The notes: a model not told the origin generated them from the letters alone. 64,000 nt of DNA from Microlunatus sagamiharensis (GCF_900105785.1 NZ_LT629799.1:558001-622000); one strand, 5' to 3'. Positions 1 to 64,000 are shown, counted from the stretch's first letter. Translations and numbers: made by a program.

Positions 1-15
1 GCCCAGACTCCTGCC

Positions 16-663
16 GTGGACGTCGATCTGGAGGCCTTCGAGACCCGCTGGTCGCGCTCCCGCGTGCGCCGCCTGCTCGTGTTGCCCGCCGTGGTGGCGG
101 GCGTGGTCGCGCTGGCGTGGTGGGCGGGCCTGCTGCCGCCGGCGGTCGCGGTCGTCTTCCTCGTCCTCAGCCTCGGCCTCCTGCTCCTCCTCGCCGTCGC
201 CGCTCGCGCATCCGCGGCACACCCGGTCGCGCTGCGGATCGACGAGCTCGGTCTCACGCTCCCGGGCTGCCCAGCCGTTCCGTGGAGCGACGTCGAGGTG
301 GTCGAGGTCGGTCCGCTGAGACCAGCCTGGCCGATCGGGCGACCGAAGCTCGTCGCCGCCGTGCTGCCGCGACCGGGTGTCCGGCTGGGTTCGACGCCTG
401 ACCGAGGACTCAAGGGCTCCGGCTGGGCGGACGGCCTGCGCCGCCGGCGCTACGGCACCGAGCTGGTGCTGCCGCTCTTCGTCCTCGAGGCCGAGCCGGA
501 GGTCGTGGTCGGTGCCATCGAGACCCGAGGTCGCGTCCCCGTGCGGCGGCTGCTGCTCCACCGCAGTCGCGGTGTCTGGCTGGCACTCCTCGTCGTGGGC
601 GTCGTGCTCGTCGCCGTGGTCGCCGTCCTGCTGCTCCTCGCCCTCCTCTGGATGGTCGTCTGA
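16..663 (+). CDS. Membrane protein, possible PH-like fold
   Basis: This 215-residue protein starts at a GTG. The frame stays open to the window edge, so the true start could lie further upstream. It has two adjacent hydrophobic segments at about residues 20-40 and 42-65 and a third at about 187-214. Between them is a soluble stretch containing 'RIDELGLTLPG' and 'VPWSDVEVVEV'. That layout recalls small membrane proteins with a bacterial PH-like domain, where such a strand is followed by an 'I.W.dI..v' element. I infer the fold from this pattern only. It precedes rph on the same strand by 36 bases. Function is unknown. Confidence 0.55.
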   Translation: MDVDLEAFETRWSRSRVRRLLVLPAVVAGVVALAWWAGLLPPAVAVVFLVLSLGLLLLLAVAARASAAHPVALRIDELGLTLPGCPAVPWSDVEVVEVGPLRPAWPIGRPKLVAAVLPRPGVRLGSTPDRGLKGSGWADGLRRRRYGTELVLPLFVLEAEPEVVVGAIETRGRVPVRRLLLHRSRGVWLALLVVGVVLVAVVAVLLLLALLWMVV

Positions 664-685
664 CGCCGGTGTCAGAGGTCGCACC

Positions 686-691
686 TAGGCT
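686..691 (+). promoter_or_regulatory. -10 box of the rph operon (leaderless type)
   Basis: TAGGCT lies 8 bases before the rph ATG. The same TANNNT-to-start spacing recurs at many genes here, so the mRNA probably begins at or within a base or two of the start codon. Confidence 0.5.
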
Positions 692-699
692 CAGGGACC

Positions 700-1422
700 A
701 TGACCACCCGCGCCGACGGCCGCAGTCCCGACGACCTCCGCGAGGTCACGATCACCCGCGGCTGGCTGGAGCAGGCCGAGGGCTCGGTGCTCGTCGAGTT
801 CGGCAGCACGCGCGTCCTCGTCGCGGCCAGCGTGACCCAGGGCGTGCCGCGCTGGCGCAAGGGCTCCGGGCTCGGCTGGGTGACCAGCGAGTACGCGATG
901 CTGCCTCGCGCGACGAACACCCGCAACGACCGCGAGTCGGTCAAGGGCCGCATCGGCGGGCGCACGCACGAGATCAGCCGGCTCATCGGCCGCAGCCTGC
1001 GCGCGGTGATCGACTACGCCGCCCTCGGCGAGAACACGATCGTCCTCGACTGCGACGTCCTCCAGGCCGACGGCGGCACCCGCACGGCCTCCATCACGGG
1101 CGCGTACGTCGCGCTGGCCGATGCCGTCAGCTGGCTGCGCGACCGCAACGCGCTCAACGGCGAGCCGCTGACCGGCTCCGTCGCCGCGGTCTCGGTCGGG
1201 GTGGTGGGGGAGACCCCGATGCTCGACCTCGCCTACTCCGAGGACTCCGTGGCCGAGGTCGACCTCAACGTCGTCACCGACGGCACCGGTCGCTTCATCG
1301 AGGTCCAGGGCACGGCCGAGGGGGCACCCTTCGACCGCGCGATGATGGACACGCTGCTCGACCTCGGCGTCGCCGGCACGGCCCGGCTGACCGAGCTGCA
1401 GCGCGCCGCGCTCGCGTCGTGA
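700..1422 (+). CDS. rph: Ribonuclease PH
   Basis: Phosphorolytic 3'-to-5' exoribonuclease that trims tRNA 3' ends by transferring nucleotides to phosphate. The 240 residues match the usual family length. The N-terminus reads like the family ('[13 protein letters not shown]'), and the hallmark '[14 protein letters not shown]' follows near residue 125, with 'RSLRAVID' before it. The ATG follows a TAGGCT box. It opens a tightly coupled set rph-rdgB-thyA-dfrA. The stop overlaps the rdgB GTG, so the two are translationally coupled. Confidence 0.95.
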
Positions 1423-2047
1423 CCGCGACCGGTCCGGGCCGGACGGTCGTGCTCGCGACGAACAACGCCCACAAGCTCGTCGAGCTCCGCCGCCTCGTCG
1501 CCGAGGCGGGTGCGGACGTGACGGTGCTCGGGCTCGGCGACCTGCCGCGGTACCCGGAGCCGGCCGAGACGGAGCGGACGTTCGTCGGCAACGCCCTGCT
1601 CAAGGCCCGGGCCTGCGTGGCGGCGACCGGGCTGCCGGCGCTGGCGGACGACTCGGGCATCGCCGTCGACGTGCTGAACGGGATGCCCGGCGTCCGCTCG
1701 GCCCGCTGGTCGGGTCCGGACGCGACGGACGCGACGAACAACGCCCTGCTGCTCGCGCAGCTCGACGACGTCGAGGACCCCGACCGCACGGCGTCCTTCG
1801 AGGCCGCCGTGGCCCTGGTGCTGCCCGACGGCCGCGAGCACACGACGACCGGCCGGATGACGGGGCGGCTCCTCCGGGCCGCGGCCGGCGAGCACGGCTT
1901 CGGCTACGACCCGCTGTTCGTCGCCGACGGGCAGGAGGTCAGCAACGGCCAGCTCGACGCGGCGGCCAAGGACCGGATCAGCCACCGCGGCCAGGCGGTC
2001 CGTGCGATGGTGCCGGTGCTGCTCGAGGAGCTGACGAAGGAGCCGCA

Positions 2048-2051
<4 letters not shown>
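1419..2051 (+). CDS. rdgB: XTP/dITP diphosphatase (RdgB/HAM1)
   Basis: Hydrolyses non-canonical purine nucleoside triphosphates (dITP, XTP) to the monophosphate plus PPi, keeping hypoxanthine and xanthine out of DNA. The 210-residue protein has the HAM1 signature '[15 protein letters not shown]' at the N-terminus, '[20 protein letters not shown]' centrally and 'GFGYDPLF' towards the C-terminus. I chose GTG 1419 because it forms a GTGA overlap with the rph stop and gives a standard length; the longer upstream open frame is antisense-like noise across rph. It is coupled to thyA by another GTGA overlap. The rph-rdgB pairing is common in actinobacteria. Confidence 0.95.
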
Positions 2052-2838
<787 letters not shown>

Positions 2839-2842
<4 letters not shown>

Positions 2843-3405
2843 GCCCCTCGCGCGGCCCCGAGCTCGTGGGCATCGCCGCCGTCGCCCGCAACGGGGTCAT
2901 CGGGGCCGACGGCGACATCCCGTGGCGGGTGCCGGCGGACTGGCGGCGGTTCAAGCGGCTGACGACCGGGCACACCCTCGTCATGGGTCGCAAGACCTAC
3001 GACTCGATCGGCCGGCCGCTGCCCGACCGCACGACGGTGGTCGTGACCCGCGACCGGAGGTGGCGCGGGGAGGGCGTGCTGGTGGCGCCGACGATCGACG
3101 AGGCACTGCTGGTCGCCGCCGGGCGCGAGGCCGAGCAGGAGGTCGGGACCGTCTGGGTCGCCGGGGGAGGGGAGGTCTACTCCGCCACCTGGGACCGGCT
3201 CGACCGTCTCGAGCTCACCGAGGTCGACGTCGAGCCCGAGGGTGCGGTACGTCTGCCCGCTGTCGAGGCCGAGATGTGGCGCGAGAGCGGCCGCGAGGCG
3301 TACGCGGCGGAGGACGGGGTGCCCGCGTTCGCCTTCGTCACCTACGTGCGGCGCGTGCCGGAGAAGGGACTCGAACCCTCACGCCCTGCGGGCACAGGAA
3401 CCTAA
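2839..3405 (+). CDS. dfrA: Dihydrofolate reductase
   Basis: NADPH-dependent reduction of dihydrofolate, recycling the cofactor spent by ThyA. Family features are '[20 protein letters not shown]' near residue 20, '[16 protein letters not shown]' (NADPH binding) and '[10 protein letters not shown]'. The protein should end about residue 172 after 'FAFVTYVRR'. The frame continues another 16 codons because the 3' end runs antisense through the T-arm, variable arm and part of the anticodon arm of the convergent tRNA-Leu. The last residues ('[14 protein letters not shown]') are therefore translated from tRNA-gene DNA. This is the final gene of the rph operon. Confidence 0.95.
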
Positions 3406-3438
3406 ATCCTGCGTGTCTGCCAGTTCCACCACTCCGGC
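3356..3438 (-). tRNA. tRNA-Leu (anticodon TAG)
   Basis: Read on the minus strand the 83-base sequence folds as a class II tRNA. The acceptor GCCGGAG pairs with CTCCGGC, the anticodon stem CAGGA/TCCTG encloses loop TTTAGGT (anticodon TAG), there is a long variable arm, and the T-loop is TTCGAGT. The discriminator is A, as expected for leucine. CCA is not encoded. The 3' half overlaps the end of dfrA on the other strand. Confidence 0.95.
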
Positions 3439-3473
3439 CGGCGCCCGAGCGTAACCCGGGGCGCAGGAGCCTC

Positions 3474-3962
3474 CTAGGCGCCGGCGGGGACGCCGAGCTC
3501 GCGCTTGAGCTTGTCCACGTGGCCGGACGCGCGCACGTTGTACTGCGCGACCGCGACGGTCCCCTCGCCCTTGGCGTCCACGTCGACCACGAACGTCGAG
3601 CGGATGACGCCCTCGACGAGCTTGCCGTAGAGCAGCTTCTCCCCGAAGGCCCCGTACGCGGTCAGGACCTCCTTGGCCGGGTCCGAGAGCAGCGGGAAGG
3701 CGACCGACTGCCGCTCGCGGAACTGCGCGAGCTTGGCCTGCTCGTCGGGGGAGATGCCGATCACGTCGTAGCCGGCGGCGCCGAGGTCGTTGATGGCCGC
3801 GGTGAAGTCGACGGCCTGCGTGGTGCAGCCCGGGGTGAGCGCCGCCGGGTAGAAGTAGACGATCACGCGCTTGCCGGCGTAGTCGGCCAGCGACACCGAC
3901 CGTCCGTCGGCGTCGGGCAGGGTGAAGGCGGGGGCGGTCGCACCGGCGTCCAGTCGGGTCAC
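3474..3962 (-). CDS. bcp: Thioredoxin-dependent peroxiredoxin (Bcp/PrxQ type)
   Basis: Reduces H2O2 and organic peroxides through a peroxidatic cysteine. The 162-residue protein has the AhpC/TSA fold, with 'VIVYFYPAALTPGCTTQAVDF' split around the active-site Cys of 'TPGCT'. The usual resolving cysteine five residues later ('EACDF' in the family) is Val here, so this copy should act as a 1-Cys enzyme or use a partner thiol. The GTG at 3962 is chosen because a TAGAGT box lies 7 bases upstream. The longer upstream frame has no family similarity. It is monocistronic. Confidence 0.9.
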   Translation of the reverse strand: MTRLDAGATAPAFTLPDADGRSVSLADYAGKRVIVYFYPAALTPGCTTQAVDFTAAINDLGAAGYDVIGISPDEQAKLAQFRERQSVAFPLLSDPAKEVLTAYGAFGEKLLYGKLVEGVIRSTFVVDVDAKGEGTVAVAQYNVRASGHVDKLKRELGVPAGA

Positions 3963-3969
3963 GGGCGCG

Positions 3970-3975
3970 ACTCTA
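3970..3975 (-). promoter_or_regulatory. -10 box of bcp (leaderless type)
   Basis: On the minus strand TAGAGT is followed by 7 bases and then the GTG start. This supports the start at 3962. Confidence 0.45.
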
Positions 3976-4101
3976 GTGCCCGCCCCCGGGCCCGCGTCTC
4001 GTGCGGTCCGCGGTCGGCAGCGAGGAGGTGGCCACAACCACTAGGCTTCGTCGGACCGCCCCCGGCACCGTCGGGAGCCCGCGCGAGGAGCAGGAGGACA
4101 G

Positions 4102-4422
4102 GTGTCGACCCAGGCCAACGAGCCCAGCCTCACCGGTCGGACGAAGTCCCAGATCGAGGCCGACCTCGGCGCCACGCGCGAGCGGTTGGCGGCCTCGGTC
4201 TCCGGCCTCATCGACGAGGTGCACCCCACGCGCATCAAGCAGCGCACGGTGGACCGGCTGCGTGCCGCGATCCAGACGCGCAAGGACGACGCCCGCGCCT
4301 ACGTGTTCAACTCCCGCGGCGACCTGCGCACCGACCACGTCATCACCCTGGCCTCCGTCGCCGCGGGCACGCTGACCGTCGTGCTGGTGCTGCGTTCGCT
4401 GCTCAACCGCGGTCGCCGCTGA
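4102..4422 (+). CDS. DUF3618 domain membrane protein
   Basis: A 106-residue protein with the DUF3618 pattern: 'RTKSQIEADLGATRERLAASVSGLIDEV' split over residues 13-40, a charged helix, then a single hydrophobic segment at about residues 78-97 and a short basic tail. Known members are small single-pass actinobacterial proteins of unknown function, often near bcp, as here (divergent). The GTG is preceded by AGGAGG. A TAGGCT box at 4042-4047 could be the -10, giving a leader of about 50 bases. Confidence 0.8.
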   Translation: MSTQANEPSLTGRTKSQIEADLGATRERLAASVSGLIDEVHPTRIKQRTVDRLRAAIQTRKDDARAYVFNSRGDLRTDHVITLASVAAGTLTVVLVLRSLLNRGRR

Positions 4423-4490
4423 CCCCTCGGCCCGGCCGTCCTGCGGCTGCCGGCCGGACCTCGCTCACGCCTTGACGACGCTCCACATCT

Positions 4491-4504
4491 CTTAATGGAT
4501 TAAG
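4491..4504. promoter_or_regulatory. Palindromic operator candidate upstream of sugar ABC operon
   Basis: CTTAAT-GG-ATTAAG has perfect 6-base arms. It is strikingly AT-rich in this GC-rich DNA and lies about 175 bases before the solute-binding gene. A repressor or activator site is plausible; the regulator is not in the window. Confidence 0.4.
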
Positions 4505-4563
4505 GCCTGCACCCGGTCGTCGAGCGCTTCCCAGAAGGCGCGAAAGCGTGTTACCGCGTTGAT

Positions 4564-4584
4564 AACGATCTTTGCCAAATCGTT
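4564..4584. promoter_or_regulatory. Inverted repeat in sugar operon promoter region
   Basis: AACGAT and ATCGTT face each other across 9 bases. A TAGTGT box at 4618-4623 with TTGCGC 19 bases before it could be the promoter, which would put this inverted repeat just upstream of the -35. LacI/ROK-type control of a sugar operon would fit, by inference. Confidence 0.4.
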
Positions 4585-4678
4585 GTGACAGGTTGCGCCC
4601 AGGGCGTTCTCAGCCCCTAGTGTGGCCCGACAGCACCCCGGAACAGGTGCGTCTTCGACACAATGAAGTGAGGCCTTT

Positions 4679-6007
4679 ATGCGTTTCGTTCGCTCAGGGC
4701 GCCGCGTCGCGGTTGCTGCTGTCTCCCTCAGCGCGCTGCTCGTGGCCGCCGCCTGCGGTGGCAGCAGCTCCGACTCGGGCTCCGGCACCGGCTCCTCCGC
4801 CCCCGCCGTCGACTTCACCAAGCAGGGCGACATCGAGCTCTGGAACGGCAAGGACACGTCGGGCAACCTGCCGAAGCTGATCGCGCAGTTCAACGCGCAG
4901 CACCCCAACGGCAAGGTCACCTTCCACGAGCTCCCGGACAACGCCGACCAGCAGCGTCAGCAGATGATCCAGAACACCCAGATCAAGAACCCGGCCATGG
5001 CCGTCATCAGCATGGACGTGGTGTGGACGTCGGAGTTCGCGGCCAAGGGCTACGTCGTGCCGCTGCCGACCGACCAGTTCCCCACCGAGGGCTTCCTGCA
5101 GTCCGCCGTCGCCGGTGCGACGTACTTCAACAAGCTGTACGCCTACCCGTCGACCTCCGACGGCGGCCTCCTGTACTACCGCAAGGACCTGCTCGACAAG
5201 TACAACCTGCAGCCGCCGACGACGTTCGACGAGATGAAGACCGCCTGCGACACCATCAAGAAGGGCGAGAACAACTCCAAGCTCGACTGCTACGCCGGCC
5301 AGTACAACAAGTACGAGGGCCTCACGGTGAACTTCGACGAGGCCGTGCACAGCGCCGGCGGCGTCATCGTCGGTGACGACGGCAAGCCGAACGTGGCGAC
5401 GCCCGAGGCGGCCAAGGGCCTGCAGACCCTCGCCGACTGGTTCAAGAACGGCGACATCCCCAAGGCGGCCATCACCTGGCAGGAGGAGAACGGCCGTCAG
5501 GCGTTCGAGGCCGGTCAGCTGATCTTCCACCGCAATTGGGGCTACGTGTACAACCTCGCCCAGACCGACAAGGACAGCGTCGTCAAGGGCAAGTTCGATG
5601 TCGCGCCGCTCCCGGGCATCTCCGGGCCGGGCGTCTCGAGCCTCGGTGGCCACAACTTCGCCATCGCGGCGAACGCCGAGAACAAGGGCACCGCCGTCGA
5701 CTTCCTCAAGTTCATGAGCTCGGAGGAGGTCCAGAAGTCGAACACGCTGGCCACCTCGCAGTCGCCGACGATCGAGAAGCTCTACACCGACTCCGACCTG
5801 GTCAAGAAGTTCCCCTTCATGCCGACCCAGCTCAAGTCGATCCAGACCGCGATCCCGCGACCCAAGGCCGTCGAGTACGGCGACGTGACCCTGGCGATCC
5901 AGGACGCCGCGTACGGCGCGCTGCAGGCGGGGGCCAACGGCCAGACGGCCGACTCCACCACCGCCCTCCAGGGCCTGCAGACCAAGCTGCAGACGCTGAT
6001 CAAGTAA
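4679..6007 (+). CDS. Sugar ABC transporter substrate-binding lipoprotein
   Basis: A 442-residue family-1 extracellular solute-binding protein that captures an oligosaccharide outside the membrane and hands it to the two permeases downstream. The signal peptide ends in the lipobox 'LVAAAC' with Cys26 as lipid anchor, followed by a Ser/Gly-rich linker. The mature part follows the MalE/LpqY pattern: 'IELWNGKDTSGNLPKLIAQF' at the start, then 'YAYPSTSDGGLLYYRKDLLDK', 'FHRNWGY' and 'LGGHNFAIAAN'. Trehalose or an alpha-glucoside is a likely ligand, but ligand specificity cannot be read from sequence. Spacing before the ATG contains GTGAGG. Confidence 0.9.
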   Translation: MRFVRSGRRVAVAAVSLSALLVAAACGGSSSDSGSGTGSSAPAVDFTKQGDIELWNGKDTSGNLPKLIAQFNAQHPNGKVTFHELPDNADQQRQQMIQNTQIKNPAMAVISMDVVWTSEFAAKGYVVPLPTDQFPTEGFLQSAVAGATYFNKLYAYPSTSDGGLLYYRKDLLDKYNLQPPTTFDEMKTACDTIKKGENNSKLDCYAGQYNKYEGLTVNFDEAVHSAGGVIVGDDGKPNVATPEAAKGLQTLADWFKNGDIPKAAITWQEENGRQAFEAGQLIFHRNWGYVYNLAQTDKDSVVKGKFDVAPLPGISGPGVSSLGGHNFAIAANAENKGTAVDFLKFMSSEEVQKSNTLATSQSPTIEKLYTDSDLVKKFPFMPTQLKSIQTAIPRPKAVEYGDVTLAIQDAAYGALQAGANGQTADSTTALQGLQTKLQTLIK

Positions 6008-6027
6008 CGATCGGTCTCGCCCATCGG

Positions 6028-6054
6028 GTCCCCGGCGCGCTGCGCGCCGGGGAC
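6028..6054 (+). terminator. Intercistronic hairpin between binding protein and permease
   Basis: A perfect 13-base inverted repeat (GTCCCCGGCGCGC and its complement) has essentially no loop and no T-run. It sits 20 bases after the binding-protein stop and before the permease RBS. Such structures usually stabilise or partly terminate upstream mRNA, giving more binding protein than permease. Confidence 0.6.
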
Positions 6055-6084
6055 TCGCGGGCTCGTCTCCTAGGAGGTCACCGC

Positions 6085-7151
6085 ATGGCCACTGCCACGG
6101 TGGAAACACGTAGCGCTCCCGCCGCCTCCGGCGACGGCCGCAAGAGCAGGAAGAACGCGCTCAGCGACGGGCAGGGCCGTCTCGCCTGGATCCTGCTGGC
6201 GCCCACCCTGCTCGTCATCCTCGTCGTCGCCGGGATCCCGGTCATCATCTCGATCCGCGAGTCCTTCTTCGCCACCAACAACGGGGTCGACCCCGTCACC
6301 GGCATGGTCGCCGGCGGCGAGCGGTTCGTCGGCCTGGGCAACTTCACCGCGATCTTCGCCGGCGACAACCCGGTCGCCGGGTCGTGGGGGACGGTCGACC
6401 GGTTCTGGAACGCCTTCTGGAACACCACGGCCTTCACCGTCGTCTGCATCGTCCTCGAGACGATCCTCGGCGTGGCGATGGCCCTGATCATGTCGAAGGC
6501 CTTCAAGGGCCGCGGGATCGTGCGCGCCGGCATCCTCGTCCCGTGGGCCATCCCCACCATCGTCTCGGCGCTGATGTGGAAGCTGATCTTCGACGCCGAC
6601 GGCATCATGAACCGGGTCCTCGGTCGACAGGTCCTCTGGCTCGCCGACACCGGCTCCTCGTTCTGGGCCGTCGTCATCGCTGACACGTGGAAGACGGCGC
6701 CCTTCATCGGGCTGCTGACCCTCGCCGGCCTCCAGACCATCCCGGCCGAGGTCTACGAGGCCGCCAAGGTGGACGGGGCCACGACCTGGCAGCAGTTCAC
6801 CCGCATCACGCTGCCCCTGGTCAAGCCGACGCTCGTCGTCGCGGTGCTCTTCCGCACCCTCGACACGCTGCGCATGTTCGACCTGCCCTTCGGCATGATC
6901 GGCGCGGGCAAGTACCGCGTCGAGACGCTGTCGATCTTCTCCTACCTGGAGGCGACGCAGACCAGGTACGGCCCGGCCGCGGCGTACGCGATCGTGCTGT
7001 TCATCTACGTCCTGCTCGTGGCCTTCGTCTTCGTGAAGGTCCTCGGGGCCGACGTCATCGGTGACACCGGGATGCCGAAGAAGAAGAAGGACAAGAAGAA
7101 GGCGGGTGCCGCCGGGGCGCCCGGGCTAGAGATGGCGGGAGGGGCTCACTG

Positions 7152-7152
<1 letters not shown>
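6085..7152 (+). CDS. Sugar ABC transporter permease (MalF/SugA type)
   Basis: A 355-residue inner-membrane subunit of a carbohydrate ABC importer. It has a basic N-terminus, a first membrane segment at about residues 32-58, then five more. The EAA loop that contacts the ATPase reads 'EVYEAAKVDGATTWQQF' near residue 225. The C-terminus is Lys-rich ('KKKKDKKK'). The ATG has an AGGAGG six bases upstream. The stop shares its A with the next gene's ATG (TGATG), so the two permeases are coupled. No ATP-binding subunit follows; in actinobacteria such importers often share a distant MsiK-type ATPase. Confidence 0.9.
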
Positions 7153-8084
<932 letters not shown>

Positions 8085-8110
8085 GGGAGCCACCCTCCCT
8101 CAGGACCCAC

Positions 8111-8144
8111 GACGGGCCCGGTCACCTCGGTGACCGGGCCCGTC
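8111..8144 (+). terminator. Terminator of sugar ABC operon
   Basis: A perfect 16-base stem (GACGGGCCCGGTCACC and its complement) has a minimal loop and begins 26 bases after the last stop codon. There is no clear T-run, which is usual for high-GC actinobacteria. Confidence 0.75.
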
Positions 8145-8210
8145 CGTCGTCTGTCGGCAGTGCTTGCGCCGTGGAGCCGAGGGGACGCTTCCTGGCTCCT
8201 CGAAGAGGCC

Positions 8211-8241
8211 GGGGACCCTTCCTGAGCCTGTCGAAGTCCCC
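8211..8241. repeat. REP-like element, copy 1
   Basis: GGGGAC and GTCCCC flank CCTTCCTGAGCCTGTCGAA. The core CCTGAGCCTGTCGAAG recurs in altered form at 16252-16270 and twice, as an inverted pair, at 27617-27670. It lies just upstream of the decayed PadR fragment. Confidence 0.5.
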
Positions 8242-8290
8242 CGAAGAGGTCGGCGAGCAGGCCCTGTGCTCGTGCCATCTCTACCTAGCG

Positions 8291-8437
8291 AGCGACATCG
8301 ACCCCCGCCGCGAGGGCCGCCCGGCGCGCCGCTACTACCGGCTGACCGCCCTGGGCGCCGAGTCGGCCCGCGCGGCCCTCGAGCGCGTGCACCGGCCGCA
8401 CCAGCGCCGACAGCTCGGCGGGGTGCGACCCGCGTGA
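8291..8437 (+). pseudogene. C-terminal remnant of a PadR-family regulator
   Basis: About 48 codons resemble the end of a PadR-type transcriptional regulator: 'GRPARRYYRLTALGAESARAA' is the typical wing strand ('GRPRRYYRLT..G...L') plus the dimerisation helix. Nothing upstream encodes the winged-helix recognition part. Instead there is the REP-like repeat and non-coding sequence, so the gene is truncated. Its stop overlaps the GTG of the next frame (GTGA), as in intact PadR/partner operons. This remnant cannot bind DNA by itself. Confidence 0.65.
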
Positions 8438-8832
8438 CCCCGACCCGTCCGACCCGCACGGCGGGCCGCCTGGTGGGGCTGGCCGTCGCCGTCCTCCCCG
8501 CTCCGCAGCGGGCCCGCTACGCCCGCGAGCTCTACGCGGAGCTCTACGGCATGACCTCCCTCCAGCAGCTGCGTCATGCGGGCGGGCTGCTGCTCCACGC
8601 GTTCGCGCTCAGGAGCGCCCTCGTCGCCACCACCCACTCCGAGGAGACCGCCCTGACGACCACCACGAAGCCGCTGCGCTGCCGGCTGGGGATCCACCGC
8701 TGGGACGAGCGCGAGAACCCGGAGACCCACGAGCGCTAGCAGGTCTGCGAACGCTGCGACGCCTACCACGAGCGTCCCCGGGCGACCGCGGGCACGGGCG
8801 CCGCCAGCACGACCAACGGCGAGATGTTCTGA
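8434..8832 (+). pseudogene. PadR-partner small protein interrupted by an amber codon
   Basis: The frame opens with a GTG coupled to the PadR remnant. It codes for an N-terminal helix-rich part ('LLPAxxRARY.xE..AELYG' pattern, seen as 'VLPAPQRARYARELYAELYG') and a zinc-ribbon-like tail, 'CRLGIHRW', then 'NPETHER', TAG at 8737-8739, then 'QVCERCDAYHERP'. Related short actinobacterial tails read 'Y.VC.RC' at this point, so TAC (Tyr) probably became TAG. Beyond the stop the same frame continues 30 codons to TGA at 8830-8832. Translation stopping at TAG would give 101 residues lacking the second CxxC. Confidence 0.55.
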
Positions 8833-8876
8833 GCCGTCCCGCGGTGAGACTCACCAGCATGTAGACCCGTAGCAAG

Positions 8877-8913
8877 ACAGAACCGCCCGGTCCAGGGGAC
8901 CGGCCTGTTCTGT
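8877..8913 (-). terminator. Hairpin downstream of tRNA-Lys
   Basis: Outer arms ACAGAAC/GTTCTGT enclose inner arms CCGGTCC/GGACCGG, separated by AGG. It begins within 10 bases of the tRNA 3' end on the minus strand, so it probably terminates the tRNA transcript. There is no long T-run. Confidence 0.5.
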
Positions 8914-8919
8914 GTGCTC

Positions 8920-8995
<76 letters not shown>

Positions 8996-9057
8996 GCGAG
9001 GAGAAACACTACCAGCGTCGGGCGCCAGACTCGAATCGAGCTGAACCCCAACTCTGG

Positions 9058-10626
9058 TCAGACCTCGGCGAGCACGGCCATCGCCGCATTCTGACCGCCC
9101 AGGCCGCTCACGGCGCCGCCCCGGACGGCCCCGGAACCGCAGAGGAGCACCCCCGGGTGCGCGGTCGCCACGCCCCAGGCCTCGTCGGGCGTACGCGGCA
9201 GGTCGCCGTCGGCGAGCCACGGCCAGGCGAGGTCGCCGTGGAAGATGTGGCCGCCGGGCATCCGCAGCTCGTGCTCGAGGTCGACCGGGGTGACGACCTC
9301 GATGCAGGGCCGCCCGTCGCCGTCGGTCGCCAGGCAGTCCTCGAGCGGCTCGGCCAGCACCGCCTGGAGCGAGCGCAGGGCCGCGTCCCGCGCCCGGTCG
9401 CGCATCCCGGCCGGATCGTCGCGGAAGAGCCGCGCGGGCGCGTGCACACCGAAGAGCGTCAGCGTCTGGTGCCCCGAGGCCCGCAGCTCCTCACCGAGGA
9501 TCGAGGGGTCGGTCAGCGTGTGGCAGTAGACCTCGCTGGGCAGCGGGTCGGGCAGCACGCCAGAGGCCGCGGTGTCGTACGCCTCGTCGAGCCGGACGGC
9601 GCTCTGGCCGAGGTGCAGGGTGCCGGCGAAGGCGGTCGCGGGGTCGACGCCGGAGCGGAGGCGGGGGAGGCGGCGCAGCAGCAGGTTGACCTTGAGCTGG
9701 CTGCCCTCGGGCGCGGGGCGCGGCTCGACCGGGCTGCCGAGCAGTCCGTTGGCGACGGCGGGCGCGCATCCGAGCAGGACGTGCCTCGCAGCGAACCTCG
9801 ATCCGTCGGCCAGCGCGACCTCCGCACCGCCGCCGGGCAGCGGTGTCAGGCCGGTGACGACCGCGCCGGTCCGCAGGTCCGCCCCGGCCGCCCGAGCCAC
9901 CCGGACGAGCTCGTCCGCGACGCGGCCCATGCCGCCGACGGGGACGCGCCACTCGCCCGTCCCGTTGCCGATCAGGTGGTAGAGGAAGCAGCGGTTCTGC
10001 ACGAGGCTCGCGTCGTCCGAGCGGGCGAACGTCCCGATCAGCGCATCGGTGAGCACCACGCCCCGGACGGCGTCGTCGGCGAACGTCCGCGTCAGCACCT
10101 CGCCGACCGGACGCTCCACGAGGTCGTGCCAGAGCGCGTCCGGCACCGCCGTGCGCAGCTCGGCCGCGTGCGGCAGGGGTCGGGTGAGGGTGGGCACGAC
10201 CACCGCCGCCAGCTCGGCGACCCGGTCGTAGAAGGTGCGCCAGGCCTCGTACGCCTCGTCGCCACCGGTCAGCGCGCGGAAGGACGCCCGCGTCGCCGCG
10301 CCCTCGGACCGTTCGACCAGCAGGTCGCCGCGCTGGGTGGGCGTGTACGACGCGACGCGCCGTGAGCGCAGCTCGAGGTCGAGACCGAGCTCGGCGACGA
10401 CGCTCGCGGGCAGCAGCGAGACGAGGTAGGAGTAGCGCGACACCCGCGCGTCCACGCCGGGGAACAGCCGTGCGCCGGCGACGGCGCCGCCCAGCTCGTC
10501 GCGGGCCTCGAGCAGGGTGACGCGGCGGCCGGCCTGCGCGAGGTAGGCGGCGGCGACGAGGGCGTTGTGCCCGCCGCCGACCACGACGACGTCCGGGTCG
10601 ACGTCCGGCTCATGCGTCGCGGGCAT
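9058..10626 (-). CDS. FAD-dependent oxidoreductase, phytoene desaturase-like
   Basis: A 522-residue flavoprotein of the CrtI/amine-oxidase superfamily. The N-terminal dinucleotide-binding motif is 'VVVVGGGHNALVAAAYLAQAG', followed by 'VTLLEARDELGGA' (ribose-binding Glu). The C-terminus has the FAD-binding 'LCGSGAVRGGAVSGLGGQNA'. Relatives include carotenoid desaturases and the mammalian PYROXD2 group. No other carotenoid gene is nearby, so a carotenoid role is not supported. It follows an aldo/keto reductase by 9 bases on the same strand and is probably co-transcribed with it. Confidence 0.85.
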   Translation of the reverse strand: MPATHEPDVDPDVVVVGGGHNALVAAAYLAQAGRRVTLLEARDELGGAVAGARLFPGVDARVSRYSYLVSLLPASVVAELGLDLELRSRRVASYTPTQRGDLLVERSEGAATRASFRALTGGDEAYEAWRTFYDRVAELAAVVVPTLTRPLPHAAELRTAVPDALWHDLVERPVGEVLTRTFADDAVRGVVLTDALIGTFARSDDASLVQNRCFLYHLIGNGTGEWRVPVGGMGRVADELVRVARAAGADLRTGAVVTGLTPLPGGGAEVALADGSRFAARHVLLGCAPAVANGLLGSPVEPRPAPEGSQLKVNLLLRRLPRLRSGVDPATAFAGTLHLGQSAVRLDEAYDTAASGVLPDPLPSEVYCHTLTDPSILGEELRASGHQTLTLFGVHAPARLFRDDPAGMRDRARDAALRSLQAVLAEPLEDCLATDGDGRPCIEVVTPVDLEHELRMPGGHIFHGDLAWPWLADGDLPRTPDEAWGVATAHPGVLLCGSGAVRGGAVSGLGGQNAAMAVLAEV

Positions 10627-10635
10627 CGACCGACC

Positions 10636-11514
10636 TCAGGGCCGGCCGGTGGCGCTGCAGCGCGCCAGCTCGTCCGCGGTGAGCACCAGGTCGGCGGCCT
10701 TGGCCGAGTCGGTGATCGAGGCGGCCCGGCGCGCCCCCGGGATCGGGATGACGACGTCGTCCAGCGACAGCTCCCAGGCGAGCACGACCTGCTGGGGGCT
10801 GACGCCGTGCGCCTCGCCGATCTCGGCGAACGCCGCGAACTCGCGCCCGATGCCCGTCGCGCCGCCGCCCCCGAGCGGGCTCCAGGGCAGGAAGGCGATG
10901 CCGTGCTCCGCGCAGAGGTCGAGCTCGTCCTGGCTGGACCGGAACCGCGGCGAGAACTCGTTCTGCACGCTGGCCAGGCCGCCCTCGCCCAGCACCTCGA
11001 TGGCGACCTCGATCTCCTCGACGTTGGCGTTGGAGATGCCGATCGCCTTGATCAGGCCCTCGTCCTGCAGCGTCTTGAAGTTCGCGATCACGTCGCCGTA
11101 GACGAGCCAGCGGTCCGGGCGGTGCCACTGGTAGAGGTCGAGCTGGTCGACGCCCAGGGCGGTCAGCGACTTCTCCACCGCCGAGCGCAGGTAGTCCAGG
11201 GAACCGTCGCGGCGCCGGGTCTCGCCCTCGCCGCGGACGATGCCGCCCTTGGTGCCGATGACGACGCCCTCGGTCGAGCCACCGTACGTCCGCACGGCCT
11301 CGCCGACGATCCGCTCGTTGTGGCCCATCGAGTCCCACGTCGGCGCGTACACGTCGGCCGTGTCGATGAAGGTGATGCCCGCGTCGAGCGCGGCCTGCAC
11401 GGTGGCGACGGCGTCGTCGTGGTCGGGGTAGACCTGGTCGTTGTTCATGGACATCGGCATGGCGCCGAGCCCGATCGCCGACACGGTGAAGGGTCCGAGC
11501 TGCCTGGTCTGCAC
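10636..11514 (-). CDS. Aldo/keto reductase
   Basis: A 292-residue NADPH-dependent carbonyl reductase with a TIM-barrel fold. The catalytic tetrad is visible: Asp and Tyr in 'FIDTADVYAP', Lys in 'VVIGTKGG', His in 'LYQWHRPD'. The C-terminal NADPH site reads 'VIPIPGARRAASI'. The substrate is unknown. GTG 11514 is 7 bases after a TAGGGT box, so this gene has its own leaderless promoter and heads a two-gene unit with the FAD oxidoreductase. Confidence 0.9.
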   Translation of the reverse strand: MQTRQLGPFTVSAIGLGAMPMSMNNDQVYPDHDDAVATVQAALDAGITFIDTADVYAPTWDSMGHNERIVGEAVRTYGGSTEGVVIGTKGGIVRGEGETRRRDGSLDYLRSAVEKSLTALGVDQLDLYQWHRPDRWLVYGDVIANFKTLQDEGLIKAIGISNANVEEIEVAIEVLGEGGLASVQNEFSPRFRSSQDELDLCAEHGIAFLPWSPLGGGGATGIGREFAAFAEIGEAHGVSPQQVVLAWELSLDDVVIPIPGARRAASITDSAKAADLVLTADELARCSATGRP

Positions 11515-11521
11515 CGACGTG

Positions 11522-11527
11522 ACCCTA
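11522..11527 (-). promoter_or_regulatory. -10 box of aldo/keto reductase (leaderless type)
   Basis: TAGGGT on the minus strand, 7 bases before GTG 11514. It lies between gatD and the aldo/keto reductase and separates the two transcription units. Confidence 0.45.
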
Positions 11528-11544
11528 CCGAGGGGCCGTCCCGG

Positions 11545-12342
11545 CTAGCGGGTGCCCCGGACCGCGGCGAGGCGCTGCGTGCGCAGGGCGTCGATCTCGG
11601 GGCGGGGGAGCGGTGCGAGCTCCTCGCCGAGGGCGAGCTCGAGGAGGTGGTCGGCCAGCGCCGGGTTGCGCGCGAGCACGGGACCGTGGGGGTAGGTGCC
11701 GATGACGGTCCCGTTGACCGCGCCCTCGGTGCCGTCGGCGCAGTTGCCGACGCCGACCTCGACGTCGGCCAGGGGCTCGGCGTCGGGGCCGAGCCGGGTC
11801 CAGCCGCCGTGGTTCTCGAAGCCGGTCAGCAGCGCTGAGTCGTCGGAGTCCCCGGAGCGGCCGCGCCAGCGGCTGAGGATCTCCCCGACGGCCCGCCGTG
11901 GTCCGCGCGTCGTGGTGACGTCGAGCAGGCCGAGGCCCTCGATGACCTGGTCCTCGCCCCCGGGCACGGTCGGGTCGCCGACGGTGAACGTGCGCCCGGC
12001 GATCTGGTAGCCGGCGCACACCGCGAAGACGACGGCGCCGCGGTCGACCGCGCGGTGCAGCCCACCGTCGGCCTGGAGCGCGCGGACGGCGGAGATCTGC
12101 GCGGCGTCCTCGCCCCCACCGAGCAGGTAGACCTGCCCGGTGTCGGGCAGCGGCTCGCCCGGCTCGACGACGGTGAGCACCGCGTCGAACCCGCGCCAGG
12201 CCAGCCGACGGGCCAGCACGGTCGCGTTGCCGCGGTCGCCGTAGATGCCGAGCAGCGACTGGTAGACCAGCACGACCTCGACGCGGGGCCCGTCGCCCGG
12301 GCCGTACTCGCCGGAGACGTCGGCCAGGAGCGCGTCGCCCAT
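11545..12342 (-). CDS. gatD: Lipid II isoglutaminyl synthase, glutaminase subunit GatD
   Basis: With MurT it amidates the D-Glu of lipid II to D-isoglutamine, a cell-wall modification of Gram-positive bacteria. The 265-residue class-I glutamine amidotransferase domain has its nucleophile in 'FAVCAGYQIAG' (Cys about 108) and the catalytic His in 'TYPHGPVLARNP' (about 217). The oxyanion stretch 'YLLGGGEDAAQI' lies near residue 75. The ATG shares a base with the murT stop (TGATG). Ammonia produced here is channelled to MurT. Confidence 0.92.
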   Translation of the reverse strand: MGDALLADVSGEYGPGDGPRVEVVLVYQSLLGIYGDRGNATVLARRLAWRGFDAVLTVVEPGEPLPDTGQVYLLGGGEDAAQISAVRALQADGGLHRAVDRGAVVFAVCAGYQIAGRTFTVGDPTVPGGEDQVIEGLGLLDVTTTRGPRRAVGEILSRWRGRSGDSDDSALLTGFENHGGWTRLGPDAEPLADVEVGVGNCADGTEGAVNGTVIGTYPHGPVLARNPALADHLLELALGEELAPLPRPEIDALRTQRLAAVRGTR

Positions 12343-13529
12343 CAGATCCCTCCGAGCTTGCGCAGCCGCTGGAACGGCGTGTACGTGGCGACGACGTCGA
12401 CCGGCTCGGTGTGCCCGCGCAGCGCCTCGGCCAGGTCGGGGACGACCCGGTGCTCGACGCCGGCGTACGCGAGGCGCACGGCGAGGTCCTGCGCGCGGGG
12501 TCCGGTGGCGACGACGGTGCGGCCGGCCAGCTGCTCGTACTCGACGTCCCACAGCCAGGACACGTCCCGGCCGTCGGCGGCGGCCGAGTCGATGGCGAGC
12601 ACGACGGTGGCCGAGGTGGCCAGCGGCAGCGCCTCGGCCCAGCCGGCGGGGTTCTTGGCCAGCAGCAGGCGGGCCGTGCTGCCCGAGATGGTGGCGGTGC
12701 CGAAGCGGCCGGCGGGCGCGCTGACCGTGCGCATGCCGGCGACCGCGGTCGCCGGGTCGATGCCGAGCAGCTCGGCCGCGGCTAGCGCGCACGCGGCGTT
12801 GGAGACGTTGAAGCCGCCCGGGACGTTGAGCTCGGGGGTGACCGACGAACCGTCCGGCCGCACGATCGTGTCGCCGACGACGCGGTAGGCGGCCTCGGGC
12901 TGCGCGAGGTCGCACCCGGTGCAGCGCCAGCCGGTCCCGTCCTCGCGGACCAGCGGCGAGCCGCACTGCGGGCAGAGCGCGGCGTCCTGCGTCCAGGTCG
13001 TGGCGGTGTCGACCCACACGACGCGGCGGGCGGTCTTCACCGCCCAGACGATGAGCGGCTCGTCGGCGTTGGCGACCACGACGGGGCCGTCGTCACCGGC
13101 GGCGGCGAGCGCGTCGCGCCAGCTGCGGCCCAGGCCCTTGATCTCGTGGTTGCGGTCGAGCTGGTCGCGGCTGAAGTTGAGCAGCACGAGCACCTCGGGC
13201 CGTCCGAGCCGGACGAGGTCGGCGACGACGCGCTCGTCGGTCTCGAGGACCGCCAGGTCGGCGCGCGGGTGCTCGCTGAGCGCGGAGGCGATGCCCGCGT
13301 GCAGGTTGGCCCCGTCGGCGTTGTGCACCAGCCGGTGCGTGTCGGCACCGAGGGCCTGGCGCACCGCCGCCGCGATGAAGTGCGTGGTGGTGGTCTTGCC
13401 GTTGGTCCCGGACACCATCGCCACCCGGCGGCCGGCGACCAGCTCGCCGAGGGCGGCCGGGTCGAGGCGCAGCATCACCGAACCGCGGATCGACGTCCCC
13501 GAACCTCGCCCTGTCAGCCGCGACGTCAC
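12342..13529 (-). CDS. murT: Lipid II isoglutaminyl synthase, Mur-ligase subunit MurT
   Basis: An ATP-dependent amidating ligase of the Mur fold, partner of GatD. P-loop 'MVSGTNGKTTTTHF' (about residues 38-50), central 'NFSRDQLDRNHE', a zinc ribbon 'CPQCGS' and 'CTGCD' (about 188-212) specific to MurT, and a DUF1727 C-terminal domain. GTG 13529 gives 395 residues. The frame stays open for at least 25 codons upstream with coding-like, MurT-like sequence ('LARVRLRGAIWAGRAAA') but has no ATG or GTG there, so a rarer start cannot be excluded. Confidence 0.93.
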   Translation of the reverse strand: MTSRLTGRGSGTSIRGSVMLRLDPAALGELVAGRRVAMVSGTNGKTTTTHFIAAAVRQALGADTHRLVHNADGANLHAGIASALSEHPRADLAVLETDERVVADLVRLGRPEVLVLLNFSRDQLDRNHEIKGLGRSWRDALAAAGDDGPVVVANADEPLIVWAVKTARRVVWVDTATTWTQDAALCPQCGSPLVREDGTGWRCTGCDLAQPEAAYRVVGDTIVRPDGSSVTPELNVPGGFNVSNAACALAAAELLGIDPATAVAGMRTVSAPAGRFGTATISGSTARLLLAKNPAGWAEALPLATSATVVLAIDSAAADGRDVSWLWDVEYEQLAGRTVVATGPRAQDLAVRLAYAGVEHRVVPDLAEALRGHTEPVDVVATYTPFQRLRKLGGI

Positions 13530-13617
13530 CGCCGCGGCCCGGCCGGCCCAGATCGCGCCGCGCAGCCGTACGCGGGCGAGCGGCGGGAGTGCGGGTCGGC
13601 GGACCGGGGCGGGCAGC

Positions 13618-14145
13618 TCAGCCGCGATGGTCGGGCTCCCACGGCGAGCGGGGCAGCGGGCGCGTCGGCTCGGTGCCCAGGGGGTCCACGGTGGTCGGCT
13701 CGGGGTCGGACCAGGCGCGCGGCGCCAGCGCGGCCGGCGGGGCCGACCAGGGCTGCGCCGGGCGCGGAGCCTGCTCCCACGGCTGCGGGACCTGCTGCCA
13801 CGGCTGTGGCGTCTGCGCCCACGGCTGCGGCGGGTGAGGCAGCGCTGGGGGTGCGTACGCCTGGACGACGACCACGGGGCGGTCGCTGCCGCAGGCCATG
13901 ACCAGGGCCACGACCCAGCCGATGACGGTCCAGCCCAGGAAGAGGTTGATCAGAGCCGTGGCGGCGACGTTGCTGCGGTTGCGGGTCGCGGCGACCGCCC
14001 AGGGCAGCAGGTAGAGCCCCGTCAGCGCGGTCAGGACCCACGCGATGACGACGTGGGCGGTGGAGCAGCGGTAGGGCTGCACGAGCACCTGGGTCTGCGG
14101 AGCCAGGTAGCCGTACGGCTGGTAGCTCACAGGCTGGTCTCTCAT
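13618..14145 (-). CDS. Superinfection-immunity-domain membrane protein with PQPW repeats
   Basis: A 175-residue protein with two hydrophobic segments. 'VVIAWVLTALTGLYLLPWAVA' is followed by 'NVAATALINLFLGWTVIGWV', matching the Imm_superinfect (PF14373) pattern of a short two-helix membrane domain named after phage T4 Imm. The N-terminal 27 residues are Gln/Tyr-rich, and the C-terminal tail holds tandem 'PQPW.Q' units (about residues 107-132) and is Pro-rich. Most cellular homologues have no proven phage role; the domain name should not be taken as function. It lies upstream of murT by 88 bases. Confidence 0.75.
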   Translation of the reverse strand: MRDQPVSYQPYGYLAPQTQVLVQPYRCSTAHVVIAWVLTALTGLYLLPWAVAATRNRSNVAATALINLFLGWTVIGWVVALVMACGSDRPVVVVQAYAPPALPHPPQPWAQTPQPWQQVPQPWEQAPRPAQPWSAPPAALAPRAWSDPEPTTVDPLGTEPTRPLPRSPWEPDHRG

Positions 14146-14194
14146 GCGCGGCCCCTGACGACGAGGTGGACCCGTGGTCGCCCGATCGACGACG

Positions 14195-14271
14195 TGGGGT
14201 GAGTGACGGGACTTGAACCCGCGGCCACCTGGACCACAACCAGGTGCTCTACCAACTGAGCTACACCCACC
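14195..14271 (-). tRNA. tRNA-His (anticodon GTG)
   Basis: On the minus strand there are acceptor arms GTGGGTG/CACTCAC, an anticodon stem CCTGG/CCAGG with loop TTGTGGT (anticodon GTG) and T-loop TTCAAGT. The extra G at -1 opposite C73 is the histidine identity mark. CCA is encoded at 14195-14197. Confidence 0.95.
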
Positions 14272-14343
14272 GTGGCAGCGCGTGGCCGAGGCCGGTGCGC
14301 TGCGCGTCGACGAGTGTAGTGGTCACGGGCGTCAGCGCCGAAC

Positions 14344-15021
14344 TCATTCCGCCGCGGTCGTCGCGGACGGGTCCTCGGGGCCGTCGGCGGGGTCCTTGCG
14401 GGGCCGCCCGCCGGTGGCACCGGTGATCGCGCCCTGGTGCCGCGCGGCGATCTCCCGGGCGCTCGCCGAGTCGGGGCCGGGCAGCGGGACGAAGACGGCG
14501 TCGCGGTAGTAGCGCAGCTCCTCGATCGACTCCTGGATGTCGGCGAGGGCGCGGTGGTTGCCGCTCTTGGCCGGTGAGGCGTAGTAGGTCCGCGGGAACC
14601 AGCGCCGGGCGAGCTCCTTGACGCTGGAGACGTCGACGTTGCGGTAGTGCACGTACGCCTCGAGCGTCGGCATCCCGACGGCGAGGAAGGCCCGGTCGGT
14701 GCCGATCGAGTTGCCGGCCAGCGGTGCGCGGCGCGGCTCCTTCACGAAGGTGCGGACGTGGTCGAGCACGAGCTCCTCGGCCTCGGCCAGGCTCAGCCCG
14801 CCGTCGAGCAGCGGCAGCAGCCCGGAATGCTCGTGCATGCCCCGCACGAAGTCGCCCATGTGGTCCAGCGCGGCCGCGCTGGGCTTGACCACCACGTCGA
14901 TGCCGTCGCCGAGCACGTTCAGGTCGCTGTCGGTCACCAGCGCGGCGACCTCGACGAGCTCGTCGTGCGCGAGGTCGAGGCCCGTCATCTCGCAGTCGAC
15001 CCAGACCAGGAAGTCCTTCAC
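14344..15021 (-). CDS. orn: Oligoribonuclease
   Basis: DEDDh exoribonuclease that degrades 2-5-mer RNAs, including pGpG, to mononucleotides. Motifs: 'WVDCEMTGLDL' (first two acidic residues), 'NSIGTDRAFL' and 'GNHRALADIQESIEELRYY' with the catalytic His. About 25 extra C-terminal residues are Pro/Glu-rich and probably disordered. I prefer GTG 15021 over GTG 15030 because a TAGAGT box ends 7 bases before it and the resulting N-terminus ('VKDFLVW') matches typical Orn. Confidence 0.93.
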   Translation of the reverse strand: MKDFLVWVDCEMTGLDLAHDELVEVAALVTDSDLNVLGDGIDVVVKPSAAALDHMGDFVRGMHEHSGLLPLLDGGLSLAEAEELVLDHVRTFVKEPRRAPLAGNSIGTDRAFLAVGMPTLEAYVHYRNVDVSSVKELARRWFPRTYYASPAKSGNHRALADIQESIEELRYYRDAVFVPLPGPDSASAREIAARHQGAITGATGGRPRKDPADGPEDPSATTAAE

Positions 15022-15028
15022 CGCCGTC

Positions 15029-15034
15029 ACTCTA
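15029..15034 (-). promoter_or_regulatory. -10 box of orn (leaderless type)
   Basis: Minus-strand TAGAGT, 7 bases before GTG 15021. It overlaps the alternative GTG at 15030, which argues against that start. Confidence 0.4.
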
Positions 15035-15042
15035 GACGTGGC

Positions 15043-16242
15043 TCAGCCCGTACCGGCGGGTCGCCGCGGGATCCACCTCGCGAGCCAGGCGACGCCGGTC
15101 CAGGTGAGCAGCCCCATGGTGACGGCGGCGGCCGCGAGCGGGGCGACGGCGCTGACGGCGCTGACCACGAGCGGACCGGTGGCGTTCCCGACGTCGGCGC
15201 ACAGGCGCCAGCCGCCCAGGAATTGCGTACGCGACTCGGCGGGGGCCGCGTCGGCGCCCAGGGTCATCACCACCCCGGCCGAGATGCCGTTGCCGAGCCC
15301 CATCAGGCCGGCGACCGCGGCGATGGCGGGCGTGACGTGGGTCAGCGGGAGGAGCAGGAAGCCGAGGCCCAGCACGAGCATCGACGGGACGGCGACGAAG
15401 ACCCGCCCGTAGCGGTCCATGATCGCGCCGCCCGGGTAGAACAGCAGCATGTCGACCCCGGCCGACACCCCGTAGACGAGGCTGACCGTGCTCGGGCTCA
15501 GCCCCTGCGAGGCGGCCCACAGCGGGACGATCGTCTGGCGCGTGGCCCGGGCGGCGGAGATCACCAGCACGCCCGTGCCCAGGGTCAGCAGCGTGCGCCG
15601 GTGCTGGCGCAGCACCGACAGCACCGTGGCGTGCGCCTCGCCGGTGCCGGCGCGCGCCCGGCGCTGCGTCCGCGTCACGTCGGGGAGGAAGGCGGTCAGC
15701 AGGGCGGCCGAGAGGCTCATCGCGGCGGCGAACGCGTACGCGGTCCCGACCCCGCGTCCCGCGACGAGCGCGGCGCCGATGAACGGGCCGATGAAGAGCC
15801 CGACGCGGAAGGTCCCGCCCAGCGTGGACAGGGCGCGGGCCCGCATCCGCATCGGCACGGTCTCGGTGAGGTAGGCCTGCCGGGCGAGGCTGAAGACCGC
15901 CCCGGCCAGCCCGGTCACGAAGATCGCCAGCGCGAGCACCCACAGCGAGTGGGCGAGGAAGGCGCCGACCAGGGCGAGCGCGTCGACGGCGCAGGCGCCG
16001 ACGAGGGCCTTCTGCTCACCGATCCGCGCGGCCAGCGCCCCGGCGGGCAGGTCGCCGACTAGCTGCCCGATCCCGATCAGCGCGACGACGAAGGCCGCGA
16101 CGCCGACGCTCGCGCCCAGGTCGCGGGCCGACAGGGCGACGAGGGGGAGCGTCGCGCCCTGGCCGATCGAGACGAGGATCGTCGGTCCGTACGCGGGCAC
16201 CGCGATCTGGCGCCAGCTGACTCCTCGCTCTGGCTGGCTCAC
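15043..16242 (-). CDS. MFS transporter (drug/metabolite efflux type)
   Basis: A 399-residue protein with about 12 hydrophobic segments in two halves. After TM2 it has 'GQLVGDLPAGALAARIGEQ', the position of MFS motif A, and 'RMRARALSTLGGTFRVG' in the TM4-5 region. GTG 16242 is preferred over a TTG nine bases upstream. Substrate unknown. The frameshifted MarR gene just upstream on the same strand would be the natural regulator, since MarR-MFS pairs are common. Confidence 0.82.
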   Translation of the reverse strand: MSQPERGVSWRQIAVPAYGPTILVSIGQGATLPLVALSARDLGASVGVAAFVVALIGIGQLVGDLPAGALAARIGEQKALVGACAVDALALVGAFLAHSLWVLALAIFVTGLAGAVFSLARQAYLTETVPMRMRARALSTLGGTFRVGLFIGPFIGAALVAGRGVGTAYAFAAAMSLSAALLTAFLPDVTRTQRRARAGTGEAHATVLSVLRQHRRTLLTLGTGVLVISAARATRQTIVPLWAASQGLSPSTVSLVYGVSAGVDMLLFYPGGAIMDRYGRVFVAVPSMLVLGLGFLLLPLTHVTPAIAAVAGLMGLGNGISAGVVMTLGADAAPAESRTQFLGGWRLCADVGNATGPLVVSAVSAVAPLAAAAVTMGLLTWTGVAWLARWIPRRPAGTG

Positions 16243-16251
16243 CGGCCCCAA

Positions 16252-16270
16252 GGTACTGAGCCTGGCGAAG
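16252..16270. repeat. REP-like element, degenerate copy 2
   Basis: GGTACTGAGCCTGGCGAAG matches the core GGTCCCTGAGCCTGTCGAAG with a few changes. It lies between the MFS and MarR genes and has no inverted partner. Confidence 0.35.
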
Positions 16271-16291
16271 CTTTCGTCGCTCGGTGGACGC

Positions 16292-16839
16292 TCACACCGC
16301 GTCGAGCCCGTGGCGCCGGATCTCCTCGGCCCGGCTGAGGGCGCCGCGCGCGAAGCGCTCGGTCAGGCGCGTGTAGGTCTCGACGTCGGCGGCGTCCCAG
16401 TCGCTGAGGACCTGGTCGGTCAGGCGGTCGCCGAGGTCGTAGAAGCGCTGGGCGACGTCGAGCCCGGCCGGGGTGAGCAGGACGCGGTAGGCGCGGGAGT
16501 CGCCGGGGTCGGGCTCCCGGGCGACCAGGCCGCTCGTCTCCAGGCGCTTGACCATCTTGCTCACGTTTGAGCGGCCGGTGCCGAGCTCGTCGGACAACGC
16601 GGACGGCCGCATCGGTCCGCGGAAGCTCAGGTGCCGCACCATCCGGTGGCAGGCCTCGTCGAGCGGGACGCCGTCGTCGACGGTCACCTCGAGGTGGAAC
16701 TCGGGGAGTCCCAGAGGTTCAGCAGCGCGCCCAGGCTGGCCATGAGGTCGGAGCGGTAGGGGAGCTCGACGACGTCGCGCTCCGCCGCCGGCCGGTCCTG
16801 CGCGGCGAGCGGACGTCGGCTGCGCCCTCGGGTGGTCAT
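16292..16839 (-). pseudogene. MarR-family regulator with a -1 frameshift
   Basis: The C-terminal 131 codons (start of frame at 16687) carry a winged helix: 'GPMRPSALSDELGTGRSNVSK' then 'LETSGLVAREPDPGDSRAYRV'. MarR proteins of this kind begin with '..L..LWDSPEFH..V' ahead of this. That piece is present upstream in another frame: ATG 16839 opens a frame giving 'LPYRSDLMASLGALLNLWDSP' and then goes out of register at about 16702/16703. One extra G there (CCCCGGAG instead of CCCCGAG) would restore 'DSPEFHLEV' and a protein of about 183 residues. A TAGGGT box 9 bases before ATG 16839 supports that start. Either a real inactivating mutation or a sequencing error. Confidence 0.75.
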
Positions 16840-16848
16840 GGCCAGGTC

Positions 16849-16854
16849 ACCCTA
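16849..16854 (-). promoter_or_regulatory. -10 box of the MarR gene (leaderless type)
   Basis: Minus-strand TAGGGT, 9 bases before ATG 16839, the reconstructed original start of the frameshifted MarR gene. Confidence 0.4.
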
Positions 16855-16886
16855 GCGACCACGAGGAGGGCAGGGCGTGAGCCGCC

Positions 16887-17846
16887 TCACTTGACGGCGA
16901 GCGCGTTCGGGGGCGATGCGATGCCCCCGACCTTGTTGAGGGGCGCCGAGGTCAGCAGGAACTCGTAGACCCGGTCCTCGGCGCAGTCGCGCGCGAGCTC
17001 GTCGAGGAACCACATCTCCCCGATCGGGATGCCGAGGAGCGCGAGGACGTCCATGTGGAGGTACTCGCCCGGGCGGAAGCGGTGCGGCCAGGCCTCGGAG
17101 GTCGAGGTGTCGGTGGCGGCGCCGGCCACGTGGGTGTCCCACAGGAAGCGCGCCATCTCCTCGCTGCACTCCAGGCCCGGTCCCTCCATCGTCTGGGCGA
17201 CCGCCACCCGCGCGACCTCGACCCGCTCCTCGTACGTGGTCGACTCGTACCACTCCATCCACCCGGTCCGCACGAGCAGGATGTCGCCCTCGCGGAGCTC
17301 GGTGCCCTGCGCCCGCGCGATCGCCCGGAGGTCGGTGACGGTGAGGTCGCGCGTGCGCGTCGGGTGGATCGGGTCGCCGGCCGCCGCGAAGTGGCGCCCC
17401 GCGTCGAGCAGCACCCCGCGCCCGACGATGCCCCGCCGCGCCCAGTGCTCCACACCGTTGCGCGCGCCCGGACGTCCGGTGAAGTCGGCCGGCGTACGGC
17501 CGTTGTAGTAGCCGTACGTGGAGTGGCCGACGTGGCTCAGGCCGTCCCACTGGCTCGACTGCTGGGGGTAGAACGCGTCGTAGTAGTCGTCCTGGCCGTC
17601 GCCCTGGTCGATGACGGTGTGGCGCAGCGGCCCGCGGCCGTAGAAGGGCGGGTCCGGGAGCTCGAGGTCCCAGTTCAGCGCGAACACGGCGCCGCGACGC
17701 ACGAGGGCGGCGCCCTCGCGCACCCGCTCGGGGGTCAGCAGGTTGATCGCTCCCACCTCGTCCTCGTCGCCCCACACCCCCCAGGCCGAGCGCGGCGGGA
17801 GGTCCGGTCGGACCGGCAGGTCGTCGTAGTCGGGCAGGTGGGTCAC
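16887..17846 (-). CDS. Cyclase-family metal-dependent hydrolase
   Basis: A 319-residue member of the PF04199 group, which includes kynurenine formamidases and isatin hydrolases that open amide or lactam rings using a divalent metal. Seen: 'EDEVGAINLLTPERVREGA' near the N-terminus, the metal-site region 'SSQWDGLSHVGHSTYGYYNG', 'DILLVRTGWMEWYE', and a C-terminal 'APLNKVGGIASPPNALA'. The GTG start overlaps the stop of the upstream binding protein (GTGA), so the two are one operon. The substrate may be related to that transporter's ligand; this is inference. Confidence 0.85.
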   Translation of the reverse strand: MTHLPDYDDLPVRPDLPPRSAWGVWGDEDEVGAINLLTPERVREGAALVRRGAVFALNWDLELPDPPFYGRGPLRHTVIDQGDGQDDYYDAFYPQQSSQWDGLSHVGHSTYGYYNGRTPADFTGRPGARNGVEHWARRGIVGRGVLLDAGRHFAAAGDPIHPTRTRDLTVTDLRAIARAQGTELREGDILLVRTGWMEWYESTTYEERVEVARVAVAQTMEGPGLECSEEMARFLWDTHVAGAATDTSTSEAWPHRFRPGEYLHMDVLALLGIPIGEMWFLDELARDCAEDRVYEFLLTSAPLNKVGGIASPPNALAVK

Positions 17847-19186
17847 CGGGCCGCCTCCGCCGCGGCCTGCAGGGTGCGGGCGGCCTCCTCGGGCGAGGTC
17901 TTGCCCGTCGCGACGGTCACGCCGGCGTCCCCGATGGCGGTGGCGAGGTCGGCGTTCGCGAGCAGGCGGTCCTCGGTGACCGTGCCTGCGTCTCGGATCA
18001 GCGCCTCCAGCGCCGGCTGCTGCCGGTCCTGGTCGACGAGTCCGTCCAGCTGCGGCGTCACGCCGTTCAGCGCCGGCACGTCGGCGAGCGAGTCCGCGAC
18101 GATCTGCTGGCCGGCCCTCGCCGACGACAGCCAGACCGCGAAGGTGGTGGCGGCGTTCTTGACCCGCGACTTGCGGTTCACGGCCAGGCCGTAGTCCGGG
18201 CTGCCGAACAGGGCGCCCGGCCGACCGGTGTCGGTCGCGGCCGGGAACGGGATCGGCATGGCCGTGAACGGCTTCGCGTCACGGACGCCGGCCGCCTTGA
18301 TGGCGGCGGCCATGGTGTCCCGCTTGGCGTACTGGGCGTACCAGAAGCCCATCTGCACCATCGCGTAGCGGCCCGAGAGGAAGCCGTTGTTGGCGTCCGG
18401 GTACTGCTGCTGGCCGAGCGCGCCGGACTGCATGATCCCGTCGGAGAACATCGAGCCCCACACGGTGAGCGCCTGCACGAGGCCGGGGTCGGTCCAGCTC
18501 GCCCCACCCCGGGTCGCGCGGGTGAACAGACCGGGCTCGATGGTGTCGGCGATGGCCTGCAGCGTGTCCTGGTTGAACGCCACCTGGGACGCGCCCTGGA
18601 CGAAGCAGCCGACGTCGTGCTGCGCGAAGGTGCGGCACACCTGCTTCCACTCGGTGAAGTTCCGCGGGGGCTGGAGGTCGTAGCGGTCGAAGAGCTCCTG
18701 GTTGATCCAGACCGGGCCGGCGAAGCCGAGTCCGACGGGCAGCGCCTTGAGCTGCTGCTGGTCGTCGGTGAAGGCGCTGACGCCGATGGGCGCCATCGAG
18801 GAGCTCCACTCCGGTCCGCGCGCCGCCTCGACCGCGGGCCGCAGGTCGATGCCGGCCGACTTGAACTGCTCGAACTGCGCGCCCGAGGCGACGTCGAAGA
18901 CGTCCGGGCCGGCGTCGGAGGCGAGCGCCGGGCGGATGGCGGCGGCGTAGCCGTCGATCGTGAGCAGCTTGTAGTTGACCGTGATGTCCGGGTACTCGCG
19001 GTTGAAGGCGGCGATGTACTGCGGCGCCAGGTCCGCCTCCGGCACCCACCCCCACCACTCGACCGTGCCCTGGGTCGCGGGGTCGTCGGCGGGTGCCTCC
19101 GCCGCCCGGGTGCCGCAGGCCGCGAGGGCGACGACGGTGAGCGCGACCACGGCGCGCAGTGCGTGGCGGAGCAGAGGGTGCTGCAC
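17843..19186 (-). CDS. Orphan ABC solute-binding lipoprotein
   Basis: A 447-residue family-1 extracellular solute-binding protein. Signal peptide with lipobox 'VVALAAC' (Cys24), then 'GTVEWWGWVPEADLAPQYIAAF' split across the start of the mature fold, 'DVFDVASGAQFEQFK' and 'QMGFWYAQYAKRDTMA'. GTG 19186 is preceded by GGGAG. No permease or ATPase is adjacent; the coupled downstream gene is a cyclase-family hydrolase. It either serves permeases elsewhere or has become a sensor. Two palindromes upstream suggest regulated expression. Confidence 0.85.
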   Translation of the reverse strand: MQHPLLRHALRAVVALTVVALAACGTRAAEAPADDPATQGTVEWWGWVPEADLAPQYIAAFNREYPDITVNYKLLTIDGYAAAIRPALASDAGPDVFDVASGAQFEQFKSAGIDLRPAVEAARGPEWSSSMAPIGVSAFTDDQQQLKALPVGLGFAGPVWINQELFDRYDLQPPRNFTEWKQVCRTFAQHDVGCFVQGASQVAFNQDTLQAIADTIEPGLFTRATRGGASWTDPGLVQALTVWGSMFSDGIMQSGALGQQQYPDANNGFLSGRYAMVQMGFWYAQYAKRDTMAAAIKAAGVRDAKPFTAMPIPFPAATDTGRPGALFGSPDYGLAVNRKSRVKNAATTFAVWLSSARAGQQIVADSLADVPALNGVTPQLDGLVDQDRQQPALEALIRDAGTVTEDRLLANADLATAIGDAGVTVATGKTSPEEAARTLQAAAEAAR

Positions 19187-19262
19187 AGGGGACTCCCGGG
19201 AGGTGGGCGGGGCGGCGAGGGTCACGACCTCGGGGCTGCGGCCGTCGTCGGCCGACGGTATT

Positions 19263-19299
19263 GGTGTCCTCAGGACACCGTCAAGTGTCGTGTGGACAC
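19263..19299. promoter_or_regulatory. Two adjacent GTGTCC-type palindromes
   Basis: Site 1 (19263-19279) is the perfect palindrome GGTGTCCTCAGGACACC. Site 2 (19285-19299) is GTGTC-N5-GACAC. Their centres are 21 bases apart, two helical turns. They lie 77-113 bases before the binding-protein GTG and look like paired operators for one dimeric regulator. Confidence 0.6.
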
Positions 19300-19354
19300 C
19301 ATCTCGCCCTTCGGGGCTCGCCCGGTCTAACCTTGACGAGCACCTCGCGCGCGA

Positions 19355-19428
19355 GCGCCTGTAGCTCAACTGGACAGAGCAGCGGGTTTCTACCCCGCCG
19401 GTTGGGGGTTCGAGTCCCTCCAGGCGTG
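19355..19428 (+). tRNA. tRNA-Arg (anticodon TCT)
   Basis: Acceptor GCGCCTG pairs with CAGGCGT (terminal G-T wobble), D-arm GCTC/GAGC, anticodon stem GCGGG/CCCGC with loop TTTCTAC (anticodon TCT) and T-loop TTCGAGT. The discriminator is G. CCA is not encoded. Confidence 0.93.
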
Positions 19429-19490
19429 CTCCACGGGCCCGACCGGTCGCGCTCCGCCAGGCCGTGCCGGCCAGTACGGGAGACATGGCC

Positions 19491-19496
19491 TAGGGT
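19491..19496 (+). promoter_or_regulatory. -10 box of alpha/beta hydrolase (leaderless type)
   Basis: TAGGGT lies 6 bases before ATG 19503. Confidence 0.45.
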
Positions 19497-19502
19497 TCAC
19501 GG

Positions 19503-20192
19503 ATGCCGAACGTGCAGCTCGCGAACGGGCCGGTGCTGCGCTACCGGGAGTGGGGCCGCCCCGACGGGGCCGTCCTCCTCCTGCTGCACGGCACCACCGC
19601 CGACGGCAGCACCTGGGACCACGTCGCCCCCGTGCTCGGCGAGCACTTCCGCGTCATCGCCCCCGACCTGCGCGGGCGGGCCGACAGCGAGTGGACCGAC
19701 GACTACTCGATGCAGCTCCTCGCCGACGACGTCGTCGCCCTCTTGGACGCGCTCGGGGTCCTGGGTGCCGTCCTCGTCGGCCACTCCACGGGAGCGTCGG
19801 TCGCCTTCCTCGTGGCGAGCCAGCACCCCGAGCGGCTGCGGATGCTCGTGCTCGAGGAGATGCCACCGCCCGACGCGGCCAAGCCGCGCCTGGAGCTGCC
19901 GCTGGGTCCGGACCCCGAGGGCCGCTGGGACTGGCGCTTCGTGATCATGATGCGCCGCTGGCTGAACGAGGCGCACCCGGACTGGTGGGAGCTGGCCAAC
20001 AAGATCACCGTGCCCACGCTCGTGATCGCCGGCGCCCGCAGCGCCGCCGACGAGGGTCGTCAGCACGACCTGGCCCGGGCCATGCCGGACGCGACGTTCC
20101 GCAGCCTCGACCTCGGCCACACCCCGCACGCGGAGCGCCCGAGCGCCTTCCTCCAGGTCGTGGGGCCCTTCCTGGACCCGCTCGCGAAGTAG
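19503..20192 (+). CDS. Alpha/beta-fold hydrolase
   Basis: A 229-residue serine hydrolase. The oxyanion-hole motif 'LLLLHGTTADGSTWD' lies near residue 25, the nucleophile elbow 'VGHSTGAS' near residue 92, the acid-loop region is 'VIAGARSAADEG', and the catalytic His is in 'DLGHTPHAERP' near residue 205. The cap is short. The substrate cannot be predicted. Its own TAGGGT box makes it a separate unit. Confidence 0.85.
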   Translation: MPNVQLANGPVLRYREWGRPDGAVLLLLHGTTADGSTWDHVAPVLGEHFRVIAPDLRGRADSEWTDDYSMQLLADDVVALLDALGVLGAVLVGHSTGASVAFLVASQHPERLRMLVLEEMPPPDAAKPRLELPLGPDPEGRWDWRFVIMMRRWLNEAHPDWWELANKITVPTLVIAGARSAADEGRQHDLARAMPDATFRSLDLGHTPHAERPSAFLQVVGPFLDPLAK

Positions 20193-20234
20193 CCCGCCCC
20201 TCGCCGGACCGCCTCCGCTGCGCCGGGCCCCGCC

Positions 20235-20240
20235 TATCCT
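20235..20240 (+). promoter_or_regulatory. -10 box of the prsW-GTPase operon (leaderless type)
   Basis: TATCCT lies 7 bases before ATG 20248. Confidence 0.45.
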
Positions 20241-20247
20241 TTGACCC

Positions 20248-21732
20248 ATGTCCGCCCCGGTCGCCGTGCGCCGTCCCGCGAACCGGAGCCGGGACGAGGC
20301 GCGCAACGGCCTCCCCGTCGAGCCCGACACGAGCCAGCCGCTGCCCAAGCGGCTGCTGCGGACACCGCTCGCCTGGCTGACCGCGCTCGTGGTCGTGGGG
20401 TACGCGGTCTGCCTGGTGCTGCTCTACCGCCAGGTCGTGCCGGACCAGGAGGTGCCCGGCGGGGTGCTGCCCGGGCTCGGGCGCGAGGCCGTGCCGATCG
20501 CGGCGCGCTACGCCGCGATCACGGTGATCCCGCTGACGCTGCTCTTCCTGTGGGCCGACCGGTTCCGCCCGCAGCGCTTCTGGGTCTGGTTCATGACCTT
20601 CGGCTGGGGCGCCTGCGTCGCGACCTTCTTCTCAGCGCAGGTGAACAGCTGGGCGGCCGCCCACCTGTCGATCATCGGCGACGGCGACCCGGCGACGGGC
20701 GCGCGGGCGGCGATCTTCGTGGCGCCCTTCGTCGAGGAGGCGGCCAAGGGCACCGTGCTCTTCTGGCTGGCGATCCTGATCCGCTACGCGTGGGTCAGCC
20801 GGCTGAGCGGCATCGTCCTCGCGGGACTCTCGGGCGCCGCGTTCGCCTTCGTCGAGAACATTCTCTACTACGGCCGGGCCTACCGCTACGCCGCGCGGAC
20901 CATCGGCTCGGTGCCCCCCGAGGAGGCGCTGCGGCAGGTCTTCGTGCTGCGCGGGCTGCTCACCTTCTTCGGCCACCCGCTCTTCACGTCGATGACCGGC
21001 ATCGGCCTGGCCGTGGCCATGCGCTCGAGGTCGAAGACCGTACGGGTCGTCGCGCCGCTGGCCGGCTTCTGCTGCGCCGCGCTGCTGCACATGACCTTCA
21101 ACACGGCGGCGAGCCTGCTGTCGGGCCGCCAGCAGCTGATCGTGTTCCTCTTCGTCGCGATCCCGCTGGTCCTCGGCTTCGTCGGCTTCGTCGTCCGCCA
21201 GCTCCTCGCCCAGGGCCGCCTGATCCGTACGCGGCTGGGCGACTACGTCCGCGTCGGCTGGCTCGAGGCCGACGACCCGGTCCCGCTGTCCCGGTTGCGC
21301 ACCCGCCCCCGCGCGCTCTGGCACGCGCTGTTGCGGGGCCCGTCCACCTTCCTCGCGACCCTCCGGTTCCAGCGCGCCGTCACCGAGCTGGCCTACCTGC
21401 GCGACTCGATGGACCGCGGGCTGGTCGACGCCGCCGGGCACGCCCGCGAACGCGTGCTGCTCGCCAAGATCAGGACGCTCCGGCCGGCCGCGGTGATCCA
21501 GCCCGTCGGCGCCGCCGACTACCCGTGGAGGCGCTTGCGCCGGCGCGGCCGCGTCGCCGCGGTGCCCGCGTACGCGCCGCCGGCCTTCCCGGGTCCAGCC
21601 GGGCTGGCCGGGAGCTACCCGGCCGCTCCCGGGACCCCGGGCGCGCCCTCGGCCGCGCCCGGCCCGTTGGGGCAGACTGCTACCCGGTACTCGGAGGTCG
21701 ACCCCACCTGGAAGCCTCCCGGCGAGCAGTAG
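20248..21732 (+). CDS. PrsW-family intramembrane metalloprotease
   Basis: A 494-residue polytopic membrane protein of the PrsW/CAAX-protease superfamily. In Bacillus, PrsW makes the first cut in an anti-sigma factor. The metal-site motifs are all here: 'FVEEAAKG' (about residues 160-167), 'FAFVENILYY' (about 200), 'FFGHPLFTS' (about 240) and 'LLHMTFNTAAS' (about 280). About eight hydrophobic segments run from residue 44 to 325. The cytoplasmic C-terminal 170 residues are basic, then Pro/Ala-rich and probably unstructured. It leads an operon with two membrane GTPases (16-base gap, then a 1-base overlap). No anti-sigma factor substrate is encoded nearby. Confidence 0.9.
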   Translation: MSAPVAVRRPANRSRDEARNGLPVEPDTSQPLPKRLLRTPLAWLTALVVVGYAVCLVLLYRQVVPDQEVPGGVLPGLGREAVPIAARYAAITVIPLTLLFLWADRFRPQRFWVWFMTFGWGACVATFFSAQVNSWAAAHLSIIGDGDPATGARAAIFVAPFVEEAAKGTVLFWLAILIRYAWVSRLSGIVLAGLSGAAFAFVENILYYGRAYRYAARTIGSVPPEEALRQVFVLRGLLTFFGHPLFTSMTGIGLAVAMRSRSKTVRVVAPLAGFCCAALLHMTFNTAASLLSGRQQLIVFLFVAIPLVLGFVGFVVRQLLAQGRLIRTRLGDYVRVGWLEADDPVPLSRLRTRPRALWHALLRGPSTFLATLRFQRAVTELAYLRDSMDRGLVDAAGHARERVLLAKIRTLRPAAVIQPVGAADYPWRRLRRRGRVAAVPAYAPPAFPGPAGLAGSYPAAPGTPGAPSAAPGPLGQTATRYSEVDPTWKPPGEQ

Positions 21733-21748
21733 CGAGGGAGGCGGAGCC

Positions 21749-23644
21749 GTGACCGAGCTCGTGCCGACCCGGGAGCGCACGCCGCTCGAGGTGTCGCTGG
21801 TCCGCCTGCGCGAGGTGCTGGGCCGGGCCCGCCTGCCGCTGCCCCTGCCGGGCGCGGTCGAGCAGCAGGGCGCCGCCGAGTCGATCGGCGCCCAGCTCGA
21901 CGACTACGTGCTGCCGCGGCTGGCCTCCATCGACGCGCCGATGCTCACCGTCGTCGGCGGGTCCACGGGGGCGGGCAAGTCGACGCTGGTCAACTCCCTC
22001 GTCGGGCACCGCGTCACCGAGCCCGGCGTGATCCGCCCGACCACACGGGCGCCCGTCCTGGTGCACCACCCCGACGACGCGCGGTGGTTCACCGACGACC
22101 GCGTCCTGCCCGGGCTGGCGCGCTCGACGGGGTCGGGCCGCGCCGCCACCGGTCTGCAGCTCGTGCCCCTGGCCGCCGTGCCGCGCGGGCTGGCCGTGCT
22201 CGACGCGCCCGACGTCGACTCGGTCGTCGTCGAGAACCGACAGCTGGCCGCGCAGCTGCTCGAGGCGGCCGACCTGTGGCTGTTCGTCACCTCGGCCGCC
22301 CGCTACGCCGACGCCGTGCCCTGGGACTACCTGAGTGCCGCCGCGGGCCGGAGCGCCGCCGTCGCCGTCGTGCTCGACCGGGTGCCGCCGCGCGCGATGC
22401 GCGACGTGCCGCCGCACCTCGGGCAGATGATGAGCGAGCGCGGCCTCGCCGACTCGCCGCTGTTCGCGGTGCCCGAGACCGCCGTCGACGCCGACGGGCT
22501 GCTGCCCGACGCCGCCGTCGCGCCGATCCGCGGCTGGCTCTCCGCCCTCGCCTCCGACCGTTCCCGCCGGGCCGCCGTGGTGCAGCAGACGCTCGACGGC
22601 GCGGTCGGCTCGCTCGTCGCGCGGACGCCGTCCCTGGCCAGGGCCGCCGACGAGCAGGCCGAGGCGCTCGACCGGCTGCGGTCCGAGGTCGACCGCTCGT
22701 ACGCCGAGGCGGTGCGGACCGTCGGAGTCCAGACCGAGGACGGCACGCTGCTGCGCGGTGAGGTGCTCGCGCGCTGGCACGACTTCGTGGGGACCGGCGA
22801 GTTCTTCCGCGCGCTCGAGCAGCGCGTCGGCTGGTTGCGCGACCGGGTCGTCGCCGCGATCAAGGGCGAGCCGCCGGGCGCGCGCGACCTCAAGGTCGCC
22901 GTCGAGTCGGGCCTGGAGTCGCTGCTGCTGCAGGAGGCCGACGCGGCCGCCGAGCGGGCCGAGTCGTCGTGGCAGTCGACGGCCGCCGGACGCGACGTGC
23001 TCGGTCGGACGCCGGCCGACCTCTCCCACAGCTCGCCCGAGCTGCGGACGCGCGCCGCACAGGTCATCCGCGACTGGCAGGGCGCGGTGCTCCAGCTCGT
23101 CGCCGACGAGGGCATGACCAAGCGGTCCCGGGCCCGGTTCCTCGCCTTCGGCGTCAACGGCATCGGCGTCGCGCTGATGATCGTGGTCTTCGCCCACACC
23201 GGCGGGCTGGTCGGTGCCGAGGTCGGCGTCGCCGGCGGCACCGCCCTGCTGGCCCAGCGTGTCCTCGAGGCCGTCTTCGGCGACCAGGCCGTACGCCGTC
23301 TGGCCGAGACCGCCAAGACCGAGCTCGACTCCCGGGTCGAGGCCCTGATGGCCGAGGAGCTGCTGCGCTACCACCGGCTGCTCGACGGGCTGGCCGTGGA
23401 CGCCGGCCTGGGGTCGGCGCTGCGCGACGCGGCGGGTGCCGTGGACGAGGCGCGGCAGGTGCTCCCTGCCGGCTCGTCCGGAGTGGCCGGGTCCTCGGCG
23501 CTGCGCGTGCCCGAGCCGGCGCCCGCGCTGACCGCCGGACCCGGTGCGGGTCCGCTGGGCGGCTCCGACGATGCCGACGACCTCGGGGACGACGTGGTCG
23601 ACGCCGAGCTCGTCGAGCCCGACCGCGCGCGCGAGCTGCGCTGA
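21749..23644 (+). CDS. Dynamin-like membrane GTPase 1
   Basis: A 631-residue protein. The G1 motif 'GGSTGAGKSTLVNSLVG' is at about residues 70-86, the switch II region 'LDAPDVDSV' at about 148, and a long helical region with 'DEQAEALDRLRSEVDRSYAEA' follows. A hydrophobic hairpin at about residues 468-500 is followed by more helices and an acidic tail. This layout (GTPase head, helical trunk, membrane paddle) is dynamin-like. Paired GTPases of this kind act in membrane remodelling in actinomycetes (Streptomyces DynA/DynB), a possible but unproven analogy. The GTG is preceded by GGAGGCGGAG. Confidence 0.7.
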   Translation: MTELVPTRERTPLEVSLVRLREVLGRARLPLPLPGAVEQQGAAESIGAQLDDYVLPRLASIDAPMLTVVGGSTGAGKSTLVNSLVGHRVTEPGVIRPTTRAPVLVHHPDDARWFTDDRVLPGLARSTGSGRAATGLQLVPLAAVPRGLAVLDAPDVDSVVVENRQLAAQLLEAADLWLFVTSAARYADAVPWDYLSAAAGRSAAVAVVLDRVPPRAMRDVPPHLGQMMSERGLADSPLFAVPETAVDADGLLPDAAVAPIRGWLSALASDRSRRAAVVQQTLDGAVGSLVARTPSLARAADEQAEALDRLRSEVDRSYAEAVRTVGVQTEDGTLLRGEVLARWHDFVGTGEFFRALEQRVGWLRDRVVAAIKGEPPGARDLKVAVESGLESLLLQEADAAAERAESSWQSTAAGRDVLGRTPADLSHSSPELRTRAAQVIRDWQGAVLQLVADEGMTKRSRARFLAFGVNGIGVALMIVVFAHTGGLVGAEVGVAGGTALLAQRVLEAVFGDQAVRRLAETAKTELDSRVEALMAEELLRYHRLLDGLAVDAGLGSALRDAAGAVDEARQVLPAGSSGVAGSSALRVPEPAPALTAGPGAGPLGGSDDADDLGDDVVDAELVEPDRARELR

Positions 23645-25305
23645 TGGCCGGGTCGCTGGTCGCCCGGGGTCGCGCGCTGCTGCAGCGCGAGGACCCGACG
23701 ACGGCTCTCGTCGACCGCGTGCGGGCGCTGCGGGAGGCGGCCGACGCGTGCGAGGGCCGGGTGTCGGGCGAGGCGGTCGACGAGGCGTACCGGGTCGGCC
23801 TCCAGGTCGACCGACGGCTGGCGATCTCCGGCGGCGCGACCGTCGTGGCCCTGGCCGGGGCGACCGGGTCGGGCAAGTCGAGCACGTTCAACGCGCTCAC
23901 CGGGACCGACGCCGCGACCGTCGGCGTCCGGCGCCCGACCACCTCGGTGACGATGGCCGCCACGTGGGGCGCCGAGGCGGGGGAGGAGCTCCTCGACTGG
24001 CTGCAGGTCCGGCGACGCCACGTCGTCGACACCGGCGCCTTCGCCGACGCGGTGGCCCTCGACGGGCTGGTGCTGCTCGACCTGCCCGACCACGACTCGA
24101 CCGCGGCGGAGCACCGGACCGAGGTCGACCGGCTCGTGGCCCTCGTCGACGTCCTCGTCTGGGTGGTCGACCCGCAGAAGTACGCCGACGCGGCCCTGCA
24201 CGAGCGCTACCTACGCCCGCTCGCCGGGCACGCGGCCGTGATGCTCGTCGTGCTCAACCAGGTCGACACCCTCGCTCCCGACGCGCGGGCCGCGTGCCTG
24301 CGCGACCTCCGCCGGCTCCTCGACGTCGAGGGGCTCGGCGGCGTCGAGGTGCTCGGTGTCTCGGCGGCCACCGGCGAGGGCCTCGACGCGCTGCTCGCCC
24401 GCCTCGGTCACGTGGTCGCCGGCAAGCGGGCCGCGGCGGCGCGGCTCGCCGCCGACGTCGGGGCCGCCGCAGACCGGCTGGCGACGGCGTCGGGTACCGG
24501 ACCCGCACCGGAGCTGTCCCGACGGACGGTCGCCACCCTCGACGCCCAGCTCGGCGAGGCCGCAGGCGTCCCGGTGGTGACCCGGGCCGTCGACCAGGCC
24601 TGGCGCCTGCGCGGCGGGCTCGCCACCGGCTGGCCGGTGCTGGCCTGGGTGGCCAAGTTCAAGCCGGACCCGCTGCGCCGCCTGCGGCTCGGCGGCGGAG
24701 GGCGCCGCGAGATCGCCTCGCCGACCGCGACCTCGCGCACCTCGCTCCCGTCCAGCTCGGGCGTCCAGCAGGCGCGGGTGGACTCCGCCCTGCGGACCCT
24801 GGCCGACGAGGCGTCGGCGGGGCTCACCCGCGGCTGGGCCGACGCCGTGCGCGCGACGACGCGACGCTCGTCGGAGGGGCTGGCCGACGCGCTCGACACC
24901 GCCGTCGCGACCACCGACCTCGACGTGGAGCGGCACCGGCGCTGGTGGGGCGCGGTCCGGGTGCTCCAGTGGCTGCTCGTCGCGGCCGTGGTGGCCGGGC
25001 TCGGCTGGCTGGGTTCGGCCTTCGTGCTCGCCTACCTGCAGCTGCCGCCGCTGCCGCCGGTCACCTGGTGGCGCTTCCCGGCGCCGACGGTCCTCGTGGT
25101 CGGGGGCGTGGTCGCCGGGCTGCTCGTCGCCGCGCTCGCCCGCATCGGGGTCGCCGTGGGCGCCCGCCGACGGGCCCGGCTGGCCCGCCAGCGCCTGCTC
25201 GCCGCGGTGTCCCGCGTCAGCGCCGGGTCCGTCGTCGCGCCCGTACGGGTCGAGCTCGAGCGCTACGAGGCCGCACGGGCGGCGATCCTGCGCGCCCGGG
25301 GCTGA
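23644..25305 (+). CDS. Dynamin-like membrane GTPase 2 (YfjP/Era-like G domain)
   Basis: A 553-residue partner of the preceding GTPase, coupled by TGATG. G1 'LAGATGSGKSSTFNALTG' is near residue 70, the G3-like 'LLDLPDHDST' near 143 and G4 'VLNQVDTL' near 203. A helical region follows, then two membrane segments at about residues 438-463 and 478-500. The head reads better as a canonical G domain than its partner's, since the G4 motif is clear. The two probably form a hetero-oligomer at the membrane, with PrsW from the same transcript. A long hairpin follows the stop. Confidence 0.7.
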   Translation: MAGSLVARGRALLQREDPTTALVDRVRALREAADACEGRVSGEAVDEAYRVGLQVDRRLAISGGATVVALAGATGSGKSSTFNALTGTDAATVGVRRPTTSVTMAATWGAEAGEELLDWLQVRRRHVVDTGAFADAVALDGLVLLDLPDHDSTAAEHRTEVDRLVALVDVLVWVVDPQKYADAALHERYLRPLAGHAAVMLVVLNQVDTLAPDARAACLRDLRRLLDVEGLGGVEVLGVSAATGEGLDALLARLGHVVAGKRAAAARLAADVGAAADRLATASGTGPAPELSRRTVATLDAQLGEAAGVPVVTRAVDQAWRLRGGLATGWPVLAWVAKFKPDPLRRLRLGGGGRREIASPTATSRTSLPSSSGVQQARVDSALRTLADEASAGLTRGWADAVRATTRRSSEGLADALDTAVATTDLDVERHRRWWGAVRVLQWLLVAAVVAGLGWLGSAFVLAYLQLPPLPPVTWWRFPAPTVLVVGGVVAGLLVAALARIGVAVGARRRARLARQRLLAAVSRVSAGSVVAPVRVELERYEAARAAILRARG

Positions 25306-25310
25306 CGTCG

Positions 25311-25387
25311 CGCCGGTTTTCTTACCGCAGTGCGGCGGTTCGGCCCTCGACCGGCCTGTCGCCGCGATGCGGGTAAGAAAATCGGCG
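25311..25387. terminator. Long imperfect palindrome between convergent genes
   Basis: Left arm 25311-25337 and right arm 25360-25387 pair over about 27 bases with a few mismatches, including the AT-rich tract TTTTCTTACC on one side and GGTAAGAAAA on the other. The loop contains a GGCC-based inner palindrome. It sits between the converging GTPase operon and the small minus-strand gene, and fits a bidirectional terminator. A MITE-like element is the alternative. Confidence 0.6.
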
Positions 25388-25431
25388 GCGACGGGCGCCG
25401 ACCGGCCGGAGGCGGTGGAGGGGCCTCGTGC

Positions 25432-25782
25432 TCAGCTCTGCAGGGTCGCGTCGGTCACGGTGACGGTCTCCGCGACCCGGACGACCAGGGTTCCTTTGAG
25501 GTCAGCGCCCTGAGACCAGCAACGGAAGACGACCGCGCCTAGCTCAACGTTCACAGAGACCTGGACGACCAGCTCCCGATAGACCGTCAGACGCTCGGCG
25601 TCTGCCGATCTCCACCAGACGGTGAACGACCGGGCGAGGACGTCCCACGTGACCTTGACGCTTTCGCCGTCCTTGGCCCAGGCCCTGACCGACAAGACCC
25701 CGAGATCGTCCTCGGAGAGGATCTCGACCGGCAGGTGCTCGAGGTCTGCCCGGGTGGGGGCCTCGAACGGGTGCTTCGACAT
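25432..25782 (-). CDS. Hypothetical soluble protein, 116 residues
   Basis: I do not recognise a family. The protein looks like a single beta-rich domain: acidic N-terminus with 'DLEHLPVEILSEDDLGVLSVR', then alternating strands ('VKVTWDVLARSFTVWWR', 'LVVQVSVNVELGAVVFRCW', 'GTLVVRVAETVTV'). No signal peptide or membrane segment. I chose ATG 25782 because GAGGGAGA lies just upstream; the longer upstream frame overlaps the ettA promoter. It is divergent from ettA. Base use is slightly less GC-rich than its neighbours. Confidence 0.7.
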   Translation of the reverse strand: MSKHPFEAPTRADLEHLPVEILSEDDLGVLSVRAWAKDGESVKVTWDVLARSFTVWWRSADAERLTVYRELVVQVSVNVELGAVVFRCWSQGADLKGTLVVRVAETVTVTDATLQS

Positions 25783-25849
25783 GTCGTCTCCCTCAGAGTG
25801 GGCGTCATCGGGCCCAGGTCTCGGACCAGGCGCGACCTCGCCCCACTGG

Positions 25850-25855
25850 CATACT
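25850..25855 (+). promoter_or_regulatory. -10 box candidate for ettA
   Basis: CATACT preceded by TGG (extended -10 character) lies 63 bases before the ettA ATG. No clear -35 is seen. Confidence 0.35.
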
Positions 25856-25918
25856 GGGTGGTCGCCCGTGCCGCAGGGCTGACCGCGCACGCCGAACGCT
25901 CTCCAGACGAAAGCACCC

Positions 25919-27601
<1,683 letters not shown>

Positions 27602-27616
27602 TCTGCCGGGACCCGG

Positions 27617-27670
27617 CCACGGTCCCTGAGCTTGTCGGAGGGCGCCCCTCGACGAGCTCAGGGACCGTGG
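27617..27670. repeat. REP-like element, inverted pair (copies 3 and 4)
   Basis: Two near-identical arms of about 25 bases face each other across a very short loop, each with the core GGTCCCTGAGCT.GTCG. It lies 16 bases after ettA and 20 bases before the end of the converging SDR gene, so it can also act as a bidirectional terminator. It shares its core with 8211-8241 and 16252-16270. Confidence 0.7.
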
Positions 27671-27689
27671 TCGTGCAACCGCTCCGTCG

Positions 27690-28472
27690 TCAGTCGTGGG
27701 CGCCGGGGACGACCTGGTCCCAGTCGATGACGGAACCCGTCACCACGCCGCTCTCGGGCGAGAGCAGCAGCACGACCAGGCGCGCCGCGTCCTCGACCTG
27801 ACCGAGCTTGCCCATCGGGAGCTGCTCGGCCGCCCGCGCGAGCCAGTCGTCGCCCGCGCCGTGGAAGCGCCGCTGCGTCTCGTCCTCGCCGGGCGTCTCG
27901 GTCCAGCCGATGTTGACGCCGTTGACGCGCACCCGGTCGAAGCGGTGCGCGTGCGCCGCGTTCTTCGTCAGGCCGACGAGCCCGGCCTTCGACGCGACGT
28001 ACGGCGCGAGGTACGGCTGGCCGCCGTGCGCCGACATGGTGATCACGTTGACCACCGAGCCCGGCTCGCCGCGACGGACCATGTCGGCGACCGCGGCCTG
28101 CATCAGGAAGAACGGCGCCCGCAGGTTCACGGCGACGTGGGCGTCGAACAGCTCCGGCGTCGTGTCGAGCAGGGTGCCGCGGTCGGTCAGCCCGGCGGCG
28201 TTGACGAGCCCGTCGACCCGTCCGAACCGTTCCACGGTCGCGGCCACGCTCGCCCGGGCCTGCTCGACGTCGGTCACGTCGGCCCGCACGAACGTCGCCG
28301 GGTGGCCGCCGAGCGCGTCCAGCTCGGCGACGAACGCCTCGCCGACCTCCGCCCGCCGCCCCGTCACGACGACGTGCGCGCCAGCGGACACGGCGGCGCG
28401 GGCCACGCCCGCGCCGACGCCCTGCGTACCGCCGCTGACGAGGACGACGAGGTCCTGCAGCGATCCCGGCAT
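27690..28472 (-). CDS. SDR-family NAD(P)-dependent oxidoreductase
   Basis: A 260-residue classical short-chain dehydrogenase. Cofactor motif 'LVSGGTQGVGAGVARA', then 'VNAAG' and the catalytic Ser in 'VNVITMSAHGG'. The active-site Tyr-Lys pair is in 'YVASKAGLVGLTKN'. The basic residues 'TGRRAE' after strand 2 suggest NADP preference. The ATG shares a base with the stop of the upstream phytanoyl-CoA dioxygenase (TGATG), so the two probably act in sequence: hydroxylation, then oxidation of the alcohol. Confidence 0.9.
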   Translation of the reverse strand: MPGSLQDLVVLVSGGTQGVGAGVARAAVSAGAHVVVTGRRAEVGEAFVAELDALGGHPATFVRADVTDVEQARASVAATVERFGRVDGLVNAAGLTDRGTLLDTTPELFDAHVAVNLRAPFFLMQAAVADMVRRGEPGSVVNVITMSAHGGQPYLAPYVASKAGLVGLTKNAAHAHRFDRVRVNGVNIGWTETPGEDETQRRFHGAGDDWLARAAEQLPMGKLGQVEDAARLVVLLLSPESGVVTGSVIDWDQVVPGAHD

Positions 28473-29671
28473 CAGATCTCGTCCGTGCGGTGGCGCACGT
28501 CGTAGGTGTCGAGCGTCTCGGCGAGCGCGTCCGGCTCGACGTCGTCGGCCAGGGCCTGGGCGACGATCTCCGCCTGCGAGAGCGGCGTCAAGCCGTTGAC
28601 GTTCGCGTCGAGGTCGAGGTTCGTCGGGAACGGGTAGCCCTCAGCGGACGCGGCGAGGGCGTTGGCGAGCGAGGCGGCGTCCACGCCGGCCGCGCGCCGG
28701 GCCCGCAGCACCGGGTAGACCGCCCGGACGACCTTCGAGCGGTCCACCGTCTCCATGGCCCGGCCGAAGGCCGAGCTGACCTGCAGCAGGTTCGCCATCC
28801 GCTGCACGTCGGCGGAGACGTTGGTGCCGGCCCCGTGGAACAGCGCCGGGTTGAAGAACGCCGCGTCGCCCTTGGCCAGCGGCAGCTGCACGTACGAGCG
28901 CAGGAAGTGCTCCCGGAACTCCGGCAGGCGCCACGCCAGGTAGCCGGGGGCGTACTGGTGGCTGTACGGCAGGTACATCGTCGGGCCGCTCTCGACGGGC
29001 ATGTCGGAGTGCGCGACCGCGCCCTGCAGGGTCAGCACCGGGGACAGCAGGTGGACGTGCGCGGGGTAGCGCGCCGCCGTCTCGTTCGACAGGAAGCCGA
29101 GGTGGTAGTCGCGGTGCGGGTCCTGCGCCTGGCCGCCGGGGCGGACGACGTTGACCTGCGAGGTGACCTGGTAGGCCGGGCCCAGCCAGGCCGACGACAC
29201 CAGCGCGAGCAGGTCGTTGCCGTAGTAGTCGACGAACGTGCCGGGGTCGCGCACCGCGAGCTTCTCCAGCGCGTTCCACACGCGGTCGTTCGCGCCGCTG
29301 CCGAAGTGGTCGTTGCCGCCGGCCCCGCCGGCCCGCTCCGCCGTGATGATCTCCTCGAACGCGGCGGTGGCGCGGTCGACCACCGCGGTGTCGGGGAACG
29401 CGCCGCGGAAGGCGACGACGCCGGGCCCGTCGGTGAGGGCGCGGACGAGCTCGGCCTGCACGGTCTCGCGGCCCGCGTCGTCGACGGCGACCCGGCGCAG
29501 CGTGGCCGCGTCGTAGACGAGCACGTCCTGCACCACCTCGGCGGCGTGCGGGTAGTCGGCGACGTCGGTTCGCTGCTCGAGCAGGGCGAGGAAGTCGTCG
29601 AGCCGGCAGTCGGCCTCGGTGAACCGGGCGGGGAGCTGCTGGGAGCCGGGGCGCTGAGCGGTGACCGTCAT
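28472..29671 (-). CDS. Phytanoyl-CoA dioxygenase family (Fe(II)/2-oxoglutarate oxygenase)
   Basis: A 399-residue PhyH-superfamily protein, expected to hydroxylate a substrate using Fe(II), O2 and 2-oxoglutarate. The iron-binding HxD is in 'QDPHRDYHLGFLS', the distal His in 'ALFHGAGTN', with 'VESGPTMYLPYSHQYAPGY' between, a typical PhyH strand. The N-terminal 100 residues are longer than in minimal PhyH. ATG 29671 is preceded by AGGAGA. Co-transcribed with the SDR and divergent from a LacI-type regulator, so it is likely induced by a small molecule such as a sugar or polyol derivative. The substrate is unknown. Confidence 0.85.
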   Translation of the reverse strand: MTVTAQRPGSQQLPARFTEADCRLDDFLALLEQRTDVADYPHAAEVVQDVLVYDAATLRRVAVDDAGRETVQAELVRALTDGPGVVAFRGAFPDTAVVDRATAAFEEIITAERAGGAGGNDHFGSGANDRVWNALEKLAVRDPGTFVDYYGNDLLALVSSAWLGPAYQVTSQVNVVRPGGQAQDPHRDYHLGFLSNETAARYPAHVHLLSPVLTLQGAVAHSDMPVESGPTMYLPYSHQYAPGYLAWRLPEFREHFLRSYVQLPLAKGDAAFFNPALFHGAGTNVSADVQRMANLLQVSSAFGRAMETVDRSKVVRAVYPVLRARRAAGVDAASLANALAASAEGYPFPTNLDLDANVNGLTPLSQAEIVAQALADDVEPDALAETLDTYDVRHRTDEI

Positions 29672-29737
29672 GGTCTCTCCTGGTGGGTAGGACGGGTGGC
29701 GTACGCAGAACAGTAGGGGAGCGTGAGAGGCTGGCGA

Positions 29738-29771
29738 CCTCATCAAACCCCTCAGAAACACCTCAGAACGA
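29738..29771. promoter_or_regulatory. Three direct repeats, probable LacI-type operator region
   Basis: CCTCA begins at 29738, 29750 and 29761. The last two extend to CCTCAGAA and are spaced 11 bases apart, one helical turn. They lie directly before the LacI gene and 67-100 bases upstream of the divergent oxygenase start. Confidence 0.45.
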
Positions 29772-29780
29772 GGTCAGGCC

Positions 29781-30824
29781 GTGCCTCACCACCCCTACCG
29801 GATCCGCGAGATCGCCGAGCAGTCCGGGCTCAGCCCCGCCACCGTCGACCGCGTGCTCAACGAGCGTCCCGGCGTGCGGGCGAGCACCGTCGCCGAGGTG
29901 CGCCAGGCGATCGTCGACCTCGACCGGCAGCGCGACCAGGTCCGGCTCGCCGGGCGCACCTTCCTCGTCGACCTCGTGATGCGGGCGCCGCGGCGGTTCA
30001 CGGCCGGTGTCCGCGCCGCGCTGGAGGCGGAGCTGCCGACGTTGCAGCCGGCGCTCGTGCGCGCCCGCTTCCGGCTGCGGGAGGAGGGACCGGTCGCCGA
30101 GGTGGTCGAGACCCTGGACGCCATCGCCCGACGCGGGTCGCACGGCGTGCTGCTCAAGGCGCCCGACCACCCCGACGTCGTGGAGGCGGTGGACCGGCTG
30201 GTGGCCCGCGGCATCCCGGTGGTCACGCTGGCCACCGACCTCCCGCTCAGCCGGCGGGCGGCGTACGTCGGCATCGACAACCGCGCGGCGGGGGCGACGG
30301 CGGCCTACCTGCTCACGCGGACCGGCGGCGCCAGCGCGGCGCCGGTCCTGGTGACGCTGAGCAGCACGAGCTTCCGCGGCGAGGAGGAGCGCGAGGCGGG
30401 GTTCCGCTCGACGATGCGGGAGATGGCGCCCGGTCGGGTGCTGCGCGAGGTCTCCGAGACCGACGGGCTCGACGCCTCCATGCTGCGGGCCGTCGGCGAC
30501 GTCCTCGACGCCGAGCCCGACCTCGACGCGGTCTACTCGATCGGCGGGGGCAACACCGCGGTGCTGGAGGCCTTCCGCGCGCGGGGGCGGGTCCCGCAGG
30601 CGTTCGTCGGCCACGACCTCGACGAGGACAACCTGACGCTGCTGCGCCGCCACCAGATCACCGCGGTCCTGCACCACGACCTGCGCGCCGACGCCCGGCA
30701 GGCGTGCCGCCTGCTGCTGCAGTGGCACGGCGCCATCCCGGGCGTCGTGTCGTCCGCGCCGTCGGCGATCCAGGTCGTCACGCCCTTCAACGTGCCGCTC
30801 GACGCCGGTCGAGGTGGCTCGTAG
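29781..30824 (+). CDS. LacI-family transcriptional regulator
   Basis: A 347-residue regulator. The helix-turn-helix 'IREIAEQSGLSPATVDRVLN' spans about residues 8-27, followed by 'ERPGVRASTVAEVRQAI' of the hinge region. A periplasmic-binding-type effector domain follows, with 'AYVGIDNRAAGATAAYLL' and 'AVYSIGGGNTAVLEAFRARG'. It is closest in pattern to the subgroup using a sugar-binding periplasmic fold of the RbsB kind. GTG start. It is divergent from the oxygenase-SDR pair and probably controls it and itself through the repeats at 29738-29771. Confidence 0.88.
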   Translation: MPHHPYRIREIAEQSGLSPATVDRVLNERPGVRASTVAEVRQAIVDLDRQRDQVRLAGRTFLVDLVMRAPRRFTAGVRAALEAELPTLQPALVRARFRLREEGPVAEVVETLDAIARRGSHGVLLKAPDHPDVVEAVDRLVARGIPVVTLATDLPLSRRAAYVGIDNRAAGATAAYLLTRTGGASAAPVLVTLSSTSFRGEEEREAGFRSTMREMAPGRVLREVSETDGLDASMLRAVGDVLDAEPDLDAVYSIGGGNTAVLEAFRARGRVPQAFVGHDLDEDNLTLLRRHQITAVLHHDLRADARQACRLLLQWHGAIPGVVSSAPSAIQVVTPFNVPLDAGRGGS

Positions 30825-30901
30825 CGCCCGTGGTCCTGACGACCGGGAAGACGTACGCGGTCGTGGGCCCGTCGACGGACCCCGGGGAGTGAGGTCCGGG
30901 T

Positions 30902-31285
30902 TCAGTGCCGGGCGGCCCAGTGCGGGTTGCTCATGAACCCCAGCACGTTGTCGAAGGGGTCGACCACCGACGCCGTCACGAAGCCCTCCCCGCGCGGGGT
31001 GACGGGCTGCCGCTGGGTGGCACCCAGGGCGACGAGGCGGTCGAGCGCGGCCTGCGGGTCGTCGACGTGCCAGCTGAGGACGGCCCCGCCCGGCGTACGC
31101 GGCTCGTCGGCCGGGGCGTAGCGGGCGTCGATGATGCCGAGCTCGTCCTCGTCCGGCCCGACGCGGAACTCCACGTAGCCCGGGGTGACGTGGTAGGGCT
31201 CGACGCCGAGGACCTCGGCGTACCACCGGGCCGCAGCCTCGAGGTCGGCGGCGTAGACGTTGACGTTGGACATGCCCTGGAGCAT
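30902..31285 (-). CDS. VOC-fold (glyoxalase/bleomycin-resistance type) protein
   Basis: A 127-residue single-domain protein with two beta-alpha-beta-beta-beta modules: 'NVNVYAADLEAAARWYAEVL' at the start and 'LSWHVDDPQAALDRLVALGA' in the middle, ending 'VVDPFDNVLGFMSNPHW'. Family members are metal enzymes or drug-binding proteins; the role here is unknown. ATG 31285 is favoured over ATG 31273 because AGGAGG lies 7 bases upstream. It is divergent from a WYL-domain regulator across a perfect palindrome, and is therefore a likely target of it. Confidence 0.85.
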   Translation of the reverse strand: MLQGMSNVNVYAADLEAAARWYAEVLGVEPYHVTPGYVEFRVGPDEDELGIIDARYAPADEPRTPGGAVLSWHVDDPQAALDRLVALGATQRQPVTPRGEGFVTASVVDPFDNVLGFMSNPHWAARH

Positions 31286-31332
31286 CGGTGTGCCTCCTGC
31301 ATCGGTTCGGCTGACTCGACCAGGGTCGCGGA

Positions 31333-31359
31333 GAAAGTGATCACCTCCCGATCACTTTC
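31333..31359. promoter_or_regulatory. Perfect palindrome, probable WYL-regulator operator
   Basis: GAAAGTGATC and GATCACTTTC form perfect 10-base arms around ACCTCCC. It is AT-rich against the background and centred between the divergent VOC gene and the WYL regulator, about 30 bases before the regulator's GTG. Confidence 0.7.
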
Positions 31360-31376
31360 TTCACGAGGATGAGCGG

Positions 31377-32330
31377 GTGCGCGCGGACCGCCTGGTGAGC
31401 CTCCTGCTCCTGCTGCAGTCACGCCGACGCCTGACCGCGGCCGAGGCGGCGCAGGAGCTCGAGGTGTCCGTCCCCACGGTGCGGCGCGACCTCGAGGCGC
31501 TGTCGGCGGCGGGCGTGCCCGTCTACGCCCAGCCCGGTCGCGGCGGGGGCTGGTCGCTGGTCGGCGGGGCGAGGACCGACCTGAGCGGGCTCACGGCGCC
31601 GGAGGTGCGGGCGCTGTTCCTGCTGGTGGGCCCGGGGAGCGACGTGTCGCCGGCCGTCCGGACCGCGCTGCGCAAGCTGGTGCGGGCGCTGCCGTCGACG
31701 TTCCGGGAGCAGGCCGAGACCGCCGGGTCCGCCGTCGTGCTCGACCGACGGCGCTGGGGCGCCGAGCCGGTCGCCCGCCCGCCGCACCTGGACGCGCTCG
31801 AGCGTGCCGTCGTCGAGCGGCGTCGGGTGCGGCTCGCCCACGCGGGCTCGAGGGGCGGCGCGACCGAGCGCGACGTGGAGCCGCTCGGGCTCGTCGACCA
31901 CGACGGGACCTGGTACCTGCTGGCGGGGACGGTGGCCGGGCAGCGCACGTTCCGGGTCGACCGGGTGAGCGCCGTGACGGGACCGGCGAGCGGCGAGGAG
32001 CGGTTCGAGCCGCCGCCCGGCTTCGACCTGGGCGCCGCGTGGGCGGCGGTCGCGGCCGGGATCGAGCGGGCCCGCTCCGCCGTCGAGGCGACGCTGACCC
32101 TGCCCGAGGACCGCGTGGGCGCCTTCCGCGACGTGCTCGGCCCGGCCTACGTCGACGTGGTCGGCAGCGAGGCGGGGCGCACGCGGCTGCGGGCGCGCGC
32201 CGACACGGCGACGATGCTCGCCCGTCAGCTCGCCGGGTGGGCCGACCTGGTCGTGGTGGAGGGACCCGAGGAGGTGCGCGCCGAGCTGGTCCGCCTCGGC
32301 GCGTCCCTGACCACGGCGTACGGGACCTGA
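31377..32330 (+). CDS. HTH/WYL-domain transcriptional regulator
   Basis: A 317-residue protein with a DeoR-type winged helix at the N-terminus ('MRADRLVSLLLLLQ', 'TAAEAAQELEVSVPTVRRDL', wing 'AQPGRGGGWSLVGG'), then the WYL domain ('REVEPLG'-like 'RDVEPLGLVDHDGTWYLLAG' and 'RTFRVDRVSAV') and a C-terminal WCX-like extension. WYL domains sense nucleic acid or small ligands. GTG 31377 retains the first helix. It is likely autoregulated and controls the divergent VOC gene through the palindrome at 31333-31359. Confidence 0.88.
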   Translation: MRADRLVSLLLLLQSRRRLTAAEAAQELEVSVPTVRRDLEALSAAGVPVYAQPGRGGGWSLVGGARTDLSGLTAPEVRALFLLVGPGSDVSPAVRTALRKLVRALPSTFREQAETAGSAVVLDRRRWGAEPVARPPHLDALERAVVERRRVRLAHAGSRGGATERDVEPLGLVDHDGTWYLLAGTVAGQRTFRVDRVSAVTGPASGEERFEPPPGFDLGAAWAAVAAGIERARSAVEATLTLPEDRVGAFRDVLGPAYVDVVGSEAGRTRLRARADTATMLARQLAGWADLVVVEGPEEVRAELVRLGASLTTAYGT

Positions 32331-32336
32331 ACCGGC

Positions 32337-33827
32337 TCAGCGGATCGCGCGGACCCCGACCGGCTGCACGTACGGCACCCCGGTGCGCAGCGTGGCGGAG
32401 AAGGCGTCGTCGGCCCAGACCAGCAGCGTGTGGTCGCCGGGCTGCAGGCGGTAGACGGAGTCGTTGGGGAAGAAGGGCTGGAGGCCGGGCTGCCCGTCCG
32501 GGGCGTACACGATGGCCCGGTTCGCCGCGGCCGGGCTCGGCACCACCCGGTAGAGCCCGGCGCGGGTGACCCGCAGCGTCAGCAGGGCGTAGCCGCCGTC
32601 GGTGAAGGTCACGTCCCGCACGACGTCGGGGTCGAGGACGCCGGAGGGCACGTCGCTCCGCTCGGCGTTCAGGACCATGAGGACCTGCGCGCGGCTGAGG
32701 CCGCGGGCGTAGCCGAGGACCGCGTCCGCCACGCTCTCGGGCAGGCTGGTGCGCCACCCGTCGCCGTCCTGCACCGCGGTCAGCGAGAAGGCCCCGTCGT
32801 GCCCGAGCAGCTCGAGCGCGCCGAGCGTGCCCGCTCCGCCCGCGTAGCGGTACGGCGTCGGGCGCAGGCACGAGGTCCGGCGGCCCACGGTCGCGCACGG
32901 ACCGGCCAGGTCCAGCGACGTCCCGAGGCGGAGCGCGCCGACGCGGACGACGGTGCGCCCGCCCTCGCTCGGCCCCGGCGTCGTCAGCAGCCCGGACACC
33001 TGCGGGGAGGAGCGGTCGGGCCCGCTGAGGGCGAGCCGGCCCGCCCAGAGCTGCACGACGTCCGACCCCGACGCGTCCAGGGTCCGGGCGAGCGGCACCG
33101 CGTCGCGCCGGGCCTGCGGGTCGAGCAGGGCGCGGAGCGTCGACTCGACCGCGGCCTGCGGGTCGGGTGCGGGGGTGGGTTCGAGGGCCTCGACCGCGGT
33201 GGGGCTGCCGGCGGGGACCGCGGGCCCGAGCAGCGTGGCGAGCACGCTCACGTACCACCGGCCGCCGCGCTCGACCGCGACCAGCCCCGTGCGCCGCCCG
33301 AGCCCGGGCAGGTCGCCGACGCCGTACGACTCCACCTCAGGCTCGCTCACCCGCTCGCGGGCGAGCCAGGTCCGCAGCAGCCCGTGGGCCCGGGCGGGGT
33401 CGCTGCGCACGCGGACGACCAGGTCGCCGAGCCCGACGACCGCGACGCCGCCGCCCTCGGACTCCACGCGCGGCGAGGCGCCGGTGAGGGTGAGATCGAG
33501 CCCGTCGAGCGGACGGGCGTCGTCACCGGCGCGGCCGCCGCCGACGGCCTGGGGGAGGTCGAGGTCCACCAGGCGCTGGGCGAGCGAGGAGCCCAGGCGG
33601 GCGAGGGCGGCGCGCTCGGAGGGTTCGACGAGGCGGGCCAGGGCGCCGAGGTCCTCGTGGTCGAGGGCCGTGACGACGCCCGAGGCGAGCCGGGTCGGCG
33701 AGGACGCCCCGCCGCGCAGCCGGTCGACCACCGCGAGGCCGCCGAGCACGAGGGCGACGACCAGCACGCCGACGCCGAGGACGAGCAGCAGCCGTCTGTC
33801 GACCGGACGGGGCTCGACGGCGAGCAC
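32337..33827 (-). CDS. Hypothetical membrane-anchored extracytoplasmic protein
   Basis: A 496-residue protein with no family I can name. A short cytoplasmic N-terminus with 'PRPVDRR' is followed by one membrane segment at about residues 13-35. The rest is extracytoplasmic and beta-rich, with two Cys ('GPCATVGRRTSCLRPTPYRY') that could form a disulphide. Actinobacterial single-pass proteins of this shape are common in the envelope. GTG 33827 leaves CGGAGG almost touching the start, so the start is uncertain. It is 25 bases after the FAD/Fe-S dehydrogenase on the same strand and converges on the WYL gene. Confidence 0.7.
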   Translation of the reverse strand: MLAVEPRPVDRRLLLVLGVGVLVVALVLGGLAVVDRLRGGASSPTRLASGVVTALDHEDLGALARLVEPSERAALARLGSSLAQRLVDLDLPQAVGGGRAGDDARPLDGLDLTLTGASPRVESEGGGVAVVGLGDLVVRVRSDPARAHGLLRTWLARERVSEPEVESYGVGDLPGLGRRTGLVAVERGGRWYVSVLATLLGPAVPAGSPTAVEALEPTPAPDPQAAVESTLRALLDPQARRDAVPLARTLDASGSDVVQLWAGRLALSGPDRSSPQVSGLLTTPGPSEGGRTVVRVGALRLGTSLDLAGPCATVGRRTSCLRPTPYRYAGGAGTLGALELLGHDGAFSLTAVQDGDGWRTSLPESVADAVLGYARGLSRAQVLMVLNAERSDVPSGVLDPDVVRDVTFTDGGYALLTLRVTRAGLYRVVPSPAAANRAIVYAPDGQPGLQPFFPNDSVYRLQPGDHTLLVWADDAFSATLRTGVPYVQPVGVRAIR

Positions 33828-33852
33828 CTCCGGACCTGCCGGTGCAGGCGCC

Positions 33853-36825
33853 TCAGGGGACGTCGACGGACTCCTGGTCCAGGGTCGGGCGCTGCTGAGA
33901 GGTCGGCGGCTCGGCGGTGGCGGACCCGTCGTGTCGGTCGGCCGGGGCCGGTGGCGCGACCGCCGGGTGCGGCCCGCGCGGGGCCCGGAAGCCAGGGGAG
34001 AGCAGCTCGGCCAGGGTGACGGCCTGGCGGTCGGCGAGCTCGGCGAGCTGGGTGCGGCAGGAGAAGCCGTCGGCCAGCACCACCGCGTCCGGCCGCTGCC
34101 GCACGGCGGGCAGGAGGTCGTGCTCGGCGACCGCGACGGAGACGTCGTAGTGGCCCTGCTCCACGCCGAAGTTGCCGGCCAGCCCGCAGCAGCCGCCGAC
34201 GGTGGTGACGGTGGCCCCGGTCGCGGCGAGCAGGGCGGCGTCCGCCCGCCAGCCGATCACCGAGGCGTGGTGGCAGTGCGGCTGCGCGACGACCTCGACC
34301 TCGCTCAGGTCGGGCGCGCTCCAGCCCGGCGTGCGCTCCAGCAGCTCGGCGAGGGTGTGGACGCCCGCGGCCACCTCGGCGACGCGCGGGTCGTCGAGCA
34401 GCTCGGCGGCGTCGCTGCGCCACACGGCCAGGCAGGACGGCTCGAGGCCGACGACGGGGACGCCCGCGGCGATCACCGGGTGCAGCACGTCGAGAGCCTG
34501 GCGCAGCTGGCGCCGGGCCCCCTCGCGCTGGCCGGTGCTGATCCAGGTGAGCCCGCAGCAGGCGTTGCGCTCGAGGAAGCGCGGCGCGTAGCCCGCGGAC
34601 CGCAGCACCTCGACGACCGGTCCGGCGCCCGCGCCCTCGAAGCAGTCGGAGAAGGAGTCGACCCACACGACGACGTCCTGGCCGTCGGCCGACGGACGCC
34701 CGAGGTCCACCCGGTCCCGCGCGGGCCGGGCGGAGAAGCGGGGGAGGGAGCGGCGCTGGTCGACCCCGGCGCCCCAGCGCAGCAGGTGCCGGAGGCCGGG
34801 CGTCGCGCCGGTGACGTTGATCAGGGCGGACAGGCCGCGGACCTTGGTGATCAGCCGTCCCCAGCGCGGCAGCCAGCCGAGCGCGTAGTGGCTGCGCGGG
34901 CGCAGCCGTCCGGCGTACGCGTGGTCGGTGGCGATCGACTTGTACGACGCCATGTCGATCCCGGTCGGGCAGTCGCGGGCGCAGCCCTTGCAGGACAGGC
35001 AGAGGTCGAGGGCGTCGTGCACCTCGGGCGCACGCCAGCCGCCGGGCAGCGTGCCCTGGACCAGCTCTTGGAGGACGCGGGCGCGGCCGCGGGTGGAGTC
35101 CTTCTCCTCCCGGGTGGCCTGGTAGGAGGGGCACATCACGCCCTGGGCGCCGGTCGTGTTGGCCAGGCACTTGCCCACGCCGGAGCACTTGTGGACCTCG
35201 GCGGAGAAGTGGCGGCTGACCGGCAGCGGCCGCCCGACCAGGCCCGAGGCCCGCAGGTCGGCGTCGACGGGGGCGGGGTCGACGAGCACGCCGGGGTTGA
35301 GCAGGTCGTCGGGGTCGAAGGCGGCCTTGACCTGGCCGAAGAGGGCGATCGCGGCGGGAGAGTACATCGCGGGCAGCAGCGCCGAGCGCGCCCGGCCGTC
35401 GCCGTGCTCGCCGGACATCGAGCCGCCGTACGACGCGACGACGCGTGCCGCCTCCTCGACGAAGCGCCGGTACGTCTCCGAACCGCCCGGCGAGGTCAGC
35501 GGGAAGTCGATGCGGGCGTGCACGCAGCCGTCACCGAAGTGCCCGTACGGCAGCGCGTCCAGCCCGAACTCGGTGAGCAGGGCGTCGAAGTCGCGCAGGT
35601 ACGCCCCGAGGCGGGCGGGCGGCACGGCCGCGTCCTCCCAGCCGGGGTACGCGGGCTGCTCGAGGCTGACGCCGGCCAGGCCGGCGCCGTCCTCGCGGAT
35701 CTTCCACAGCGCGAGGGCCTGGGTCGGGTCGGTGACGACCGAGCCGTCGAGGGCTCCCGCGTCGGCGAGCACCCGCGCGGCCCGGGCCTCGACCTCGGCC
35801 GGGTCGTCGCCGACGACCTCGACGAGCATGAAGCCGTCGCCGCGGGGCAGCGGCGGCACCGCGGAGTCGCCGCGGCGACGGCGGACGACGTCGACGATAC
35901 GGCGGTCCAGGCCCTCGACGGCGGTCGGACGGTGCGGCAGGACGGCGACCACCGCGTCCGCGGCGTCGGCCATCGTGGCGTAGCCCAGCGCGACCATCCG
36001 CTTGTGCGGGGCGTCGGCGACCAGGCGCACGGTCGCGCCGGTGATCACCGCGAGGGTGCCCTCGGTGCCCGCGAGGAAGCGGGCCACGTCGAAGCCGCGC
36101 TCGGGGAGCAGGTGCTCGAGGCTGTAGCCGGACACCTGGCGGCCGAAGGTGCCGAGCTCGGTGCGGATCGTGCCCAGGTCGCCGGCGACGACGTCGCGCA
36201 GCGCGGCCAGGCTGGTCGCCTCCGGCGCGGCACCGCCGTGCTCGAGGTGCAGCCGCTCGCCGCGGCCGGTCACGACGTCGAGGGCCATCACGTTGTCGGC
36301 CGAGCGCCCGTAGCCGAGCGCGCGCGGCCCGCACGCGTTGTTGCCGATCATCCCGCCGATGGTGCAGCGGTTGTGCGTCGAGGGGTCCGGTCCGAACCGC
36401 AGCCCGTACGAGGCCGCCGCGGCCTGCAGCGAGGACTGGACGACCCCGGGCTCGACCCGGGCCGTGCGCGCCTCGGGGTCGACCTCCCCGATCGCGGTCA
36501 GGTGCCGGCCGACGTCGACGACGAGGCCGGGCCCGACGGCGTTGCCCGCGCAGGAGGTGCCGGCGCCGCGGGTGGTGACCGGCACCCGGGCCGCCCGGGC
36601 CGCGTCCAGCACCGCCACCAGCTCGTCGACGTCGCGGGGCCGGGCGACCGCCCGCGGCACGACGCGGTAGAGCGAGGCGTCGGTGGAGTAGAGCGCGCGG
36701 GCCAGCGTGGAGGAGTCCAGCGCGCCGAGCGCGTCACGGGAGCGGAGCTCGCGGGTCAGGTCGCCGAGACCGTCGGGGACGTCCCCGTCACCGGGGGCCA
36801 GGAGCAGGGGTGCGGGCGAGGACAT
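33853..36825 (-). CDS. FAD-linked oxidase fused to Fe-S/CCG dehydrogenase (D-lactate/glycolate type)
   Basis: A 990-residue fusion equivalent to GlcD plus GlcF. The FAD-binding PCMH half has 'RGAGTSCAGNAVGPGLVVDV' (about residues 86-105) and 'RCTIGGMIGNNACGPRALGYG'. The FAD-oxidase C-terminal half includes 'YGHFGDGCVHARIDFPL' and 'GGSMSGEHGDGRARS'. The ferredoxin part has 'HKCSGVGKC' (about 545), 'MCPSYQAT' and 'CLSCKGCARDCPTG' (about 611). Two CCG domains carry 'NACCGLTWISTG' (about 755) and 'GGCCGLAGNFG' (about 876). Such enzymes oxidise 2-hydroxyacids and pass electrons to the quinone pool. ATG 36825 is chosen because family similarity begins just after it. A MarR gene lies upstream. Confidence 0.9.
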   Translation of the reverse strand: MSSPAPLLLAPGDGDVPDGLGDLTRELRSRDALGALDSSTLARALYSTDASLYRVVPRAVARPRDVDELVAVLDAARAARVPVTTRGAGTSCAGNAVGPGLVVDVGRHLTAIGEVDPEARTARVEPGVVQSSLQAAAASYGLRFGPDPSTHNRCTIGGMIGNNACGPRALGYGRSADNVMALDVVTGRGERLHLEHGGAAPEATSLAALRDVVAGDLGTIRTELGTFGRQVSGYSLEHLLPERGFDVARFLAGTEGTLAVITGATVRLVADAPHKRMVALGYATMADAADAVVAVLPHRPTAVEGLDRRIVDVVRRRRGDSAVPPLPRGDGFMLVEVVGDDPAEVEARAARVLADAGALDGSVVTDPTQALALWKIREDGAGLAGVSLEQPAYPGWEDAAVPPARLGAYLRDFDALLTEFGLDALPYGHFGDGCVHARIDFPLTSPGGSETYRRFVEEAARVVASYGGSMSGEHGDGRARSALLPAMYSPAAIALFGQVKAAFDPDDLLNPGVLVDPAPVDADLRASGLVGRPLPVSRHFSAEVHKCSGVGKCLANTTGAQGVMCPSYQATREEKDSTRGRARVLQELVQGTLPGGWRAPEVHDALDLCLSCKGCARDCPTGIDMASYKSIATDHAYAGRLRPRSHYALGWLPRWGRLITKVRGLSALINVTGATPGLRHLLRWGAGVDQRRSLPRFSARPARDRVDLGRPSADGQDVVVWVDSFSDCFEGAGAGPVVEVLRSAGYAPRFLERNACCGLTWISTGQREGARRQLRQALDVLHPVIAAGVPVVGLEPSCLAVWRSDAAELLDDPRVAEVAAGVHTLAELLERTPGWSAPDLSEVEVVAQPHCHHASVIGWRADAALLAATGATVTTVGGCCGLAGNFGVEQGHYDVSVAVAEHDLLPAVRQRPDAVVLADGFSCRTQLAELADRQAVTLAELLSPGFRAPRGPHPAVAPPAPADRHDGSATAEPPTSQQRPTLDQESVDVP

Positions 36826-36875
36826 GGTCGTGCCCGATCGTAGTCGGGCGGTGGCGCCCGGACGTCCGACCGGCG

Positions 36876-37343
36876 TCAGTCCTGGGACGTGGCCACGACG
36901 GCCCGGAAGACCCGGCCGACGGCCTCGAGGTCGGCGTCGTCCACGGCGTCGACGAAGTTGCGCCGCACGCACTCGACGTGGCTCGGCGCCGCGTCCTCGA
37001 GGAGGCGGTAGCCGGCGTCGGTCAGGTTGGCCCACACGCCGCGCCGGTCGACCGGGCAGGTGGAGCGCTCGATGAGCCCGCGCTTCTCCATGCGGGTCAC
37101 GGTGTGGGTCAGCCGCGAGCGGCTCTGGTGGACCGCGTCGGCGAGCTCGGCCATCCGCAGCTGGCGGTCGGCGGACTCGGACAGGGTCACGAGGATCTCG
37201 TACTCGGCGAGGTCGAGACCGTGGTCGCGCAGCTGGGCGTCGAGGCGTTCGCTGAGGACCGCGCTGCCCAGCAGGTACGCCCGCCAGGCGCGCTGCTGGT
37301 CGTCGGTGAGCCAACGCGCTGCCGGGGGTGCAGTGGTGGTCAT
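36876..37343 (-). CDS. MarR-family transcriptional regulator
   Basis: A 155-residue winged-helix regulator. The helix-turn-helix region is 'RMAELADAVHQSRSRLTHTV' (about residues 67-86), followed by 'TRMEKRGLIERSTCPVDRRG' and the wing 'VWANLTDAGYRLL'. No SD is visible before ATG 37343; a leaderless start, or a GTG at 37379 adding 12 residues, are options. It lies 50 bases upstream of the FAD/Fe-S dehydrogenase on the same strand and is divergent from fadD, so either could be its target. Confidence 0.87.
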   Translation of the reverse strand: MTTTAPPAARWLTDDQQRAWRAYLLGSAVLSERLDAQLRDHGLDLAEYEILVTLSESADRQLRMAELADAVHQSRSRLTHTVTRMEKRGLIERSTCPVDRRGVWANLTDAGYRLLEDAAPSHVECVRRNFVDAVDDADLEAVGRVFRAVVATSQD

Positions 37344-37547
37344 GGTGAGGAAATGATAGGTCGTTGATGAGCCAATCACCTACGCCGGCGTCACACCCGG
37401 CGCGACGGTGTCGTCCCCGTGGGTGACAGGACCGCGCCGGGACTGCTCCGGGGACGCGGGGCCGGTGTCCGGTAGCCTGACGCGACCAGCCTTCACCGTG
37501 GCCGGCTGACGCTTTCGAGGCGGCCCGTACAAGCATGCGGAGCCCTC

Positions 37548-39369
<1,822 letters not shown>

Positions 39370-39377
<8 letters not shown>

Positions 39378-40236
39378 GCCGGCGGCCGCACCGACCCGCT
39401 TCGTCCACCGCTCGCCCCGGCGCTGGGGCGACCTCGACGCGCAGGGACACGTCAACAACGCGGTCTACCTCGACCACCTGCAGGACGCCCGCGTGGCGTT
39501 CCTGCACGCGGGGGCCGAAGGGCTGGCCGACATGCTCACGACCGGGGTGCTCGTCGTGTCGCACCAGGTGGAGTACGTGGCGCCGGTCGGCTACGGGCCC
39601 GAGCCGCTCGAGGTGTCGGTGTGGATCGACGCGCTCGGCGCCAGCCGCTTCGTCGTCGGCTACGACGTGCTCGACAGTGGGCGCGTGGCGGCGCGCGCAC
39701 GCACCGCGCTGGTGCCCTTCGACCTGGCCGGCGGCGGGATGCGCCGGCTCCACGAGGTCGAGCGGGCCGCCTTCGCCGCCTACCTCGACCCGGCCGAGCC
39801 GCTGCGCCCGCTGCCCAAGGTCGGCGTGGGGGAGGGCGCGGCACGCTACCCGCTCACCGTGCGCTGGTCGGACCTCGACGCGTACGGCCACGTCAACAAC
39901 GTGAAGTTCTACGACTTCGTCCAGGAGGCGCGCGTCGCGATCATCAGCGCGACGCTCGACTGGTCGGCCGGGGTCGTGTGGTCGGTCGTGCGCCAGGACC
40001 TCGACTACCTCAAGCCGCTCGACTTCCGCTGCGAGCCGTACGAGGTGGCGACGAGCGTGGTCGCGGTCGGCAACCGGTCGTTCACCCTCGCCGCGGAGAT
40101 CCGCGACCCGGCGACGGGCACGACGTACGCTCGCGCCCGCACCGTCGCCGTCGGGCCGCGACCCCTCGACGACGGGGAGCGACGCGCCCTGTCGACCTGG
40201 GCGCTGCCCGGTGCGGTGGGGGTTCCGGGGGCCTGA
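39370..40236 (+). CDS. Double-hotdog acyl-CoA thioesterase
   Basis: A 288-residue protein built of two 4HBT hotdog domains. Each carries the signature: 'WGDLDAQGHVNNAVYLDHLQ' (about residues 19-38) and 'WSDLDAYGHVNNVKFYDFVQ' (about 166-185), with the Asp/His/Asn positions of 4-hydroxybenzoyl-CoA-thioesterase-like enzymes. It should hydrolyse acyl-CoA to free acid plus CoA. Only a TTG at 39370 gives a full first domain. It overlaps the fadD end, so translation is coupled. The 3' end lies 7 bases from the converging globin gene. Confidence 0.88.
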
Positions 40237-40243
40237 GCCGCTT

Positions 40244-40762
40244 TCAGCCCTCGGTGGGCCGACGCGGCTGCAGCGAGACCGTGCGGCCGCCGACGGGCAG
40301 GCCCATCGAAGGAGCGGTAGGGGCCGCGCCCCCAGACTCACCGGGGCTGTTGACCATGAACTGCGCCGCGCGCTCGAGGTAGGTCCACATCTCGTCGCGC
40401 TGGGCCTGCGGCAGGTCGAGGGAGTCGACGGCGTCGCGCATGTGGGTGATCCAGCGGTCGCGCATGTCGGGCGTGACGTCGAAGGGCGCGTGCCGCATCC
40501 GCAGGCGCGGGTGGCCGCGCTGCTCGCTGTAGGTCGTGGGCCCGCCCCAGTACTGCTCGAGGAAGCCGCGCAGCCGGTCCTCGGCCGGCGCGAGGTCCTC
40601 CTCGGGGTAGAGGTCGCGGAGCGGCTGGTCGCCCGCGACGCCCTCGTAGAAGCGGCGGACGAGGGCGACGAACGTGGGGTGCCCGCCGACCGCGTCGTAG
40701 AAGCTGGTGACGGGTGCGGCGGAGGGCGCAGGGCTGGCTGACGGCTCGGACATCGCCTCCAT
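40244..40762 (-). CDS. glbO: Group II truncated haemoglobin (TrHbO)
   Basis: A 172-residue oxygen-binding haem protein. '[20 protein letters not shown]' opens the globin fold, and '[20 protein letters not shown]' followed by 'RMRHAPF' carries the proximal-His region and the 'R.HAPF' signature of actinobacterial TrHbO. The C-terminal tail after 'AAQFMVNS' is about 30 residues longer than the fold needs. Among three in-frame ATGs (40765, 40762, 40753) I take 40762, five bases after GGAGGG. A role in O2/NO/H2O2 handling is known for the family. Confidence 0.92.
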
Positions 40763-40913
40763 CATCCCCCTCCCGCGCCGACCGCCGGGTGGACGAGACC
40801 GCCCGGCGCCGCCGAGGACGGCTTTGGCACGATGGGTCGCGGACGACCGACCCGGTCGCCCGACGCACGCGCCGGCCACCGCCGGCGACCCACGATCACG
40901 CAAGGAGCTGCAC

Positions 40914-41342
40914 ATGGCTGTCGTCCGTACCGCCGAGGCCCACTGGGAGGGCTCGCTCATGGAGGGCCAGGGCGAGGTCGAGCTGGTCTCGTCCCAGGTC
41001 GGGAGCTTCGAGGTCAACTGGCCGTCGCGCGCCGAGGAGCCGAACGGCAAGACGAGCCCCGAGGAGCTCATCGCCGCGGCCCACTCGACCTGCTTCTCGA
41101 TGGCGCTCTCGCACGGCCTCGCCACCGCCGGCCACGCGCCGACGAGCATCGACACCAAGGCCGAGGTGAGCTTCCAGGCCGGCAAGGGCATCACCGGCAT
41201 CAAGCTGACCGTCGTCGGCGACGTCCCCGGCATCACCGCGGACGAGTTCGACGCGGCCGCCAAGGAGGCCAAGGAGAACTGCCCGGTCTCCCAGGCCCTC
41301 ACCGGCACGACCATCACGCTGGAGTCCAGCTTTAAGGGCTGA
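40914..41342 (+). CDS. OsmC/Ohr-family peroxiredoxin-like protein
   Basis: A 142-residue thiol peroxidase of the OsmC fold that detoxifies organic hydroperoxides. Two redox cysteines: '[13 protein letters not shown]' (about residue 61) and '[11 protein letters not shown]' (about 122). The N-terminus '[17 protein letters not shown]' matches OsmC rather than Ohr. The ATG has AAGGAGCT five bases upstream. Monocistronic, with a perfect terminator after it. Confidence 0.93.
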
Positions 41343-41353
41343 GCCCCGCACGC

Positions 41354-41389
41354 CGAGCACCCCGTACGCGCCTGCGTACGGGGTGCTCG
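41354..41389 (+). terminator. Terminator of osmC-like gene
   Basis: A perfect 16-base stem (CGAGCACCCCGTACGC and its complement) with loop GCCT starts 12 bases after the stop. Each arm contains one CGTACG hexamer. Confidence 0.8.
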
Positions 41390-41416
41390 CGTCTTCGGGG
41401 CCGGTGCTGCCTCGGC

Positions 41417-42094
41417 TCAGTCCTCGGGGCGCGCCGGGGTCTGGGTGACGGGGTCGACGAGGCGCACTTTGGCTGTCCCGTGGTCCGGGCCCGGGCGGCC
41501 GGTGCCGCCCTGGCTGAAGTTGCCGACCCGGACGATCTCGCCGTTGCGGACGTACCAGGCGTTGCCGCTGTCGTCGCGCAGCGTCGTGGTCCGCAGGCCG
41601 ATGGCCTCGACCGTCCCCGAGGCCTCCTTCATGTCGATGTAGTCACCGACGCCGAACTGGTCCTCCACCAGCATCGTCACGCCCGCCACGAGGTCCTTGA
41701 CCACGTTCTGCAGGCCGAAGGCGATCGTCACGGCCACCACCGAGGTGCCGGCGACCAGCGAGGTGATGTTGAAGCCGAGCTCGGAGACGACCATCAGGAT
41801 CGTCACGACCGTGATGAGGACGGTCGAGGCGTTGCGGGCCAGGGAGCCCAGCGCGCGGATGCGCGAGTCGCGACGACCCACGGCCGACGGGTCCGGCTCG
41901 CGCAGCGCCCGCAGCGGGCGGATCCGGATCCGACGCCGGTCCCCGGTGGTGTTGCGGACGGTGCGGTCGATCAGGCCGTTGACCACCGCGCGGGCCACCA
42001 GCGCCAGGACGATCAGGAAGACGATGCGCAGCGGCACGAACTGGGTGGCCTGGGCCAGGGTCCGGGGGAACCACTCCGGCAGGTTGTCGGGCAT
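41417..42094 (-). CDS. Small-conductance mechanosensitive channel (MscS family)
   Basis: A 225-residue channel that opens under membrane tension. It has a first membrane segment at about residues 21-42, a basic linker, a second at about 88-108, and the pore helix plus beta domain: 'VVAVTIAFGLQNVVKDLVAG' then 'LVEDQFGVGDYIDMKEASGT' and 'YVRNGEI'. It is shorter than E. coli MscS, lacking the full C-terminal cage. ATG 42094 follows a TAGGGT box by 7 bases, which excludes the GTG at 42103. Confidence 0.9.
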   Translation of the reverse strand: MPDNLPEWFPRTLAQATQFVPLRIVFLIVLALVARAVVNGLIDRTVRNTTGDRRRIRIRPLRALREPDPSAVGRRDSRIRALGSLARNASTVLITVVTILMVVSELGFNITSLVAGTSVVAVTIAFGLQNVVKDLVAGVTMLVEDQFGVGDYIDMKEASGTVEAIGLRTTTLRDDSGNAWYVRNGEIVRVGNFSQGGTGRPGPDHGTAKVRLVDPVTQTPARPED

Positions 42095-42101
42095 GGCCCA
42101 C

Positions 42102-42107
42102 ACCCTA
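42102..42107 (-). promoter_or_regulatory. -10 box of mscS-like gene (leaderless type)
   Basis: Minus-strand TAGGGT, 7 bases before ATG 42094. Confidence 0.45.
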
Positions 42108-42146
42108 GGAGCCGCGGACGGCGCGGGAAGTGTCTGAACGGCCTGC

Positions 42147-42152
42147 GATCCT
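42147..42152 (+). promoter_or_regulatory. -10 box candidate of EamA permease (leaderless type)
   Basis: GATCCT, one base off TATCCT, ends 7 bases before GTG 42160 and decides that start over GTG 42130. Confidence 0.3.
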
Positions 42153-42159
42153 TCGGTCC

Positions 42160-43122
42160 GTGGTCACCGTGCAGCAGTCGTCCGCGCCTCCGCAGGGGCT
42201 CGGCCGCCTCGGCCTGGTCGCCGTGGTGGTGACGGTGCTCGCCTGGGCCTCGGCCTTCGTCGTCATCCGCCTCGCCGGCCCCTGGCTCAGCCCGGGCGCC
42301 CTGTCGCTGGGCCGTCTGCTGGTGGGCACGGTCGCGCTCACGGCCATGACCTCCCTGCCGCGCTTCGGCGGCGGCCGGCGGCTCGCCTCGCTGCGGGCCC
42401 TGCCGCAGCGGGTCCGGTGGCTGCTCGTCTTCGTCGGGCTGGCCTGGTTCGCGCTCTACAACGTCGCGCTCAACGCCGGCGAGCGCCACGTGGACGCCGG
42501 CACCGCGTCGATGATCATCCAGATCTCGCCGGTGCTCGTCGCGGTCCTCGCGGGCACGGTGCTCCGCGAGGGCTTCCCGACCCCGCTCGTGGTCGGGCTC
42601 GCCGTCGCGCTGGCCGGGACGCTGCTCATCGGTCTCGCCTCCGGAGCCGCGGGGACCCGGGGGACCTCGCCCGGCCTCGGCGTGGCCCTCGTGCTCGTCA
42701 GCGCGGTCGCGTACGCCTGCGCCCTCGTCGCGCAGAAGGTCGTGCTGCGCCACCTGTCCGGCCTCGTCGTCACCTGGGCCGCGTGCACCGTGGGCACGAT
42801 CGCCTGCCTGCCCTTCGCCGGCGAGCTCGTCCACGACCTCGCCGCCGCGCCCGCCAGGGTCTGGTGGTCCGTCGTCTACCTCGGGCTGGTGCCCACCGCG
42901 CTGGCCTTCTCGACCTGGGCCTTCGCCATGGGCCGCAGCGACACCGGTCGGCTCGCCACGACCACGTACGCGGTCCCGCCGGTGGCGATCGCGCTCGGCT
43001 GGCTCGTCCTCGGGGAGGTCCCGCTGCTGCTCGCCGTCCTCGGCGGCGTCATCAGCCTCGTCGGCGTCGCGATCGCCCGGCGCCCCGGACGGCGCCGTCG
43101 GGAGCCGGTGGCGACGGCCTGA
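42160..43122 (+). CDS. EamA-family (DMT superfamily) permease
   Basis: A 320-residue protein with ten hydrophobic segments in two EamA repeats. The first begins 'LVAVVVTVLAWASAFVVIRL' with the usual 'W...FV.I+L' pattern, the second has 'VALVLVSAVAYACALVAQKV' and ends 'LGWLVLGEVPLLLAVLGGVI'. Such transporters export amino acids or other metabolites; specificity is not visible. The frame extends to GTG 42130, but I prefer GTG 42160 for the spacing from the -10-like box. Monocistronic; divergent from mscS. Confidence 0.85.
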   Translation: MVTVQQSSAPPQGLGRLGLVAVVVTVLAWASAFVVIRLAGPWLSPGALSLGRLLVGTVALTAMTSLPRFGGGRRLASLRALPQRVRWLLVFVGLAWFALYNVALNAGERHVDAGTASMIIQISPVLVAVLAGTVLREGFPTPLVVGLAVALAGTLLIGLASGAAGTRGTSPGLGVALVLVSAVAYACALVAQKVVLRHLSGLVVTWAACTVGTIACLPFAGELVHDLAAAPARVWWSVVYLGLVPTALAFSTWAFAMGRSDTGRLATTTYAVPPVAIALGWLVLGEVPLLLAVLGGVISLVGVAIARRPGRRRREPVATA

Positions 43123-43164
43123 GAGCGTCGCTGGCTGGACGGGACCGCGAGCGTGGTCGTCGGC

Positions 43165-44043
43165 TCAGGTCGAGCTGGGCCAGTCGGCGCCCACGCGGTC
43201 CCAGGCCTCGTCGAGGTGGGCGACGACCTCGGGCGGCAGCGGTCCGGCGGACGCGGCCTCGACGTTCTCGCGCAGGTGGTCCAGGTGGGCGGTGCCGACG
43301 ATGGAGGAGTGCACGCCCGGGGCGTGCGCGGTGAAGCGCAGCGCGAGCGCGGTCCAGCCGAGCGGGCCCGGGTCGAGCCGCAGCTGCTGCAGCCGCTCCC
43401 AGTAGAGCTCGGCGTAGTGGCCGGTCGGCCGCTCGTCGAACCGCCACGGGGCGTTCGCCACCGGCCGCTTGGCGATGACGCCGAGGGCGGGGTCCTGCCC
43501 GACGACGTGGTGCAGGTTCCAGCGGTCGGCGACGTTCACGCTGCACTCCAGCGCCCCGAAGCGGCTGGAGGACGCGGCGTACGCCAGCGCCTCGTTGTCC
43601 CCGCTGTAGCCGGCGACGACGACCCGGCCGGCCTCGACCTCGGCGTCGAGGGCGTCCTGGGCCTCGCCGCGCTCGAGCACCTCGAGCGAGCAGGAGTGCA
43701 GGAAGAAGACGTCGACGCGCTCGGACCGCGTCCGGCGCAGCGTCTGCTCGACGCTCGCCCGGACGGCGCCCGCCGACCAGTCCTCGTGCCCCTCGACGCC
43801 CGAGCCGCCCTTGCTCGACAGCACGAAGTCCCCGCGCCGGTCGTGGAGGTGGCGCCCGATGCGCTCCTCGCTCGCGCCGTACGACAGCGCCGTGTCGACC
43901 AGGGTCACCCCGAGGTCGAGCGCGCCGCGCAGGAGGCGCTCCGCCTGCGGCTCTGTGACGTCCCGCTCGCCGACCTGGCCGGCACCGAGGCCGATCCGGG
44001 AGACGGTGAGGCCGGTGGAGCCGAACGGTCGCTGCTCGATCAC
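43165..44043 (-). CDS. Aldo/keto reductase
   Basis: A 292-residue NADPH-dependent reductase of the AKR barrel fold, unlike the other copy at 10636. The catalytic Asp and Tyr are in 'LVDTALSYGASEERIG', Lys in 'VLSSKGGSG', and the usual His position reads 'VFFLHSCSL'. It ends 'SSIVGTAHLDHLRENV' for cofactor binding. The 'ALSYG' subgroup includes enzymes acting on galactose/fucose-type sugars. The GTG has GAGGAG about ten bases before it and lies 15 bases after pyrC, so it is probably read through from the pyr operon. Confidence 0.85.
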   Translation of the reverse strand: MIEQRPFGSTGLTVSRIGLGAGQVGERDVTEPQAERLLRGALDLGVTLVDTALSYGASEERIGRHLHDRRGDFVLSSKGGSGVEGHEDWSAGAVRASVEQTLRRTRSERVDVFFLHSCSLEVLERGEAQDALDAEVEAGRVVVAGYSGDNEALAYAASSSRFGALECSVNVADRWNLHHVVGQDPALGVIAKRPVANAPWRFDERPTGHYAELYWERLQQLRLDPGPLGWTALALRFTAHAPGVHSSIVGTAHLDHLRENVEAASAGPLPPEVVAHLDEAWDRVGADWPSST

Positions 44044-44058
44044 CCCGTGATCATCTCC

Positions 44059-45354
44059 TCAGGACCGGGCGAAGGTCCGGCGGCCCCGCCACCAGGTCGC
44101 GACGACCGGGTCGGGCAGGTCGCGCCCGTGCCACGGGTTGTTGCGCGACAGCGACAGCGAACCGTCACGGTCCACGACCGCGCGGCGCCCGGGGTCGACG
44201 AGGACGAGGTTCGCGGGCTCGCCGACGGCGAGCGGACGGCCCTGCCCGGTCAGCCGGGCGATGTGCGCCGGCACCGACGACATCCGGGTCGCGACGTCGG
44301 CCCAGCCGAGCGAACCCGGCCGGACCATCGTCTCCACGACCACGGCGAGCGCGGTCTCGAGCCCGAGCATGCCGAAGGCGGCGTCGACGAAGGCGTGCTC
44401 CTTGTCGTGGCGGGCGTGCGGCGCGTGGTCGGTCCCGACCGCGTCGATGGTCCCGTCGGTCAGCGCGCCGCGTAGCGCGGCGACGTCCTCGGTGCTGCGC
44501 AGCGGCGGGTTGACCTTGTACGTCGGGTCGTAGCCGAGCAGCTCGTCGACGGTGAGCAGCAGGTGGTGCGGCGTCACCTCGGCGGTGACGGGGACGCCGC
44601 GGCCCTTGGCCCAGCGCAGCACGTCGACGGTCTCGGCGGTGGACACGTGGCAGACGTGCAGCCGGGACCCGGTCAGCTCGGCCAGCTGGACGTCGCGCGC
44701 CACGATCCCGGCCTCGGCGACCGCGGGCCAGCCCGGCAGGCCGAGCCGGCCGGAGGTCTCGCCCTCGTCGCAGCAGGCGTCGCGGCCGGCGAGCCCGGGG
44801 TCCTGCGCGTGCTGGGCGACGACCCCGTCGAAGGCGCGGACGTACTCCAGCGCCCGGCGCATCAGCCGGGCGTCGGATACGCAGTGCCCGTCGTCGGAGA
44901 AGACCCGGGTCCGCGCCGTCGAGCGGGCCATCAGGCCGAGCTCGGCGAGCTCCTCGCCGGCCAGGCCCTTGCTGACGGCCCCGACGGGCACGACCTCGGC
45001 CGAGCCGACCCGGGCGGCGAGCGCGGCGAGGTGCTCGGCGGCGTCGGCGGTGTCGGTCACGGGGTTGGTGTTGGCCATGGCCAGGACGGCGGTGTAGCCG
45101 CCGCGGGCGGCCGCGCGCGTGCCGGACTCGACCGTCTCCGCGTCCTCGCGGCCCGGCTCGCGCAGGTGCGTGTGCAGGTCGACCAGGCCCGGCAGCGCGA
45201 CGAGCCCCTGGGCGTCGACGCGGAGGGCGTCGCCGTGGGCGTCGCCCGGGTCCGCGAACCGTCCGTCACGGACCAGGAGGTCGCCAGGACCACCCCCGGC
45301 CAGGTCGGCCCCGAGCACGAGGACGTCGCGCCCCTGCCCCTCGTCCTGCGTCAC
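44059..45354 (-). CDS. pyrC: Dihydroorotase (class I)
   Basis: Third step of pyrimidine synthesis: ring closure of carbamoyl-aspartate to dihydroorotate. The 431-residue zinc amidohydrolase has '[20 protein letters not shown]' (metal His pair, substrate Arg), 'MANTNPVTD', '[13 protein letters not shown]', '[13 protein letters not shown]' and 'AVGTDHAPH' with the catalytic Asp. GTG 45354 overlaps the pyrB stop (GTGA). Third gene in pyrR-pyrB-pyrC. Confidence 0.95.
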
Positions 45355-46330
45355 CGCACCGCTCCTGTCGTGTCGCCGGCGTCGTCCTGCCCGCCGAGCA
45401 GCTGGTAGAGCACGCTCATCCGCACCGCCACGCCGGCCGCGACCTGGTCGAGGACCAGCGAACCCGCCGAGTCGGCCGCGTCGGCCGAGATCTCCAGGCC
45501 GCGGTTCATCGGGCCCGGGTGGCAGATCGGCGTCCCGGGGCGCAGCAGCCCCAGGCGCGTGCGCGTCAGCCCGTAGCCGACCGTGTACTCCCGTGGGGTG
45601 GGGAAGTAGCCGCCCGACATCCGCTCGCGCTGGACGCGCAGCATCATCACGGCGTCGACGTCGGGCAGCACCGCGTCCAGGTCGTGGCTGACCTCCACCG
45701 GCCAGGTGCCCACGCCCGACGGCAGCAGCGTCGGCGGGGCGACGAGCACGACCTCCGCCCCGAGCGTGGTCAGCAGGAGGACGTTGCTGCGCGCGACGCG
45801 GGAGTGCGTGATGTCGCCGACCACCGCGACCCGCCGACCGGCCAGCGCGTCGGACCGGCCGGGGTCCTGGGCGCGGAAGTGCCGCCGCAGGGTGAAGGCG
45901 TCGAGCAGCGCCTGCGTCGGGTGCTCGTGGGTGCCGTCGCCGGCGTTGACGACGTGCACCCCGAGGCCCTGCGCGGCGAACCAGCGCGCCACCTGCAGCG
46001 GGGCGCCGCTGGCCATGTGCCGCACGACCATGGCGTCGATGCCCATCGAGGCGACGGTCAGCACCGTGTCGCGCAGGGACTCGCCCTTGGAGGCCGACGA
46101 GCCCTTGGCGCTGATGTTGATCACGTCGGCGGAGAGCCACTTGCCGGCCAGCTCGAAGGAGCTGCGGGTGCGCGTCGAGTCCTCGAAGAACAGGTTGACC
46201 ACGGTGCGGCCGCGCAGCGCCGGCAGCTTCTTCACCGGGCGGCTCTGGACGAGCGCCATCTGCTCGGCGAGGTCGAGGATCTCAGCGACCTCGGCCGCCT
46301 CGAGGTCGGCGGCGGACAGCAGGTGGCGCA

Positions 46331-46331
<1 letters not shown>
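45351..46331 (-). CDS. pyrB: Aspartate carbamoyltransferase catalytic subunit
   Basis: Condenses carbamoyl phosphate with aspartate. The 326 residues include the carbamoyl-phosphate site '[19 protein letters not shown]', the lysine loop '[15 protein letters not shown]', '[20 protein letters not shown]' and '[12 protein letters not shown]'. No regulatory PyrI subunit is near, as usual for actinobacteria. The ATG abuts the pyrR stop (TGATG). Confidence 0.96.
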
Positions 46332-47447
<1,116 letters not shown>

Positions 47448-47461
<14 letters not shown>

Positions 47462-47843
47462 CGAGCTCACCCCGGACGCCGACCGCCGGCTCCGGCGGGC
47501 GGTCGAGATCGCCGAGGACGCGTCCGGGCTGCGCTTCTCCCTCTACGTCGGGCCGGCGGAGGAGGACGCCCGGGCGTTCGCGCTGCAGGTGCACGGCTCC
47601 CTGGAGGACCCGTCCGAGACGGTCCTCGTCCTCTGCGACCCCGACCTCCGGGTCCTCGAGGTGGTGACCGGCCCGGGCGCCAAGCGGGCGCTCTCCGACC
47701 GCGACTGCGCGCTGGCGGCCGCGTCGATGCGCTCGTCCTTCGTGGCCGGCGACATCGTCGGCGGCCTCTCGCACGGCATCACCCAGATGGGGGAGGCGGC
47801 CCGTCGGCCGCAGACCCTGCACGCCCGCACCGACGACGACTAG
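47448..47843 (+). CDS. DUF5130 / TPM-like domain protein
   Basis: A 131-residue soluble protein matching the actinobacterial DUF5130 pattern: 'RRLRRAVEIAEDASGLRFSL' then 'YVGP', 'VLVLCDPDLRVLEVVTGPGA' and a final helical part 'SFVAGDIVGGLSHGITQMGE'. DUF5130 resembles the TPM (TLP18.3-Psb32-MOLO1) fold. Function unproven. GTG 47448 or GTG 47442 are both possible. It is coupled to the preceding small membrane protein, a frequent neighbour, suggesting a joint envelope role. Confidence 0.75.
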
Positions 47844-47868
47844 GCCCACGCGCGCGAGGCGTGGCGGC

Positions 47869-48750
47869 TCAGACGTAGGGCCGCCACAGGTGCACGGTCG
47901 CGTAGCTGCGGAACGGTGACCAGGCCTCCGTCGTCGTGATCCCGCGGGCCTCGAGCTGGCGGCGCACCGCGAGGTCGGTGCCGAGCAGGACGTCGCGCTC
48001 GCCGAGCGCCCGCAGCCCGACGACGTCCGCCGTCCACGGGCCGATGCCCGGCAGCGCGATCAGCGACCGGCGCAGCTCCGGCCAGCCGCGCTCCGGGTCC
48101 AGGACCAGCGACCCCGAGGCCAGGGCCGCGGCCAGCCCGACCAGGGCGCGGCCCCGGGCCCGGGGCATCGGGAGCGTCTCGGGGTCGGCCGCGGCCAGCG
48201 CGTTCGTCGTGGGGAAGAGCCACGCGACGCCGGAGGCGTCCGGTGCCTCGAGCCGCTCCCCGTACGCCTCGGTCAGCTTGGCCGAGCAGCGGGCGGCCGC
48301 GGCCATCGAGATCTGCTGGCTGACCAGCGCCTGGACCGCGGCCTCGGCCACGTCCGTCGCCCCGGGCAGGCGCAGCCCGGGGCTGCTCGCCACGTCGGGC
48401 GCCAGGTGCTCGTCAGCGCCGAGCCGCGCCCCGATCTCCGCGACCGCGGCGTCGGCGTCGACGAGACGACGGGTCCGGCGCTCGGCGTCCTCCTCGTCCG
48501 CCGGGTCGCCCGAGAAGGCGAAGCCGAGCACCGAACCGTCCCAGCGCACCCGCACCAGGCCGGGGCCGTGCGCGAGCCGCATCGAGCGGGCCAGCGTGCA
48601 GACCCCGTCGACCTCGGTGTGCGCCTCGACCCCCGGGACCGCGAAGCGGCGCAGGAAGGCGAAGAGCGTCGCGCCGTCGAAGGGTGTCGTCGTCGCGAGG
48701 GTGCGGTACGCGACCGGCTGCGAGCGGTCCGTGCCGGCGGAGGGTGCCAC
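47869..48750 (-). CDS. DNA-3-methyladenine glycosylase II (AlkA type)
   Basis: Base-excision repair glycosylase. The 293-residue protein has the AlkA N-terminal domain ('PFDGATLFAFLRRFAVPGVE') and an HhH-GPD core: 'LVSQQISMAAAARCSAKLTE', hairpin 'LIALPGIGPWTADVVGLRAL' (about residue 233) and catalytic Asp in 'LLGTDLAVRR' (about 256). The AlkA methyltransferase-type Ada domain is absent. The GTG lies 3 bases after the pepN stop, so it is co-transcribed with pepN. Confidence 0.9.
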   Translation of the reverse strand: MAPSAGTDRSQPVAYRTLATTTPFDGATLFAFLRRFAVPGVEAHTEVDGVCTLARSMRLAHGPGLVRVRWDGSVLGFAFSGDPADEEDAERRTRRLVDADAAVAEIGARLGADEHLAPDVASSPGLRLPGATDVAEAAVQALVSQQISMAAAARCSAKLTEAYGERLEAPDASGVAWLFPTTNALAAADPETLPMPRARGRALVGLAAALASGSLVLDPERGWPELRRSLIALPGIGPWTADVVGLRALGERDVLLGTDLAVRRQLEARGITTTEAWSPFRSYATVHLWRPYV

Positions 48751-48753
48751 GTG

Positions 48754-51336
<2,583 letters not shown>

Positions 51337-51393
51337 GCGGCCGATCCTTCCACGACGCCCGTACGCGGTCGGTGGCCGATGGCGGTCGGTGCC

Positions 51394-51399
51394 TAGGCT
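51394..51399 (+). promoter_or_regulatory. -10 box of DsbA-like gene (leaderless type)
   Basis: TAGGCT lies 6 bases before ATG 51406. Confidence 0.45.
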
Positions 51400-51405
51400 T
51401 GGGCC

Positions 51406-52203
51406 ATGGCGAAGCCGACCAAGCAGAAGAGCAAGCAGACGGACGCCAGGACCGAGATCGAGGCCCTGGGCAAGCAGACCCGCAAGGCGTTCGACGCCCT
51501 CGTCGCCGAGGTGCGCCAGCTGGGCGAGGAGGTGCGGGCGCGCACCGCCGACGCGACCAGCCAGGTGGCGGGCCGGGTCGCCGGCCAGGCGGGGGACCAG
51601 GCGGTGCAGACCGTCGACTTCTGGTTCGACCCGATCTGCCCGTGGGCGTGGATGACCTCGCGCTGGATGCTCGAGGTCGAGCAGGTCCGCCCCGTGAAGA
51701 CGGTCTTCCACGTGATGAGCCTCTCGGTGCTCAACGCCGGGCGTGACCTGCCCGACGGCTACCGCGAGATGCTCGACCTCGGCTGGGCCCCCGTCCGCGT
51801 CGCGATCGCCGTGGAGGAGCGGTACGGCCAGGAGCAGCTGCGCGCCTTCTACACCGCCGTCGGCACCCGGATCCACAACCAGCAGCAGGGCTTCGGCCGC
51901 GACACCCTCGAGGCCGCGCTGCGCGAGGTCGGACTGCCCGCCGAGCTCGCCGACGCCGGCGACGTCGGCGACAACGACGAGGCCCTGCGCGCCTCGCACC
52001 ACCAGGGCATGGACCCGGTCGGCCAGGACGTCGGCACGCCGGTCATCCACGTCGGCGACGTCGCCTTCTTCGGCCCTGTCATGTCGCCCGCGCCCAAGGG
52101 CGAGGAGGCCGGCCGCGTGTACGACGGCGTGCTCGCGCTCGCCTCGTACCCGGGCTTCTTCGAGCTCAAGCGCACCCGCACGGTCGACCCGATCTTCGAC
52201 TGA
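51406..52203 (+). CDS. Mycothiol-dependent DsbA-fold reductase (Rv2466c-like) with N-terminal coiled-coil extension
   Basis: The C-terminal 200 residues follow mycobacterial Rv2466c, a mycothiol-dependent thioredoxin-fold reductase: '[20 protein letters not shown]', '[17 protein letters not shown]', 'RIHNQQQGF', '[20 protein letters not shown]' and '[14 protein letters not shown]'. The active site is CPWA (Cys78) where Rv2466c has CPWC, so the resolving Cys is missing. The first 67 residues are an unusual Lys-rich, helical extension ('[20 protein letters not shown]'), reminiscent of a phasin or coiled coil. The ATG is 6 bases after a TAGGCT box, so the extension is really translated. Converges on ycaO. 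Confidence 0.85.
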
Positions 52204-52224
52204 GCCCGCCGCGGCGAGCCTCCG

Positions 52225-53667
52225 CTACACCTCGACGAGGTGGCGCGGGGGCTCGCGGTAGAGGGGGTAGAGCGGCCCGACCACGCGCTCGGCCGCCGCG
52301 TAGGAGAACCAGGCGGGACCGCCGAGCCGCTCCTCGGCCTTGGCCGTGAGGACGACGCGGTCCGGGTGGCTCTCGGTCGGTCCGTCGCCCAGGCGGACCA
52401 GCCCCAGGTCGGTGGTGAGGAGGTCGGCGACGCCGGCCTCGCCGATTCGGCCGTAGGACATCGTCTCGACCTCGAGGCCGCCCACGAGGACCTTGGCCAC
52501 GTGCACCTCACCCACCCGCGTGGTCGCCGCGAGGACGTCGTGGCCGGCCAGGGTCGCGAGCAGGCCGGTGAGGGTCCCGTCGGCGGCGTCGCCGGCCGGC
52601 ACCTCGATCGCGTCCCGGCCGACCGTGCGTGAGCGGTCGGGCGCGGTCAGCTCGCGCAGCCGCTGTGCGCCCAGGTCGTGCCACGCCCGCATGGCGCTGA
52701 CGGCCCGGGGCTCGCCGGTCGCCCCGCCGCGCTCGACCGCGGCCCAGTAGTCGGGGTCGGCGACGGCCCTCGCGGCCGCCCGGTCGCCGAAGCAGAACGC
52801 CTTGCGGGCGCGCGAGTTCGCGTGCTCGAGCAGGGCCTTGAGCAGGCTGCGCTCGACCGACTCCTCGGCCGCCTCGCCGCAGGCGGTGAGGCGGATCGGC
52901 GAGGAGTCGTCGTGGTCGACGCCCATGACGTAGGTCGAGCAGGCGCCGAAGGACGTCGCGGCGTGCTTGAAGACCGCCTCGACGCCCTCGGCCGCGAAGC
53001 GCGCGGCCAGCGCCGCCACCTCGCCGTCCGGGTCGAGCCCGCTCGGGTCGATCTCGGGCGAGCGGAGGTCCAGCGCCCGGAACCGCAGCCCGTTCGTGTG
53101 GCGCTGCAGGATCTCGAGGATCCCGTGGCGGACGGGGCGCTCCGCGTCGAGGCCCGCGCCGAGCCCGTTCGTCACCGGCGTGACCAGGGCGGGGGAGCCG
53201 GCGTCGTCGCGCTCGGCCGGGTCGCTGGCGACGAGGTCGAGCGGGGCCCAGACCTCCTCCCCGGTCCGCACGCGGACGACCGGCACCCAGGTGATCGGCG
53301 TCGCGGGCGTCCACGGCGAGCCGGCGGGCAGGCAGAGCGTCGCCGGGTCGGCGACCCGGTCGACGCCCTCGCGCCGGACGAGCTCCTCGAACGACCCGCG
53401 GACGGCCCGGGCGTGCAGGCTCCGCACGTGGTCACCCGCCAGGACGCCCTCGGCGAGCTCGCCGAGCCCACTGAGCCGGGCGTCCTCGCTCGTCAGCCCG
53501 TAGCCGTTGCCGTTCATGGCGAGCCGGCCGTCGACGATCAGCGAGCAGCTCGTCACCGGGACGCCGAGGTGGTCGAGGGCGGAGATGTCGAAGTCGACGA
53601 CCTGGCCGCCGCGGCCCAGCACCTCCCCGTACGCCGTCACCGCGTCGGACGCACCCTGCTCGAGCAC
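52225..53667 (-). CDS. Stand-alone YcaO-domain protein
   Basis: YcaO enzymes use ATP to activate a peptide amide, forming azoline or thioamide products, or assist RimO-type thiomethylation. Seen: 'GNGYGLTSEDARLSGLGELA', where family members have 'GKG.t...A..SAl.E..ER', and 'TNGLGAGLDAERPVRHGILE' followed by 'ILQRH', the second half of the ATP/Mg site. Then comes a Cys-containing middle part and a C-terminal region ending 'YREPPRHLVEV'. The final Pro-rich motif of azoline YcaOs is not evident. GTG 53667 (480 residues) is preferred over GTG 53715 because GAGGGGG lies just before it. No partner E1-like protein or precursor peptide is visible; a NodB-fold gene is divergent. Confidence 0.75.
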   Translation of the reverse strand: MLEQGASDAVTAYGEVLGRGGQVVDFDISALDHLGVPVTSCSLIVDGRLAMNGNGYGLTSEDARLSGLGELAEGVLAGDHVRSLHARAVRGSFEELVRREGVDRVADPATLCLPAGSPWTPATPITWVPVVRVRTGEEVWAPLDLVASDPAERDDAGSPALVTPVTNGLGAGLDAERPVRHGILEILQRHTNGLRFRALDLRSPEIDPSGLDPDGEVAALAARFAAEGVEAVFKHAATSFGACSTYVMGVDHDDSSPIRLTACGEAAEESVERSLLKALLEHANSRARKAFCFGDRAAARAVADPDYWAAVERGGATGEPRAVSAMRAWHDLGAQRLRELTAPDRSRTVGRDAIEVPAGDAADGTLTGLLATLAGHDVLAATTRVGEVHVAKVLVGGLEVETMSYGRIGEAGVADLLTTDLGLVRLGDGPTESHPDRVVLTAKAEERLGGPAWFSYAAAERVVGPLYPLYREPPRHLVEV

Positions 53668-53741
53668 CTGGTCCCCCTCGTCTGCGTGCTGCTTGACTGT
53701 CGGCCTCACCACCACGCACGACGCGAGAGGCAGGGTCCACA

Positions 53742-54518
53742 GTGCAGCACGGCGACGTCAGCCACGCGGGCGACGGCGCCCGCCTGCGCGACCTGATCCT
53801 CGCGCAGACCCACCGCGGCGCCGGCGTCCCGGTGCTGCTGCGCACCGCGCCGGCCGGTCCCGAGGAGGCCGAGCCGTACGGCGCCGCGGCCTACCAGGTG
53901 CAGGTCGACCTGGCGGCCCGGATGCTCGACGGAGAGGACCTCGGTACGCCGGAGCCGGGCAGCCTGGCGGCGCGGCTGCTCGAGCGGCCGCTGCTGGCCC
54001 TGAACTTCCACCGGATCCGCGGGCGCAACCAGGAGGTCGTGCGCGAGCAGCTGCGCCGCGCCGCCGCCCTGGGCTCGAGCTTCGACCTGGACGCGCCCGA
54101 GCAGCAGGTCGGCGAGGTCCGCGTGCTCGTCGGCTTCTACGACGGCTTCGCCCGGACCGCGGAGTTCGCCGCCGAGCTGTCGCGCTCGCTCGGGCTGCGG
54201 GCTGTGTTCCTGCCGATCTTCCACGCGCCCACGTCGGGCCGCCTGCTCACCGACGCCCAGCTCGGCGAGATCGCGACCGCCCACGAGGTCGGGGTGCACA
54301 CCACCCGCCACGTCGCGGCGGCCGAGGTCGACGAGGCGACCGTCGGACCCGAGGTGGTGGAACCCTTCCGCCGCATCGAGCGGGCCACGGGCCGGGCCCC
54401 GCGCATCGCCGCGTGGCGTGGCGGGACGCGCTTCGACGGCTCGCTGCTGGGCAACCGGACGCTGGTCGAGCTCGGCGTGACCCACCTCGTCTCGAACTGG
54501 TCGGTTGAGAGGATCTGA
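53742..54518 (+). CDS. Degenerate NodB-fold (polysaccharide deacetylase-like) protein
   Basis: A 258-residue protein whose C-terminal 140 residues resemble the NodB fold. 'VGFYDGFARTAEFAAELSRS' corresponds to motif 1 ('TFDDG....'), with the catalytic-base Asp changed to Tyr but the metal-ligand Asp kept. 'GVHTTRHVAAAEVDE' matches motif 2 (HxxxH). 'IAAWRGGTRFDGSLLGNRTL' is where motif 3 (R..P) is expected. The N-terminal 110 residues are helical and match nothing I know. GTG 53742 is preceded by GAGAGGCAGG. Divergent from ycaO across 74 bases, so joint regulation is likely. Confidence 0.6.
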   Translation: MQHGDVSHAGDGARLRDLILAQTHRGAGVPVLLRTAPAGPEEAEPYGAAAYQVQVDLAARMLDGEDLGTPEPGSLAARLLERPLLALNFHRIRGRNQEVVREQLRRAAALGSSFDLDAPEQQVGEVRVLVGFYDGFARTAEFAAELSRSLGLRAVFLPIFHAPTSGRLLTDAQLGEIATAHEVGVHTTRHVAAAEVDEATVGPEVVEPFRRIERATGRAPRIAAWRGGTRFDGSLLGNRTLVELGVTHLVSNWSVERI

Positions 54519-54580
54519 GGCAGCCGAGGCGCGCTCGAGCCCTTCGGGACCGCCCCCGGGGGCTCTGCGAGACTGCAGCC

Positions 54581-55078
54581 ATGCGCGTTCACATCGGCAG
54601 CGACCACGCGGGCTTCGAGCTGAAGGGGCACCTGGTCGAGGCGCTGCGGGGCGACGGCCACGAGGTCGTCGACCACGGCCCGGTCGAGTACGACGCCGAG
54701 GACGACTACCCGATCTTCTGCATCCCCACGGCCGAGGCCGTCGTCAAGGACCCGGGCTCGCTCGGCATCGTCATCGGCGGCTCGGGCAACGGCGAGCAGA
54801 TCGCGGCGAACAAGGTCCAGGGGGTGCGCTCCGCGCTGGTCTACGACCAGGACACGGCCTCGCTCGGCCGCCAGCACAACGACGCCAACGTCATGGGCAT
54901 CGGTGCCCGCATGCACAGCGAGGAGGAGGCCGTCGCGCTGGCGCGCACCTTCCTCTCGACGCCGTTCAGCGGTGAGGAGCGGCACGCGCGCCGCATCGCG
55001 CTGCTGGCCCGCTACGAGGTGATGAGCCGGGCCGCCCAGCAGGACGACCAGGACGGCACCGCGGACGAGGGCGTCTAG
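54581..55078 (+). CDS. rpiB: Ribose-5-phosphate isomerase B
   Basis: Interconverts ribulose-5-phosphate and ribose-5-phosphate in the pentose phosphate pathway. The 165 residues include 'HIGSDHAGFELKGHL', 'DYPIFC', the active-site loop 'IVIGGSGNGEQIAANKVQGV', in which Ser replaces the Cys of the E. coli enzyme (as in mycobacteria), and 'RQHNDANVMGIGARM'. The acidic C-terminal tail is extended. The stop shares the palindrome CTAG with the stop of a converging small gene. Confidence 0.95.
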   Translation: MRVHIGSDHAGFELKGHLVEALRGDGHEVVDHGPVEYDAEDDYPIFCIPTAEAVVKDPGSLGIVIGGSGNGEQIAANKVQGVRSALVYDQDTASLGRQHNDANVMGIGARMHSEEEAVALARTFLSTPFSGEERHARRIALLARYEVMSRAAQQDDQDGTADEGV

Positions 55079-55302
55079 CGGGCGTACGCCCGCGCGCGCC
55101 GTCCGTCGACGCGGGCGAGCAGGCTGTCGACGACCTCGGCGGCCTCGAGCTCGTCGGCCATCGTGGGCCGCGAGACGTCTCGGGCCCGCATGGCCCGGTC
55201 GAGGGTCACGAGGCCGGAGGCTCCGTCCCGGCCGAAGTCCCGGGGGAACAGGTCCCGGTCGGCGTGGGGGTGGTGGGCTCGACGCCCGTGGTCACTCGGC
55301 AC
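55075..55302 (-). CDS. Small conserved actinobacterial protein, unknown function
   Basis: 75 residues. His/Arg-rich start ('SDHGRRAHHPHADRDLFP'), then 'LVTLDRAMRARDVSRP' and a helical tail ('ELEAAEVVDSLLARVDGRR'). The 'RAMRARDVSRP' stretch recalls small actinobacterial proteins often encoded next to rpiB; this is from memory and the role is unknown. The start is ambiguous between GTG 55302 and GTG 55311. Its stop overlaps the rpiB stop tail-to-tail by four bases. Confidence 0.6.
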   Translation of the reverse strand: MPSDHGRRAHHPHADRDLFPRDFGRDGASGLVTLDRAMRARDVSRPTMADELEAAEVVDSLLARVDGRRARAYAR

Positions 55303-55441
55303 ATGATCCACGCTAGGAGCGCGGGACGGCCCAGCCGAGGGCGGACACGCAAGCGTTATCGAGCCGCGATGATTCGCCACGCGTGCGAAACCGGTGGACC
55401 TCCACGAGCCTGGCGGTCCTGAGGCAGGAGGGACGTGAGAG

Positions 55442-57007
55442 ATGTCAGAGCACGCTGAGGCGGATGTGGTGCTGGAGGCTCCGGGGCTGCTGCTCCGCGT
55501 CGGACCTTCCGGCTCGGTCGAGGCCACCGACGTGGTGTCGGGCGTGGCATGGCTCGTCGACGCCGGCGTCCTGGAGGTGGCCGCCGCCACCGGTCCGCTC
55601 GCGCTGGGGAGCCCGCAGGTGCGCGCCGACGCCGACGAGGTCGAGGTCGAGGTCGGCGGGGACGGGCTCAGGGCGCTCGTGCGGCACGCGGTCGACGACG
55701 CGTGGACCGTGCGGGTCGTGCTCGCGAACGAGTCCGACGTCGCGCTGGAGCTGACCGGCGTACGCCTGAGGTGGCGGCCCGCGCCGGGTGCGGTCGCCAC
55801 GGCGCTGGCGGCCGGGGCGGTCGGGGCGTACGCGGTGCAGCCCGCCTCGGGGTCGGGTCGGCTGCTCGTCGGGCGGCTCCGGGCCGGGGTCCAGACCGGG
55901 GTCGACGAGGACGGGCTGCTGCTCGGGCCGCTGACCCTGCCACCCGGTCACCGCGCGGCCGTGCAGTGGCGGTGGGAGGTGCTGGCGGAGCCGCGCCTGG
56001 TCGACCGGTCGGCGCTGCCGGCGACGCCGTGGCTGGAGCTCGGCCAGTCGGTCGTCCTGCCCGCCGGTCCGGACGTCGCGGTCGTGGCGCCGGGCCTGCA
56101 CGTCGAGGTCGGGGAGGACGCCGTGCGGGTCGAGGCCTTCGAGCCCGGTCCGGCCACGGTCGAGCTGCGCGGCGTGCGCGGGACGACCACCCACCGCCTC
56201 GTCTGGGCCCCGGACCTCGACGACCTCCTGGACTCCGAGGCTGCGGCTCTCCTGGCCGGGCCCACCACGCCGTCGGGGACGGTGCGGCTGCCGGGAGCAG
56301 CGGCCGCCCTGGTGGTGCAGGACGCCCTGCGCCGGGGCGGGGCGGGGAGCGGCGACGTGGCCGCCGAGGCGCTCGAGCTGGCCACCGGGCTGCTCGTCGA
56401 GCAGCTCGACGAGCACCCGACGGGCGCGGCAGCCGTCGATCCGCTGGCGCTCGCCCTCCTGGCCCGCGAGGCCGACCGCGTCGCCGGGCCCACGGCGCGG
56501 GCGACGCTCGACGCCGCCACCCGTGGCCTGCGGGGCGTCGCCCTGCCCGCGCCGGGCGTCGGCCTGGCCGGTGTCGCCCTCGCCCTCGCCCGGCTGCGGT
56601 CCGGCGAGGACCCGGCACCGGCGGTGGACCACCTCGCCGGCCTCCTCCGGGCCTCGAGCCCCGCCTCGGACGCCGGGCTGGAGCTCGCCGTGCTGCTGCG
56701 GCCCGGCCAGGTCACCCCGGAGGCCCTGGTCGCGGGGTTGCGCCGCCTCGGCGCGGCGCTCGGCGCAGGGCTCCCCGGGCGGTCGGTCCCGCCGACCGGG
56801 CTCGAGCGGCTGGCCCTGGCGTCGGCCGTCCTCGGCCTCGTGGACGAGGCCACGGGTGAGCGGCTGCGCGGGGTCTGGGGCACCGGGGCGGCGGAGGTCG
56901 CGCGGCGGGCGTCGGCCCAGGTGCGCGCCCGCGTGGCCGAGCGACCCGGGGGAGCGGCCGCGGGGCGCGCGCTGGCGTGGCTGGTCCTGGGCGGCACCCC
57001 CGCCTGA
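55442..57007 (+). CDS. Large protein of unknown function
   Basis: A 521-residue protein that I cannot assign. The N-terminal 270 residues are strand-rich and look like a beta-sandwich ('LLLRVGPSGSVEATDVVSGV', 'WTVRVVLANESDVALELTGV', 'LPPGHRAAVQWRWEV'), similar in texture to the super-sandwich ahead of many glycosidase barrels. The C-terminal 240 residues are Ala/Leu-rich helices ('LALALLAREADRVAGPTARA', 'GLERLALASAVLGLVDEATG') and could be a helical toroid, but no catalytic acid pair is obvious. No signal peptide. ATG 55442 is preceded by GGAGGG. It lies between rpiB and lysX. Confidence 0.7.
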   Translation: MSEHAEADVVLEAPGLLLRVGPSGSVEATDVVSGVAWLVDAGVLEVAAATGPLALGSPQVRADADEVEVEVGGDGLRALVRHAVDDAWTVRVVLANESDVALELTGVRLRWRPAPGAVATALAAGAVGAYAVQPASGSGRLLVGRLRAGVQTGVDEDGLLLGPLTLPPGHRAAVQWRWEVLAEPRLVDRSALPATPWLELGQSVVLPAGPDVAVVAPGLHVEVGEDAVRVEAFEPGPATVELRGVRGTTTHRLVWAPDLDDLLDSEAAALLAGPTTPSGTVRLPGAAAALVVQDALRRGGAGSGDVAAEALELATGLLVEQLDEHPTGAAAVDPLALALLAREADRVAGPTARATLDAATRGLRGVALPAPGVGLAGVALALARLRSGEDPAPAVDHLAGLLRASSPASDAGLELAVLLRPGQVTPEALVAGLRRLGAALGAGLPGRSVPPTGLERLALASAVLGLVDEATGERLRGVWGTGAAEVARRASAQVRARVAERPGGAAAGRALAWLVLGGTPA

Positions 57008-57082
57008 GCACGCGCTGGGCGGCGTACGGCTCCGAGGAGATGGCGCGGGAACTCACGGCGTGCCGGTGCCGTCTGCCACAGT

Positions 57083-60000
57083 GTGAGCGTGACGAGCACG
57101 ACCGTCGGACCCCCCGCCGCCGGGCCTCAGGGCACCGTCGGCGAGCGGCCGGCTGCGGGCTCCGGCCGGTCCGGCTCGGTCCGCGGCACCCCCCGGATGC
57201 CGCGGCTGCCGCAGCTGGTGTCGCGGCTGTGCTTCCTCGCCGCCGTCGTGGTCGTGCTGGGCACGGCGTTCCCCGGGGTGGGGTGGATCGAGGCGCTCGT
57301 CGACCTCTGCTCGACCGTCTTCTTCCCCGTCGACGGGGCCTCGATCGGCTTCGCGGTCTTCCTGCTCCTCCTGGGGGCGGCGCTGGCCCGGCGCAAGCAC
57401 GTGGCCTGGGTCCTCGCGCTGGTCATCTTCGGCTTCTTCCTGCTCACCGACCTGGCCGTGGTCACCGGCCTGGTCGCCTCCCTCTTCGCGGTCCAGACCG
57501 ACTTCGGCTCGCTGCCCGTCTACGCCCGCTTCGCCCTGAACCTCGCCGCGCTGGGCGCGCTGACCGCCGCGATGGTCCACTACCGCGGCGAGTTCAGCGC
57601 CCGCCGCGCCCCCGGCAGCGTGCGCAAGGCGCTCCTGGTCCTGCTCGGCGGGCTGGTCGTCACCGTCGGCGTCGGCATGGCCCTGGTCACCGTGTTCCCC
57701 ACCGAGCTGGTCGGCCCGCGCGGGCGCCTCGCGTTCATCGCGAACCGCCTGGTCAGAACCCTCTTCGGCACCGAGACCGACCTCGCCCCGCAGGCCGTCG
57801 CGAGCGCGCCCGGCTGGATCGGCACGGTCGTCGGGCTGCTGCTCGGGCTCACCCTGCTGGCCGCCGTCGTCGCGCTGACCCGCTCCCAGCAGCTCGCCGC
57901 GCTGATGTCGGAGGAGGACGAGCCCCGCGTCCGCGCGCTCGTCGCCCGCTCCGGGGACGACTCGCTGGCCTACTTCGCCACCCGCCGCGACAAGTCGGTC
58001 GTCTTCGCCCCCGACGGCGCCGCCGCGGTCACCTACCGCAACGACCTCGGGGTGTGCCTGGCCAGCAGCGACCCGATCGGTCCGCCCGAGCGCTGGGGCG
58101 GGGCCATCCGGGCCTGGCAGGCGTTGGCCGACACCTACGGCTGGACGCCGGCCGTCGTCGGGGCCAGCGAGGCCGGCGCGACCGCGTACGCCCGTGACCT
58201 CGGCCTGCGGGTGATCCGGATCGGCGACGAGGCCGTGCTGCACCCGCGCGACTTCCACCTCGCCGACCGCGACATGCGCCCGGTGCGCCAGGCCGTGCAG
58301 CGCCTCGAGCGCCTCGGCTACACGACCCGCATCAGACGCCACCGCGACATCCCGCCCGCCGAGCTCGAGGCCCTGGTCGGGCGCGCGGACGCGTGGCGCG
58401 ACACCGAGAGCGAACGGGGCTTCTCGATGGCCCTCGGCCGGCTCGGCGACCCCGCCGACGCGGCCTGCCTGATGGTGGAGGCCCTGCTGCCGGTCGACCG
58501 GGCGGGCGTGGACGGCGGTGCGGCGAGCCAGGTCGCGGGGCTGCTGTCCTTCGTGCCGTGGGGGACCGACGGCTTCTCCCTCGACGTCATGCGGCGCAAC
58601 CCCGACGCGGACAACGGCGTCACCGAGCTGATGGTCAGCGCGCTGATGGACGCCGGGCCCGAGCTCGGTGTCCGGCGCGTCTCGCTCAACTTCGCGGTGT
58701 TCCGCAGCGCCTTCGAGGAGGGCGCCCGGATCGGCGCCGGTCCGGTGCTGCGGCTGTGGCGCCGCCTGCTCCTGGTGGCCTCGCGCTGGTGGCAGTTCGA
58801 GTCGCTCTACCGCTCGAACGTGAAGTACCGCCCCGAGTGGCAGCCCCGGTTCCTGTGCTTCGCCGAGACGCGCGACATCGCCCTGGTCGGCACGGCGCTG
58901 GGCGTCGCCGAGGGGTTCATCGACCTGCCGTCCTTCCTCCGGCCCCGCGTCGAGCTGGGTGCCGCGCGCCACGTCCCGGCCGACGGCACGCTCGCCGTCG
59001 AGCCCCTCGTCGCACCGGTCGCCGACCCCGAGCCCGCGGGGTCGCGGCTGCCCGAGCAGGTCCGGCTGCGCATGGCGACGCGCGAGCGGCTCGTCGCCGA
59101 GGGCACCGACCCCTACCCGCCGTCCTTCCACCCGCAGGACACCGCCGACTCGGTCTCGCAGGCCGGCGACGCGGACCTCGGCCGGCCGGTCAGCGTCGCC
59201 GGGCGCGTGGTGGCGGTGCGCGACCTCGGCGGCGTCACCTTCGTGGTGCTGCGCGACTGGAGCGGCGACGTCCAGCTGCTGCTGAGCGCCGACGTGGCGG
59301 GGGAGGAGGCGCTGGAGCGGCTCCGCCGCGACGTCGACCTGGGCGACCACCTCGGGGCCGAGGGCACCGTCGTCCGCTCCCGCAGCGGCGAGCTGTCGGT
59401 CGGCGTCACCACCTGGCTGCTGACCGCCAAGTCGCTGCGCCCGCCGCCCGACGTCCGGGGCGGGGTCCGGGACCCCGAGGCCCGTGTCCGGCAGCGCTAC
59501 CTCGACCTGGCGGTCAACCCGCTGGCCCGCCGGCGGCTGCGGTCCCGCTCGGCCGTGCTGCGCGCGGTGCGCGACACGCTCGACGCCCGCGGCTTCCTCG
59601 AGGTCGAGACCCCGATCCTGCAGACCATTCACGGCGGTGCGAACGCCCGGCCGTTCCGGACGCACATCAACGCCTACGACCTCGACCTCTACCTGCGGAT
59701 CGCGCCCGAGCTGTTCCTCAAGCGGCTCATGGTCGGCGGGGTGGACCGGGTCTTCGAGATCGGCCGGAACTTCCGCAACGAGGGCGCCGACGCCACGCAC
59801 AACCCCGAGTTCACGATGCTCGAGGCCTACGAGGCGTACGGCGACTACACGACCATGCGGACGGTCGCGCAGCAGATCGTCGTCAACGCCTCCCGTGCGG
59901 TGAGCGGCGGGACGCTGGTGCGCGGCACGGACGCGTCCGGGGTCGAGCACGAGGTCGACCTCGCCGACGACTGGCCGGTCGTCACGGTGAACGACGCGAT

Positions 60001-60529
60001 CTCGGCCGCCGCCGGCACCACCGTCACCGCCGACACCCCGAAGGAGGAGCTGCTCGCGCTCGCGCGCGCGCTCGGCATCGCCGTCGACGGCTCGTGGACG
60101 CGGGGCAACGTGCTGCTCGAGCTCTACGAGCACCTCGTGGAGTCCCGCACCGTGCGTCCGACCTTCTACACCGACTTCCCCGCCGAGGTGTCGCCGCTGA
60201 CCCGGCAGCACCGCGTCGACCCGCGGCTGGCCGAGCGCTGGGACCTGGTCGCCTTCGGCGCGGAGATCGGCACCGCGTACTCCGAGCTCGTCGACCCCGT
60301 GGAGCAGCGCGCCCGTCTCACCGCGCAGTCGCTGCAGGCCGCGGGGGGCAATCCTGAGGCCATGGAGCTCGACGAGGACTTCCTGCTCGCGCTCGAGCAC
60401 GCGATGCCGCCGAGCGGTGGCCTGGGGATGGGGATGGACCGGCTGGTGATGATGCTGACGCAGGCCTCGATCCGGGAGACGATCGCCTTCCCGCTGGTCA
60501 AGCCGCGCTCCTCCGACGCCGCCCGGTGA
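57083..60529 (+). CDS. lysX: Bifunctional lysylphosphatidylglycerol synthetase / lysyl-tRNA synthetase (LysX)
   Basis: A fusion that charges tRNA-Lys and transfers lysine to phosphatidylglycerol, making the membrane less anionic and giving resistance to cationic peptides in mycobacteria. The 1148 residues contain: a basic N-terminus; about seven membrane segments (residues 45-275); the MprF-type DUF2156 transferase (about 290-610, with 'YFATRRDKSVVFAPDGAAAV'); the OB-fold (from about 690); and the class II LysRS core with motif 2 'FRNEGADATHNPEFTMLEAY' (about 897) and motif 3 'GLGMGMDRLVMM' (about 1113). GTG 57083. The stop overlaps the next gene (GTGA). Confidence 0.95.
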   Translation: MSVTSTTVGPPAAGPQGTVGERPAAGSGRSGSVRGTPRMPRLPQLVSRLCFLAAVVVVLGTAFPGVGWIEALVDLCSTVFFPVDGASIGFAVFLLLLGAALARRKHVAWVLALVIFGFFLLTDLAVVTGLVASLFAVQTDFGSLPVYARFALNLAALGALTAAMVHYRGEFSARRAPGSVRKALLVLLGGLVVTVGVGMALVTVFPTELVGPRGRLAFIANRLVRTLFGTETDLAPQAVASAPGWIGTVVGLLLGLTLLAAVVALTRSQQLAALMSEEDEPRVRALVARSGDDSLAYFATRRDKSVVFAPDGAAAVTYRNDLGVCLASSDPIGPPERWGGAIRAWQALADTYGWTPAVVGASEAGATAYARDLGLRVIRIGDEAVLHPRDFHLADRDMRPVRQAVQRLERLGYTTRIRRHRDIPPAELEALVGRADAWRDTESERGFSMALGRLGDPADAACLMVEALLPVDRAGVDGGAASQVAGLLSFVPWGTDGFSLDVMRRNPDADNGVTELMVSALMDAGPELGVRRVSLNFAVFRSAFEEGARIGAGPVLRLWRRLLLVASRWWQFESLYRSNVKYRPEWQPRFLCFAETRDIALVGTALGVAEGFIDLPSFLRPRVELGAARHVPADGTLAVEPLVAPVADPEPAGSRLPEQVRLRMATRERLVAEGTDPYPPSFHPQDTADSVSQAGDADLGRPVSVAGRVVAVRDLGGVTFVVLRDWSGDVQLLLSADVAGEEALERLRRDVDLGDHLGAEGTVVRSRSGELSVGVTTWLLTAKSLRPPPDVRGGVRDPEARVRQRYLDLAVNPLARRRLRSRSAVLRAVRDTLDARGFLEVETPILQTIHGGANARPFRTHINAYDLDLYLRIAPELFLKRLMVGGVDRVFEIGRNFRNEGADATHNPEFTMLEAYEAYGDYTTMRTVAQQIVVNASRAVSGGTLVRGTDASGVEHEVDLADDWPVVTVNDAISAAAGTTVTADTPKEELLALARALGIAVDGSWTRGNVLLELYEHLVESRTVRPTFYTDFPAEVSPLTRQHRVDPRLAERWDLVAFGAEIGTAYSELVDPVEQRARLTAQSLQAAGGNPEAMELDEDFLLALEHAMPPSGGLGMGMDRLVMMLTQASIRETIAFPLVKPRSSDAAR

Positions 60530-61419
60530 ACGCCGCCGACGTCGTGCGCACCGAGGGCTCGCACGTCACGACCCTCGGCGGGCGTCAGGTGCACCTCGAG
60601 GTCGCCCCCGGGCTGGGCGAGGACCTCGGAACCCCGATCATGCTGGTGCCCGGCTGCGCCGTCCCCTCGTACGCCTTCCGCCCCGTCCGCACAGCGATGC
60701 CCGGACGCTGGTTCGTCGCGATCGACCGTCCCGGCATGGTCGAGACGCCCTGGCCGGGACGCCTCCCGACGCTCGCCGAGGAGGTCGCCACCCTGCTCGA
60801 GCTGTGCGAGGCCCTCGGGCAGCCGCCCGTGGTCGTGGCGCACTCGATGGCCGGCCCGCACGTCGAGGCGCTCGTGCGGCAGCACCCCGGTTCCGTCAGC
60901 GGCCTCGTGCTGCTCGACGCCAGCATCGAGCTGGACGCGAAGCCGGCTCCTGCCGCGCTGGACCGGGCCTGGCTCGCCGCCTCCCGGCTCGCCCTCGAGG
61001 GCTCGAGGCTGCCACCGTTCGCGCTGGCCGCCTCGCTCTCGACCCGCGTCGCCGTGTGGTCGCAGAGCCACCGGCTGCCCATCGACTACGACCGCCCGCC
61101 GGGGACCGACGACCTCTTCCGGCGTCCGGACACCCTCGCCAGCGTGGTGGCCGAGCAGGCTGCGTACGCCGACCAGCTCGCCGACCTGCAGACCCTGCTG
61201 GAGACCACGACCTGGCCGGGCACTCCGTCGGTCGTGCTCACCGCCGGTTCGCGTGCGGCCTGGGTGCGCAAGCAGCGCGTGCTGGCCCACCGGGTCGGCG
61301 GCCGGCAGGTCGTGGTCGAGCGGAGCCGCCACCTGATGATGCTCGACCGCCCGGACGTCGTGGCCGAGGCCGTGCTCGGCCTGCTGCCCGAGGACGAGCG
61401 GGGGACGACCCCGGCCTGA
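60526..61419 (+). CDS. Alpha/beta hydrolase coupled to lysX
   Basis: A 297-residue serine hydrolase. The nucleophile elbow 'VVAHSMAGPHVEAL' is near residue 104. The oxyanion region 'IMLVPGCAVPSYAF' lacks the usual HG. The acid region is 'VVLTAGSRAAW' and the terminal His 'VVERSRHLMMLDRP'. It overlaps lysX by GTGA and is therefore translated with it. In mycobacteria lysX is associated with lipid and envelope functions, so action on lysyl-phosphatidylglycerol or another lipid is conceivable but unproven. Confidence 0.85.
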   Translation: MNAADVVRTEGSHVTTLGGRQVHLEVAPGLGEDLGTPIMLVPGCAVPSYAFRPVRTAMPGRWFVAIDRPGMVETPWPGRLPTLAEEVATLLELCEALGQPPVVVAHSMAGPHVEALVRQHPGSVSGLVLLDASIELDAKPAPAALDRAWLAASRLALEGSRLPPFALAASLSTRVAVWSQSHRLPIDYDRPPGTDDLFRRPDTLASVVAEQAAYADQLADLQTLLETTTWPGTPSVVLTAGSRAAWVRKQRVLAHRVGGRQVVVERSRHLMMLDRPDVVAEAVLGLLPEDERGTTPA

Positions 61420-61420
61420 G

Positions 61421-61445
61421 CCTCGTCAGGCCTGCGCCGACGAGG
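61421..61445. terminator. Hairpin between converging genes
   Basis: CCTCGTC/GACGAGG arms around an 11-base loop lie directly after the lysX-operon stop and before the end of the converging permease. Confidence 0.45.
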
Positions 61446-61485
61446 GGACGCGCTCCGCCGGCGTGCGGCGCGGCCACCGCCCCGG

Positions 61486-62832
61486 TCACCGGGAGCTGCT
61501 GGTCACCCGCGCCTCGTCCTGGGAGTGGTCTCGCGTGAAGCGACGACGCCCGAGCAGCACCGTCGCACCAGCGATCACCGCTGCACCCACGAACAGGGCC
61601 GCCACCGGCCAGGTCGCCCCGCCGGCCGTGGCGACGAGCCAGGCGGCGAAGGCCGGTGACGGGCCGGCGATCAGCGCGGCGGCCGGTTCGCGGACGAGGA
61701 CGACCCCGGAGAGGCGGTGCTGCGGTGCGAACAGCCCGATCACCAGCGCACCCTGGATGGCGAACAGGGACGCCAGGCCGATGCTGATGCCCACGACCAT
61801 GGTCACCACGATCACGGGTTCGCTCGCCGTGGCGAACAACGGGAACACGAGCGCACCGAAGAGCACGAAGACCCCGCAGCCGGCCAGCCAGACGCGCTGC
61901 CGGCCCACGACGTCGCCCAGGAAGCCGAACAGCGGCACCATCCCGATCGCCAGCGCCGAGGAGATCAGGTTGGCGAGCAGGCCGAAGCTCGCGGGCAGGC
62001 CCATGGTGGTGGTGAGGTAGGACAGCAGGTACACCTGCGTGAGGGACGAGAACAGCAGGTACGGGCCGAGGATCCCGTAGCCGAGGAGCACCTCGCGCCA
62101 CTGCGTGCGGAGCGCCTCGACGAACGGGACGCGGACCACCTCACCGCGCGACCTGATCCTGGTGAACTCCTCGGTCTCCTCGATGCCGGAGCGGATCCAC
62201 AGCGCGATGCCGACGGTGACGGCGCTGGCGAGGAAGGGCACCCGCCAGCCCCAGCTGAGCAGGTCGTCCTCCGGCAGCGTCGAGATGAGCGTGAAGACCG
62301 CGGTGGCGATGACGATGCCGGCGAACACCCCCATGCCGGGCAGGGCGACCCGCAGGCCCGCGCGCCGCTGGTTGCCGCTCTCGGCCAGCATCACCAGCGA
62401 CCCCACGTACTCCGCGCCGGCTCCCATCCCCTGCAGGACGCGGCACACCGCCAGCAGCACGGGTGCCCAGACGCCGATGGAGTCGTAGGTCGGCAGCAGC
62501 CCGACGCCGACGGTCGCCACCCCCATCAGGAGCAGGGTCGTGATCAGCATGGGCTTGCGGCCGATCCGGTCGCCGAAGTGGCTGAAGAGCAGACCACCGA
62601 CGGGGCGGCCGAAGTAGCCGATGGCGAAGGTGAGCAGCGAGCTGATGGTCGCTGCCGCCGGGTCCTGCTGGGGGAAGAAGAGCCGGCCGAACACGACCGC
62701 CGCGGCCAGCCCGAAGAGGGTGAAGTCGTAGTACTCGACCACGCTGCCGATGACGGCGGCCCAGCCCGTCCGCCGGACGTTGGTGCGTCGGCTGAGCGGG
62801 CTGGACTCGCTGCGCTGCGCTGGGTCAACCAT
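61486..62832 (-). CDS. MHS-family MFS permease (metabolite:H+ symporter)
   Basis: A 448-residue permease with 12 membrane segments. MHS hallmarks: 'VIGSVVEYYDFTLFGLAAAV' in TM1, 'GYFGRPVGGLLFSHFGDRIG' as extended motif A, and 'RVLQGMGAGAEYVGSLVMLA' in TM4. Relatives such as ShiA, ProP and KgtP import shikimate, betaine or organic acids. ATG 62832 is preceded by GGGAG. Monocistronic, with a LacI/TetR-like operator at 62936-62953 and no regulator beside it. Confidence 0.88.
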   Translation of the reverse strand: MVDPAQRSESSPLSRRTNVRRTGWAAVIGSVVEYYDFTLFGLAAAVVFGRLFFPQQDPAAATISSLLTFAIGYFGRPVGGLLFSHFGDRIGRKPMLITTLLLMGVATVGVGLLPTYDSIGVWAPVLLAVCRVLQGMGAGAEYVGSLVMLAESGNQRRAGLRVALPGMGVFAGIVIATAVFTLISTLPEDDLLSWGWRVPFLASAVTVGIALWIRSGIEETEEFTRIRSRGEVVRVPFVEALRTQWREVLLGYGILGPYLLFSSLTQVYLLSYLTTTMGLPASFGLLANLISSALAIGMVPLFGFLGDVVGRQRVWLAGCGVFVLFGALVFPLFATASEPVIVVTMVVGISIGLASLFAIQGALVIGLFAPQHRLSGVVLVREPAAALIAGPSPAFAAWLVATAGGATWPVAALFVGAAVIAGATVLLGRRRFTRDHSQDEARVTSSSR

Positions 62833-62935
62833 TCGCGGATCTCCCTCGGTCCTCGGTGTGGTGCCGGCCCTGCGACGACGGCGACGAGCGCGACGACTGC
62901 GCTGCTGACGGATGTCGGGAACGGCGACAGCAGTG

Positions 62936-62953
62936 TGATCAAACGTTTGCTCA
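62936..62953. promoter_or_regulatory. Palindromic operator upstream of MHS permease
   Basis: TGATCAAACGTTTGCTCA contains the perfect 10-base palindrome CAAACGTTTG with outer TGA/TCA arms. It is AT-rich against the background. The AACGTT centre is typical of LacI-type sites. Confidence 0.6.
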
Positions 62954-63152
62954 ATGTCTAGTGTCGGCGCCGAGACGTCCGATCGCGTCGGTAGGAGGGC
63001 GTGCAGCTGGCCGGCCGTCGGGCGGCTCCTCGGCGTGGCGCACCTGCTCGCGGTCCTTGCCGCTGTGCAGGCGCCGGACGGCCGCGCGGTCGTCGGGAAG
63101 GCGGAGCTGACCGGCTGCGTCTCGGGGCTCACCCGGTCGAGCAGGGGTCACC

Positions 63153-63158
63153 TAGGCT
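63153..63158 (+). promoter_or_regulatory. -10 box of DUF4261 gene
   Basis: TAGGCT lies 7 bases before an ATG (63166) that is out of frame with the DUF4261 gene. The DUF4261 GTG is 50 bases downstream with its own SD. Confidence 0.4.
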
Positions 63159-63208
63159 CGCCACCATGCTGGGCCGCCGTCGGCAGCCCGCCGACGAGGG
63201 GGACCGCC

Positions 63209-64000
63209 GTGACCGAGCCCGAGGGCCTGATCGCCGAGCTCTGGTACGAGACCGCACCCGACCTGACGGACCCGATGCTCCTCGAGGGGCTGCGGGCCGT
63301 GTCGCCGGGCACGGAGGTGCAGGACGGCTCGCTGGTCGTGCCCTACGACGGCGGAGAGCTGGCGCCCCGACCGGCGGGCGACGCCGGCGAGCCGGCTCCG
63401 CGACGTCCGCTCGTGAGCCTGGTCCTGCCGGGGTCGTCCCTCGACGAGCCCGGCAAGTCCCTGCCTGATACCAGCCAGACCTGGGACTGGCCGGGCGCCG
63501 AGGAGGCCCTGGCGCCCGCCCGCGCGAGCGTGCTCGTCGTCGAGATGTACGGCGACGCGTACACCGCGCGCGACCGCGCTGCCGCGCTGGTCGGGGTGGT
63601 GCGCGCGCTCGCCGTGGCGACCCGTCCCGTCGCGCTGTCCTGGCCGACCAGCCAGCGGGTCAGCGACCCGGGCGAGCCCGCCGCCGACGGGCTCGGCGGC
63701 CTGCTGAACGTCCGCCTCTTCAGCGTCAGCGACGACGAGGACGAGCTCGTCATGGACACCCGGGGGCTCGCCCCCTTCGGGCTGCCCGACCTGCAGGTGC
63801 ACTTCCGCGACCTCGAGCCGGGACGGCTGGGGGCCCTGCTCTACGCGACCGCCGGCTACCTCCTCGAGGAGGGCGACGTCCTCGGCGAGGGCCACACGAT
63901 CTCGGGGATCGAGTCCGACGACCGCTGGACCTGCCACCACGAGGACTCGCTGATCGGCCCGTCGCGCCGCGTGGTCGACATCGACCCGGGCGACCCGTAC
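63209..64000 (+). CDS. DUF4261 domain protein, partial at 3' end
   Basis: 264 codons are present and the frame is still open at the window edge. The sequence 'EEALAPARASVLVVEMYGDA' and 'VGVVRALAVATRPVALSWPT', followed by 'SQRVSDPGE', follows the DUF4261 pattern. Later parts read 'NVRLFSVSDDEDELVMDTRG', 'LPDLQVHFRDLEPGRLGALL' and 'HHEDSLIGPSRRVVD'. DUF4261 is a soluble domain of unknown function, sometimes near suppressor-of-fused-like proteins. GTG 63209 has GAGGGGG seven bases upstream. No signal peptide. Confidence 0.75.
   Translation, partial: MTEPEGLIAELWYETAPDLTDPMLLEGLRAVSPGTEVQDGSLVVPYDGGELAPRPAGDAGEPAPRRPLVSLVLPGSSLDEPGKSLPDTSQTWDWPGAEEALAPARASVLVVEMYGDAYTARDRAAALVGVVRALAVATRPVALSWPTSQRVSDPGEPAADGLGGLLNVRLFSVSDDEDELVMDTRGLAPFGLPDLQVHFRDLEPGRLGALLYATAGYLLEEGDVLGEGHTISGIESDDRWTCHHEDSLIGPSRRVVDIDPGDPY

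Follow-up and report, generated by a model that had tools for sequence, protein, structure and literature searches.

The window analysed here is a 64,000-nucleotide stretch of Microlunatus sagamiharensis DNA. In it, a ycaO gene stands back to back with an open reading frame on the plus strand (53742-54518) that encodes a NodB-fold protein with an N-terminal part here called X. An earlier note on this DNA had described a stand-alone YcaO divergent from a NodB-fold protein, and both the open reading frames (Table 1) and the YcaO assignment, to a full-length protein, were confirmed. The start of ycaO is probably GTG 53667 rather than GTG 53715 because similarity to the family starts approximately 20 residues into the long open reading frame. 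With this start the two genes are 74 bp apart; with the upstream GTG the gap is 26 bp. A simple scan found no sigma-70-like site in the intergenic region, and a consensus scan for promoters and terminators gave no matches. A gene for an Rv2466c-like mycothiol-dependent nitroreductase (51406-52203) stops just short of the ycaO end; at other loci this gene is outside the module. At 57083-60529 the window encodes an 1148-aa protein of the LysX type, in which phosphatidylglycerol lysyltransferase is fused to lysyl-tRNA synthetase.

Table 1. Features of the divergent ycaO and X-NodB genes, in positions of the window.
Feature	Position	Strand	Remarks
ycaO	52225-53715	-	480-496 aa by start codon; PF02624, AlphaFold2 model, alignment
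EILQR (E201-R205) in YcaO	53101-53115	-	Clade signature; Gln replaces the second Glu of the usual ExxER
ycaO/X-NodB intergenic region	53668-53741	.	74 bp, common to both divergent genes
X domain, residues 1 to ~69	53742-53948	+	Fused to NodB in the window; boundary approximate
NodB-like domain, residues ~70-258	53949-54518	+	Circularly permuted PNAG-deacetylase type, by structural matches
H90 of NFH motif	54009-54011	+	Probable permuted acid-His motif; invariant in 14 sequences
Y133-D134	54138-54143	+	Tyr for catalytic-base Asp, then metal-ligand Asp; codons TAC GAC
H186-T-x-x-H190	54297-54311	+	Metal-binding HxxxH motif, kept; alignments

The window YcaO matched PF02624 over the entire profile (positions 1-325 of 325; E = 4.7e-39; 135.1 bits against a cut-off of 25.7), and a profile search of the complete 4.4-Mb genome identified it as the sole YcaO. 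The best structural match to its AlphaFold2 model was the MJ1094 YcaO (6peu; Z 32.4, rmsd 3.1, 363 aligned residues), and methanogen YcaOs ranked ahead of LynD, TruD, McbD, and E. coli YcaO. The protein scored 61.9 bits against TIGR03604 (SagD-type; cut-off 219.25) and 60.4 bits against TIGR03266 (McrA-thioamidation; cut-off 365). The latter was its second-best NCBIfam match and was the best for an alphaproteobacterial relative. The window protein is acidic (pI 4.98) and lacks a PxPxP C-terminus, ending in LYREPPRHLVEV. In the clade to which it belongs, the first ExxE motif (E86/E89) is kept and the second is ExxQ in 40 of 42 members, with E201 kept and Gln at position 204; the methanogen YcaOs have ExxER as read from the HMMER alignment. 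Residues E86, E89, N183, E201, R205, E297, and R302 are invariant or nearly so across four bacterial groups. The window YcaO is a member of the superfamily by profile and fold, and it is so without the canonical active site.

Classical YcaO partners were sought throughout the genome. There were no matches to TfuA (PF07812) at E 0.1, and control genomes did give matches. The E1-like model TIGR03882 had one match, which is distant from the ycaO locus and below the cut-off (35.1 bits versus 36.9); such sub-cut-off matches also occur in 8 of 14 control genomes, that of E. coli included. The view of the earlier note that no partner is visible held for TfuA, and no E1 passed its cut-off. A short conserved peptide, for which the same note had suggested a search, was sought at the locus and in relatives. 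No short open reading frame besides X was common to the different module contexts, which speaks against a shared precursor beside YcaO; X does not look like a precursor but may be one. The small-ORF matches in this search were GC-rich frames, scored without composition correction.

Against Pfam, the NodB-like protein of the window scored 21.3 bits (E = 2.8e-4), under the cut-off of 23.1, and two relatives scored above it (29.5 and 40.8 bits). The predicted structure of X-NodB has a mean pLDDT of 90. The ten best matches to its NodB part were permuted PNAG-type deacetylases and relatives (PplD, IcaB, BA0330/BC0361, PgaB, and BpsB; 170-178 residues aligned, with Z 12.7-14.8); below them Z drops to 9.1. 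A reading of the domain as truncated, without its last motifs, was revised on the basis of this search, which indicates a permuted topology with the acid-His motif N-terminal. The NFH motif lies N-terminal to the FYDG motif and is invariant; we take its H90 to be the PgaB-type acid histidine from motif position and general knowledge. The metal triad D134, H186, and H190 aligned with the CE4 motifs and is also invariant in 14 sequences. The alteration of the active site that had been noted was borne out, with Tyr in place of the catalytic-base Asp in 14 of 14 sequences (FYDG where FDDG is usual). A CE4 protein without the base Asp could not deacetylate chitin substrates (PMC5855634). Given this precedent, loss of the base makes ordinary deacetylase activity unlikely, and we infer a metal- and sugar-binding role for the NodB part.

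The part before NodB had been described as a novel half. It is novel, with no match for X in Pfam, but the description was incomplete since other lineages have X as a small protein of its own. In seven loci (L026, L027, L028, L029, L071, L072, and L073; two Microbacterium, four Micromonosporaceae, and Microlunatus kandeliicorticis) X is its own open reading frame of 78-102 aa, and in all seven there is an overlap of exactly 4 nt between its stop and the start of NodB. At these split loci X and NodB are predicted to be translationally coupled. In seven Propionibacteriaceae, the window among them, X and NodB form a single fused protein, with X at the N-terminal end. The idea that X is a meaningless N-terminus was rejected because it is a separate gene in seven loci. 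Structure prediction gives a folded X (pLDDT mostly 79-96 for residues 21 to 70 of the model), and in the fused model it adds helices and a strand before the NodB barrel. In its alignment both ends carry conserved blocks and the middle varies. Several weak structural alignments to entire TIM barrels start within X, which raises the suggestion that X may complete or cap the barrel. The YcaO companion therefore has the NodB fold, as was claimed, but is a two-part protein (X plus NodB) rather than a single protein with a novel N-terminus.

Among 97 related genomes, eight have a YcaO and the identical eight have a NodB-like protein. In every one of them the two genes are neighbours in divergent orientation, within surroundings that vary between subgroups. 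A scan of GTDB contigs added pairs from Microbacterium (two) and Paractinoplanes, and also recovered the Desertihabitans pair and two Microlunatus pairs already found. With NodB as bait, 251 Micromonosporaceae genomes gave four full matches, three of them new, with a YcaO opposite in each. A YcaO of this clade occurred in 1 of 300 Microbacteriaceae, and in a 396-genome sample of the phylum this type of NodB occurred in no genome except the window's own. No full NodB of this type was found without the YcaO in the genomes searched. The module is thus sporadic and either complete or absent, and the co-occurrence on which the earlier note had hung its proposal held without exception in the Actinobacteria sampled. 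The divergent pairing is kept across at least seven gene neighbourhoods in three families. One other of the 251 Micromonosporaceae genomes (L078:6427-6573, genome G1483) carries only a 49-aa C-terminal NodB remnant with no YcaO nearby and is apparently a decayed module. Distances between YcaOs and between NodBs correlated weakly (r = 0.23, p = 0.06), and cophylogeny by distance correlation was dropped as support. The YcaO of the split-X Microlunatus clusters with those of other split-X loci (94/88), apart from its fused congeners, which suggests transfer of the whole module.

Beside six actinobacterial modules, in Microbacterium and Micromonosporaceae, lie three genes for an orthologous ABC importer of carbohydrate type, with 43-52% identity between the two groups. 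One family has the importer on the side of NodB, the other on that of YcaO. As a background level, the permeases of a second importer at one such locus are only 29-35% similar. In Propionibacteriaceae, window included, no orthologous importer was seen in the vicinity of the module, so the link to sugar import is partial. The window does hold a carbohydrate-type ABC importer at 5222-8081, which is 25-29% similar to the module-linked importer of other genera.

In the YcaO tree the clade has two halves, separated with full support, one actinobacterial and the other myxobacterial/alphaproteobacterial. YcaOs of the clade were found in 31 of 195 Myxococcota genomes, in Alphaproteobacteria, and on a plasmid of Hymenobacter (Bacteroidota). 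Among 72,556 plasmids, YcaO similarity falls abruptly from 46-49% within the clade to 30% or less for other YcaOs. This is a coherent clade that spans four phyla and has a common change in the active site. At the sister-clade loci examined there was no NodB beside YcaO and X was not seen, and a search of two of these genomes, Corallococcus and Aerophototrophica, gave no NodB of this type. In place of NodB the loci carry an HD protein together with a sugar/cyclitol operon, so NodB is not an obligate partner of the clade. The proposal that the NodB-fold protein is a new type of YcaO companion therefore stands as a genomic fact, but not as a rule for the clade.

At most of the sister-clade loci examined, the operon consists of nine genes: those for an inositol-phosphate synthase (INO), the HD protein, a methyltransferase, a Gfo/Idh/MocA protein, an MBL-fold protein, YcaO, an isomerase, a GT4 enzyme, and a PIG-L protein. 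The isomerase is a xylose-isomerase-like TIM barrel, YcaO is present in one to three tandem copies, the methyltransferase is variable, and the MBL-fold protein, which has a possible Zn-ribbon, is absent in some loci. The genes are packed tightly and many junctions overlap by 4-10 bases, which leaves no obvious place for a precursor gene. In one genome (L062, L063) a second YcaO is at a separate locus together with the HD protein and the methyltransferase, neither of which is in the main operon; this suggests an HD-methyltransferase-YcaO sub-module. On the 72,556 plasmids, the HD protein occurs in exactly the four records that bear this YcaO clade. It was rejected as a hidden partner in Actinobacteria, being absent from 13 of 14 module-bearing genomes, with a weak partial match in the remaining one. 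PADLOC gave zero matches for YcaO, X, NodB, and the HD protein, and the YcaO had no phage matches; an anti-phage role was rejected on these searches. In six myxobacterial loci (L060:4715-6067; L061, L062, L064, L066, and L069) a MATE-family transporter gene, assigned from a Pfam match for one of the six, is immediately upstream and is a candidate exporter of the operon product.

The window module was compared with known systems. The methanogen YcaOs (MJ1094 and M. kandleri) are the closest solved structures (Z 32.4 and 28). They work without E1, and the window has no E1 above the cut-off and a YcaO without PxPxP. By contrast, identity to them is 19%, the window enzyme has ExxQ and a different gene neighbourhood, and it falls far below the TIGR03266 cut-off. 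To our knowledge, no mcr genes are expected in the window organism. The azoline-forming YcaO/E1 systems (SagD, McbD, TruD, and LynD) share the fold (Z 21.7-25.4); unlike these, the window YcaO is below the TIGR03604 cut-off and lacks both an E1 above the cut-off and PxPxP. The YcaO-TfuA thioamide RiPP systems of the thioviridamide type have the YcaO superfamily in common with the window, but the window genome is without TfuA and no precursor was seen. Like the window YcaO, the E. coli YcaO, which carries out uL16 thioamidation (PMC13063428), is stand-alone, acidic, and without a precursor. However, its structure is a weaker match (Z 18.9), and the window YcaO differs in being sporadic, in having a conserved divergent X/NodB, and in having a sister clade in a biosynthetic-type operon.

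The NodB part has the fold, the permuted NFH motif, and the metal triad of PgaB, IcaB, and PplD. It differs from these in the replacement of the base Asp by Tyr, in having no signal peptide seen, and in being joined or coupled to X and paired with YcaO. The CE4 pseudoenzyme ECU11_0510 has also lost the base Asp (PMC5855634). The sister-clade operon and the mycothiol/bacillithiol pathway both have an Ins-P synthase, an MshA/BshA-like GT4, and a PIG-L deacetylase, but the operon proteins score far below the equivalog cut-offs (GT4 104 versus 462; INO 33 versus 638), no MshC/MshD-like gene was seen, and the operon adds YcaO, HD, Gfo, MBL, methyltransferase, and isomerase. As far as we know, CE4 pseudoenzymes of the ECU11_0510 type are not permuted and have no link to YcaO. 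A literature search, with many subscription papers outside its coverage, found no report of YcaO together with an inositol-1- or 3-phosphate synthase, and only incidental mentions of YcaO with polysaccharide deacetylase. The nine-gene operon is apparently undescribed.

YcaOs use ATP to activate amide oxygens, the substrates of NodB and PIG-L enzymes are N-acyl sugars, and GT4 enzymes of the MshA/BshA type transfer sugars to small acceptors, Ins-P and malate among them. Both halves of the clade have a predicted N-acyl-sugar-handling fold (NodB or PIG-L) together with genes for sugar transport or synthesis, and this gene neighbourhood favours a carbohydrate-like small molecule over a protein as substrate. 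The occurrence of sister-clade relatives in a nine-gene sugar/inositol operon suggests that this branch of YcaO may act on a non-peptide. Our best explanation, held tentatively and at somewhat less than an even chance, is that this YcaO clade is a distinct one, associated in its genomes with genes of carbohydrate or cyclitol type instead of RiPP genes, and that it activates an amide outside RiPP biosynthesis. By analogy with characterised YcaOs, ATP would be used to phosphorylate the amide oxygen, which a nucleophile would then replace; the product could be a thioamide, an amidine, or an oxazoline/thiazoline. The amide would most likely be on a small non-RiPP substrate, for example an amino-sugar or aminocyclitol with its acetamido group. 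The X/NodB of Actinobacteria could bind the N-acyl sugar and a metal ion and act as a deacetylase-derived presenting partner rather than a hydrolase, and in some lineages the carbohydrate importer would bring the substrate in. In other phyla the INO, GT4, PIG-L, Gfo, and isomerase enzymes would build it. A more specific version, in which the YcaO acts on the non-peptide amide of an amino-sugar or aminocyclitol, the operon makes an undescribed inositol-glycoside, and X/NodB is a presenting pseudo-deacetylase, is possible but on the doubtful side.

Several observations count against a non-peptide substrate. All characterised YcaOs in two papers (PMC13063428; PMC8442711) act on peptide or protein, and the second of these, an actinobacterial survey, states that a non-RiPP YcaO function lacks evidence in that phylum. 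The importer is not near the Propionibacteriaceae modules, the YcaO/NodB distance correlation is weak, and with ExxQ in place of ExxE the enzyme could be weaker in its use of ATP. With NodB absent from the sister clade, the functions of the two halves may also differ. Two rival readings stand out: in one a cellular protein is modified, as the earlier note had suggested for the pair, and in the other X is a peptide substrate. In the former, YcaO would thioamidate a folded protein, as for E. coli uL16 or methanogen McrA, with X/NodB recruiting the target. This is consistent with McrA-thioamidation YcaOs being the nearest solved structures, with the rank of TIGR03266 for both the window YcaO and its alphaproteobacterial relative, with the acidic pI, a trait noted for the E. 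coli YcaO, and with the latter having neither precursor nor partner (PMC13063428). Sporadic occurrence in 8 of 97 relatives and 1 of 300 Microbacteriaceae is ill-suited to a universal protein target, however, the TIGR03266 score is 60.4 bits against a cut-off of 365, and the sister clade is among small-molecule-type genes. We consider protein modification rather unlikely. That X is the YcaO substrate of an unusual RiPP-like system, with NodB as a carrier or tailoring partner, seems to us quite improbable. X is small, adjoins YcaO, and is coupled to NodB, and the YcaO precursors known from Actinobacteria have 31-89 aa (PMC8442711), but its fusion to NodB in seven lineages, its predicted fold, the conserved ends with a variable middle instead of a leader and hypervariable core, and its absence from the sister-clade loci seen here argue otherwise.

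A YcaO that is catalytically inactive or uses ATP in another way, within a regulatory or structural module, is very unlikely. Such a role would agree with the Glu to Gln change in 40 of 42 members and with the loss of the NodB base in 14 of 14, but the other compared YcaO residues are invariant or nearly so over four bacterial groups, which suggests selection for function. Some myxobacterial operons carry tandem YcaO copies, two or three in number (L031:6705-8180; L065:9012-10502; L068:7515-12103). The second copy in Corallococcus praedator has lost several conserved residues (E86K, N183H, and Q204R) and looks as if it were an inactive partner of the first; the L065 copy has E86K and N183H too. 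Beside these two copies with further losses, the remaining YcaOs look maintained. We see only slight prospects for a classical RiPP enzyme whose precursor and partner are elsewhere in the genome. Some RiPP systems do have distant partners, but this genome has no TfuA and no E1 above the cut-off, no short open reading frame is common to the contexts, the C-terminus is not PxPxP, and the module moves between contexts as YcaO and X/NodB alone. An ordinary deacetylase beside an unrelated YcaO by chance is already strongly disfavoured and highly improbable. The co-occurrence counts partly reflect common descent and the distance correlation is weak, but chance pairing was rejected because YcaO and NodB co-occur, adjacent and divergent, in varied contexts across three families, the lone YcaO-less NodB is a remnant, and the base Asp is missing in every NodB compared.

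If the more specific version, with an amino-sugar or aminocyclitol as substrate, is correct, ATP-dependent activation of amides would extend from peptides to carbohydrates. With sugar/cyclitol genes, no precursor, and a common active-site change, the clade makes the question of whether YcaOs act outside peptides directly testable. A disabled deacetylase would be a new kind of YcaO companion. The findings also point to an apparently undescribed nine-gene pathway, sometimes plasmid-borne, in Myxococcota, Alphaproteobacteria, and Bacteroidota; one thought is that its product serves in stress protection. The plasmid-borne operons are those of Roseomonas, Methylobacterium, and Hymenobacter (L082:3879-13191; L083:4531-13510; L084:7691-16392). 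The Roseomonas plasmid operon is near two genes of the spore-photoproduct-lyase family, and many of the operon carriers are from exposed habitats (air, lichen, and soil crust).
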